In this document: positions 1-64,000 of the stretch, piece after piece
How the letters are laid out: every line of letters starts with the position of its first letter
Numbering within the stretch: position 1 is the first letter of the stretch
NCBI RefSeq assembly: GCF_963576615.1
Contig: NC_088708.1
Span: 6,138,001-6,202,000, forward strand
Source of the DNA: Watersipora subatra
Taxonomy: Eukaryota > Bryozoa > Gymnolaemata > Cheilostomatida > Watersiporidae
Direction of reading: 5' to 3'
DNA length: 64,000 nucleotides
Notes under the pieces: model-generated
The model's input: only the letters and a program-made list of their open reading frames with translations
Told to the model about the DNA's origin: nothing
The model's database searches: none
Made by a program: the position numbers and the translations under genes

Positions 1-50
1 CATGATCAGGTAGTACGCATGTTCAGGTAGTACGCATGATCAGGTAGTAC
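1..50. repeat. 17-bp minisatellite cut by the left window edge
   Basis: Nearly three copies of a 17-bp unit beginning CATGATCAGGTAGTACG, with one T/A variant in the second copy. It lies in the intron before the first visible exon of the DIDO-like gene and probably continues to the left of the window. Confidence 0.8.
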
Positions 51-457
51 CTGTGTGTACACCTAGCCCATTTAGATATCAGTAGTCAGTTGATGCTGCA
101 TTGCATTCCTAGTTCCTTACTGTGTTACAAGGATTGCTGGGATATGCTTACAGCTGCGCTAATGTCCTCTAGAATATATTCTTGTAAAATTTCTGTACAG
201 CTGCATGTATTTGAGAATGGACTCACCGAGCGTTAAGGTATCCATATCTTTAGATTTGTAAATAGTTATGTAGATACAATTTACTGATATTCTAGTTTTG
301 TTGAACACTATCGTAAAGCCAGTGATCTCGGAGCACCCTTTTACTGTATCCATTACGAATATAATTTAACAATACTGGTTGGTACAGTGCTCGTCTCAGT
401 GCCTGTCTCTCATGTTCAGACTGCATCTAATTTAATGTGGTATTCCGTTCTCTTCAG

Positions 458-3400
458 TCTGACCAGAGCATATCCGAGCACTCAGTGGATCTTCTATCAT
501 CCATCATGGAGAGCGGCGACACGACTCCGCAACACGATGCCCATTTATTTGACTCCAATTGTAAGATTTGCATCGGCAAGCAGGCTGCTCCTTCTAAGGC
601 GGACCTTGAGAAGGCGAGCAATCGAGTAAAAGTGTCACACGAAGTCAGCAGGTCAGCCATACGTTCTTCCAAGGAAAGCAGCAAGGAGGAACTTGATAAG
701 GTATGGGATTGTAAGGCTTTATTTAGTGGTTCTCCGTGGTGAACATATGACTAAATGAAGTTGTGATGTATTTTCTTTAACTAGTAATTTCATTTCTAGT
801 TTAGCCTGGAGTACATTCTATGTTTAGCATGAAGTTATAACTCTCTCAGCGCATGTTTAATGTGTCAGTACTGTACCAACCCTTTGAGTATAGTCCATCA
901 GTTTAATGTGTCAGTTCTGTACCGACCCTTTGATTTTAGTCCATCAGTTTAATGTGTCAGTACTGTACCGACCATTTGATTATAGTCCATCAGTTTAATG
1001 TGTCAGTACTGTACCGACCCTTTGATTTTAGTCCATCAGTTTAATGTGTCAGTACTGTACCGACCCTTTGATTATAGTCCATCAGTTTAATGTGTCAGTA
1101 CTGTACCGACCATTTGATTATAGTCCATCAGTTTAATGTGTCAGTACTGTACCGACCCTTTGATTATAGTCCATCAGTTTAATGTGTCAGTACTGTACCG
1201 ACCCTTTGATTATAGGTCATCAGTTTAATGTGTCAGTACTGTACCGACCCTTTGATTTTACTCCATCAGTTTAATGTGTCAGTACTGTACCGACCCTTTG
1301 ATTATAGTCCATCAGTTTAATGTGTCAGTACTGTACCGACCCTTTGATTATAGTCCATCAAAAATGAGTTAGAGGATCTTGAGAAAGAAATAAAGATCTT
1401 TGAAGCGGAAGATAAGATTATAGCTGAGAAGCTGGCGAAGCGCCGACACTCTCACCAGGACACAAAAAAGCGTGTTCGGGTACAGGAGAACAACTCTCCA
1501 GGAGACGAGCCTGCAGCCAGAACACATTCTCCTGGCACCCCACCGCTACCTGATCTGTCCTCACCAACTCCTGTCGTCAAGAAACGTGGATCAACTCCAT
1601 CAGCTTGGAAAGGTTTCATAGATGCTCCAGAGATTTCGTGCAAATTTTTCACCACCGCTCATGGGGTACACGGTAACTCGGACTGCCTCAAGACGGTAAG
1701 CTCTTGTACCACAGTTGTTGATTATCTTGACTCTTTGGTGCAGGTGGTGAAATCGATCGGAAGCAGTTTAGTTATTGTCGGTTTTACTTATAGGATCTGC
1801 CTGACTCTCTACAAATAGTTGGCCGGATTCATCCCAACCAAGTGTGGGAGTATATTGGCCAGCTGCGTCACACTCTGTCTCGGGTGCGTATGGTTAAACT
1901 TCCTGTTGAACATATTCCTATTGTCAGTTGTGCGTAACAGTATATCTATTCATATCATCTCTAAGGCCGTGAAGGTCGTTGCTGCATTTTACATTGACTA
2001 TTGGCATGATCCTTTATGTTCATGGTAGTACTAGCTGTCCTAGTAAGCGGAAGGATGTTATATTTCACAGCAATTTTTATTCTAATCCCAATTTATCTAT
2101 GCGTTTTATCGTTTGAAGGCATTACTTGTGGCACAAATAAGGCTTACTAAAACTTGCAAATAAGCTCATTGCGAGGTTTAGTTATATTTTCTTATTCGCG
2201 TCATCAAGGACTTTTTGCACAAGCAAACTCTCCATAGGCAAAAGTTCTCAAGTCTGATTGTATTTATGTGGTTTTTACTCTATTGAGCCACTTCATGCTT
2301 AGCCAGACGTTCACAGACTACTTACTAGTGTGAACTGGCATTTCACCTTCAATTTTATGAACTGAGTATAGATTGGATTTACTTGTAACACCTCTTCATG
2401 TGCTTAAAGCACATAAATTACTTAATTTTTTATCATATATTTCAATACATCAGTCTTGGCTATTGATTGAGCCTATATTCAATACACAAAGAATAATAGA
2501 ACTATGAAAAACAGGGTGTCAAAAGTACATCCTGCGATAAAAAAACACTTGGTTGCGTTCCAACAATGTGATGTCATAATTATTATTTAGCCTTAGGTCG
2601 TCGATCCCTTTTGCTGCCATTGAGGCTGCCTTTTTCTGTGACAATCGGTGTTGTTAAACCCAGAGAGCGCTAATAATAAACTAAGATTCTAGGTAATCAA
2701 CAATGCCCAGGATCGTGCTAACGCCCAACCAATACAAACAAATGTTCTGGGTTAATTAATTATGCTTCAATAAATATACTGTCGTTGATAAAGGTAATGA
2801 AATCACATCGATTAAATTGTGACCTGCAGTGGCATGGCTATAGGACTATATGTCAATTGCACTTCTGCGAGATCACGCAATGCTTAAAATTAATTAGTCT
2901 CAGTCGTGCCCCTCAACATCACAATAAAAAGAGAGGGCTAGTGCATAATATCATCGGGAAAACATAGTATGGTGCTTGGAATCTGGGTTATTTATCATAG
3001 AAATAATCTGTACATTGAGAGCTAATGGCACTGATTCCTTTGTCATCTTCATTGGTTCTCTGGGGTTGTCCTACCTTCGCCTGCCACTAGCGTCATTATC
3101 GTAGTTGATAAATATAAGCGGTGAGCAATAGAATAAGCGGTAAGAGCACACAACACCGAATATGAAAATTGTGATGTCACAATTTTCAAGCCTATGCCAT
3201 TGAACATTTCTGCGGTAGAGCTCTGGGGAAATCCTATAAACACTAACCAATTTCTGTCTCACCATCTCCAACAATGGCTCATTTGAAAGCCATCATATTG
3301 AAGAACCTGAATAAACTGAAACAGTACGTATGTAATTGATGTGCTTTAAATAAATTAGTGTTAAAATAAGCAGAAAACCTGTTTAAAATTAATTTTTTTG

Positions 3401-6400
3401 ATGTTTCTTTGGCAATGTAATACATTAGTTATTAATCTAGTCTAATGTACGGCAGTTTCATGATGGCGGCGATTAACTGTTCGTTTTTGAGCTTTTAAGA
3501 GCTTGTGATCACGTTATCACATATTTTGCATCTACATCACTACAGAGTAAGACATGGTGAATCTTTTCATACCAAATCACTGTAATGTGAATTTTGTTGC
3601 AAGTCAACCTTTAAGAACCAAGGCACATTTATGATCAACTTTCTTTCTTTACAACCAACAACCATCTGTATGACAGATAACCTGTAGGCCACAGCACATC
3701 ACCAGCAACCATCTGTATGACAGATAACCTGTAGGCCACAGCACATCACCAGCAACCATCTGTATGGCAGATAACCTGTAGGCCACAGCACACCACCAAC
3801 AACCATCTGTATAACAGATAACCTGTAGGCCACAACACACCACCAACAACCATCTGTATGACAGATAACCTGTAGGCCACAACACACCGCCAACAACCAT
3901 CTTTATGACAGATAACCTGTAGGCCACAGCACATCACCAACAACCATCTGTATGACAGATAACCTGTAGGCCACAGCACATCACCAACAACCATCTTTAT
4001 GACAGATAACCTGTAGGCCACAGCACATCACCAACAACCATCTGTACGACAGATAACCTGTAGGCCACAACACACCACCAACAACCATCTGTATGACAGA
4101 TAACCTGTAGGCCACAGCACATCACCAACAACCATCTTTATGACAGATAACCTGTAGGCCACAGCACATCACCAACAACCATCTGTACGACAGATAACCT
4201 GTAGGCCACAGCACACCACCAACATTTTGTTGCAAGCCAACCTTTAACAACTTGTTTTTCAAACCAAACTAGAATCTAAATTGTGCTGTATAAGTTGATT
4301 AAAACTAAACTTATTGCATGACTTTACCAATTGCCATCTATCTTCTATCTGAAAATAGAAAGACCCTTACTGTTTGCTCACTTGAAACATTCCTAGCCAG
4401 ACCTGGTCCTACTGAACTGGCTGTGTTGTGTTAGATGTTTAGGTAAATACTACAAACCTACACATGTCATGACTGTCTAGTTCATAGAACATGGCCTGTA
4501 TGTTTTCTATGGTTGCTGATGCCATATTTCAGGAAGTGATCTTGATAAGGTTTTCTGCTGTGAATGAGGAGGAGAAGGCGTCGTATAAAGTCTACTTTAA
4601 ATATCTCTCAGAAAAGAAAAGGTTTGGTGTCGTCGGAAATGGGTCTAGTGACATCAAGGACATGTACATCATACCCCTACCTAGTCATGAATCCTTGCCA
4701 GTCGCCCTCAAACCATATCGTCATAAAGGTAATGTTTGGCTTAATCGTGGTGATTTTTTATTTCCTTGCGTGGGGATATTTGTAAATGGTTTGGGTGCCA
4801 ATCGCTTGTCTCACAATTGTAATTACAATAGTTGTTGCGGTCCATGACAATAGAGAATATTCATGACAGTATGATTTATCTGCTGCTACGATGCATCGTC
4901 ACAAAATGTGTAACTTGAGATCTTTGTCAATATTTAAACTTTGTAGGCTTTGATAATTGACCAACCGCTGCATAAAGGTCTGATTACACACATCGAGGAA
5001 ATGCATAGCCAATGTGTAGCATAAATATTTGCTCTTCTTACACCCTTAAGGCTGGTTCAGGCTATAATGCCGTTTGTCAGCGTTTCCCTTTCAGAATTCA
5101 TCGTCGATTATGTGATCCGTAAATCGATGGCATCGACGAAGCAGCGGGGATACGTCAGCAAAGTTTGCAGCTGTCAAACTTTCCCGATATTTTGACGAGC
5201 ATCGATGACCGCCTTTCGAATGTGAACCATTTCGGCGATGGTAATTCGCAGTCGCTGATAGAGTGATTTATTCATATCCGTTTATGATAGTCGCTGCGGG
5301 ACTAGTTTTTTATTCCAGCACGCGAAAACAAAAAGGTTTCTTCGCGAAAATTTAAAAAGATAAATGAAAACACTATATCATGGAGTATTTCTTGAGGCAA
5401 GTGCGGATGGATATGTGATAGTGTGAACATGGTTATCATCGACAGCCTTTAGACTAGTAAATGACACGTTGCCTAAAGTGTGTGAAATCCATGACATCCT
5501 TATTGGATTTTCCATTACTGTTACTAAAGTATTGTCAACATGTTAATCATCCATTATGGATCTTCAACAATTTATCATAGTAAGAATGTTTGCGCAGCTA
5601 TTTGCACTGCTAGATTTGATTCAAGCGAAAAATCGCTACAGGCTAATGTTTTGCCTGAGCCAAATTAAAAAATAATATGAGTTCATGGTATGAATCATTC
5701 TGGAAACAATTTTGGTTCTCCATAGATTTAGTCATGTGAAGAATTATCTCAAAAGTATCAGGGACAGTTAAAATTTACACTAGTGACCTTCAAATACCTG
5801 TTACACGTCCATAGAGTTACATTTGTCTATAGAGGATGTAGTTTGCGTCAAGTCCTGTCATTGTCACTCAAAACCAATTCTCAAATTAAATCAGATACTG
5901 TTGTAAATGAATTAAATGGAATCAAGATTGTATGTCTAAAGTAAACTTTGTTAGATGCCTTAGTTTTTTTCTCTGCCGAAGTAGATCGGGATGTTCAACA
6001 GATTTCGACAGTGTATTTTTGACATGTATTTATTTGTCTGTGAATCGTCCTATAATCAATATAGTAACTACTCTGTCGATCACTCATAGTTGAAATCAGT
6101 TTGTACTTGACAACTCACCAATCGTGTAGCTCCATACATATGTTTTGCATATGCAAACCTCTGAGTGTTATGCTTCCGAAAACACCTTCGTGTCGAGTAT
6201 CTTTTACACTGTCCATACGAATACAAAAATATATCATCTGAATTATCAAATATCACGTAAATTAATGACATAGGATAATTTTAATTTAGTCAAATGAAAT
6301 TAATTTTTATTCAATGTCAGGATTTCATTAATGAAAGAAGATTAATTTATAAACAATTAAGTTAATAGCGAAATCATGAGTAGTATCATAGAAAGGTTTT

Positions 6401-9400
6401 TACATTATTTTGTATTCAAAGTCTAAACCTCTTATTGTGATTGTGTTGGTAATGGATGAAATTTGTTAGAAGTCAGCATTCTTTAAAAAATATAGGAAAT
6501 TCTAAAACACACATTCGCTCTAATCGATACTGTCAGTTATGTCATCTCTATCGTTATTTGTGCCAGTGCTCGCTGATGATAATCGCCCCAACATGCTTGT
6601 CGGCCTAGTCGTAAGAACAAAACTGAAGCGAACTGGCTCTCAAGACCCACTTTATGGATCTAAAAAGTCTAAATCAGACGAGGATGAGCCATACGAGCCG
6701 CCAGGCATTGATGAGTTGCTTCCTGCAGAGCCAGAAACACCATCTCCAATGACCACCCCAAATAATGCTGAACCATTTGACATTAAAAGTGAGTTTGTGT
6801 TTTTACTGCTTTAGCCAGCATTTTTGAGGTTCAAAGGAAAAGTATGGCATGAGGCCGTGTTTATGATAGCTATAAATTCTACTGATAACTACATTGTCAT
6901 AAGCGTGGTGTGACATGCATGGTGAGGCAGATTTGGTTATCTCTGATCATCAGAAAGTTTTGATGATATATCCAGTCTTTATAAAACTTGACAGACCTTC
7001 ACTCATGCTTTAGCTGAATCAGTCAACTTCAGAAATGGGCATGTCATGTGTGGTGCAATCATGTAGAATATATCCTTGCGCTTTAGATGTTGAAGAGTAT
7101 GATCCATCGCAGCCTCTCGTCAGTCTGTCAGTTGGTAACTCGCAGGAGGGTCAGGAAGAGAATGAAATGTATGACCCAATTGTGTCAGCCTACTCTCTAG
7201 CTGACCCCAAAACTCTCAACGCAGAAGATGTGCCTGGTAAGTTCCATGATTGCTATGAATCCTAACACTGAGTTCGTCATAAATGAATATATGTTGTGAT
7301 TTCAGTGATATCACAAGTGTTATTTCAGTGTTATATGTTATGTATTTCAGTATTATCACAATTATAATAGTTCATGGTAAAACTTTATTGATTACTTTAT
7401 TGATAAACTGTATTTTGATTTAGTAACCATGGAGTTGCTTGACCACAGTCAAGTTGTAAATTACTATTATTGTCTAGTTACCATAAAATCTGTATTTGAA
7501 TGCCACCTCTGTTTGAGCGCCACTATGGGAGAAAGGTTGAAAAAAAGAGCGCCACCCTTTAATGGAACGCCACTTCTATTTGAATGCCACTTTTATTTGA
7601 CTGATACTTTTTCACACCCTTAATCTTTACGAACCCATAATAGCAAGTGATCAGTTGAAAAGTGTCCACAGAACTGTATTAACAAGGACTCGATTACATC
7701 AATTACAATTAATTCTTTCTTTGTTTCTGTTTGTATCAAAGTCCATTTTCCAAGTCTTTAGGTTTTTTCATTAGAAGCGTTGCTTGCACCACCATAGAAA
7801 TAATTAGTAATTGTATTAGGCTAATAGAAGTTCATTTTTTAACGCGGTCTTGATACTTCAATGTATGTGGGATAAAGTTTTCGCATTTGCTATGAAAAAT
7901 GTGTTACTACATACTTTGAGGCTAACATTTTGAGGCTATTTTTATTACACGAGGTTTCTTTTTATTTGCGCTAGAAGTTTCTATTCAAAATAGCATCGCG
8001 TAGAAGTTTTTCTCTGCTAAAAATTGTTTGGACGCTAATATCGACTAGCTCAGCTGTGCAGAAGATGGATTGAGGTCAGAAGACATTGTGGAAGGTGTTG
8101 AACAGCCAGAAGAATATGAAATGGTTTTAAACAGTAGCAGCAATCAGAACTCGACTGGCTGAGCAAATGGTGCTAATATTTTTGTTTTAAAAATGTTAAT
8201 ATTTGTTTTGAATTGTTAATTTTCATTGCTGCATATATTGTAATTATGGTTTGTTTATGTCACTTGTTTTTGAATATATATTTGTAGCGTTTGATAGATT
8301 ATTATTATAAAACTTATAAATTTGCATATTTATAGTAGTTGCTCTTACATCATGTTTTTTGTTCACACTTTATGCTCAGTTTGTACCCTCAGTTCTGTGT
8401 ATTAAGTTGACTGTTGTTGGGTGTAGAAATATAAGGGCACAAACGATAGTGACTGCTACAAACGATAGTGACTGCTAACAAGTTCTTGACGAGAATAACT
8501 TTGGCAACACAGCTCAGTTGTAGTATAATGTGCTTACAGGTGTCAGCAAAACAGGTTTCTTTTTATGTTTGAACTACTAATCAATCAGCCTTTGATATTT
8601 ATTTGCGCTATAACTTATTCATTTCATAATTATTTCCATTCGATAATTTGAAACGATCAAGTGAGCTTTGGATTTGTTGTCTCATGCATTACTGCATTGT
8701 CTCATGTTTTACCACCAGAAAATTTCAGTACTGTGTAGCTTGTTGATTGACTCCATAATATGACGGACTAAATAAATTCTTTGTCTGTAAACGTGAATCT
8801 GATTTGAAGTAGATAAGACATCCTCGAGTGTTTAAACAGGAAAGCCACCAAAGGTCATAACCTTACATACTTTAAGTATATTATATATATATAATATATA
8901 TATAATTATAATAATACATAATAATATAGTATATATAATATTATATAATAATGTATTAATTATATTCAAGGTGGCGCTAAAGCTGAAATCTAAAGAGCCT
9001 CACCTTGCTTAGAAAGTGAGGCTCTTTAGATTCATTAACCAAACTGTTTACAGATGATTGTTTGGTTTTCATAAATACATCTCAGTTTTACCAAAGTTAC
9101 ACTTATCTTTTTAAACACCTCCAGTCAATGAAGAAACAATTTCTTATGCGTTACGCAGTTATAATTATAGGTGCCAAAAATGGTCATCATAAATTATTTA
9201 TGACATACCAGAACGTATTCATTTGTTATTGTTTTGGTCCTGCCACTCGTATCCCTCCCTTTGTATCTATATTATTGCTCGTGAGAGGGTGAAAAATTCT
9301 CTCTGTTGAGTTCCTATAGAGCCTGTTGCACAACATTTATTGCTGTCAAATATATAGGCAAAACTTTGCGTGACCTCACTTCTCTTGTTAGATGTGGCGA

Positions 9401-11184
9401 GACATTGTTTAGCCTAATGTCTCGTTAAGTGTCAAGTGTGAATAGTTCTTAAAATATTTGAATACAGGATTTTACTCAAACAAAAGCAAACAACATTGTT
9501 GTGTTGAATCTCTCTTTTTGCTTGCTGAATTTCTTAGCAACAATAATTTCTGTCATTGCAAACAAAGGAGGCCACGAAAATAAGTTTGTGTTGAAAACTT
9601 GCAGGCGCTGCACCCTATTCTCCTGGAGAAAATGATGCCGAAGATGGAGACGAAGCATATGATCCTGGCTCCTTACCCATAGCAATCACTCCATCTCAAA
9701 GTGAGCCTCTTCCTCACAAATCACCATCTACTAACCCATACAGAATTGCAGCTCCTCTACCTGCAGAGCCAAGCGAACCATATGATCCTATGGATACGCT
9801 GAATGCAAAGTCTCCACCAATGCCACGGGAGCCATACAATCCAATGAGGACTTCACCACCAGCTCCTGATAAACCATACAACCCTGCTGCTGCATTATCC
9901 AGGGCATTTCCATCCCACCCAGAAGAACTATATGATCCTGCTGCGCCTCTGTCCCCGCAGAAGTCAGGTCGTGATCAGAGTTCTTCATCTCATGCTTCCA
10001 TAAGTTTACTGATGGTAAGGTTATATATTATTGAATTGTGTAGATAGTTGAAAAATTGTTGTATACTGCTGTACTCTCTTGCTTGTCAAGTGTCCATTGG
10101 TACATTAAATACTTTTTTATAGGATTCTGACTTGACTGCGCAGCAAAGAGCTTTGAAGGAGCTTACGGCACAGGTCGAACTACAGAAAAAGCAACTGCAT
10201 AAAGCAAGGCTTGCACAACAGATTTTACCTATGCAATCAGAGACAGTCAGTCATCAGCTTGTCTCAGGGCAGTCATCACAACTTTTGACATCCAGTACTA
10301 CTGACATATCTCAGACTGAAATAACGAAGCAGTTTCTTACTCAATCTATAGAGTCCAAAAATACACCTGTTGCACCACCTGTATTGGCCACACCAAAGGA
10401 GTCTAACCTTGACCCCAACATTCCCATTGCAGAAAGTGAGAGGCCTAAAATTTCGTTTTCATTTTCTGGTATACGAAATGTGTCGCATTCTAGCCAATTC
10501 CAGAATAACGAGTCTACTAACCATTCTGGGCCCCCACCTCCACAAAATAAAGTTCCATTGCTAGCTCCACCACCTCCTCCTGTTAGCCTTTCCTCCAACA
10601 ATCTTCTCTCACCAGCTTCACACAGGCCTCTATTGTCTGATCCTCGAGTTGCCAGTGGTCCAGACCAAACCCATAGTAGAGATCGATACCCTGGAGGTGC
10701 CAATGATCCAGACCAAACCCATTGTAGTGATCGATACTCTGGAGGTGCCAATGGTCCAGACCAAACCCATAGTAGAGATGGATTCCCTGGGGGTGCCAGT
10801 GGTCCAGACCAAACCCATAGTAGAAATCGATATTCTGGGGGTGCCGATGGTCCAGACCAAACCCATAGTAAAGATGGATTCCCAAGGGGTGCCAGTGGTC
10901 CAGGCCAAACCCATAGTAGAGATGGACTCCCTCGGGGTGCCAGTGGTCCAGGGCGAATCCTTATCAGAGATGAAGATATGGGACAGAGAGACTTTAGAGA
11001 AAATTATGGTGATAGGAGAGGGTGGCAGGACAGTTATGATGGAAGAGCTCATTGGAGAGCGCCGCCACCTTCCAGAGATGCTGGCTATCGTCAGGGTATG
11101 CCTGGAGAATATGATTATCACAATAGAAATAGGCGAGGTGGTTATGGCCAAGGACCTGACGAGAGATATCATAGGGATTATTAA
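458..11184 (+). CDS. DIDO1/PHF3-like: DIDO1/PHF3-family SPOC-domain protein, 3' part (8 exons)
   Basis: Coding exons: 458-700, 1354-1695, 1794-1883, 4533-4728, 6567-6788, 7087-7236, 9605-10014, 10123-11184 (TAA). All junctions are GT-AG and in phase, giving 904 residues plus stop; the 5' end lies left of the window. The first exon has the conserved HLFDSNCKICIG segment that follows the TFIIS-like domain in this family. Exons 2-5 form the SPOC domain (AWKGFIDAPEISCKFF, PNQVWEYIGQLRHTLSR, RFGVVGNGSSDIKDMYIIPL, LVGLVVRTKLKR). SPOC domains of this family bind phosphorylated RNA polymerase II tail, so a chromatin/transcription-elongation role is inferred. Exons 5-7 carry repeated Y-D/N-P motifs; the last exon has a 16-residue tandem repeat and an Arg/Gly/Tyr-rich end. 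No PHD finger is in the window. Assignment to DIDO1 versus PHF3 is unresolved; invertebrates may have one ancestral gene. Confidence 0.88.
855..1360 (+). repeat. 46-bp minisatellite, 11 copies, carrying a splice acceptor
   Basis: Eleven head-to-tail 46-bp units start at 855, 901, 947 and so on to 1315, differing by a few substitutions. The unit runs from GTTTAATGTGTCAGTACTGT to ATTATAGTCCATCA. The last unit ends inside the SPOC exon: exon 2 starts at 1354, so TATAG is the acceptor and TCCATCA are the first seven exon bases. Most units keep that boundary sequence. Confidence 0.95.
3445..3616 (+). repeat. Dispersed repeat, copy 1 (inverted relative to the copy near 63.8 kb)
   Basis: The stretch from TGATGGCGGCGATTAACTG through AGAGTAAGACATGG to TTTTGTTGCAAGTCAACC matches the reverse complement of about 63725-63920 at roughly 80 percent by eye. 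It is probably a non-autonomous transposable element. It sits in the long intron between exons 3 and 4 of the DIDO-like gene, just before a minisatellite. Confidence 0.7.
3661..4224 (+). repeat. 47-bp minisatellite, 12 copies
   Basis: Units of 47 bp beginning ACCATCTGTATGACAGATAA start at 3661, 3708, 3755 and on to 4178. Variation is mostly ATCACC/ACCACC, TGTA/TTTA and TATG/TACG. The array lies in an intron. It is bounded by near-identical 23-27 bp sequences (TTTTGTTGCAAGTCAACC at 3592, TTTTGTTGCAAGCCAACC at 4225) that are the end of the dispersed repeat at 3445-3616. Confidence 0.95.
5047..5290. mobile_element. MITE-like fragment (uncertain)
   Basis: The segment starts AAGGCTGGTTCAGGCTATAA, resembling terminal inverted repeats of small DNA transposons, and contains GC-richer sequence (ATCGATGGCATCGACGAAGC) unlike the surrounding intron. 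A matching opposite end could not be placed, so both boundaries and the class are uncertain. Around it, the intron between exons 4 and 5 of the DIDO-like gene (4729-6566) shows no gene. Confidence 0.3.
8877..9032. repeat. TA microsatellite followed by a perfect hairpin
   Basis: A TA-rich simple repeat (about 8877-8965) is followed by an inverted repeat with perfect 17-nt arms, AATCTAAAGAGCCTCAC at 8987-9003 and its complement at 9016-9032, with a 12-nt loop. It lies in the 2.4-kb intron before exon 7 of the DIDO-like gene. The rest of that intron (7237-9604) holds no recognisable gene. The stretch 7490-7600 repeats GCGCCAC/TGCCAC motifs and may be another small element. Confidence 0.8.
10657..10965 (+). 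repeat. Coding 48-bp minisatellite (16-residue repeat, about 6.5 copies)
   Basis: Within the last exon of the DIDO-like gene, a 16-residue unit (GPDQTHSRDRYPGGAN and variants such as GPDQTHSRDGFPGGAS) is repeated six times, then breaks down at GPGRILIRDEDMG. The unit length is a multiple of three, so copy-number change keeps the frame. Other frames of this array are also open; those reading frames are by-products of the repeat. Confidence 0.95.
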
Positions 11185-11483
11185 TGACAGCTAAATTACA
11201 GTTTGCATGCTTCCTCTATGTATTCATATTTTATCAGGGTTTTAATGAAAGTATTGGTGACATGCTGTTAATATTGTACAATATTTCAAATGTACAGGTG
11301 TTGCGATAGAGCTACTGATTACTATGTTTAACAGTACATACATACTGTGATTAGTGTTTGTACATAGTAATTGTATTTGTTATATATATAATTGATGAAA
11401 ACATGAAACAAATGTAGCCAAGTGTTGCAGAGAGATTATGCATGGGAAGCTAAACTAATTGACTAAGACATGACAAACAAATG
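11185..11483. other. 299-bp spacer between convergent genes (shared 3' UTR space)
   Basis: This lies between the stop of the DIDO-like gene (TAA at 11182-11184) and the stop of the POU gene (TAG on the minus strand at 11484-11486). ATTAAA occurs on the plus strand at 11493-11498, inside the end of the POU coding region, and on the minus strand at about 11241-11246. If either is used, the two 3' ends overlap. No other signal is seen. Confidence 0.6.
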
Positions 11484-14400
11484 CTATCCATTATTAAATA
11501 TAATAGGTTTTACATAGCCACGTATAGTAGCCCCTTGTGGACTTTCCATGGCAGCGCTTAATGCAGCTGCATTTGCTTCAAACCGCTTGGTTTCTGTTTG
11601 CTTCACTTGAATTATTTGTTGCGTATTAACATCGTTTGTTGGATGGGTTTGACTACCTGAGTTCTGAGAATGCCCTAAAGGAGTTCGAATGACATTTATA
11701 GGAGTGTACAGAGGGTTTTGTTGAATCACTACTGGCCTTATTGCTGAATACTTCACACCACATTTCTTTTCTCTCTGGCGTCGATTGCAGAACCAGACAC
11801 GCACAACGTCCCTCTCTATGTTATGCTCTTGGGCTATTTTTGTGAGGTCACTAGCATTTGGCTTGGGGTTAGAACAAAAGTACATCTCTAACAAATCTTT
11901 TGCTCGATCCTCTATTGTGGTTCGCTTTTTGCGTCTCTTTGCATCAGACGTGGGTTCGGGAGAACTTCTATTCCCAAATGTGTCAGATACTAGTTTGGCT
12001 TGTCTCTGTTCTTGGTCATCTAGCCATCGTTGCAATAATGGCATTAGTTTACGCATGTTGGGAGCACTAAGATTGGATGCTTCAAACCTGGAAATGGTCG
12101 TTTGACTGAAATCGTTAGGGAATCTCAAGCCCAATGCTGCGCCAACATCTCCCTGTGTGTAACCTGCGACAGATAAAAAAATGTATACCATGACTTGATA
12201 TGCTTCAGGGCTATGACAAATATTACGTTTAAAAACAATAAAACAAAGCAAGAGTTGCTTAATTATTTACAACCTGTACTCAGCTAGGGAAAAGACCATT
12301 AAACTAAACAATTACTTGAAAAATTGCAAGTTTTTAATTTTAATGTTTTTATATACCATTCTCATTCACTCTTCAAAATTGGACAAAAATTTAGAAACAT
12401 CTGTGATGAGTCTTTTTAAAGCAAAACAACATGTAGAAATAAAAATATAAAGAGGAATTTAGTATACAGGCTAATTCTCCAAATACAGTCGACCTTCGTC
12501 AAGTTAAACCAATATGGATGATGAGCAATCCAGTTTAACCTCCTTAATTTACTCGAAATGTCAATTATTTTGACTAGCTGTCAACCAGGACCCAACCCCA
12601 TGACTAGCTATGCTACTGTGCATGTGGGTCCTCTGTGCACCTTTTCCTTCTATTTCTCAGTATTATGTACTTTTTTCAGTGAAATAAAACAAATAAAAAC
12701 TGATATCTATATGTGTGTGTATATACGTATATATACGTGTATATATGTATGTATATACCCGCAGATATAGATATATATACTGGTATTTATATATATATAC
12801 TGTATATATAGATACCGGCAGCAACCAACTCAAGTTAGTTGTAGAAAAGTGCGCTATTGGGAACAGCTAAGATCTTGAGGGGAGTGCTCAAACTCCCAAG
12901 TCTCTGGTAGGGGACCCGAGCTAGAGCAAGAATTAGCACCCATATGGGTTAACCGGGGTGAGGGAACAATTATTTGTATATATATAGGCATACAGAAACA
13001 ATCACATTAATGAGGTTTATATACATATATCGGCTTATCTGTATACGTTGCGCCATAAACATTGCACTATACTGTTTACAACATTAAGTATTTAGCTTGT
13101 GAGAAAAAATGGCAATTTAAATACAAAAAAATAAAGTAAATATTTACTTTATGTATATGACCTTGTAAAAACCTGGTGAAAAATAAGTCTGAATTATGTC
13201 TAAGCACAAAAATATTCAATCAAAATGCAAAGCACTAGCAAGTGGATTTGTGGTCTTAATACTTTACAGGAACAAAAATTTGCAAGTTGCAGAACTTTCC
13301 AAAAAATAGCAAAAAAGGTTAGACAACTTCTGTAACAGCAAATGATTTGCAGAAATGTCCATTCATGCAAAGTAGTGCAAGGGTTTTGTTTCACTGAATT
13401 TCAAATAAGTTACTGCTTCAAACTCATGTTGCAGTTTTCTGACATACATGTATTTATAAATTATTAGCAGTGCTACCCGGCGTTGACCGGGTAATAAAAA
13501 TGTCTTAGGTCAGAAAATTGGTTTGTATTTAACATATAACAACATTTGGCGTTCTAACTTTCAAACTACATATCATGAGAGAAGTGTTTTGTGTAGTTGA
13601 AATAAATTAAGAGAGAAAATAAAAACAACTGTAAAGGTTTTCCAACTGTTTCTAACAACTGTAACTTTCAAACTACGTATCATGAGGAAAAGGTTTTGTG
13701 CAAGACAACTAAATTAAAAACAAGTTTAAAATTTCTTAACCTTCAGCAACGTATATCTTTTAATAACGTAGAGCGGAAATTGGTTCTCGAACTTAATCCG
13801 TTCCAGAAGGTTGTTCGAAAACCGAGTTGTTCGAGACCCGAAACAATTTTTCCCATTAGAATAAATTAATGTACATTTTAATCCGTTCCTAATGGTAAAA
13901 ACAATTTCGGTAAAGTATTTTTCAACATTTTACACCATAAACTGCACTGTATACTGCGTACTATAAATAAAAACAGGTAGATATAGATCATGTTTAAATT
14001 TAATAAAAGGTTTTCTATTTATGATGATGGAAAAAGAAAACAAAAGTAAACATTTCATATGTTTGGCTCTTAAAACATCAAAAACATTAATGATTAAAAT
14101 ACAATACTAAAAATTTCAGATATTGATGATGAAACAGCAGGAATGTCACGGATCAGTTACATAAAAAATCGTAGGAAAAATAAAATATGAACAGCAATGG
14201 CACATTTCACATCTTTAAAGGAGAATCCTCCTCCAAAACAAATTAGGGTAACTCGACTGGACGGGTTATATTCTTAGTAAATTTCTTTGGTAGAGGAGAC
14301 GGCATCCCAGATGGTTCATCCCTTTTTGTAAAAAATTTATGAAGCGTAAAATGCTTTCACGTTTGTTAACTAATGTTTCCATGCTGTTTCCGGAGCTGTT

Positions 14401-17400
14401 CTAATTCCAATACGCATGCTCCGGAGACGAACGAATCTCAAAATCTTTGGTCAAAAACCGAGTTGGTCGAGAACTGAAACGTTCGAGAACAGAAGTTCTA
14501 CTGTATATAATCAGTACGAAAAAAGACGAATAAGCATCGTGTTGCATACACTTAGTTCCAAAAATATTTCTGAACAAGAGCACCGTAACTCATGAACGCA
14601 AGGCTAAAATAATTAGCATGCGCATGGTGTTATCCATTATATGAAAACATTTATGATCTCTATGGTGTTGTAGCTCAGTGGTAGTAGTGGTAGTGGTAGA
14701 GCGCCCGGATAAGAAGCCTGTTGATGCATTCGTCATGAGTTCAAATCCGCCAGTATGCGAAATTTTATATCAAGATTTTAAGATCTATAGCTGGAATGCG
14801 GACAGTTCCACATACATACAACGACGACAGACATACTTTGGGAAATATATAGATATGAAAATTATATTTCACTATCATGAATATGATAAAATAATGTGAT
14901 TGAAAAACATATTTCACTTTTGTGAGTGATTTATATAAACGTGTACCAAAAACAAGTGTTTTTAAATTCAATAGTCATAAAATCAGCCATTATTGTTTGA
15001 ATGTGGCTACACTCTGATTGCGGCCACTATGCCCAAATTTGTCAGTCTTATCCAAGATCCGGACTAACGGGGCTATGCCCCACGCTAATCTAGACTTTGA
15101 TCATAATGATGTGTCAACTGTACAGTACATTAATTCCTTGCCAGCCTAAATTTTGGAATAGGGTAAGTTGCTGCGCAAGGCCATATCTATTGCTTATGCT
15201 AGCCCTAGCTGACGCTACTTACCTAACTCCACTCGCCTCTGCTTGAAATGTTTCGCAAAGTTTTGTAGCTCCTCTAGCTGTGCCGTGTCCTCAGGCTAGA
15301 AACAAAATGAAATCTTCCCACATGTGGACAATTTTAACTTATACTTTTTGGAGTTGTGCTACTACTTACATAGAAGGTACCGGCGGTTTGTTTGGTCAGC
15401 TAGACATCCTTATCAAATAAATAGCTTGATATATCATTAATAAAATCAATATTGACACAAGTTAACATTATTGATGCCTGAATTAACTTATGCTATGGAC
15501 TCTTGTTGGATGAATTGTAAATCTTTGGGCAGTATAGAGATGCCAGATATCCATGCGGCATGCAACAATGAGAATAGCCCAAGTCCAACTACAATAAAAA
15601 CTAAGGAGGCACACCGCTAGGCAACAATTGTAAGTTGGATAAGTCTTTTAAAAGCTTTGGCTGGATTATAGAAAACTAGCCTGTTGGAAACCTATTGAAT
15701 GTTGAATCTAAAACGCCAAGGAGTAGGACAAACATAGACAAACTCTCTCACTTCATGAATTATGCAAAATTTAAACTCGTATGTGATTGTTTAAATTTAC
15801 AGATCTAAAGCAATACCTTGGATAATATTATTTATAAACATTTAGAATATGCTCTAAATGGCATAGTTCAGATCAATTTGATCACTATTCACCATCTGTA
15901 TTTATATCTTCTGCTCTCATTTACATATAATCATAAACTTTATAATATACAGTGGACCCTGTCATAGGAAATTAATTTGTTCTGGTGTTGGCATCGGAAG
16001 GCGAAATTATCATATAAAAGGATATAAAACCCATAGTAATTATCCAATGCAAACTCCTGCTCAAAACCATCAACAACATCAATTAATAATAAAATAGTAT
16101 ACTAATCTTAGTAACTTTTAGCATTATGATTTGACAAAGTCAGTCAAAAAATTTGTTATAGTTTAATTTTATTTTGCAATTTCAGATGTATTATTGCTCA
16201 AATACATCTTAAATATTTTCTTCTACAGTTAATAAAATTATTCTTTGTTGTAAGTTGGTCCATCTTTCTTTTTTCTTCATACTTATGTTTATAAGGGTAC
16301 GGTGTTTTGAAAAGATCTACCTATAGCAGTTTTATAGGCAAATGATACTATTTATAGTCACAGCAGAAGAGGGAACGACGCAGCATGTTTTTTCGTTTTG
16401 GGGGTAAGGGAAGCATGACAGAAATGACAGAAAACAGTTGAGAAGCACTGGTATAAGAAAACATTTATTGTAGAGAAAATCGATGATTACTAAACTAGTA
16501 AGTATTAGGTTTTTGCTGGGCAGCTGATAATTACAAAGTTAATAACTATAGCTACCTACTGTAACTTTAGTGTGTTTAGTAGTTATGATCTGATTATGGT
16601 TATGATTCTTACTTTTTCCTTTAACATCGTTATCAATCTTAGGACTCATGACTAACGAATTAAAGTTATATACATGTATGTAGTTATATAATTATATAAG
16701 TATAATACATTAAAGTTTATCGTAAATAATAAAATAATATATTAAACACTAAGATGCACAATAAATTTTCCCTTTCACTTGTCACTGATTTTTATTTTAC
16801 TCACGCGATGTCAAGCATTTACGAAACACAAATCATGCCGAGCTGAGAGAGAACGAGCACCGTATCTCTTCTAGGCGGGCGGGGGAGATTTCAGCAAATA
16901 GCATAACAGAATCTCCGTTATTCCAACTATTCAGCACACCGACTGCCAAATTTGAATCTCGAGAGAGATTTCTGTTGATGACGAATGGCGAAAAAAAATG
17001 CTGTAACGAGGAGACGAAAAAACATCGTGTTTTACATAGTAAGGCAATAAACCATAAAACAGGGATGTTGTAACCCGAGGGTACTAATGCTGTGTAATTA
17101 ATACTAATGTGTAATAATTATATGCACAATTATGCCGAAGTGTGGCAAGGTGGCTACATGGTTTAGTGGTAGTGTGCATAACTTCGCAACTGCGCATCTG
17201 AATGTGTGTGTTCAATTTTTGTGAGCTGCAAACTTTTTCCTAGCTCGCTTAGCTGGCGCCGGACAGACACGGCTCTTATTATAGTAAATATTAGAATATT
17301 AGTTTAAGTTACTAGCTTAAGTTACTCAAATTCATTGGGTCAAGAAACTTGACCAATGCCCAATGGTAACTACATTACCTGCATCTTTTTTACAAGCTGT

Positions 17401-20400
17401 TTTTAATCTTGAGTGAATGTGTAGCATAAGAAATGCTTTTCAGCAATCTTTTTAGCTATGCCTCGAGCAGTGAAACCAGATCTGATTTTGTGAGCAATTT
17501 TACAATCTCAAATCCTTTTCTATAAAAATATCACTTGAAAACAGTAGATCTCAACTCTTACCGACAATCCATTGGTATTAAAATAAAAACATTTTGAAAC
17601 AATCAAATCAGGCATAATGGATCATTTATGTTTTAGATAATGACATTTAATAATTAATATTTGGGTAGAAACAGAAAACCTTACCACTAGCTACTTATTA
17701 TTATTGGCTGTTCCTGATTAAATTCTATAAACTAATGTTCCATGAAAACAACAAACTAGAAACAACAAATAAATTGCATGCTCACTTTCATTGCAATTTT
17801 AAATGTTAGAAAGTTATCCCCTGGGTAACAACCTAATTCTAGCCACCCAACTACCACACATTCTTACTTTATGGTGCAGTTTCACAAAGGTAGGAGGGGG
17901 TGCAGTCAGGGGTGCCTTAGTGAGCGTTGAGGTTGGCTTGCTGGAGCTAAGGCTGACAGTGTCACTGATTAGCGTAGATGCAGAACTTGAAAGTAAGTGG
18001 TTATTTATCTGCTGGAGACCTGGTGTTTGAACTTGTCCTGCTGTCAGGTCAGACAAGCTGTAGGTCTACAGATAAACAATCAATTGCATATTAACATGAT
18101 TTATCTTTTGTTCATACAAGTGGACAGGGATGGAAAGTTTACGGTTAATGAAATAGGAAGTATCAAAATGTTCAGCCATGAAGACGACTAAAATCAAGAA
18201 CCCTCTAATTGATCCAAGCAAATAAAAAATACAAAATCTGCGTTTAATCCACAGTGTCGCCTAAGGATGTCCAACCAATCATCTTCAGGAGTTTGAAGGT
18301 AAAACAGGAACGGTTCTTTCTAATAATGCTTACAACAACTCATCATTGCATAAAGTGCTTGCACTAAGAACCCAGGCAAGAAACAATACTGTGTAGTGAG
18401 TCACATAAACACATTTGTGACTTAGTAGGTTTCTGTTTCTACCTGCGGTGCAGAGCGTGCCACCACTTATACCTGATATATCAACAGCACAATAGACGAA
18501 ACGGCCTTATGCTAGCAATATAAATGGTTGACAGTTGACAGAATTTTAGTAAATAATATATACACTTTTGCGCAATGAGATTTGTTCATTTGATTTTGCT
18601 ACTTTCATCAATGCAACTTTGGCTATCCAATATTTCAAAAACTAAGTCAAAGAATAAGTAAGAAATAACCACTTTAACAACAAAATAGAGGTCAAACAAT
18701 AATTACCTTCAAGTAAACATACAAAGTTTTAAAAATTTTATGTTTAGTTCAATCTTCGTTATCTTGTTATTTAACAAAATGAGATTCGATACCAAATTAG
18801 CTCAATACTTATCAACAGCCAATGAACAAAAAGTTAACCTACACTCCTTACAAAAAGACTGAGATCGTACCTGAGGAGTTGGCACAGTGGGTGCAGGAGG
18901 GAGTATAAACTGTGACTGGAGATTTGGGTTGACTGTGCCAAGAATAACATACTGCTGAGGGGGGAAGTTGATGTGGACAGGAGGAGCTGGAGTCATTGGC
19001 TGATTTAGCAGTCTTTGCTGCAACTGGTGCTGAATCTGTTCTATATCTTGCTGAGTGAGCTGCAGACCTCCACAATTTACCTGCGATTAAATAACATGGC
19101 TAAGACCGATGTAGTCTTTCGATTAAAGTCTCTTTGATTTAATAGTCTCTAAATAATCATTCGATTTTTTAGAGCCAATCCTGTGTAGAACAAACATCAC
19201 ATGCTTCACACCATCTAATAGACCTTCCATGATAAAGTATGCCGATGATAATTAGCGAAAAGATAAAATTAATATTCAATCTTTAATTCCTCCTTTCCAG
19301 CCCCAACCTATATCACTTTTCGCATCTGATCTGTTTACAATTCCTATCCCCAACCTATATCACCTTTCTCATTTGTTCTGTCTACAATTCCTATCCCCTG
19401 CCTATATCACCTTTCTCACTTGTTCTGTCTACAATTCCTATCCCCTGCCTATATCACTTTTCACATCTGATCTGTTTACAATTCCTATCCCCTGCCTATA
19501 TCACCTTTCTCACTTGTTCTGTCTACAATTCCTATCCCCTGCCTATATCACCTTTCTCACTTGTTCTGTTTACAATTCCTATCCCCTGCCTATATCACCT
19601 TTCTCACTTGTTCTGTCTACAATTCCTAGCCCTTGCCTATATCACCTTTCTCACCTGTTCGGTCTACAATTCCTAGCCCTTGCCTATATCACTTTTCTCA
19701 CCTGTTATGTCTACAAATCCAAGCACCAACCTATATCACCTTTCTCACCTGTTCTGTCTACAAATCCTAGTCCCAACCTACATGTATATCACCTTTCTCA
19801 CTTGTTCTGTCTACAAATCCTAGCCCCTACCTATATCACCTTTCTCACCTGTTATGCCTACAATTCCTAGCCTCTGCCTATATCACCTTTCTCACTCGTT
19901 ATGTCTAGAATTCCAAGCACCAATCTATATGATCACCTTTCTCACCTGTTCTGTCTACAATTCCTAGCCCCTGTCTATATCCCCTTTTTCACCTGTTATG
20001 TCTAGAATTCCAAGCACCAAACTATATGATCACCTTTCTCACCTGTTCTGTCTACAATTCCTAGCCCCTGCCTATATCACTTTTCTCACCTATTCTGTCT
20101 ACAATTCCTAGCCCCTACCTCTATCACCTTTCTCACTTGTTCTGTCTACAATCCCTAGCCCCTGCCTATATCACTATTCTCACCTGTTCTGCCTCCAATT
20201 CCCTGATCCTTTGCCTTGCTTTAGCTCTCCTGTATAATTGCAAAGCTAGGACACACGCGCGCGCACACACCATTCTATCGAACTGAAAGGTAAGCCAGTT
20301 TAATAACTAATACTACCAGCCAACCGGTCAATAGAATTAATACACCCGACACTATTACCACTCGTGACTCACCACAGGAGGTTGAGGGGCTGGTACCACC

Positions 20401-21168
20401 ACTATATTGTTAGAAGGTGAGCCAGAATCAGATGATACCATAGGATTGACTGTTAGCACCGGCAGTCCTCGCGTAGCTTCACTTTCTTGTTCAGCGCGTG
20501 TTGCGTGTTCATCCACATCTGAGTCTGCACTACTCAAGTTAAGGTCACTGTCTTGCAGGTCAGGTCTAGGTAGCCTTGTAACCCTATGGTTGGTGTATTC
20601 ATCAAGTGAAAGGAGGAGAGAGGGGGACACCAAGTCATTATCGATAGTTTGTTGCGTTTCTTGTATCAAATCACTGTCATCATCTTCATCATCAATTATC
20701 TGCAGGCACGATAAACACGCGGTTACAGTAACAACAAACTTCCTGGAATCATGAATATCAATAAAATCTAATCTGAATTCCTTGAGAGTAGAGCACTTCT
20801 CTTACCGAAGATTGAGGCTTTGTGGGTTCGGTCAGATCATACACATCAGATGAAGAAAAATGTAAAACTAAAACAGAGAATTGTTTGCTGTCATTAACAA
20901 AACCTAATGTAGCAAAATTTCTTCAGGTCTTTGAGGTCATGATACCGCATGGCTTCATACTTCTAGACTTCAATCTAGAGCATATGTCTAGGAAATGTTG
21001 AAACAAGTTTAATAAAAAAAGAAATGTACCCTGAAGATTGAACTTTTATAAAGAAATAAATTATTGTTCATCAATGCTTACAAACCTCTACAATTAAATC
21101 TTAACTGTACCTGAAGCCGAAGGAGAATGAAAACTTTCAGACGTTAAGTCCAGTGCCATAGAATTCAT
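11484..21168 (-). CDS. POU2-like: POU-domain homeobox transcription factor, class 2-like (7 exons)
   Basis: Exons in transcript order: 21168-21111, 20867-20806, 20699-20373, 19080-18871, 18065-17868, 15295-15223, 12163-11484; 1608 nt, 535 residues, phases consistent throughout. The start ATG opens MNSMALDLTS. Residues about 1-285 are acidic, then Gln/Pro-rich (LTQQDIEQIQHQLQQRLL), a likely activation region. The POU-specific domain (about 290-361) is split by the intron after RRVELG and continues YTQGDVGAALG, then FSQTTISRFEASNLS. The homeodomain (about 385-445) has the full recognition helix RVWFCNRRQREKK. TQGDVG and SQTTISRFEA favour class 2 (Oct-1/2) over classes 1, 3, 4 or 6, but RFPNDF, APNMRKLMPLLQ and most of helices 1-2 of the homeodomain are divergent. 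A nuclear, octamer-binding role is inferred. Class assignment is moderate; POU identity is near certain. Confidence 0.9.
12484..12560. mobile_element. pogo-like terminal repeat fragment
   Basis: TA followed by CAGTCGACCTTCGTCAAGTT resembles the CAGTNGACCCTCG termini of pogo/Tigger-type DNA transposons inserted at TA. Only one end is recognisable. It lies in the POU intron between the POU-specific half-domains. Confidence 0.35.
12684..12975. repeat. TA-rich microsatellite flanking an unclassified repeat-like segment
   Basis: About 12700-12810 is TATATACG/TATATAGA simple sequence. About 12834-12975 is a GC-richer block (GGGGACCCGAGCTAGAGC, CCATATGGGTTAACCGGGG) with the look of a dispersed repeat, bordered by TATATATA on both sides. 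No open frame or RNA structure was identified. Confidence 0.45.
13768..14503. mobile_element. pogo-like MITE with degraded left end
   Basis: The right end, read on the minus strand, is TA|CAGTAGAACTTCTGTTCTCG. The left end reads GGAAATTGGTTCTCGAACTT, and the internal phrases TCCGTTCCAGAAGG and AAAACCGAGTTG occur near both ends in inverted orientation. About 735 bp and no transposase frame, so non-autonomous. It lies in the POU intron 15222-12164. Confidence 0.55.
14664..14758 (+). mobile_element. tRNA-derived sequence (SINE head or tRNA pseudogene)
   Basis: TTGTAGCTCAGTGGTAG...TGGTAGAGCGCCC resembles a tRNA A box/D arm, and GAGTTCAAATCC resembles the B box. The D loop is lengthened by a TAGTGG-type duplication (TAGTAGTGGTAGTGGTAG), so it is not a normal tRNA. 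Spacing between the two boxes is otherwise tRNA-like. A SINE head is the best reading. Confidence 0.55.
15948..16060. mobile_element. pogo-like terminal repeat fragment
   Basis: TA|CAGTGGACCCTGTCATAGG followed by AATTTGTTCTGG matches the general form of pogo/Tigger ends. A matching opposite end was not found, so the length is unknown. It is intronic to the POU gene. The remaining parts of introns 15296-17867 show no gene. Confidence 0.4.
17146..17420 (+). mobile_element. Degenerate tRNA-like SINE with a tail shared with the 38.5-kb element
   Basis: The head has GGTTTAGTGGTAGTG (A-box-like) and TGTTCAATTTTT (decayed B-box-like). The 3' portion (about 17310-17420), with ACTAGCTTAAGTTACTC and ACTACATTACCTGCATC, resembles 38460-38550 in the CERK intron. 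The two therefore share a tail module. Boundaries are approximate. Confidence 0.5.
19296..20212. repeat. 47-bp minisatellite, about 20 copies
   Basis: Pyrimidine-rich unit CCTATATCACCTTTCTCACT continuing TGTTCTGTCTACAATTCC, period 47 with indels and increasing divergence to the right. It fills most of the POU intron between exons 20373 and 19080. A 165-residue plus-strand frame here is a repeat artefact. On the transcribed (minus) strand the unit is purine-rich. Confidence 0.93.
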
Positions 21169-22680
21169 GGTACTGGAGAGTTTCTAGTTGCAGCCTTCAT
21201 ATGTATTTGCTATTGTATAGCGTAATCCTCTGTCAACATACGTTCTGTATGCATATACACTAAAACAAACAAGCTTGAGTTTCTGCGAGTGTCTTGAGAA
21301 TTAGCATTTCTACTGATATCTCTCAAATTGGTGCATAGTAATGTGGCAGCTATAGACATTTCATATATTATACAAATTGATTATTACAGCATTGAGAAAA
21401 TAAATTATCTTCTAAGAGCTTATTAATACAAGTGAAACTTAAGTATGCAGTCAAACCATTTTTAATGTGAAAATACTTCAGCAAAAGATGTGGAATTTGA
21501 GCAAATACTCAGCACTACACACGAAGTAATTTATATAACAGTAATAACAATTGAAGTTTATCGCCATAGATTCAATTAAGTAATGGAAAGTGAAGAAACT
21601 GGTTAGAACCAAAATTAAAACATAAAAATCTAGAAATATAATAAAACAGTATAATACTATATATACTATGTTAGTTTAAACTTCTCTAAGTCTAAATTAT
21701 AGTTAAATTATACTGACCATCTCTATCACTGACGCCACATTTCAACATACACATCGCCGTGCCTCAACTTCCATAAAAACATATTTTTATTGACTATTAC
21801 TTTATTTGGCTTTTTAGATATATATATTTAGTTTTATTACATTTAGTTTGTAACACAGTTTTATATAATGTACTCGCTTTAATGTCGAATAGATTAGAGA
21901 ATAATGGTAGGTGTTTGGGCTGTGGAATCGAACAATAGTAACTGCAGCGTTTTCGTGTAAGAATATTCGCTCTAACCAAGCGATCGTTTTAGCTTACAAA
22001 TTGAATCTCAAAAAATTTTACCGCGCATGTAGAAGTTTTACTGAACTTTTCCAAACATTAAACATATTTTACTGTACTCTGTGAAAAATTTACAACGTCA
22101 AATGATTCAGTTCTGACAGACTTTCTGACTAATAATGACCATTATTAACCCAATGTAGGTTTTCCCACAACAAATGAGAGAATTTTAGAAGATAGTTTCC
22201 TTTGCTAAATAGAATGAATTTCCTTTGCTAGATAGATAAAACCTTTGCTGCACACTATTTATACCAGTCTATTGTATTTCTATACCATACTTACAATCAG
22301 TTTTCATATTAATGTTAAAAACATGTCAACGGCCAATAGCGCTGCTATTTGGCAAAATGTACAAAATTGTGAGTATAATGATGTTTTATCATATGAGGGC
22401 AAAAATGTAAAAACTTGTAATTTAATCACTAAGAATTACCATAGTACATTATAGTGAGAATAATAGATTACAACCGATAAACTTCACAAATAGATTGGTT
22501 GGTTCATCCACATTTGATCCACACTTGATTTTGAAAATGCTATATGATTTGCTACAAGTCATCAGCCGTTGGCAGTGCGTCATGTCAACGATGACTGGCC
22601 CATTGGTTTTGGTCTTCAGATCATGGCTCTCAGTCATTCAATAATTAAATGAGGATAGTGAGTATATCTAACATTCACAA

Positions 22681-22716
22681 CAAACCGTAGTTTTGGCAAA
22701 CTACGGTTTGCCAAAA
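22681..22716. repeat. Two overlapping, mutually exclusive hairpins
   Basis: CAAACCGTAGTTT (22681-22693) pairs perfectly with 22698-22710. TTTTGGCAAAC (22691-22701) pairs perfectly with 22706-22716. The two stems share bases and cannot form together. Probably a small foldback or transposon remnant. Confidence 0.85.
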
Positions 22717-23747
22717 GAAAACAGATTAAAATATTTAGCAACAACCTGAATGTTTAAGGCGCCTTAAAAGTAAAACAGTTTAGCTAACATTGACTTTATA
22801 TGTACTAATCACATTTGAACAGTAACTTTTTGGACAGCTATGTGAGACAAAAGTCTTTTGTAAACAGGCAATACGAATACTAGGATAGAATTTTTCAATC
22901 TCAAGGTTGAACATGATAACAGATCAAACTACATCTACATGTACTTAGGAAACAATTTGAGCTTATTCTCTTTAGTTTCTTTGGGGTCTAAAAACAAGAA
23001 GAACATAGTGCCTTTTATAGCATTTGATTTTGTTGTATCATTAATAAATATTCAGTGATAAAAAAAGTTTTCTTTAATTAAAAACTGAGTTAGAGTCAAT
23101 AAATTAAAATGTACAAATATAATAATAGTACCTTATTAGCATCTCTTGTTGAATAAAACTTAATAACAAAATGGATGTTGCACCATCTGAAAGCTTATAA
23201 AAATATCCTATTCAATCAATAAACCTAGTGACAAACTGGTTCAAAGATTAAGGCCATAAAGCTTGTTCTGAATGTTCTTCATTCCAGATGTTAATTCCTG
23301 TTTGACAATAATCACTATGAAATTGGTTTTTCTATCAATGACTTTACGCTTCTGCACTATTAGCACTCATCAGCAGAGTTAGAATTTTACTTTTAAAAAA
23401 TCTACTGCATCTTGTATAACCAAAATAGCTTTGATGACCAAGTATTTTTATCATTTAGAGTTTTCAATATTAGCTTTATGGGGGAAGAGATGATGAGTTT
23501 TGTACATTTAAATTAATAAAATGTATTTAATTTCATATAAACGATACTTATACAATGTATTGGAAATACCAATATGATGTTGCGTGTGAAATCTTAGCTG
23601 AGCATAATTTACTAAACAAATGTGGCTGGTAAATGACAAAAAGCATGAATGGCAGACAGTCAAACTATTCATGTTTAGTGATTTGTTGTCGCATGACGCA
23701 TGTAGCTGCTAATACTACAGATAGTGTTTAGTAAAGTAACTATAATA

Positions 23748-23795
23748 TGACTTATGTATACACTTAAGTATATACTTAAGTGTATACATAAGTCA
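23748..23795. repeat. 48-nt perfect palindrome
   Basis: The 24-nt half beginning TGACTTATGTATACACTTAA is followed directly by its exact reverse complement, with no spacer. It lies in intergenic AT-rich DNA upstream of the POU gene. Confidence 0.95.
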
Positions 23796-24412
23796 GCACA
23801 GTCATACATAATATGTTGCAGTTACATATAAGGCCTATCTTGCTATGGTAACATGATCGAAATGAGTTTTGGTTGCTCAAAATACTTTTCTTATAGTTAA
23901 CATAACGCTTATTATTTGAATTAGAATGGGTCAAGTTTGTATTTTTCATAGCAATATGATACTAGGTGTAGCAGATGATCGCCTGAAAATGTGAGCAGCT
24001 CAAGTTTGTCAACCACATTAAATCTTACAAATACTAAAGAAAAATAACTAGAATAACTTAATTTACATACTATAAAGGGTGCTTTAGGATTTGCAGGCCA
24101 AAGCCAACTTGAAAAAACAATTTTGTCATGTATTGATGGACAATTTTATGAAGATAGGAATGGTAATATGTTACCTAACCTGAACCGCTATCATCTAACA
24201 TTAGTAAAATAAACTGCTTTTTTATTAATATGTATGTTTGGCTCATCGTTGAGTGAGAAATGAGAGGTCAAGATATATCATAGTTGCTGTTTATATCATT
24301 ACACTAAGTCTATCAATATTACAGACTGTATGTCTGTTTTTTCAATCAGATGACAAATTAGCTACAGAAATGAGCTAATAGTGTTACAATTTACTTATCA
24401 TATATAAAGTAC

Positions 24413-25641
24413 TACAGATTATGGAACACATCATTTTACATAAACTGAATAGCGAACTAGATCAAATAATTAGCACCTCTCAACATGGTTTCCGCGCTGG
24501 GCTCTCCTGTGAGACTCAACTGACATCTACCATTCACTCAATTGCAAAAGCTTTGGATAGAAAAGTACCAACTCATGCTTTAATTTTGGATTTTAAAAAA
24601 GCCTTTGACAAGGTCCCTCACATGTTTTTAATTAATAAACTGAAACGCTACAATCTTAGTCCTTTTTTAGTTGACTGGATTAAACATTTTTTAACCGGGC
24701 GAACTCAAAGAGTTACGATAAAAGGGGTAAATAGTGAGAGTCGTTGTGTTACAAGTGGGGTACCCCAGGGTTCTGTCTTGGGGCCTAGATTGTTTTTATT
24801 GTATATTAATGATTTGTCTGAATGTGTTGATTGTAATATTAGTTTGTTTGCGGACGACACTATAGTTTATGCCTCAATTGATAATTCCTTTACTGTTGTC
24901 GACTTTCAGAATAGCATAAACGCTGTCTTCGATTGGTCTCAGAGGTGGAAGCTAGAATTTAATATTGAAAAGTGTAAGGTGATGTGTTTTTCAGGTTCTG
25001 CATGTTCTGACGACCAGTTGCCATATTTTTTAAATGGAAGTTTGTTACAGTTTGAAACCCATTCACTATACTTGGGAGTGTGGCTATCTAGTGACCTTTC
25101 GTGGCAGTATCACATCGATTGCAAAGTTAAAAAGGCCAGTCAAATGCTAGGATTTTTAAGGAGATCTATATCTAGTGCACCTAAAGCTCTCAAACTACTT
25201 GCATATAAATCCTTTATTAGACCTATTTTGGAGTATGGATGCCAGGTGTGGGACCCGTACAAGAGATACGAGGTTGACCAGATTGAGGCGGTTCAGAGAA
25301 AGGCTGTAAGATTTATTTGCAATGTTAAAGGTCGCGATATTGGTGTAACTGGCTTAATTAAAGACATGAACCTGGAGACGTTAGAGGAACGTAGAACCAA
25401 CTTGCGTAAATGTTTGTTATATAAAATGATCAGAGACGCCTGTTCCGAGTCTCCAGGAGCAATATCACACAAGTTTCCTGAGCTTTTTAGTAAAAATAAA
25501 AATGAAGATCATTGTACCACTAGAAGTCAGCGTGCCTCGCAGCCCATGAATTTAACCGCAAATAACAACAAGTACCATAATAGCTTCCTTCCGAGAACTA
25601 TACGAGATATGAAACTCGGAGATATATATGTCATACAATAA
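24413..25641 (+). mobile_element. 5'-truncated LINE, reverse transcriptase C-terminal part (CR1/jockey group)
   Basis: An open frame of 406 codons from 24421 to the TAA at 25639-25641 encodes most of a non-LTR reverse transcriptase. Visible are QHGFRAGLSCETQL, the conserved ILDFKKAFDKVPH (first catalytic Asp), SGVPQGSVLGPRLFLLYIND, the FADDT catalytic box, and a CR1/jockey-type C terminus ending FLPRTIRDMKLGD. The endonuclease and the N-terminal half of the RT are absent: the copy begins abruptly near 24413, the usual result of incomplete reverse transcription. The frame has no stop or shift over 1.2 kb, so the insertion is probably young. The 3' tail (25642 to about 25700) has no clear poly-A or microsatellite. 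Clade assignment within the group is uncertain. Confidence 0.93.
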
Positions 25642-27749
25642 GCTTTTTTATTTTTTGTTTTTGAGGTTGTAATTTTAGTCTATACTTTTGATTGTACAAA
25701 CTTGAGGCCTGCACAATATATTCATATGAATATCTGCAGGATCTATTTATACCGATACCGATACCGATATGTATGGCGAGGTTACTACAAATTAATTGAT
25801 GAATGGAAAATTGTTAGGTAGTGGTTCGCATGTCTCACATGTCAAAATGCATGTAGGCCTACATTGTGCTATGATCTCTCATTCTACTTTGAATAAAATA
25901 TATGAACAAACCAATATTGCTATGGCGAGTCAAAAAGCCAGCCTGTGCGAAGACTAAAACCTATTATAAAAAACATCCCTCCAGTAAATGTGCAACAGGA
26001 AAATCAGTATTTTATTTAATGTTAGCAGAAGTCAAATTGAAACAAAATTTGAAAAACGAGTGAGAAACTTTTTTAGATCGTTTTGATAGTTTTCGAATTA
26101 TTCAGATAGTATTTTCATAGCCTTTACCCCAACACAAAACTGTCATGCAACGTGCCATCAAAGTTAATGTCAAGTCGACATAAATCTCGTATAGATTGTT
26201 CTAAAAAGCTATACTTATATAACAACAATCCAGCAGATTAATCAAAAAATAATGATTCAAAATATTTCAAAATGACAACCTACATGTATTGAAGCAAACC
26301 AGCAGTTTGTTCAATGGTGTGTAGTCTTAAATATGCAATATCGTGCCAACGCCCAGACTTAAAAACTGATGTTTGCTGAGTTAGCCTGAGATTTTAGTTA
26401 GCACCACGAAGAAATGAAGAATTCCAGCGCTTGTAAATGTTGCCTTCGACATCTAACAACATATGTTGCACAATAGTAGAGCATGTTGTACTCGCTGACT
26501 TGAGAAATAAACAAAGCTTTGGATTGCCAGCGGACTTCTTTGACGAGGTAAGACAACTTTTTATCATTCAGTTGGTCCAAATAATTTCTGGCCAAAATTA
26601 TGAAATAGTGCACCGAGGTATTTCGTATGGTTTACCTGTATACTCTACTATGTAGCCACTCTTTAGGTAAAAAAGTTTAAAACTGCTCAAATAAAATATG
26701 CCATTTAAAATGTACTTACAGTACTTGGTTCTAAATGAGGCTTCAAGGGAAGCCAACTTGAGCAGGTGGAACTGCATTTTGAAATGGGTAAGCTTCAAAT
26801 TACTTGTCGGAAAATGCCACAAAAGCAGCAAATTAAAAGAATGGATGAACTGGTTGATAGTCAGACAAAAAAGTTGATTAATAAATAGCTTTTGATGTAA
26901 TATTCCAAAAGTAAGGCAATCAAACACACATGATTCAGATGTTTGCTGCCATTATGGGAGAACATTGAGATAATGAACATAGATCATATTCAGAACTAAC
27001 TTAGATTTAAGGAAGTGTTAATCAACCTACATTGAAAGTTCTCAATCAGCAAACACCTACAACTAGTTTTATCTGAAAGATTCTTATAGAGTTGCATTAT
27101 CATTTATCAATAACAAACACAGCACAAACCCTATGTTAATATTGCAGTATTATAAAAAGCAAATGAAATTTGGGTGTAAAATTGAAAGTAGATTTTTTTC
27201 AAAGTTATTTTTCTCTGAAGAGAAGTTGGTTGAGTAAAAATATCAACTATGAGTATTGAATGGGCATGAGGTGACTTAGCGTGTTGTATTGCACAATCAA
27301 GACAAATTTGACTAAAACAAAAATTCTCAAATCAGCAATAAAATTATCAACAAGTAATCACTGGAACACATAAGAAAGCAACGCTGATAAAATATAGAGC
27401 ATTTTCAAAACAACGCTATGTACAGGCTTTTTTACTAATATAGTTCAGGAAATCTTCTCTAGCACTTAAATAAACATAAGACAAAATATACTCTGACAGC
27501 GTTCTCCTTCTCAAGGCAGCCGACACCAACTTTGGGCATTACAACTACTATGTAGATATCGTCTATTAGCGAGCAGCAAAATTAAAAAAATAAATCGGCA
27601 GCACCTAGCACAGCCCACTAGGTCAAAATATACATTTAGCAACATCACAGAAATCAAGTAGAATGGGAAGGGCAATTCCATGAAAAGATTGAATGCAATT
27701 TTTAAAGATAAGCATTAAACGCAACTATATTAGTTCACACAGTCCTTGC
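25642..27749. other. Intergenic region between the LINE and the CERK 3' end
   Basis: AT-rich, without a recognisable gene. It includes a short tandem CGATAC motif at about 25753-25770 and the likely CERK 3' UTR just left of 27750 on the minus strand. Frames of 70-110 codons around 26400-26930 overlap one another on both strands, lack homology that I recognise, and are not called. Confidence 0.55.
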
Positions 27750-30700
27750 TTATGTCTCTTCCGCACAGGAAATGCATGTAGACGTACATTGGTCTAGTTT
27801 GGTGTAAGACTCCTCTATCCCTCTAGCAAAGAGTTTCACTAACTGACAGTGCACCCTGAAACAGACAAGCAGCCATATTCGTACAAGCGCTTAGAGATAT
27901 GCTCATACCAGACGGTCCAAGGCAAAGAGATAACTAATATGAATTTGAGAGTTGTGCAGTAATAGTTCAATAAAGGTGCTCACATTGACGAACATAGCCT
28001 CTGTTGCAACACTGAACAATCTATTGCACTTATAAGTGGCATGAGAGTGTACAGGACAGAAATAAATGATTTGTTAGTTTAAATTACCTGACATCTATGT
28101 TGGGTTCTTCTATTATTTCTCCGTCACAGTTCCATGTGCTCAAAGCCACCGGCATCAAATTCCTCGGCTCATCAAGACGCTGAAAGGAAGAGGCTGTCTG
28201 AGCCGCGCTAGAGGCGATCGGATCAACGGCTGACGGCACACGTACCTTGAATGCCTTTGCCCTTACCACTTTGACAAAATTAAAGTCAAACTACAAAAGA
28301 ACAAGGCTATTTTTTATAAATAACAAAGAATTACAACTGCAGTATATAAATGTATTGTGAGAATCAGAGACAATTGGTTTGGTATTAGCGAGTGATTTGT
28401 GTGCTCTCACCTGACTAGAAGTTTTGGCCTGGATTCGAAGCAAGTGCCTAAAATAATCTAGCCTAGAAGCCTCGTGAACCATGACTAAGTCTGCTGAACC
28501 ATCTCCGAGGTGGCAAGCAGGGGAGACACCCTCGGGTACTGTTGCGCAGCGACAGCTTATTGTCAAAGCATTTATACCTGTAAACAAAAGCATGTTCCGC
28601 TACATGAAGTCTAAAAAGCCAGCCATCTCCACAAGTAAGTCGCTGCGTCCACCTGCACGCGAATTACTGCATAGTGCTAATAATGCTAACGGCTTTGCAT
28701 AGTCAGACAAATAAATGCCAACTCAAGTTGGTATGACATCATCAAGGGCAAGATATATCACGATGATGGACAGTGATGCCTGTTCAGTTGTATACCATTA
28801 CAGCTAGCAAGCACATGTCACATACTCCGCATGTCATGTCTATGAGAATTGATACGGAGTGATAGTGGCAGATTATCAATTTTACAGTTTTAGATTAGTA
28901 TGTTGGGGTTCCCAAGCACTTATCATTCTAATATAATTATGGATTCTCGGTATGATAGAAATTAATGTTGTAGCCATAACAGAACTATTGATGTTATATA
29001 ATTTGAGCAGTTGCAAGCAGCTGTACTAGTCATGCGTTGATATAGCTATGTTTGCTCTAAGCATGATACTCATTACTGTTGTATAAAATTTGCAACTGTT
29101 CTGAAATGTTTATATAGAAGAGACATAACCCGCAAAATATAATCTGACATATTATTATTTACAGTATGTTTATTCAAATGAAACAAATAGTTATTCCATT
29201 GATGCAGCTAAATAACCCAATCATACATTCTTTAGAGTCAGAAAGAAATGAGCTTACTTACATAAACAGGTGGATATATACTTTTCATTTGATATTATTT
29301 GTGTATATTCTATGAAACAGATCAATCACTATCGTTATGAAAAACTTAATTAGAGAATATAGAATGTGACTAAATTAAAAATAAGAATTGAGGAATTCTG
29401 GGATCGTCGAGACAAGGTTGCCATATTGGATTACAGCCCGCTGAACTTGATTCTCCTAAAGATGATTGTTAACTACTTACAAGCCATTTGTTATTTTTTA
29501 GGCAAATCTAATATCTACATGTACTCCAATCTCAAGAAATTTTCTGGTGAAGTCGTTGTGAGTAACCTTTACTGGATGGCAATATGGAGAAGGAAGTTGC
29601 AAAGCAGTCGCGTCCACATAAAAAATTGAACCACCTAGATGTACATGTACCATACGTGTCACACACATGAGGAGACAAACCAATCACATAACGATATATA
29701 GATGAGGTGTATTATAGCTCTTTGAAATACATATGTATTTTGCCAAGCTGTTTTCGTGCTCACCTATGTATTTGCCAGACACCGTCGTCCAGCTGTCAGG
29801 AGAGACATTACTCAGTGTGCTGATCTGCCTGCTCACCAGACTCACATTTGTCAGACTGGCTGTGAGAGAGGATAAAGCGTCTACATTGTCATCTGCAACA
29901 GGTGCTTTCACTGTCACAGTCTGCCAAAGCTTTCACCGATGAACGATATATGAATTGGGTAGTTTTTAGTATATACAGTACTTGTATTGTATTTCCAGTG
30001 AAGGGAGTAAAAGATAACCCGTCTGAAGGCTGAGCCAAAAAGAATAGTAATATTATAAGAGCAGCTAAGTCCAAGCTTTATCAGATATCTAAAGGGTGCT
30101 TCAGCTAAATGATCTGTCATCCCCATCACAGGTTTCACAATGACAGCGCGCATTCACATCACGATTACAGCTTCATATCATCCAGCGAAAAAATTTTGAT
30201 ACTATATTTCAATCCTTAATGTCAGATAGATACAACATAATCGCATGAAAGTGTAACGCTATGCTTGTCTTTTCATAGCCTCAACTCAGCTATGTATTTC
30301 ATATATACACTCTGGGATAGTTTAAAAGGTCAGTGCAACAAGAAACTAAAGAAAGATGGCTTAGCATATTTCCTTGTTGAGCTACAGTGGTCCCTCTGCT
30401 TACCAAATTAGTTTGTTCTGGCAATAGTTTTGTGACGGAGAATTTCCCGAGTACACATACTAAATGCACTAATCAGGTCAAGGTACTTAATTTGGGCATA
30501 GATTTTTTTTATAAATTGAAACGATGCATTAAAATCTGTAATAAATATATGTTAGAATTAAATCACTGCACATTTGAGATAAAAGTGAGAGTTTTATATA
30601 ATGTCTAGAAGAAAGTTCTTGTTTGTTTCTTTTTGTGCTTCCATTTGCTTTAACTTATCTCTTTTTACTTTTTTGTTTACTGTTATTGTCATTCTTCATC

Positions 30701-33700
30701 TTCTCTGATTAAAGTTCACTCTCACTGGTGAATTTTACCAAACATCTTGTAAGAAACCAATCCAAGGTTTTTTGCTTTTGTCAGCTTTTAACCATCTTTC
30801 AAAAATGTGCAAGGCAAACATCATCGGAGTGAGAGATAGCTCGACTAATAAATACTTCGGGCTTCACTGAATTGTGCGATGGTGAGACTCTCATCAGCCC
30901 ACAAGGCTTTGGTCATCCTTGTGGGCCGATGAGAAAATAAAGATAATTCTGGATATATGCACATACAGCAATCTCTTTTTACCGATGAGTTGCCAGAAAA
31001 ATGCTGGACAACAGCCTATGGCGTCTAAAATGCGCCACTTCAAAACCGCGATACAGGACTGAGTAGCAGGGCTTATACTAAAATGTCTTTTATAAGATGA
31101 GACAATATTTTTCAAAGAAGAAAATTGTCTCATCTTATAAATGGAGCTTGTAAGTGGAAGCTTACAGATAACACTCAAATTAAATCTCTAACTTACAGTT
31201 GGACGAGTATTGGGCTATGAGACTACAATAGCTCAACACTTTTACATGTGGAATTGGCAAATAAGAAGTTATACGCACCTGGCAGCGCAGGTGATATGCT
31301 GCCATCATAGTCGATAGAGCCATTGAGATCCAACAGAGAGGCTGACTTACATATGCTGCAACTATAATAAGTTTGGCTAATAGAATGAGGGAGAATCATA
31401 GCAATCGTGAGCTGGCAAGTGAGATATAACTGTGACACTAGTAAATCACTACACCTCATGAACAGCCATTCAAGTTTTTTTCCCTGGGTACGCAACATGT
31501 ACAACACACCCATTTCAAAGTATACAAATATAATTACATGCAAAGGACACCAGTGAATTACAAACACATTAGTGAGGAGCACATATCTATATATATAAAT
31601 TTCAATGTTTGTCTGTCTGTCCAGTTATAGCAATCAAGTTTTAAGAAGGAAAAATCTGCTTCAACAACAATCCTCTAGTTTTGCAGACAGGGATTTATCC
31701 AATACACTATACTGTCTAACTGGCTATACTATGGAACAAATTGGGCACATACTTATTATACATGCTAATCTTTTATGGCTTCACGCTCAACACTGCAGCT
31801 AAAAAATGTACGAAGCCATACCAGAAAAAAAAGCGTGCCCATACTATGACAATAGAAATTGTTAAAATCACATGGCCAACAAGACTATTGCAATCACTTT
31901 AAACCTGTTGTAAGCACAGCAGCCAGTACAGTATGAATTACATATACATAAACACAGCACACAGAAATATAATAAACAGCTTTGTTTAATAGTTAAATGT
32001 TGTATATGTTGATTGGAAATAAATTTTTTTTGCTACCTTTGCAAAAACTTTTTACTAGCCGTACAACGGCGGGCATTCAGCTATAGTACATAACTATTTC
32101 CGGTGGTATGTAGAACTAAACTGAAGAGTTTTCCTACCCTGTGTAGCACCTGGAGCCATCTTGTAGTGGATGATGGTCTGTCTGAAGAGCTTGTGATGGA
32201 AGGTAGGAAATGTCAGCTTGATACGACTTGTTTTTTAAGAATGTTCTGAAACCGCTGTAGTTGTACCTGAACAAAAGCATATGCTCTGACTATAACTGCA
32301 TGACCATAAAAGCCCTGGATATTGTAGTTGTATATCGCACTAGGCATTACATTAAGCGTTCGCTGAGAAGCTGGGACAAAAAGAAAAATTCATTCATTGC
32401 AGACCCACCATTGTACCTAAAAACGTGAAAACACTCACAAAAGGTTGCTTTCAGTATTATAACAAACAAAGTAACAAAAAGATTCGATTGTTCTATATTT
32501 AGACTAGCATGCGTTATGTTATCATATATTGTATTGAAAAGGGAGTCAAGTTGTTTGCGAGGAGTCATGTCTGGCACAACATAAAAAGAGAGAAGTTTGC
32601 AAAGGCTACGCAAGCAGTAAGAGCTCTAATGCTATTGTGGCAATACAACTGCTAATCTACACACACACTCTGTCCAATCCAAGAAAAAGTAACTCTGTAA
32701 TAAGTTTAATGGTGACTAAGCCAAAAGGAAAGCGCAGAAAGCTATCTCTAGCATTCACTGAGATTACATTATGTATTGTCAGGCATACCTATTCGGTCCC
32801 ATCCATCTGAAAGTTTCGCTGTCTCTTAGCACATCTCCATAGAAACCATAGGCAAGCATGGACACACAGAATCGCAGCAGTTGACCTGAATAGCCATGTC
32901 TGACAGAACAGACATCTATGGCCATAGAATCGCCCACAACAATATGCAAAGCAGATGTGATCGCATCATTGATACCTGAAGTACAGTAGGCCACAGTGTC
33001 AGTTGAACCTACAAACAATAGCCATCCCTTGAAGGATAAATTATACACCGTGCTATCTTCCTATTAATATGATTGTAAAATTTGCTGATGTACCAATTGA
33101 TGCCTAGGGTTAGTATCTACAAAGTGTTATGAGTGTCAATACAAACTAAAGAGTGTAGGGTGCCAATAGACACCTCAGGTAAGTACCTGCAGGGTGTTGT
33201 CAGTGTCACTACAAACTCAAGAGTACCAGCTGATGTTTAGAGAACCTACACAGTGATGCCAGTGTCAATACAAACTACAGAGTATAGGGTGCCACTAGAC
33301 ACCTCAGGTAGGTACCTGCCGGGATCACACCTATCCTGATATCTGGTCTTTTCAGCAAGGCTGTCGAGTCATGCAGATCTATACCAAGGCTGGAGTTGTA
33401 CTGCCACAATATTCCATTGAGCAGCTCAGCAAACATGCCATCTCCTCCCACGCAGACAATCCTTAAACATACATATGCATTACTGCTTCTACCAGTTAGT
33501 TTCTTCAAGATTTGACATACACAAGGATGTTCCTCATTCATAGCTTGTAATTGAGCTTGATAGAGAACGAGAAATGTTATAAGAGGCACTACAGTAACAA
33601 GGAAATGCAGCTCAAAAGGTTATAATAATAAAATGATAAGCAGACCAGTGCTATTAGTTGTGCTCCAAATAGATAACTGACGCAATTGTATATGGGACAG

Positions 33701-36700
33701 CATGACGGCGTGCGAGCCACTGCTTGTCACAAAATTTAACCTTTCTCTTTATGTAACTCTGCTCATACAGATTCAGCTGGCTGGATATCCGTTCCTTGGA
33801 TATCATAGAAGGGATTGTAACGAGGAAGAGAACAGATCGCAATAAAGTAGGGAAAAGGGGAGATTAGAGATGGTGAGATTTTGAAGAAAAGAAATGCAAA
33901 CCAGACAAGGTAGTGCAATGATCATGCTCTGGCTCTGAAGGTGTGTAAGACATATCGATGGAGTTGACCTTCAGAACAACGCGATTACTTTGTGGGACGG
34001 ATACACAATACTGCCAGATCACTCAACCCGTGTACACAATGAAATAAAGGTAATCTATGAGGAACTTCCTTCATGGTTGATTGCTTAGAACTCTCTATCT
34101 GCAACCTAACACTGGGCTCGCATGTTGAAAATATGTGGCCAAATATCTTCATACGTAGTTTGACAGTCACAGCTATGCCCATCCTATGTATCAGGGGTTG
34201 TGGTTAGGAAATAATCATTCATTGAAAATATTTAAAATATTTAAACTAGATTAAATAAAGATTGTTGATGATATGTTACTCTAAAGGAGCTGTATGGCTG
34301 ATGAGCAATTGCTTGCAAAATTTCACCTCTACTACATAGAATTTTTCACCATAACTATATTTTTGCAACATAACTACATTTTTCACCTCTATTAAATATG
34401 ACCTATATAGGACACCTATGGCATTTATCAACGTTTATTAGGCATTTTAACCTCGGTTGTATGAGTACACAAGCTGTGTTAATCTCAATTTTAACTAACA
34501 GCTGATAATGTTAGGCCAACTATGCCATCAAGATCTGGCAAAAAATTTCTCCGTAGTCATGGAAACGAATGCAACTAAAATGCTCAATAACCATTTATTT
34601 ACAAAAAATATGTCATCTAACAATGGCTGTGGCAAAATGGAGAACTATTATTTTTAACTAGGAAACTACATGGCTGAAAATATGACATACCCGTCGTATC
34701 TGCTGAGGTCCCGTGACATTATATAGTCCTTGGCATGGTTGGCCCGCTCTGTAACTACAAGCATTGCACACACGCATCTACAGGGTAAGTGCAAACAATG
34801 TACAGTGAATTATAGACGAATAGAAAAAGCTGTAATATGCATATAGAAAAAAACTGTAGCAGGTAGGGAGGTGTGTTATTCATAAATGTATTTGCGTGCC
34901 TGTTTCATTGTACGAGTTTGGGCTACAAGCAATAAATGAGCTTTGAGGAGGCTACGCCTCTATTTACATGGGCTTCTAGTTCATGCAGATGCAAGTTCAT
35001 ATTAGACGCCTCACAATATATATGGCAGTGTGTGGAGGGCAGTGTTTTTTTGCTTAAACAGTAAGTCTTTTGTCATGACTTAGTTGGTTGGATTGTCACT
35101 GCGATTTTGTTGAAGTGCTGTGCTATTCCAATCTGTGCCATACTAGACATGGCTCTTAAATGTATTTTGGACGTTTCCGTACCTTGTAATAAGTGTCTAG
35201 TGCATTTTCAGTGCTTCAGTGCTGTGGCGTTTTTATCATGTATGTGGTATTTCTAATGCTTGTTTGACTAAGTGGTGCCTTGTGGCTGAGCACTACTCAT
35301 GTCATTTAACTTAAACGATTTTATCAAAGTTACCAAAAGTGAAGAGTGATGTGAATTGTTCATGGAAGATGGCTTGTAAGTTTTAAGACTGTAGTAGAAA
35401 TAATTGGGATGAAGTGAGGGAGTGATGATACTGGTAATGGAAAGCTCAGCGGTCGGATAAAACATCTTGCGGTGTTGCATGAATTTGGTAATGGTGGTAG
35501 AAAAGCTTTGATTGTTATCAGTTTTGATGTGAAAAGTTCTGATTCGACTTATGATGAAGATCTTGGTCATTGAATCAGAGTCAACGCTGCTGAGTATACT
35601 ACAGCATGTGAAAATAATCAAGTTTGTCACTACCTGTCAAGAGTTGAAGACAGTAGAAAAACAAATTTCTTGGCAAACAATGAGAACGTAAGAGAATTTT
35701 TTTCAGTACTTGCTTTTAATGGCTCGAGAGAGAGTCATCTTTAAGAATAAAATCCATGTGCAAGGCAAATTTAGATTGATAGTTTAAGAAAAGCTGTTAG
35801 AGCACTAAAGCTGACACAAGAGTCATAAAGCTTGGTGCTAATGGCAGAAGCAGATTTTACCGGTATAAAAAAGAAAGTGAAAATAGAATTTATAGAATTT
35901 TCAGCAGACACTTTGGTACCTTCCCTAACCATAGAACATTCATGTATTTATGGTTCATGTGTTCCAGCAGCCATTCTAAAAGCTATAGCAGATGTATGAT
36001 AGCGCTGGTTAATGAAAGGTGAGAGTAGGCGATTACTGAGGCTGTCCATGAGAAGGCACTCATAGGTATGTGCTATGATTGGTGTGATAAGTTTCACAAA
36101 ATTTTCTTCTGCCATGAGGCGCGCTGTTATCATTGCATTGCTAAGAGATATACAATCTTTATTGTAGCAAATGCAGGGAGGTGTATGTCATGGAAAAATT
36201 ATTCAAACCAGGCTAAGAAATCCACCTTCATTCGCCATTCACTTTTTTTGCCAAAGAGTGTGAAGATACAGATCTTTGCGAGACTATAAATGTGGATGTA
36301 AAAAGGAAGTGCTATTTACATTTGATACAGGATCTGTTTTTACTGCCACTGGAGAAATTTGGACAGCGGCGCAAGCCACACCAAATCGAAAGGAAAGCTA
36401 ATGCCAGACAATTGGGATTGTTTGGTGTAGCTTCAGTAGCGATGGAAAAAGCATATAGCTCATTAAGTACCACTGTGTATATCCTTAATGAGTCATAACA
36501 TAATTCACTGGGTATCAAAGAAATCAATTGATTAGTCTTATTGGCAATTATTGGAAACACAACACAGCGTTTAAAACAGTTGAATTTGATGAGATGATTG
36601 AAGCATCAAAATTGGTAACACCACCAGATGCTAAAAGGGTACGGTTGCCTTCTGGGTGAAACTGTTAGGGATGTGAAAAATCCACCTTTGCGTCTCCTGT

Positions 36701-39700
36701 CAATTTTATGACAAAAAATCATGTGACGAGGCTACTGAGTAGTTAAGATTGTGATGGTTAGATGGTTAAGCCCTGGCGGTAAATCAGTTACCCATGTGCC
36801 AGCCATAAAAGTATCAATAGAAGAGGGAATAGAAATGGAGTTATTGCCAGTTTATCAAATTCATTCCAGGCTCTGGAACCGATGAAACTGGTTTTAGATA
36901 AAAGGGAAAGTGGTTTGTTATCCGATTTATTCGCAAAGGTTTTTAATAAGAGGAAAGAAAACAGGAAAGGTCGATGCCAAGGTAACAGGCAGCCTAATTA
37001 GTGTGTGATGAAGAAATTTGCTAGCATAGGTTAAGATAGTCACCTTTTGTTGATGAGGTAAAGTGACGGATTCGGCCATTGAAGAGCTTTTTAAATGCCT
37101 CTAGAGTCTAGAGGTTAACAATCATTTTGTTAATATTTCTTAGGTAGACTGAAAAATCCAGTCACACAATACAAATAGCTATGAATAGTTCTTGGTTTTC
37201 TTGGTTATGTATATTGGTGTTTGACAATTGGTTGTTGTTGCTTTTAACATTGTGATTGCTTCGTCAAGCTAAGCATGATCATAGCAACACTGGCAAAAGC
37301 AGCAGTGTACCGAGCAGATGAGACCGAGAATGGTTATAATTTGAATGTTGGCTACAAGGTCGAATGATTCGAGAATGATGAAACCAAAAGAAAGAATGCG
37401 GCAAGCCAATAGTAGTGGACAGAATCAGTATTAGTTTAGCAACTTCTCAAAAAGTGAATGGTAGAGGCACTGTCAGCCCCTACAAAGCCAAGCTTCAGAG
37501 ACGCTGATTCTGTTCAGCGATTTGAACATTAACATTAACAAGCCCCAAGATCACTGGGAAAAGAAAGATGACAAGAATACATCTCCTAGGTTTGTTGGTA
37601 AGGTTGGGTTCCAAGAAGAACACTAGGGGGAGAGAAAAAGGTACATTCACTATCACTTCCCAATAATGTTTGGTGGATTACTATGCAAGCCTAATTGGTT
37701 TTTAAAAAAAGGCATTTTATATATGAAAGGGTCTGTCCATCTGGCTGGTTGCGTTGTAGAATTTTTGGCTAGAAGCAACAGATTAGCATTAGGTAGGGCC
37801 CGCCTTTATCTACATAGACCACCTATAGGATGCAAGTTCTAGAAAGTATCGGATGCCTTACTAAATACAGCTACAGTATGTACGGAGTGTAGTGTTCGTC
37901 TGTTTACTTAATTGAAGAGTAATTTACCAGGGAGACTTGTAGTAAGTAGAGAGCTATAATAAGTAAAGAAAAGAGTGTAGTAGATAGAGAATTGCAATCG
38001 GTAGTAGGTGGCAGATTTAGTAAATCTGCAACAATAAATAGCCTAGTAAGATTAATGGGAACAACGGTTATTTAAGCTCTAGGGATAAATAGAATACAAG
38101 ATAGTTGCAGCAATGTAGGTTTTAAAATGAATATTTGTGCTTAGTGAACAAATAATTTCACTGTTCAAACAAATTATCAGTACACAAATTTTGCATTTGT
38201 AAATATATAAATCTCAAAGATTGTGTGTGATTCTGTGTGTCCAGCTATAGCTCTGAAAATTTAGGAACAAAGTATCCGTTTTATGCTGGATTTGATCTTG
38301 GAACCTCCTGTCCGCCAGACAAATATCTTACTGATTTCGCTAGGCAAAATTGATGGATCCATTGGGCGATATATGTCGTTATGTGAGTGAAAATATGCAT
38401 ACCGTGCTGCGTTACGCAAGTCATTAGACTCTTATTAGTAAGTTTACTGATAAGTTTACTAACTAGCTTACTCAAACTAGCCATTGGCAATGTGCCAGGC
38501 TAATAGCAAGCAACTACATTACCTGTCACTGTTTATAAGCTGATTTTTAGTACCTGTGCAACGTCGGGAATTCCGCTAGTTTGTAAATATAACCAAATTA
38601 CTGTCTAAGGGAAATTTTGCAACTTGTTTGTTCAAAGTCAACATAAAAAGGTGTTAAGTGAAGAAGGAAATAGCAATAGACAAGTACTACAATGGCAACA
38701 ATGATGCCACATCATATAGCACAGCCAACTACATTGATACGCAGTAGAAACAAAAACTGCTCAAATAGAGTTTTGTTGAAAAAGTTACTTGTTGTTTGCT
38801 AGAAATTATTTGTCATTTAACAGCTTGCGACCTTTCAGGATCAACAAACTAACAAATTTTCATGTCATTTGAAAAGGTCTGATTCAACTATAGTGCAGAT
38901 CTGTTCTTTCTTAGGATTGTAACCATTTACAACAACAGAAACTGTAAAACTATAAAATATGAACGATACAAAGTCAAGGGTCTTAAAATCAGAAGTGATG
39001 TGCCGTACATGGTACAGAGGTAAAGTGTCTATATGACTGAGAGGCAAAATAGTGATGCCAATATGAAGGGCCATATATGATACAGATAAAAAATACCATA
39101 TTTTAAAGAAGCGACACGATAAATAACTGTTATACTTGCTAAATTAATGGTGTAAAATATGATACAGATGTGAGAACCTAAATATTTTTATTCTAATTAT
39201 ACAAAAACGTATGATATTAGCTATTTATATACAAATAAAGTAACTTTTAATCAAACGGTTAACATACTTATCACATGGCTAGTAATGCCTGCCAGATCAA
39301 ATATGCTTGCCACTTTTTCATCAAATACTTTCCTAGCCTTTTTCCTACCGCCATAGGGGTTAATAAACACCAGCAGTGACTTGGGTCTGTTTGTATCTGT
39401 AAAGATTGAAAACAAATACAAAAGTGGATATAACTTTAACACCATAACTTGCTAAACTAACTCAAAACATGTAATACAGGTAAGAATTTTAAAGTTAACC
39501 ATAACATGTGAATTGCCATTCTCAACTAATTTAAAAATTAGAATGTCATTTTAAGCAGTTTACAACCAATGTGTTGTGTTCTTGACTCCTTACATTTATC
39601 AAGCAACGAGCGGATACTATCCACCCACAAGGCACACTGCGCACTGCTGGAGCAGTATATCTCTACGCTTTTTGTTCTCCATATGTGCTTAGGAGCTCTT

Positions 39701-40229
39701 TTTATGATGTGAATTCGAAAGGCTGTAGCATTCACTGAAACCATTTCGATATCTCCATTTTTCGTCTCAGCTGTTTTCTCAACATATTCTACGGCTAAAA
39801 TCTCTTCAACTAGAACCCGGTTTTCTAAAAATAAAAATACACAAATTCAATATCACACGTATACAAGGATTATTACAATGACATTAGGCCTTAGCTTTCT
39901 GAACTCGACTTTGTTAACGTGTTATTTTACTTCATGAGAAAAGTGAAAGTGTACATTCTATATCTTAAATTATTCAAACTAAACTCATAGCACCCAAATT
40001 GTTCTACTAAAAAATAAGCAGGAACCAGCGATATTGTTTGCTCGCATGATTACTCACTGCACGCCCAAGTCTTGGTCTGTTTATCACTGAATGGTTGCTT
40101 GGTTTTGTACCACCATGAAAAAAGCTTATCGGTTAACTTCACGCTAAACGGTTTGTTAGAAATAGTTAGCGTGTCACTTAAATTTGTTCCAGCGGGATCT
40201 GCTGAGCTTAAACGTGACTGGGCTTCCAT
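27750..40229 (-). CDS. CERK: Ceramide kinase (12 coding exons)
   Basis: Exons in transcript order: 40229-40058, 39824-39594, 39396-39268, 34754-34691, 33461-33316, 33008-32789, 32266-32138, 31361-31279, 29910-29764 (or from 29892), 28577-28411, 28290-28088, 27855-27750; about 598 residues (human CERK 537). It phosphorylates ceramide to ceramide-1-phosphate at Golgi and plasma membranes. Residues 1-134 form the PH-like N terminus (FRIHIIKRAPKHIWR). The diacylglycerol-kinase-type catalytic domain has SLLVFINPYGG, the nucleotide motif VCVGGDGMFAELLNG, RIGVIPAGSTD and SALHIVVGDSMAIDV. CYTGCSIC keeps the CxxxCxxC motif specific to CERK. The end has STWNCDGE and the last exon RVHCQLVKLFARGIEE, closely matching human. 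All phases agree. Two in-frame acceptors 18 nt apart start exon 9. Intron 3 is 4.5 kb and holds decayed repeats. Confidence 0.96.
30383..30480. mobile_element. pogo-like terminal repeat fragment in a CERK intron
   Basis: TA|CAGTGGTCCCTCTGCTTACC, then TTAGTTTGTTCTGG, resembles the fragment at 15948. Only one end is recognised. It lies in the intron between CERK exons 8 and 9. Confidence 0.4.
31088..31141. repeat. Perfect 18-nt-arm hairpin in a CERK intron
   Basis: TTTATAAGATGAGACAAT (31088-31105) and its exact complement (31124-31141) flank an 18-nt loop. It could be a small MITE remnant or a transcribed hairpin; the sequence alone does not decide. Confidence 0.85.
31588..32088. mobile_element. 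Non-autonomous element, family with CAACGNCGGG end (copy A)
   Basis: It starts ATATATAAATTTCAATGTTT then GTCTGTCTGTCCAG, and ends with TAGCCGTACAACGGCGGGCATTC. The same start and end features, with different interior, occur at 38203-38582. Helitron/Helentron-like elements can look like this, but class is not established. It lies in the CERK intron between exons 7 and 8. Confidence 0.5.
33091..33322. repeat. Degenerate ~66-bp tandem repeat overlapping the CERK exon-5 donor
   Basis: Units begin at 33091, 33161, 33224 and 33290 (TRCCANNTGATG/TAGACACC...CAATACAAACTANAGAGT). The last, partial unit runs into CERK exon 5, whose donor is at 33315/33316. The unit at 33161 keeps the matching boundary: read on the minus strand, CTGCAG|GTACTTACC there versus CGGCAG|GTACCTACC at the true site. 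Confidence 0.8.
34950..37900. mobile_element. Old, broken element with terminal-like direct repeats (fossil, family unresolved)
   Basis: Two segments about 2.85 kb apart in CERK intron 3 (about 34953-35060 and 37793-37905) resemble each other in direct orientation at roughly 65 percent by eye, sharing GATGCAAGTTC and an AGTGTT-containing stretch. Between them no intact gene is visible. The arrangement could be an ancient LTR-type element, heavily decayed, or an old segmental duplication. Confidence 0.25.
38203..38582. mobile_element. Non-autonomous element, family with CAACGNCGGG end (copy B)
   Basis: It starts ATATATAAATCTCAAAGATT then TGTGTGTCCAGC and ends TAGTACCTGTGCAACGTCGGG followed by AATTCCGCTAG. 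It shares both termini with 31588-32088 and a tail stretch with 17310-17420. A tRNA-like patch may lie inside on the minus strand. It lies in CERK intron 3. Confidence 0.5.
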
Positions 40230-41750
40230 CTCGACATTTCAACAGACATTTACTACAGGATGTTTTTATGATGTGCTTCAGCGAGAAGCAGCACACGAAA
40301 AAATAGCGTAGATCCTAAATATTTTGATCAAAGAGGGCGTTACTTTTACCGTAGCGACTATTGATTCATAATTCAGTTAAGACCAGTTATCGAGGGCTTA
40401 ATTGCGGATGTTGAGGTGGTTAGGTAGTGGAGAACCCAACATCTACTTTCTGTTTATACCTTCCGATTATTATTATTTTGGTGGTGGTCGGCGTTCTTTG
40501 CTAATATGTCAGTATAGGTAGCGAATAACTTCCATTTGATGCAGTTTACATATTATGTCAAAAGATATATGCGATGATTTTAGTTTCGAAACTAGTTTTT
40601 GGAAGCCTAATTTAAAACCTTTGCCTGGCAGGTATGTGAATCAGAAGGGCAGAACGTATCATTGATAGCTTCAAGTTCATTGCACTGTATATTTAGTAAG
40701 AATTTTTTTTTAAATGTTTTGAGTAATTACAATTTGTAAAAAAGTTTTTAATAGTTTTTTTCAGGTTCTTGTTACAGATTAATTAATATGAGTAGTTGAA
40801 AGGAAAAAGATGATTTTGTAAAACTGTACTCCCATCTTGCAAAAAAAAACTTATATGCAACACCATTTCATTTAATCTGAAGTCTTTCGTATAATGTATT
40901 TTTATTTGCAAAATTTAAGCTCCTAATAAATAACACAACTTTGACGGTCAAACAAAGTACTTTCTAACGACTATTTTTGTTGTCTATATATTGTTTCAAA
41001 CATCTTAAACTTGGTTTATTACGAAATGGATATGGCTTATTATATCAAACCACAAGTATTCGACACAACATATATTTTTCTCAACAGTTGTAAAGCTAGT
41101 TTTTAATCATGTTAAGAGTTAATCATAACATCAAATGGCCTACACCAAAGTTCCACACTGACAATTTACATTAAAGAGTCAGATGTATATTACTGAAAAC
41201 AGACCAAGAGGCAATACATGCCTAGCTTATGGTTATGTATCAGACGATTATGTGGATCACAACGCACATAATCAAAAATGCATATTGTAGTTTATTATTT
41301 CAAGATGTTCACTCTATTAGGTACCACACATTTACTTCACATTGTTTCAGTCCTAATAGACCTTTATGCAATACTGCTGGTTTGGTTTTAATAGGCATAT
41401 AATCGACGTTATTGATAACTATGTTTTACATGTTCGAGTTCTGCACAAACAGAATACTAAGCAATGGGATACTACTAAGCTATTATTATTTTAGTGTCTT
41501 CAAGGTTACTTGTGCATCAACCTCTTCAGAAGGACATTGTAATGAACAGCCACACATAAAGTCTTTAGAAATCAACGGAGCCACTCGCACTACATCTTCA
41601 AAGTAGGTGTAAAGCAAGAAAAATAGATTTGTTGTAGGCAGTGTTTTAGCCTGTAATATTTCCATCCAACATTCTAATTCAGGATTTGCTTTTCAAGTTG
41701 TATAATTATACGATAGTACAGGGTTATTAGGAGTACGTTGAATCTGTAGC
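40230..41750. promoter_or_regulatory. Divergent intergenic region between CERK and TBC1D22
   Basis: The start codons of CERK (minus) and TBC1D22 (plus) are 1.5 kb apart and point away from each other, so the region must contain both promoters and the 5' UTRs, perhaps as one bidirectional promoter. The sequence is AT-rich with no CpG-rich block and no clear TATA box at either end. No gene is seen inside. Confidence 0.6.
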
Positions 41751-44700
41751 ATGGCTGCTTCACCAAGGAAGAATGCCAAGAGCTCTGCCACATCTTTCAA
41801 ACAGTACGAAGCTAGCACGCAAGATGCTTGGGATGATGGAGATGATGACCTTTTGGTCAGACTGAGACTAGATACGAATATTATACAGTCAACAGCAAAC
41901 CTGGTTATTGATAGCCACAACACTTCTGCTCCTCCTAATCTGATTTCTATACCTGCTGTACAAACGCCGCAGAAAGGTTATCTCTTTATTCATCTTTGTG
42001 TTATTCACTTTGCTAACAATTACTCATGCGTTTTCTCTTTCATTTGTAACCTGGCTTAAAGAGATTCGCTACTGATTTATAAAACTGAGTTATACTGAGT
42101 TATAAAACACTGCAATGGTTTTTTTAACTCTTTGTTGATACATGTACGGCAAACCTTTTGCGGAAATTAGCTGCCATTGGCTGCATGGCATTATATAGTT
42201 TTGTGAAAGAAGGTATTACACCGAACACAGTAAACAATAATTTTCAATGTCGGACAACTTATTGAGACCAACTTTTATAAGATATCTGATAAGTCAATAT
42301 TCGAAGTTACATTGCAATCTGTTATTCGTACACTAACAGTATCTAATGGGAGAAGTGAATCTACATCACATTCTCAGAGTGGAGCGCCTCAGAGAAATGG
42401 GGCGTCTGGTCAACGATCTATTTCTAAAGCTCAGAGTGAAAGGGAACTCGCTAAACAAAAAAAGTTTGAAGCGTTACTAAACTCTCCACCAAAGAATTTG
42501 CTAGGTATTTATGATCACTTGATTGGTTCTCATTATTCTCTCACAGGCAGCTTGTTATTTCAGTTACACCTTTCTTCAATAGCACGAGCATTCCCTCAAA
42601 ACAATATTCTGTATATCGTAATTATTATGTAACAATAACGTTGTGTGTCAGTCTTGGACGTTTCCAGTATGTTAGTTTAACTGCTCTTCATTGTGACAAT
42701 ATCAAAAATTCTGGTGTCCCATGCAGTTGTCTGGTGTCCCATGCAGTTGTCTGGTGTCCCATACAGTTGTCTGGTGTCCCATGCAGTTGTCTGGTGTCCC
42801 ATGCAGTTGTCTGGTGTCCCATGCAGTTGTCTGGTGTCCCATGCAGTTGTCTGGTGTCCCATGCAGTTGTCTGGTGTCCCATGCAGTTGTCTGGTGTCCC
42901 ATACAGTTGTCTGGTGTCCCATGCAGTTGTCTGGTGTCCCATGCAGTTGTCTGGTGTCCCATGCAGTTGTCTGGTGTCCCATGCAGTTGTCTGGTGTCCC
43001 ATGCAGTTGTCTGGTGTCCCATGCAGTTGTCTGGTGTCCCATGCAGTTGCCTGGTGTCCCATGCAGTTGTCTGGTGTCCCATGCTACGTATTACCATGTA
43101 TATAAGGGAAACAGTCCTCGTACAGAAGAAACTCAGCCAAGTCTTGTTGCTGTCTCTCGTTTATTAAATAAATGTTTGCTTATGTTTAGTTTACCTTGAG
43201 CTTGTCGTTTAGCTGAGATGAACATCTTAGAGTCATCTCACAGTGAGATAACAATAGAGATATTAATCTTTTGATTTCGCTTGCTATTGTGATAGCCTTA
43301 GCAACATGAATCTAATCTATGTAATTGCTTTGGTGCAATAATTTGGACAATATATAAAGTTATTTATCTTCAACTATGTAAGTACTCTTTGGCTGTCTCT
43401 GAATTCCTCATTAGTTATTTTGCGTCTATCATTTAATATAAGGCATAATCTAACTGAATGTGGAGTTGTTGACTCCTGTATCAGTCATAGTAAATGAAAT
43501 AAGAAGACAGAAATTGCAAGTTTAACACGCTTGTTCTATTTTTGATAGTATTGGCAGACTGGTCTTTGCAACTGACTAAGTTTTTATCAGCTTCATACAA
43601 ATTTTATTGCAGAGGAGCTGCGTCCTTTAAGTTGGTCAGGTATTCCTGCTTCATGCCGTCCCACAACCTGGAGGTTTTTATCGGTGAGTTGGATTGTGGT
43701 CTCCTTTTGATAAATGACACCTTGATATGAACCTGATGCGCTTTTTCATAAGTATACCATGTACCTGTTTTATTGTACGTTAGGGCTATCTACCAGCTGC
43801 CCTCGATCGAAGAGATTTGACCTTGGAACGAAAGCGGCAGGAATACTTTGGGTTCCTTGATCAGTACTTTGGCACCCGTCATCAGGATCAATATGAAGAA
43901 ATATTTCGGCAGATACATATTGATGTTCCTAGAATGAACCCTTTGATACCACTCTTTCAGAATAAACAAGTTCAAGAGGTATTTATATTGCTCTACTTCT
44001 TTTGTACCTTCAGCTGCGCGCTTCCTCCAAGCAATGATTTTAGTTTATCACAATGACTTACAGCTCTCTAAGCAACGCATTTCATCATCTTCATTGCGTA
44101 TCCTATAAAAGTAGATGTGAGAATGAGGAGTTGGTAAAAGAAGAGCGGTTGATTAACTATACTGTAGATGCTTCTATAATATATACCTCCATTTATTACA
44201 TTGTAGGAGCATCTACTGTACTGGTATGAGTAATTCTTGCTAGTTCCCATCTTCTTGAGCAACTGGTTAGGGTTGTAAGAATAGTATACGCATTACATGG
44301 ATTGCCTTCATAAATGACTAATGGTGAGCTTTTTTTTTAAAAGACGCAAAATATTATAAGTACTCATCAAACAACAGCGTTAGACAACATGTTTACTGCT
44401 GACGAGCTAGTGACAGACGTATTACATTTGTCTCTAACATTTTTTAGTCCGCGTTGACTAAGGATATTGGTTGTAACTCTCCTGCACACACATTACATAA
44501 ATCATATTCTCCATGTCTATTGAAGTTTTCTCTACTGTAGATATTTGAACGAATCCTGTATATCTGGGCCATACGTCATCCTGCCAGTGGATACGTGCAG
44601 GGCATCAATGATCTCGTCACTCCGTTCTTTGTAGTCTTCCTCAGCGAGTCGATTGACGCAGGTTTGTTCTACCTGAGTACTGTATGCTCCGTCTATTGAA

Positions 44701-47700
44701 ATATACCGCAACAGTTATTTGATTATTGGAACAAACGCCGAGTTGCTAAAATGATATGTAATTAGTCAAGGCTCCTCTACTACTTTTGTGAATAGTGTCT
44801 TGAAAAGTTGTGTTCACATCGCTATATGCATTTGACTTGCATATAATTTTCAGATTTAGTTTTATCGTCCAAGAAGTTGTAAAACTTATCACAGCTATCT
44901 AACGCTGTACATGTTCAACTTGTCTGCAAACAGTTTGGTCATTCATGCAGATGTGGAATCGGAAAATGTTGACATATCGGGTTTGAGCAAGGATCAGCTG
45001 AATATGATAGAGGCTGACAGCTTTTGGTGCATGTCAAAACTGCTCGATGGCATACAGGATAACTACACATTTGCCCAGCCTGGCATACAGAAGAAAGTGT
45101 CCGCTCTCAAGGAGCTCACTCATAGAATTGACAGTGGGTAACTTTGGCAAGATTCCCATTTTCCGCTTGCGTATTTATTAAGTCATGTCGCCGCTGTCTA
45201 TGTTTATCTCAAGTGAAAGCTTGCGGGCAATCTTAAAAGTTTTTGTTATTTATTACAATGTTTTAAATCATTACAAACATTTACTCATGTTGATGAGCAC
45301 AGAAATGATACTATTAAGCAGTGTAATACCAATAACAGGCAACTTACACCAACACATTGAGAACCAAGGGATAGAGTTCCTTCAATTCACCTTTAGATGG
45401 ATGAACAACCTACTGATGAGGGAGCTGCCCTTACGCTGTACAATAAGACTCTGGGATACTTACCTGGTATGCTTTGTCTTTATCTTCCTAGTTCAGTTTG
45501 TAGTCATAGGCATGCACTCAGGGAGATTATGTATATGTAATGCTTATCTATCTACTGATCTTGCTATCAGCATTTAATTGAATCTTTGTTTGATGAAATC
45601 TGAAATATTTATCTCACGTTTGAGCCTTTAATACTAAACTGTAAGTGCGCAGAAAGTTTCTTTGTTAGTTCTGAATGGGGAGCTCACAATTCTTCTATAT
45701 CTGGCTATTTTTATTCTAGCCCCCTTCTGTGTCGGTGCCAGCTAACACTCGAGTAATAAAACTGCATGTACATTTCGGTCAAGCATAGGCTGTGGCTGTG
45801 ATGACCCAACCTTTTTTAGGTAAAGCATAGTATGCAGTTCACACTAGGTTCGAAACTTGCGAGTGTCTAAAGGTCGAATTAGATCACTGATTTGGAGATG
45901 ACTCATTGCTGTTGTATTGAATCATCACCGAAACCGTGAAATCTACAATTGAAGAACATATTTACGACAAGTTTTTCCACTGCAATACAAAACAACGATT
46001 TTATAAAAGAAGAAAAATTAACAACACTCACAGAGCTAATTCAAGTAGTCCAACAAAACCAGTTAAACAGAATAAATGTCAAAATGTTCTGATCAGAAAC
46101 GTTGTTTATTAATCATCAGTTGTGTTTTGCTCGTTGGAATTCAAAAACCATAATGCTAAGCTTGGATGGAGGGTAAATACTGGAAATAAAAGACTGTCGC
46201 CGACACTGGGCTGGCCGCAGTCTAACCCTCCTGCCGAATCACCACTACAGTTGGCCGAACACACAACACACTCTGAAACAATTTTCATGGCCCCTTGTAC
46301 TTGAGCACAACGATGTTTTAATTAAAAACAATAAAATTGGTGAGTGAGTAATAGACAGAAATATCTACTTGGGTTCTCTCACGCATAGGCTGTGATTCAT
46401 GATGATCCAACCTTGTTTTAGGCTGAACCAGATGGGTTTGCTGACTATCATCTCTACGTATGCGCCGCTTTTCTGACAAAGTTCTCCAAACAACTCATTC
46501 AGCAGCAAGACTTTCAGGTAATGTCGGTATCCTAGCTTTACGAGTCGATCACATGAGAACGTGTGAACTGTATTTAGTCTGTATTTACTGCACTTGTTCA
46601 TCTTACTGCGTAATTAAAAGTACATTTCATTTAGTGTCTATTTCATTTTGTGAACTGTATGATTGAAAGTATATCTATTTCATTTTGTGAACTGTATGAT
46701 TGAAAGTATATCTATTTTATCTTGTGAACTGTATGATTGAAAGTCTGTCTATTTCATCTTGTAAACTGTATGATTAAAAGTATATCTATTTCATCTTGTG
46801 AACTGTATGATTGAAAGTATGTCTATTTCATCTTGTGAACTGAATGATTGAAAGTATATCTATTTCATCTTGTGAACTGTATGATTGAAAGTCTGTCTAT
46901 TTCTTCTTGTGAACTGTATGATTGAAAGTATATCTATTTCATCTTGTAAACTGTATGATTGAAAGTATGTCTATTTCATCTTGTGAACTGAATGATTGAA
47001 AGTATATCTATTTCATCTTGTGAACTGTATGATTGAAAGTCTGTCTATTTCTTCTTGTGAACTGTATGATTGAAAGTATATCTATTTCATTTTGGGAACT
47101 GTTTGATTGAAAGTATATCTATTTCATCTTGTGAACTGTATGATTGGAAGTCTGTCTATTTCATCTTGTGAACTGTATGACTGAAAGTATGTCTATTTCA
47201 TCTTGTAAACTGTATGATTGAAAGTATATCTATTTCATCTTGTGAACTATATGATTGAAAGTATGTCTATTTCATCTTGTGAACTGTATGATTAAAAGAA
47301 TGTCTATTTCATTTTGTGAACTGTATAATTGAAAGTATGTTTATTTCATCTTGCGAACTGTATGATTGAAAGTATGTTTATTTCATCTTGTGAACTGAAT
47401 GATTGAAAGTCTGTCTATTTCATCTTGTGAACTGTATGATTGAAAGTCTGTCTATTTCATCTCGTGAACTATCTGATTGAAAGTATATCTATTTCATCTT
47501 GTAAACTGTATGATTGAAAGTATGTCTATTTCATCTTGTGAACTGTATGATTGAAAGTATGTCTATTTCATCTTGTGAACTGTATGACTGAAAGTATGTC
47601 TATTTCATCTTGTAAACTGTATGATTGAAAGTATATCTATTTCATCTTGTGAACTATATGATTGAAAGTATGTCTATTTCATCTTGTGAACTGTATGATT

Positions 47701-50700
47701 AAAAGAATGTCTATTTCATTTTGTGAACTGTATAATTGAAAGTATGTTTATTTCATCTTGTGAACTGTATGATTGAAAGTATGTTTATTTCATCTTGTGA
47801 ACTGAATGATTGAAAGTCTGTCTATTTCATCTTGTGAACTGTATGATTGAAAGTCTGTCTATTTCATCTCGTGAACTATCTGATTGAAAGTATATCTATT
47901 TCATCTTGTAAACTGTATGATTGTAAGTATATCTATTTCATCTTGTAAACTGTATGATTGTAAGTATATCTATTTCATCTTGTGAACTGTATGACTGAAA
48001 GTATGTCTATTTCATCTTGTGAACTGTATGATTGAAAGTATATCTATTTCATCTTGTAAACTGTATGATTGTAAGTATATCTATTTCATCTTGTGAACTG
48101 TATGATTGTAAGTATATCTATTTCATCTTGTGAACTGTATGACTGAAAGTATATCTATTTCATCTTGTGAACTGTATGATTGTAAGTATATCTATTTCAT
48201 CTTGTGAACTGTATGACTGAAAGTATGTCTATTTCATCTTGTGAACTGTATGACTGAAAGTATGTCTATTTCATCTTGTAAACTGTATGATTGAAAGTAT
48301 ATCTATTTCATCTTGTGAACTATATGATTGAAAGTATGTCTATTTCATCTTGTGAACTGTATGATTAAAAGTATGTCTATTTCATCTTGTAAACTGTATG
48401 ATTGTAAGTATATCTATTTCATCTTGTGAACTGTATGATTGAAAGTATGTCTATTTCATCTTGTGAACTGTATGACTGAAAGTATGTCTATTTCATCTTG
48501 TAAACTGTATGATTGAAAGTATATCTATTTCATCTTGTGAACTATATGATTGAAAGTATGTCTATTTCATCTTGTGAACTGTATGATTAAAAGAATGTCT
48601 ATTTCATTTTGTGAACTGTATAATTGAAAGTATGTTTATTTCATCTTGCGAACTGTATGATTGAAAGTATGTTTATTTCATCTTGTGAACTGAATGATTG
48701 AAAGTCTGTCTATTTCATCTTGTGAACTGTATGATTGAAAGTCTGTCTATTTCATCTCGTGAACTATCTGATTGAAAGTATATCTATTTCATCTTGTAAA
48801 CTGTATGATTGAAAGTATGTCTATTTCATCTTGTGAACTGTATGATTGAAAGTATGTCTATTTCATCTTGTGAACTGTATGACTGAAAGTATGTCTATTT
48901 CATCTTGTAAACTGTATGATTGAAAGTATATCTATTTCATCTTGTGAACTATATGATTGAAAGTATGTCTATTTCATCTTGTGAACTGTATGATTAAAAG
49001 AATGTCTATTTCATTTTGTGAACTGTATAATTGAAAGTATGTTTATTTCATCTTGTGAACTGTATGATTGAAAGTATGTTTATTTCATCTTGTGAACTGA
49101 ATGATTGAAAGTCTGTCTATTTCATCTTGTGAACTGTATGATTGAAAGTCTGTCTATTTCATCTCGTGAACTATCTGATTGAAAGTATATCTATTTCATC
49201 TTGTAAACTGTATGATTGTAAGTATATCTATTTCATCTTGTAAACTGTATGATTGTAAGTATATCTATTTCATCTTGTGAACTGTATGACTGAAAGTATG
49301 TCTATTTCATCTTGTGAACTGTATGATTGAAAGTATATCTATTTCATCTTGTAAACTGTATGATTGTAAGTATATCTATTTCATCTTGTGAACTGTATGA
49401 TTGTAAGTATATCTATTTCATCTTGTGAACTGTATGACTGAAAGTATATCTATTTCATCTTGTGAACTGTATGATTGTAAGTATATCTATTTCATCTTGT
49501 GAACTGTATGACTGAAAGTATGTCTATTTCATCTTGTGAACTGTATGACTGAAAGTATGTCTATTTCATCTCGTGAACTATCTGATTGAAAGTATATCTA
49601 TTTCATCTTGTAAACTGTATGATTGTAAGTATATCTATTTCATCTTGTGAACTGTATGATTGAAAGTCTGTCTATTTCATCTCGTGAACTATCTGATTGA
49701 AAGTATATCTATTTCATCTTGTAAACTGTATGATTGTAAGTATATCTATTTCATCTTGTGAACTGTATGACTGAAAGTATGTCTATTTCATCTTGTGAAC
49801 TGTATGACTGAAAGTATGTCTATTTCATCTTGTGAACTGTATGATTGAAAGTATGTCTATTTCATCTTGTGAACTATCTGATTGAAAGTATATCTATTTC
49901 ATCTTGTAAACTGTATGATTGTAAGTATATCTATTTCATCTTGTGAACTGTATGATTGTAAGTATATCTATTTCATCTTGTGAACTGTATGATTGTAGGT
50001 ATATCTATTTCATCTTGTGAACTGTATGACTGAAAGTATGTCTATTTCATCTTGTGAACTGTATGATTGAAAGTATGTCTATTTCATCTTGTAAACTGTA
50101 TGATTGAAAGTATATCTATTTCATCTTGTGAACTGTATGATTGAAAGTATGTCTATTTCATTTTGTGAACTGCTCAATCTAGCGCACCCATGAAACACCA
50201 TATTGGTTTTCACAGAGCATTGATCTGTACTACTAGATTATTTTTGTGGGTAGTAATACTAGCTTAACATTTTGCAGCTCAAAGACATTTCTAGATATTC
50301 ATTCATTTCTACATTTCATTAGTCAATCATTCAACCCATAAACACAAAAGAACAGGTTAGGCTTGTGCACAAGTAGCATTTTTTGCATCATTGGAGTTGT
50401 TTTTTCTTGAATAATTATAACAAGCATTTTTGGTAGCAAGGATTATCATAACTCTTATTAAAATAAAAAACTCATTTTTACACAAAATGTAGTTAGTTAC
50501 CTCACGGCATTGTAATTGCACAAATATACACTATGATCAATAAAATTGAAGCGATCGATTTTCGTGTTCTCGTATTACATATAAAGCAAATCCTACCTCT
50601 GTGTTGTTATCTTTTAGTGAACTGTTTGTTTATATAAAAATCATTGCACTTAATACTGATTGCGATGAATGGAATTATTTCTCCAAGTGCGCTGCACGTC

Positions 50701-51358
50701 ACTTCTCTCTGCTTGAGACAGCAAAATATCCTTGTAAAGAAGCAAGAGTTTTCTGCTCCTGCAAACTGATTCCGCAAGTAAAAGTTGATCTAAAAAGAAT
50801 AGTCTCACACAGCTCAGTGATGAGTACTAGTATTGGCCAGTCATAGAGACCTCTCAACATAATTCTGTCTAATCTCTTACTTCATCATAGTGAAATGATG
50901 TAAAAGTTTTCCCACTGTAAAATAGTGTGTAAACAACACTATTTGGGACAAACTACGTGCATAGCAAAATTATCTCTTGTTACCAGCTCATAGATTAAAG
51001 ATGGATTGTATATATATCCATCGTCAGTTTGAGTAAGGCTGTCCTATTCTTTGTCATATCGATATTTGGTAGTCTCTAGATTGGCTTACCAAACTGCCTG
51101 TCTTCGAAGGTTTTCAATTGATCGAGTAGCCACACTTTTTTTTCCTATTCTCACATTCATTTTCTAATGTTGTTTTAGTTTGAATATACATATTTTGGAG
51201 TGTGGACGCAGATCCTTATTTTGCAGACATTGATGACGCTTCTGCAAAACCTCCCGACAGATAAATGGAATGACGAAGACATTGGTGAACTGACTGCTGA
51301 AGCCTACAGACTCAAGTACATGTTTGCTGGAGCACCGCAGCACTATAAGACATCTTGA
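41751..51358 (+). CDS. TBC1D22: TBC1D22-type Rab GTPase-activating protein (9 coding exons)
   Basis: Exons: 41751-41976, 42340-42504, 43613-43683, 43784-43978, 44541-44661, 44951-45133, 45339-45466, 46422-46517, 51227-51358 (TGA); 438 residues, phases consistent. The N terminus keeps the family signature before DAWDDGDDD. The TBC domain (from about residue 130) contains WSGIP, the arginine finger in IHIDVPRMNPLIPLF, the glutamine finger in GYVQGINDLVTPFF, CMSKLLDGIQDNYTFAQPG, LLMRELPLRCTIRLWDTY and, in the last exon, EAYRLKYMFAGAPQHY. Both catalytic fingers are present, so Rab-GAP activity is expected; vertebrate TBC1D22A/B are Golgi-associated ACBD3 partners. The donor of exon 6 (ACA|GTGGGT) was chosen by frame. 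The protein is shorter than human TBC1D22B (505), and an additional 5' exon may exist because TCTGTAG precedes the ATG. The last intron (4.7 kb) is mostly minisatellite. Confidence 0.95.
42711..43084 (+). repeat. 20-bp minisatellite, 18 full copies
   Basis: The unit ATGCAGTTGTCTGGTGTCCC is repeated 18 times from 42721 to 43080, with a half unit before and four bases after. Only three single-base variants are seen (two ATACAG, one TTGCCTGG). It lies in the TBC1D22 intron between exons 2 and 3. All three plus frames and three minus frames read through it, producing spurious 120-170-residue frames. Confidence 0.97.
45783..45822 (+). repeat. Intronic duplicate of the TBC1D22 exon-8 acceptor region
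   Basis: GCATAGGCTGTG...TGATGACCCAACCTTTTTTAGG here matches GCATAGGCTGTG...TGATGATCCAACCTTGTTTTAGG at 46383-46422, where the final AG is the acceptor of exon 8. The copy lies 600 bp upstream in the same intron and is followed by GTAAAG rather than by exon sequence. Confidence 0.8.
46622..50172 (+). repeat. 37-bp minisatellite, about 96 copies, with higher-order structure
   Basis: The unit GATTGAAAGTATATCTATTT-CATCTTGTGAACTGTAT (37 bp) fills 3.55 kb of the last TBC1D22 intron. Variant units recur at fixed spacing: GATTAAAAGAATG occurs at 47290, 47697, 48585 and 48992, that is 407 bp (11 units) and 1295 bp (35 units) apart. Many right-hand units carry GATTGTAAGTATA. It begins about 100 bp after exon 8. 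Confidence 0.97.
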
Positions 51359-54060
51359 CCGTAGCTCCTCCAGTTTGCCATTTGAAGTTTCCGAGGAGGT
51401 GGACTTGATACGAGATGACATTACTCTCTTACTCTAGTCATGAGCCTGAGTTCCCCTGCTTCCCTTTTAACTCTGCCGTTTACAGCTCAACTCCCAAAAA
51501 GCAGGATCAGGCGAACGAGAGGAAGAGACAATAACTAGACTAGGAGAAGAAAAAGATAATAAATGGAGAAACAGTATTCTTCATCTTCGTCTCATAGATT
51601 ATTCCATTTGAGGACCTCGTGTACATACATATCCATTATACCATATCTATTTTGACTGCAGTTAAGATTGTCCATTTTTCCAGTCGAAGAGTTATCCACT
51701 CTTACCAATCGCTTCCCGTTGTCAGTATTCAGACAAGGCATTGCCAATACTGCATAACATTGATTATTTTATTATGCTGATGCTCTCATAGTTTAATGAC
51801 ATCTTTTTCATTTCTGTCCTCTGCTGTTCATAATGTTCGCTTGCGTGTCAAAGACAGAATCGCGCAATCATATATTTATATATCCAGGGTAGAATGATGC
51901 GTCTGGGACTGTCAAGGCTACACACGTCTATAGCTTAATACCTTTTGGTCACAAGTATTGGTAAAAAAAGTTTTTTTAATTCCTGGTCAATTACGCGATT
52001 TTATATTGTCTTACTATAAAAAGATTTGATTTATAGTTTATTTGCAATTTTAGTTTGTCATGTTAATAGAGGCCTCCAAAGGCAGTTGTATGCAATCCGC
52101 TTAATATTATATTATCAAGGACTCATTAGACATGACGATTGTGTATGTAATTATCATATGGAACCTACAGTATGTTAGTAGGGAAACTCTCACTCTATAT
52201 ACGCTATTATCATTACATGTTTGTGTCAGAGAAATAGCTGTTGGTATATGCTGTTTTGAGAAATTTATGTCAAGTTTCTATTTAGCCTTAGATTGCAGCT
52301 GCATCGCATTAAATAGGTCTTATTAATCTTCTACAGATGTAGTTTTTAAGAGTTGTCCTCTTGGTTACAAGAACCAGGAGGTTTATAATGATAAAATTGA
52401 TAGTAGGGATTTCACATGGTAAGAATGTAGAAATTAGAAGGAAGCTTTTCGGTTGCATCAATGTTTGATAAATTAATGGAGCCATCTTGTATAAATATAG
52501 CTCAGAATAATATATACCAGAAGAAACCAGCCGAGAGTGGGAGCAAAGAGTCAGGCTCACTTGAAGGAACAATCTGATGAAGTCCTACAAAACACAAACT
52601 TTATTACTGTTAGTGTTTTGTTGCCTCTTAGTTTTGATTTATAAAATAAACATCTTACAGCATTGAAACAGTTGCAATCGCATTGTTTTTACATTTAACA
52701 ACTCAAGTCAAGCTAAATGATCTCGTGTCAAATCAAAGTTTCCCATTTAAAAATAATATGAGCAATTAAAGAATGGCTGGTGCTTTTTTTGTGAAAGTTC
52801 GACACTAAATAACAACAAAGTTTGCATAACAAACTAATGAGAGACTTTTCCAAATATATGGTTTTTGTATATTTGGATTTAGATAACAATAACAATCCAA
52901 CAATGAATGGGTGCTTCCAAATTTGATTGCTTTGCTATTGCTATAGTACCTGACCATGAAATAACTCAAGGATGTTTGAAAACTGTAAAATTGAAATTTT
53001 GTGTTCTACTTATATCTTGCCATGTTATTTAAATTTATCTTAAGATTAAGATAAATTTGTCATTCGTTTTTATCTCATTTTATCAATAAAAATTTATTGT
53101 AAAAATATATCCTTTTTTGGTCACAAGTTTTTATGAAAAGCTTAAAATAATGGTGAAAAATTAATATTAATTGATACTTATTATATCTGTCTTGTTATAT
53201 TATATAATAACGATGTTTTTGAATCAGCAGAAGTTGCTTACACTCTTCAACCGTTTGTAACCTGTACAGAACCATGTGAGTGTTTTATGAGTTATAGCAA
53301 ATATCTCCATTACAGAGTGACTGTTGATATAAAATTATGTGACTATGAAAAGAGTGTGACATCAGAAAACACCCGCTTATATTATGAATACTCATTCATC
53401 GTTGGGCTGAAACTCTCCTGGCTATCAAATGATGAGTGCGACTCTAAGTTTTTGAAAGTTGGTATTTATTCCTTATTTATTAGCTTGTTTCTATGCAAGC
53501 AGACATGTTTACCAGCGAATACTCATCTCAAAACCTCATTAGGTCTTTAACTGTATGAAAGCTAGATGATTGGAGCAGAAAGCTCAACAGTTTGTTTGTC
53601 ATTTGGCTTGCACCAATTTATAGAAGATTAATGTTATAACATAATGATACAATATTTTGCATTTCTAATATGTTTAGAATGACAACCACAAGATTAATAT
53701 AAAAAAACGTTTTATTTTGATCATCCATTTTGAAGATAAGATTTATGTTTAGCAAGGGACTTGTTTAGCAGGCTTGCTTAGTTGTACTGAATTTTTATAG
53801 TTTTGGCCCCAAAATCAAATTAGTGTTGAGGCATTTAAGCAATCTACCAATTTAGTGTTACAGGAGGAATTTCTTGTGGCTATAAAATTATGTTTTTCAT
53901 TGCTGTGCACATCTACATTAAAAAATTATAAAAACAAAAATCTGATTATTTGAACAGTTGGCTTTAGAATCTGCTGAATAATACTTTAGCGTTATTATAT
54001 CTGATAATTTGATGAAGAACTTTTAAAAATCAGCTTTATCTTGTAATATGCCTGTTTTCT
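51359..54060. other. TBC1D22 3' UTR and intergenic DNA before the bZIP gene
   Basis: The TBC1D22 3' UTR follows the TGA at 51356-51358; AATAAA occurs in AAGATAATAAATGG at about 51557-51570. The rest is AT-rich intergenic DNA with one dispersed repeat copy (52883-53094). No conserved coding segment was found on either strand; frames of 60-87 codons here are not supported. Confidence 0.6.
52883..53094 (+). repeat. Dispersed 210-bp repeat, copy 1 of an inverted pair
   Basis: The sequence from ATAACAATAACAATCCAAC to ATCAATAAAAAT matches the reverse complement of 61167-61379 with about six mismatches over 210 bp. It contains an internal foldback, AAATTTATCTTAA/TTAAGATAAATTT. No coding capacity, so it is probably a non-autonomous element. 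Confidence 0.9.
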
Positions 54061-54094
54061 GTAGACAAGCAAAGGTTGAGTAGGGTGACAACAG

Positions 54095-54268
54095 ATGGAG
54101 GCAGTAAATAGTGGTGACCTAATTGGTGCAGCATACAGCCAGGCGCTCATTGATTATTCAATAGCAGCCGCCATCTTTATCAAATATAATAGGTTATTCC
54201 ACTATCTGCTGGACATAGTAGACCCTGCATCATTCCTAGACTATTATGTAATTTTCTGCATAAAGTAA
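54095..54268 (+). other. Possible 5' exon with a 57-codon upstream frame
   Basis: A frame opening MEAVNSGDLIGAAYSQALID runs 57 codons to a TAA that overlaps a strong donor sequence (CATAAA|GTAAGT at 54266). It may be a 5' UTR exon of the following bZIP gene carrying an upstream frame, or a chance frame. No homology is recognised. Confidence 0.25.
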
Positions 54269-54493
54269 GTAACTAATTACCCCTTAGATTATCTATGTAC
54301 ACGCCTATTTAAATCTTACATGTTTATAATTTTTATATCTAGAAAAATATGTAGTCAAAGCGCTAAAGTACATTAATTTGACAGTTTCTACCCCTGACTA
54401 GTCATGTGAGTCCATTACGTAAAGTTGTCCTTTTCCAAGCTATATTACGATTTTGGGAAATATTATGCAAGGTTAGTTGAAACATTTCTTAAG

Positions 54494-57400
54494 ATGGCGG
54501 AAGCGTATTACCCAGGATTTGCATCATCAGAGGAGCTTCTTCAATCTTATGATGTACCTCAAAGTCTCTATCAGGCTACCGCCAGCAACTCCGTGGCATT
54601 TCAATGTGGCGCAGACGAACAACCACACTATGGTGAGTGTGTTATGCAATGAGAATAATGAAGCTGCATATTAGGATTATGTTAAGTACACCGCCATTTT
54701 GTCTTGAGCGTATGTTACACTCTAAAGTTATATAAGAAATTATATAAGAATCTAATATTGTCTGAAGGTTCGCCACTTATTGTTTTGTGCAATCAATTTG
54801 GCCGCACATAACTTACATAACATATATATATGTATATATAGCTGGGCTAGTCTCGCTGGATCTTTGTTCAGAGTTCGTTTGGTAAGAGAAGCAGCAGTTA
54901 AAATCAGTGCTGTTTATCAAGTTTGCTGTCACTTGTAAGTAAACCTTTAAGTTGTATTTTGCTTACTAGATGGGAGTCAAGAACTTATAGGGTAGTCAGA
55001 AATAAATGGTGTGTGATCTTTAGTGATTTGTACAAGAAAAGACATCAATATTGACTCATTGTTACAAAAGTGTGTCAAAGATAGAAAGTTAGTATAACAC
55101 GATTTTGTAAAGTTCTATTTGAGTTCTATTAAGAGTTCATTGAAAAAAAAGATTTATTGTTCAAATACTTTGTTTATCTCAAGTATTCTGTTCCCCTTTG
55201 TAGGCTATCAACAAAAATCAAAGTCTTATAATAACTGCGGCGATGGAGTGTCTGGTTTTGATGAAGTTGTACCATCAGAGATACCAGAGAGCTATAACTG
55301 TTTCCAGCAGTATGTCACATCACCTACAGATCATTTGGACCCAAATGCTAATGATTACGGCATGGAGTCCATGTCCAGTCAACAGATGGTACCTCAGGAA
55401 CAAATACATTCAGCTTATTCATTCGGAATGAGCAATAATGGCTTTTCTATACCTCAGATACAAGAAGAAAGATGGATGCCTGGTGCCAGCAGTTACGATC
55501 GAGCGACTTTAGCATATGGCCAAACCTCTACTACAATCCAGCAAGAGTTTACAGGTAGCTAAAGTTATTTGAGCGCACTTCAAAGAGAAATAATAACTTT
55601 CATGAATAGCTAAATAATGATTGATTTTATCGTAAAGTTGCAAAAGATGATGATGTAATATCATGGAAGTACTGTAGATTTGACCAATTAATTCACATAA
55701 GTGAGCCAATTTTACTCCTTTTTAGGTCAAATCTACCTTCTTTGCTGCATTATTTTTTAGCGCAACGATCGAAAATATATTCACTTGTTTTATAGCTGAG
55801 GTCTCGGGATTTGAATGAGAAACACAAAACGGATAAGTCAATTTGTAACATTTGAAAATGTACTATAATTGACATTGTAGGATATACCGATAACAGCATC
55901 GGCCTTATCCTGGTAATACATGATATCAGAGTAATCTTCTCCTGGATTTGCATTGCAATGGCGTCACGTGATGCATTGCTTTATTTGTCCAGGCTATGAC
56001 TTATTATCCATGTGTGGGATTGGTTTGGCTGTGCGCTTTAAAATCAGGGATTAGTCCACGTGCAGTCTGAAATACTTGTAGCGTGCTGTCTTCATAGGCA
56101 GAGGAGTTGACCGCAGATATTCATCCAGGTGTCCATAGTATATGCCAAAACTGTGGGTGTTAACGCTGAGGTATGAAAATGCAGTGAAAGAAAAGTTACT
56201 AAACCACAACAAAGGATGGGCTGCGCCAGCCGAAATATACAAAGAGGTGTAGAACAAAGAGGCCAGTTATTATCAGCTATAACCAGAACAAATTATGCTT
56301 CTATAACAATAGCTGCTTTCCAGTAATCTTCTGCTTAGTTTGCTTGGTTATGGATATATCATTTCATCGCTAGTGGCAAGGATATGTTTCAGCTTGGTGG
56401 CTTTATGAGTCTTGTAGTAACATCTCACAAGAATCAAATCATCAACCTATATATTTAAAATTTCAAGGATATGACCTCAAATTCTTGTGCAGCAGGTTGC
56501 TGGGTTAAACTTCGTTCCACCTATCCAACTGTTCACAGGATATCAAAGCTCTGTAAACCACTTCTTAGCTCCAAACAGGTTCACGCTTAAATATACCATG
56601 AAAAATTAACTAAATGTTTGCATGATACTAAAGTCTTGATTGTCCTTGGTTAAAAACTTACACTTGCGCGCAAATTTTTTGTAATAATCTTTTACTGTAA
56701 AAAGATTAAAATGATATCCGTTTGTTATCTAAGTGTTTGTTAAACATACATTGGTGAAGCCCTTAGCAACTGCTTGTGTGTTGGTACACTACATTAGCAC
56801 CGTATCCATAGACCACCCAATTTTTATTACGAGCTTCATCCTTTTGGTTTGAGCCTCAGTCTATTTTTAGTGAAACCATGTTGAGTTTTAAGGCATGGCA
56901 TAAGTTTGGTACAGTCAATGTCCTCCAACACTAGATGCTCAAGTATTGTATATAATTCCTTTGTTTAAAGAACTCATGCACTCTTGTTTCACCTAACAAT
57001 ATAACTAATTTTTTTGCAGAATTTTTTGCATGCAAAAACAAATCATAGATGATGAGCAGAGTGTGCAATACAGTGATGGAGTCTTGCTTCTAGTTTATGT
57101 CAAACTGTTATTCTTTAGCATTCATGTGAGCCTTTGCTGTTTGAGGGCTTCACTGTAATTCAACTCCGCTTAGTGAAGGGCCTGCCCTGTTTTTTAGCAT
57201 TGGTCCATCCAGTTGTTTTTGCATCTAATATCGTTAGCCCATTGATTGCTAACAATTGTGGTTAGGCGCTATTGACTAACTAGATTGTTTTTGTTAGCAT
57301 TTTGCTTGGAGTGGCTTCATTTCAGTTTGAGACCTCATCTCTTATACAATTCACTGCAACTCTCTCACCGCTTACTCTCGAGTAGTTTTTGGTTTCGCTG

Positions 57401-58304
57401 TCGTGCTGGATAGACTGGAATTCAAACAGACCGCTCGATGTTGTGACAAAAGGGGAACATCTTTCGCACTGGTGCTATTTGTCATTCCCAACAACTAGTA
57501 ATCTCACTAGCTAATGAACTGGTGCTGACAATACTTTCGTATATCTTCTTTTTTGAAAGTCGAATTCAGAATCTACAGTTATCAACAGGACAGTCTGCTG
57601 AAAACGGCTAGTATCTAGTGAGACGAATAAACTATTCAGATGCTGAAGGATTAAGATCTCTCCATGTTGCGTTTCATTTAGCGAACTCTATTACTTCTCC
57701 ATTATCCTTTTTATTGAGAAACTCCATAATTTACAAGCGGCTAGCTAGGATGGATCCTACGCAGTTCATGCTTCCGATGCCTTCAATGATTCCTCCTCAT
57801 TTACTACACAATATGTCCATACCAACCACTTGCGCTCCTCCTGCTCCTCCTATGCCTATGGATATACTTGGCTTCTGGGCGAATGGTAAACTAATGCTTG
57901 TTGCTATAGATATCACTCTCTATTACCTTTAGCTAGCTCATAATGCAACCCTGCCTCTTTGCAATTTTTCTAACTAGCCTATTACCACTCTTTCAGGTTC
58001 AAGTCCAACTGTTGCCCGTGCCATCGCAGCTACCCAGAATCAAAAACGTCCTCGCAGTGAGAAAAAGCCCATACCAAGAGACCAAAAGGACAATAAATAC
58101 TTTGAACGGCGCAAGAGGAACAACCAAGCAGCAAAGAAATCTCGAGATGCTCGTAAAGCGAGGGAAGACGACATAGCCATTCGGGCGACGTACCTTGAGA
58201 AGGAAAATGCTGTACTTAGAGCTCAAACGGCTACCTTAAGGGAAGAAGCTCATTCGCTGAAACAAGCTCTTATACAAAAGAGACGACAATCTATGATTTC
58301 ATGA
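54494..58304 (+). CDS. bZIP transcription factor, PAR/E4BP4/CES-2 group (4 coding exons)
   Basis: Exons: 54494-54632, 55204-55554, 57745-57885 (or from 57640), 57997-58304 (TGA); 312 residues with the shorter exon 3, all junctions phase 1. The start ATG sits in AAGATGG and opens MAEAYYPGF. Exons 1-2 are Ser/Gln/Tyr-rich (activation region, no recognised domain). Exon 3 is Met/Pro-rich (MLPMPSMIPPHLL). Exon 4 has the basic region KYFERRKRNNQAAKKSRDAR, the fork and start of the zipper in IRATYLEKENAVLRAQ, and heptad leucines. NNxAAKxSRDARK and the RATYLEKEN junction identify the group of HLF, TEF, DBP, NFIL3, Drosophila Pdp1 and nematode CES-2. The proline/acid-rich PAR segment is not obvious, so CES-2- or NFIL3-like is possible. 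A nuclear DNA-binding dimer is inferred. Joining exons 1-2 to exons 3-4 rests on phase and context, not homology. Confidence 0.82.
54826..54890 (+). promoter_or_regulatory. Possible internal promoter and alternative first exon of the bZIP gene
   Basis: A TATATATATG/TATATATAGC run at about 54822-54841 is followed within 50 bp by a strong donor, TTTG|GTAAGAG, at about 54879. An alternative noncoding first exon splicing to exon 2 would fit PAR-bZIP genes, which often use several promoters. Only sequence context supports this. Confidence 0.2.
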
Positions 58305-59402
58305 TATTTACTCGACTTTGGACATTAGTCAGTATGATTATTTAATTTTATTCAGACCACGTACTCTTTTTGCCGTCAATTTTTTTGACCAGATAATCTT
58401 TTATTTTGCCGGTGCGCGCAGTATTCTCAGTTCCCTCTAATTGTTACAATAATTATTTTATGCAATCCTACCTCAATTTAATAGTTCAGTCCATTCTTGT
58501 CAAAATTTTGGTAAAAAGCAAAATCATTACTCGCATATCATACTGAGTATTTAGGATTGCAGCAACAAATTGCTTCCACTTGGAATATACATTCGAATCA
58601 TCGGTATTGCTAAAATCATATCTAAAGACTATTTTAATCCTTTTTCCAAACACCAAAGTCATCTTACAGCATTTGTCTCAACCGTGTCTCAACACAAAAT
58701 GAGAATTTTGGTTTACATGGAATCCACTGACCAAGTTTGCATCGGCCATCTTTGCTCGCGATGCTCTAACACGATTGATAGTGTCCTAGTTTCTTGTTTG
58801 TATTTATGAGTGCAACCCATTTCTCTAATATTGTAATTTTTGTGTTATAAAAACGCATGCATTCTATTTCTACTACGAGTCTATCATTATTGTTCACTAT
58901 TCAATGTATGTTTATGTATGTTTTCTGTTTTAATATTATATGCCTGTTTCTATCACTTAGTCATCCTTACTATCAAGTCACCTTTTACACAATCAAACAA
59001 TACATCACAGATTAGACTAAGCGTCGCCTGTTTTGGGATAGCAAGAACTATATTTACATACTGTTTGAGAGAGCAATATTATGCTTTGTATAAATATCTA
59101 TACAGGAGACTTGAGACCCAGTAGACTATATACACCATTTATAATCTCGCAAATGACTGGAGTACACAGAAGGATGCAAATGTATGTTCTTTAATGTCTC
59201 GCAACGTAAAAATTCTGATTGTCATAATAGTGACAATGTTTTGGGTAGACTAGCCTACAGATTAGAGTGGCCATTATATCTTTGTCTTTAGACAACTATC
59301 AACTAAGAGACAAAAAAAGTAAAGCTAAATTCCAAAAATGACACAAAATATAAAAAATAAAAATTTTGACACCGTAATGGCAGAAAGAGCAACGAATAAA
59401 GG
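58305..59402. other. 1.1-kb spacer between convergent bZIP and AGAP genes
   Basis: Both genes end toward this region, so it should hold the two 3' UTRs. The sequence is AT-rich. Frames of 79 and 94 codons on the plus strand within it show no recognised domain and are not called. Confidence 0.6.
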
Positions 59403-60933
59403 CTAGTGAATAGAGTTGAGAGATGACCTGTCTTTGTGTTTGTCTGCTAGAGGTAGGCCTTCAGTTCTAAGGCTACCTCGACGAGCTCTCGGGAGTGTCA
59501 TGGCGTCCTGACAACCGTTGCTCTGTAATATCACAGCACAGTCATTCGCACCGACCTTCTTTGCATACCAGAGAGCAGACCGGCCCTCCAGGTCCAACTT
59601 TTTTACATCCGCTCCAGCCTGCATCACATATGGTAGGATTTAAGTTCTTTCTTAAGCTCTGCTACAGTTGCTCGTGATATCACAAGGGGCTTAGAAATAA
59701 CACACTTAAACAAGTTTATAAACAAATCCATTAAAAAAATAATAATGAAGATTTAAATTTAAAGACTATACTTGAGTGGTTCATGTTCCCAATTTCAACA
59801 GGCTTCAACAAGTTGTTGATCAGCCAAGCGGTAGAGTCTGTTTAATAAAAGTTTGGCAAAATCTTCCAGATATTCTGGATGCGTAAACTGCCAGAAACAC
59901 AGCAGTGACCACCGATTGTCTTCAGCAGGTTGATAACTACTTCCACCTACTAGCTAATCAGAGTCTATTGAAGAACCCTAAAGGTGCAAACGCACTAGGC
60001 GATATTTAGTGCGGGTATCGCGCTGTGTGGTGCTAATCTGCGCTAGAACTCACTCAGCGAGCTCATGCAGAGTGATAACGCTACGAGATGCATTTCGATT
60101 GGTTGGTTTTTCCCATAATGCAATTATGTGACTGGTAATTTTTTTGTATCTATGTTCACCGATGTACAGCAACAACATTTTGCCATTTTGTTACGATTGA
60201 AACATCAAAATTAACACTGAATTGTTCATAGATTTAATTAAAGCACAGCCAATCCTGTATGACACAACAAACAAATATTACAAAAAACCCAGTTGAAAAC
60301 CAACATTTGGGAGTCAATCGCTGTGCAGGTTGACCACCTTGAGAATGATAAATAATTATTATATTAAAAATAAACAACTACTATAAAGTAAGCTATATAT
60401 ATAAAAATCGTAAAATATTACTGTTAAAAATACAGTAGTCGTTTTTTCATTGTCTTCTTGTAGCGTACAATCCGTGAAAGGGAGATAGGCCTAATAACAA
60501 AAACGGAAGTTGTTTACACTGTTGCCTAGAAGGGGCCATACTGACTTAAATTTATTAACAATTCCGAAGACACCAATGATACGGAATTTTATTGGCAGTT
60601 TGTGAGCGTGCCCGTGTTATCGTTTGCTGGTGAATCGCTCCAGTGTGCACACGCCCGCGATAACTCCGCGCTCATGACGCTCGCGATAAAATCGCCTAGC
60701 GTGTTTGCACCTTAACTGTCAAACTCTCTAGCTAACTGCACAGTCACAGGTGGAGACGCGCTTACCCAGAGGAGGAGCTGTAAGAAGACAGGGTTGGCTT
60801 GCTGTGCCGCTATATGCAATGGAGTCCTCCTATCATTCACGGAGTAGGCCAAGCTAACATCCTCAGCTGTTGAATTGGCTAGGAGAAGAATAACTTGTGA
60901 CATCTCTTGTCGAGCTATCGCGTCTATCAACAA
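59403..60933 (-). CDS. AGAP: AGAP-type ArfGAP, C-terminal ankyrin-repeat exons (partial)
   Basis: Two exons in transcript order, 60933-60766 and 59618-59403 (TAG), both phase 0, give 127 C-terminal residues. Exon 1 has LLIDAIARQEMSQVILLLAN, then the ankyrin repeat RRTPLHIAAQQANPVFLQLL, ending LLLW at the junction. Exon 2 continues AGADVKKLDLEGRSALWYAK, DCAVILQSNGCQD and the tail LPRARRGSLR. This matches the end of AGAP1/2/3 (centaurin gamma: GTPase-like, PH, ArfGAP, ankyrins), including the Ser/Arg tail after the NGC motif. AGAPs control Arf1-dependent endosomal and AP-1/AP-3 traffic. The GTPase-like, PH and ArfGAP exons were not found up to 64000, so they probably lie to the right of the window. 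The intron holds a Harbinger-like MITE 54 bp from the upstream exon. Confidence 0.88.
59982..60712. mobile_element. PIF/Harbinger-like MITE, TSD TAA
   Basis: Left end AGGTGCAAACGCACTAGGCG and right end (reverse complement) AGGTGCAAACACGCTAGGCG form matching terminal inverted repeats, flanked by TAA at 59979-59981 and 60713-60715. The length is 731 bp and no transposase is encoded. A 3-bp TWA target duplication is typical of PIF/Harbinger. It lies in the AGAP intron. Confidence 0.8.
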
Positions 60934-61166
60934 CTGGAAAAAGAATGGGTAGCAAAACTGAAGTGATAGTGAGGCATTTTTAAACTTGTAGAAGTTGGCA
61001 GTAGTCATGGTCACATTACACAGAGATTTTAAGACAGCTACAAACAAACACTGCCAAACCTGCGATAGCATCCACCTATCTCCTGCACAAATAGACACAT
61101 TAATGTGACACATTTGTAAAAAAAACTTTTTCTTGTTATAGAGCTCAAATGCTTAACAAGGTACTA

Positions 61167-61379
61167 CATTTTTATTGAGAAAATGAGATAAAAATGAATG
61201 ACAAATTTATCTTAATCTTAAGATAAATTTAAATAACATGGCATGATATAAGTAGAACACAGAATTTCAATTTTACAGTTTCCAAACATCCTTGAGTTAT
61301 TTCATGGTCAGGTACTATAGCGATAGCAAAGCAATCAAATTTGGAAGCACCCATTCATTGTTGGATTGTTATTGTTATA
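61167..61379 (-). repeat. Dispersed 210-bp repeat, copy 2 of an inverted pair
   Basis: Reverse-complement copy of 52883-53094, about 97 percent identical by eye. The pair flanks the bZIP gene and the AGAP 3' exons. Confidence 0.9.
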
Positions 61380-61500
61380 TCTCATATATATATACACAAC
61401 TGCAGTCTTCATGTTATTGTTATATCTCATACACAACTGCAGTCTTCATGTTATTGTTATATCTCATACACAACTGCAGTCTTCATGTTATACTTGCAGT
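61367..61500 (+). repeat. 37-bp tandem repeat, about 3 copies
   Basis: The unit TTATTGTTATATCTCATACA continuing CAACTGCAGTCTTCATG occurs about three times. Its first part overlaps the TTATTGTTATAT terminus of the dispersed repeat at 61167-61379, suggesting the array was seeded there. Confidence 0.85.
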
Positions 61501-63720
61501 TAAAGTAGATGTAAAGCCAGCCTGCAATTAGAACAAAATTTTGACAATTTTTGTGACCAGTTGAGATTAGTCATTAATTGATCAAATTATATTTTCATTT
61601 CATCGCAGCAGCTCTTTGTTTACATCAGGGAGTAGTTAAAAATACCTTTAAAGGTCCAGACTAGATTTGACGGTATTTTGGTAACTATTATTGTCGTAAA
61701 TATTTTTAAAAAGTCTTTCGACAATTGAAAAATATTATTAAAATTTTTTATTTAAATTCTGTCAAAGTAAAATGTATCAATATACTGTTTACAAATATGT
61801 TAGAAAGTTCTAAACATTTAGGCATGTGCTAAAAGTAATATATGTATAATACAATATAAGTCTTCGGCCAAATATGTATAAAATAATACATTAGGCCTAC
61901 TTGACCAATTTTATACAACCAGAAGTCTGCCTTTTAAAGCCATTTTAGTCAAAAGTCTAAGACTGGTGTGTGCCTAATATCAAGCCTTAAATAATCGATA
62001 ACAAAAAGTACTCTGAACAAGAAACATCTTTCCAGGCGTTAATCATCACAGATACTAATAATATTTTTAAACAATGAATTATAATTTAGCAACAATAAGG
62101 TAAAAGGGGATGCGTAAAATGATCAACTGGAATAACTGCTCCCCTCACAAAAAGGTAAAGATGCCTCCGAGTCTGATGCTAAACCAGGTGGAGTAATTCA
62201 TGCGCAAGGTCGGGCAGCTCTTATTGCCTGGTGTTAGTTATCTAAATTTGTGGTCATGGCAGTGGTTAGACATTGTTTTATTCAACGCCACAGGCTTCTC
62301 GTGTAGCCAAATTGACACCAACCAGTTGACAGACATCAATGCAGGAGCGATTTAATCACCTATATGCATTTCTTTGCCCAACTGATCTTGTGGTTTGTTT
62401 AGGATTTTTCCAGGCCGCAGATTACAAAAGGGTTATTATGTTCATAAACTCATAACCAGCATATGTTATCAACCACGGCCTTAACTCCTGTTTACCTCCA
62501 GTTAGTTTCTCGCTGAGAATATTCATAACACAATATAATAAGCTATACAGCTGGGTCGCATTCAAACACATCCGTAGCAAACAACAAGCGAGCACCCAAC
62601 TCTATAAACCCCTGGGATAAAGATACAAATTATGAATTTCTTAAGACACAACCGCAATTCATCTCGGCTTGAATGGGGCTGAGTAGCTGATGGTCGGTCT
62701 TTGGCAAAGTGCTCATCTGATATGCAACACTAGATGACTCGCTGCGGTCAGTCCAGTAAACATCATGGTTAGATAAATAATTATCTGTTTCGGTAACTGG
62801 AGGCAAGCTGGCACTGACACTAACCATCACCTGCCTGCTCTTGCCACTGCGATCGCTTGCATTCAACATTGCTAATAGACACCATCCAGTCATGATGACA
62901 TTAACTTCAACATAATGCTTAAAGGCCTGGCTACATACTGACGAAATACGTCTTTTACATGACTGACGAGTTGGTGATACGTCGGCAACGCATTGTCGAC
63001 GAGTCATTTTGAAACGAACATGTTGGTCTACATCGGTATAAATAGACCCAATGCATCTGCGATTGACCTAAACAGTTTAATACTACGATCTTGATTAAAT
63101 TTTAATCATTTTCAACGCATGCTCATTACACCAAAGATTGGCTTACGAATGACGATGAGAACAGAGCTTCACACAAACAGCCATTTATAGATAGATGGAC
63201 ATAGACATTTTCACTTGTAACATATATAAGAAAGTCACTAGTATAACCTGAAGAATTTTTTTGGTAATTACATTTTTTTAACCTTTTAAATATTTTTGGG
63301 CTTGGCAGTTTTTATCATTAATATGTAGCAGTTTATAGTTGAGTAAAGCACAGTAATACAATAGCTAACTATATAATTGTTATGGCTATCATAAATTGTT
63401 GAGGATCTAGGTTGCGGTACAAATGCCCTTGTGATACTTGAGTTATGGTACTGGAAAATCCAGCAAACATACCATAATCTTCACATAACTGAGGCCAATT
63501 CTCATTGGTTAATCTATTTTTCAACATGTTGCATCATTCACTAGCATTGGTGTGTGTGTCTGTAGCTAAAGCCAAAATTTACGAGATGTGTTGGCGATGC
63601 AGTTTGTAGGTGTGAGCGAGGTCTTCACTGTCACAGAAATAATAGATAGGAACCCTACAAACTCAGCTAGCCAATTTGAGTAATTCTGTGTATATAATGC
63701 TTGCGTACAAAACTGGACTC
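61501..63720. other. Stretch without a recognisable gene
   Basis: This is probably intron or flank of the AGAP gene. AT-rich with many poly-A/T runs. A segment at about 62919-63006 beginning AAAGGCCTGGCTACATACTG looks like a MITE end and overlaps a 125-codon minus-strand frame that is not called. No ArfGAP zinc finger, PH or GTPase motif was found. Confidence 0.5.
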
Positions 63721-63724
63721 TGCT

Positions 63725-63920
63725 TTAAAGGTTGACTTGCAACAAAATTTACATTGCAGTTATTTGGTAACAAAATAACCACCATGTCTGTCACAGCAGA
63801 GTAAGACATGGTTAACCATGTCTTACTCTGCTGTGTTGTAGGTTCAAAATATGTGGAAATGTGATTACAAGCTCTTAAAAACTAAAAATGCACAGTTAAT
63901 CGCAGCCATCACGAAAACCC
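63725..63920 (-). repeat. Dispersed repeat, copy 2, containing a 44-nt perfect palindrome
   Basis: Reverse complement of the repeat at 3445-3616 (GGTTGACTTGCAACAAAATT, AGAGTAAGACATGG, AGTTAATCGCAGCCATCACG). The middle (63792-63835) is a perfect 44-nt palindrome whose half is CACAGCAGAGTAAGACATGG plus TT. Copy 1 carries only a single arm of it. Confidence 0.8.
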
Positions 63921-64000
63921 TGTAGGTTGGAATCCCTCTCAAAACGACTCAAATGTGACGTAGTTGAACACAATGTGCTTCTGTTTACACTTTCATGTCA

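Follow-up and report, generated by a model that had tools for sequence, protein, structure and literature searches.

A predicted splice acceptor in a PHF3-like gene has been amplified, together with the first bases of its exon, into a minisatellite of eleven 46-bp copies at 855..1360 on the plus strand of the 64,000-nucleotide stretch of DNA analysed here (the window). In its anatomy the array corresponds to a mirage, a structure described from amphioxus. We consider it probable that the array is a tolerated mirage, of which the exon-proximal copy, with its acceptor at 1353, is the one spliced.

TRF returned a period of 46, 11.0 copies, 95% matches, no indels and a score of 935 for this array, confirming the minisatellite of the initial annotation in position, unit length and copy number. 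Each unit starts with GTTTAATGTG, ends with TATAGTCCATCA and consists of GTTTAATGTGTCAGTACTGTACCGACCCTTTGATTATAG followed by TCCATCA, that is, 39 intronic nucleotides ending in TATAG and seven exonic ones. Only 11 of the 506 bases deviate from the consensus; units 5, 7, 10 and 11 match it exactly, and two changes each are found in the distal unit 1 and in the inner units 2, 8 and 9. A 21-base segment of the unit has nine exact matches in the 783.7-Mb genome, all within the array (backwards control, none), and the stretch immediately downstream (1361-1900) is single copy. A protein-coding array was considered and rejected because of a stop inside it in the third reading register. False expansion during assembly is extremely unlikely: the locus comes from a single assembly and in one copy, but the units carry distinct, scattered variants, similar arrays occur at other genes, and the contig spans 79 Mb.

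The predicted upstream coding exon (458..700, plus strand, phase 0) lies in an open frame at 431-742, is preceded by an acceptor TCTTCAG located by eye at 451-457, and ends with GATAAG/GTATGG (slashes mark junctions). Splice sites were scored with matrices made from 25 of the 32 introns in our reference set, all located by profile in eight chaperonin genes (two further exon pairs gave none). On this scale the donor at 700/701 scores 9.0, within the 4.8-12.4 range of the 25 true donors. The predicted intron (701..1353, plus strand, 653 nt) has GT at 701 and AG at 1352-1353 and carries the array at its 3' end; its predicted acceptor, the TAG at 1351..1353 (plus strand) in the last unit, is itself an in-frame stop if read. 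The frame from 1354 is in phase with the upstream exon, giving the joined reading ...KEELDKSIKNELEDLEKEIK..., and the exon that it opens (1354..1695, plus strand) starts with SIKNELEDLEKEIK and ends with the start of a SPOC domain. Joined with the next coding exon (1794..1883, plus strand, DLPDSLQIVGRIHPNQVWEYIGQLRHTLSR), it matches the human PHF3 SPOC domain of solved structures at E 8.2e-12 (residues 84-139 of 144) and the Pfam SPOC profile at 5.2e-8; on its own, exon 1354-1695 does not match SPOC and gives only a CPP1-like hit below the cut-off (0.0014). The later part of the domain is found at 4521..4700 (plus strand; PF07744, E 1.4e-8 and 1.7e-11), and a TFIIS central domain lies upstream, at locus L010. 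From the SPOC match, the later SPOC exon and the TFIIS central domain we take the host gene to be PHF3-like and the boundary at 1354 to be well predicted. The SPOC exon named in the initial annotation was therefore correctly recognised, with the PHF3 match obtained once it is joined with its neighbour.

It is very unlikely that this gene model is wrong, with the exon starting at another AG (for example 1384, in frame) or with the exons not joined. The acceptor at 1354 does score low, at 1.7, a value that 16% of true acceptors do not exceed, but the in-frame candidates score lower still (1369, -5.4; 1375, -1.3; 1384, 0.8; 1396, -3.4), and the frame, phase and SPOC homology of the exon all fit. 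Probably within the same PHF3-like gene, a 48-bp repeat of 6.3 copies lies within coding sequence at 10650-10951 and gives 16-residue repeats such as GPDQTHSRDRYPGGAN. The upstream stretch L010 (~2440-6480) contains retrotransposon-like reading frames between 18-bp arrays (CACATCCATAATGAACCA).

The array extends into the predicted exon by exactly seven bases, and the boundary itself has therefore been amplified, in line with the alignment of unit ends and junction claimed at the outset; the acceptor TATAG with TCCATCA was likewise rightly placed in the last unit, where the frame is open from 1354. Ten of the 11 units repeat these first seven exon bases in register without alteration (unit 8 has two changes), and the junction 30-mer recurs at up to 29/30, with 10 places at 75% or more. 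The AG is also kept in 10 units, unit 9 reading TTTTAC, such that the junction dinucleotides are AG/TC in nine of 11, AG/GT in one and AC/TC in one. This leaves nine decoy acceptors at 892..1307 (plus strand), with exon starts at 894, 940, 986, 1032, 1078, 1124, 1170, 1216 and 1308, rather than the approximately ten first proposed, because unit 9 (1262) has lost its AG. A further 21 AGs recur within the units. Unit 8 (1216) reads TATAG/GTCATC; splicing there would rebuild an AAG/GT junction, a possible point of re-splicing.

This type of structure is already published, in amphioxus, where the original report on Adh is said to be that of Canestro in 2002. As described in the excerpted text of two papers (PMC3087553, PMC3902484), mirages are minisatellite-like tandem duplications of an exon-intron boundary, 5' or 3', in which many, not all, copies keep AG or GT, and the amphioxus genes that carry them include Adh3, the globins BflGb6 and BflGb9, PGBD5 and troponin C. 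The array at 855-1360 has units that span the boundary (39 + 7 nt, the last copy being the predicted boundary itself) and a splice dinucleotide in many, not all, copies (AG in 10/11). Both boundary types are found in the genome, the acceptor at 855-1360 and the donors at 19295-20202 and at loci L059, L060, L064 and L065, described below. In the same excerpts BflGb6 has units of 150-160 bp in three or six copies and Adh3 units of 10-72 bp, as compared to eleven 46-bp copies here, and the hosts are cephalochordates, whereas the present host is very likely a protostome; we treat lineage as lying outside the definition of a mirage. RT-PCR is stated to suggest regular splicing in amphioxus, with copy number differing between haplotypes (PMC3087553, excerpt), and the PGBD5 paper says likewise for other lancelet genes (PMC3902484, excerpt). 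Undisturbed splicing and length instability are thus reported for the amphioxus arrays. Among the open-licensed literature matches listed, no title or abstract opening describes a boundary-spanning minisatellite in a protostome.

Parts of this anatomy are shared with other known systems. Tandem repeats in human segmental duplications likewise place minisatellite units at exon-intron boundaries, and according to the available excerpt such repeats, half of them in coding exons, can form novel introns and alternative transcripts (PMC2812944), whereas 855-1360 did not make its intron. The dual-specific array of the polyubiquitin gene UBC also has tandem splice sites in a repeated unit; in the excerpted description, AGGT at its repeat boundaries can serve as donor or acceptor and the units are protein-coding (PMC10809524), whereas 855-1360 is non-coding and has AG/GT in one of 11 units, and so lacks the AGGT in each unit and the protein-coding units of the UBC type. 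Boundary-spanning tandem duplication is also a feature of the Rogers model, in which introns are gained by tandem duplication (as cited in the excerpt of PMC3087553). Intron gain of this type was rejected for 855-1360: AG/GT is found in 1/11 units, and with the other 10 lacking it and the donor at 701 outside the array, the array did not create the intron.

The tract of the real acceptor was initially described as poor in pyrimidines. This does not hold for pyrimidines as a whole, whose fraction at -20..-4 (0.65) matches the median for 25 introns from the same genome, and it does hold for T alone, with a T fraction of 0.35 (one of the 25 introns is lower and five are equal). Against the score of 1.7 for the real acceptor, which 32% of 2678 background AGs equal or exceed, units 5, 7 and 10 also score 1.7, units 2 and 4 score 2.2 and unit 8, with its AG/GT, scores 5.2; unit 1 (1.2) and units 3 and 6 (0.2 each) are lower. 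Since six of the nine decoys with an AG match or exceed the real acceptor in score, and three fall below it, the last copy cannot be picked by local splice-site strength.

Splicing to a decoy would add a multiple of 46 nt, as first proposed, and the frameshift expected from this is not the sole penalty: additions of 138, 276 and 414 keep the frame, yet also meet a stop. A stop follows 19-36 codons past the junction for each of the nine AG-bearing upstream units, including the frame-keeping units 2, 5 and 8, and for the AG-less unit 9; for the 21 further AGs of the array that were tested it comes after 12-29 codons. Among the array acceptors tested, only 1354 gives an open read-through. The sequence that follows each site also sets the real acceptor apart from the upstream copies. 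The first 60 nt downstream of the real acceptor contain seven all-purine hexamers with GA, versus none downstream of any of the 10 upstream copies, each counted over 46 nt and thus over 14 nt less; the purine fraction, over 46 nt at every site, is 0.65 for the real acceptor versus 0.37-0.43 for the upstream copies. This pattern fits exon definition through purine-rich enhancers, which may operate here.

A tolerated mirage, our preferred reading, would have been born by tandem duplication of 39 intronic and seven exonic bases across the intron-exon boundary, and would have expanded through unequal exchange or slippage. Of the copies, the spliceosome would then pick the exon-proximal one, with its acceptor at 1353, a choice that is itself predicted from the DNA. 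Exon definition may favour this copy through a purine-rich, enhancer-like exon start and through proximity to the exon's own donor, and the upstream copies would be tolerated because the real copy alone precedes the purine-rich start and adjoins that donor most closely. A transcript spliced to an upstream copy would meet a stop and presumably be degraded. Given that the AG has been lost in just one of the 10 upstream units, no strong purging of decoys is visible.

The same decoys could instead act as a splicing valve, used substantially and with their products lost to nonsense-mediated decay, such that array length would set the output of the PHF3-like gene. We regard this as unlikely. The six decoys that equal or outscore the real acceptor, unit 8 (AG/GT, 5.2) above all, would suit it, as would the early stop in every decoy product tested and the report, in excerpt, that human boundary tandem repeats can alter splicing (PMC2812944). 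On the other side, amphioxus mirages are described in the excerpts as regularly spliced (PMC3087553, PMC3902484), and the array, with one AG lost, carries no sign of selection for decoys.

A mirror-image array of 19.1 copies of a 47-bp unit lies in the same window at 19295..20202 on the minus strand and repeats the donor AACAG/GTGAGA. It starts inside a predicted 46-nt coding exon (20184..20229, minus strand), whose end GGAATTGGAGGCAGAACAG/GTGAGA is the first unit of the array and whose real donor is predicted at 20184/20183. This exon reads RAKARQRIRELEAEQ, and its phase fits that of the frame that follows (VNCGGLQL, from 19080). Approximately 19 copies of the exon end and donor run into the intron, some of them without GT; the junction 30-mer recurs at best at 28/30, with 15 places at 75% or more, and read-through past the predicted donor meets a stop after five codons (VRIVI). 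Other repeats are present nearby. The intron following the PHF3-like exons holds a 47-bp array of 12 copies (3654-4224) with TTTTGTTGCAAGYCAACCTTTAA on both flanks (by eye); the same element is seen by eye in both orientations at locus L057 (~860-900 and 1690-1750), which suggests a small inverted-repeat transposon. A 37-bp array of 96 copies spans 3.5 kb at 46635-50172 and starts, by eye, ~120 nt past a likely donor.

Minisatellites are common in this genome: 198 kb of it held 36 arrays, of which one is coding. In the chaperonin genes, three of 12 arrays lie between -12 and +30 nt from an exon edge versus 0.40 expected (P = 0.005). This distance was chosen post hoc, and the set of 108 edges includes three placed by eye and several defined by profile ends. 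Under the strict criterion of a start within an exon, one of the 12 arrays qualifies versus 0.10 expected (P = 0.10). At 75% or above, copies in the neighbouring intron were found for 0/64 junction windows and for 36/280 intron-interior control windows, the latter being searched over a shorter stretch, drawn from a limited set of introns and not independent of one another. This comparison speaks against a preference for boundaries, which in the chaperonin sample are thus no hot spots. Two candidate arrays were set aside. One, in a chaperonin gene on contig C11, starts 27 nt after the donor, and its junction 30-mer matches at only 20/30. The other (C7:2954857 onward, L057) has the end of a CCT4-like exon, GATGATATT/GTGAGT, within a 43-bp array and the boundary repeated at 28/30; it was left uncounted because GATGATATT/GTGAGT may be either a splice donor or the gene end.

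Genome-wide, three strong donors of the form MAGGTRAGT with gaps of 20-50 nt gave 2213 matches versus 257 for the backwards motif, and AAGGTAAGT triplets gave 798 versus 24, 33-fold over control; these counts are of positions and not of arrays, and most of the printed MAGGTRAGT list is one array. The AAGGTAAGT matches listed fall into 15 distinct arrays over the initial 56.4 Mb of contig C1, a density that would give ~209 per genome, and some of them have periods of only 13-15 bp. We inspected the exon-side edges of 11 arrays, namely the first three of the four distinct MAGGTRAGT arrays listed and the first eight of the 15 for AAGGTAAGT. Four of the 11 (L059, L060, L064 and L065) begin within an exon whose end coincides with the first donor copy. 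At L059 (G000:C1:1460301-1461300, minus strand) the end and donor of a DNMT1-like exon (DNMT1, 191 bits) lie in a 25-bp array, at L064 the end and donor AAG/GTAAGT of an NAE1-like exon (77 bits) are tandemly repeated, and at L065 the same is found for the end and donor AAG/GTAAGT of a coiled-coil-like exon. The exons of L060 and L065 are open frames with no Pfam match up to E = 1. Also at L059, a second, 26-bp array in the preceding intron ends no more than ~20 nt from the acceptor of the preceding DNMT1-like exon. The remaining seven (L061, L062, L063 and L066-L069) have no exon at the edge, which for L066 was judged from ~66 nt beyond the array in view. As all of these arrays, including those at the DNMT1-like, NAE1-like and two further exons, were picked only by a repeated donor motif, 4/11 is the share of donor arrays that lie on boundaries and not the share of boundaries that carry arrays. 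With seven of the 11 edges lacking an exon, mirages do not explain all of the donor excess, and some other cause must act too. A very long array at G000:C1:3480598-3483070 and beyond has a perfect donor, CAGGTAAGT, every 28 bp.

These data also bear on whether 855-1360 is an ordinary minisatellite of the intron that reaches the exon only by chance, in a genome without any boundary preference, which we consider improbable. Coincidence would be helped by the abundance of minisatellites (36 arrays in 198 kb), by the non-significant strict exon-edge test (1/12, P = 0.10) and by junction windows being repeated less than intron interiors (0/64 versus 36/280). It is opposed by the first seven exon bases, in register and unchanged in 10 of the 11 units, and by the same arrangement at the DNMT1-like, NAE1-like and two further exons together with the 33-fold excess of AAGGTAAGT triplets over control.

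If 855-1360 is a tolerated mirage, the same process may act at other boundaries of the genome, where, judged by the motif counts, its traces would be more visible at donors than at acceptors. The acceptor pattern TTTTGYAGG showed no excess, with 36 matches versus 29 backwards, 22 and 14 on the forward and reverse strands (control 2 and 27), and the 36 matches amount to six distinct arrays. By matrix, the probability that a real site fits is 0.041 for AAGGTAAGT and 0.018 for TTTTGYAGG; by direct count, 0/32 donors and 1/32 acceptors do so. The imbalance of donors over acceptors, as judged from the match counts of one acceptor pattern, fits a transcription-order filter: an excess of donor arrays would be expected because decoys after a donor come too late, while decoys before an acceptor are transcribed first. 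We raise only tentatively the possibility that boundaries recurrently become minisatellites throughout the genome, with donor arrays accumulating and acceptor arrays being removed, and that 855-1360 is a rare acceptor survivor in need of exon-start enhancers. If true, the array would be a natural titration of first-come versus exon-definition splicing.

A mir-2 cluster and nuclear-receptor matches make a protostome host very likely and speak against a lancelet. Three mir-2 hairpins lie within ~540 bp on contig C3, two of them with TATCACAGCCTGCTTTGATA, at 39-45 bits and thus each below the 45.5 cut-off, where one of 14 control genomes also matched. The nuclear-receptor DNA-binding domain has 64 exon matches in the genome; sponges have few such receptors, and a sponge host was likewise rejected. 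A GFP match was absent here and in the controls alike, and so carries no weight, and COX1 gave no match either. Clusters of mir-2 are listed as protostome in the excerpt of PMC3763532.

In the literature found, as excerpted, mirages so named are described only from lancelets. Mirages in a likely protostome, at conserved DNMT1-like and NAE1-like genes, suggest a general mutational process and no lancelet oddity. They provide natural series in which up to ~19 similar splice sites compete in a fixed order, and on which the rules of site choice (first transcribed, strongest or nearest to the exon) are directly testable. The imbalance between donors and acceptors, if upheld by real annotation, would be a concrete prediction of those rules.
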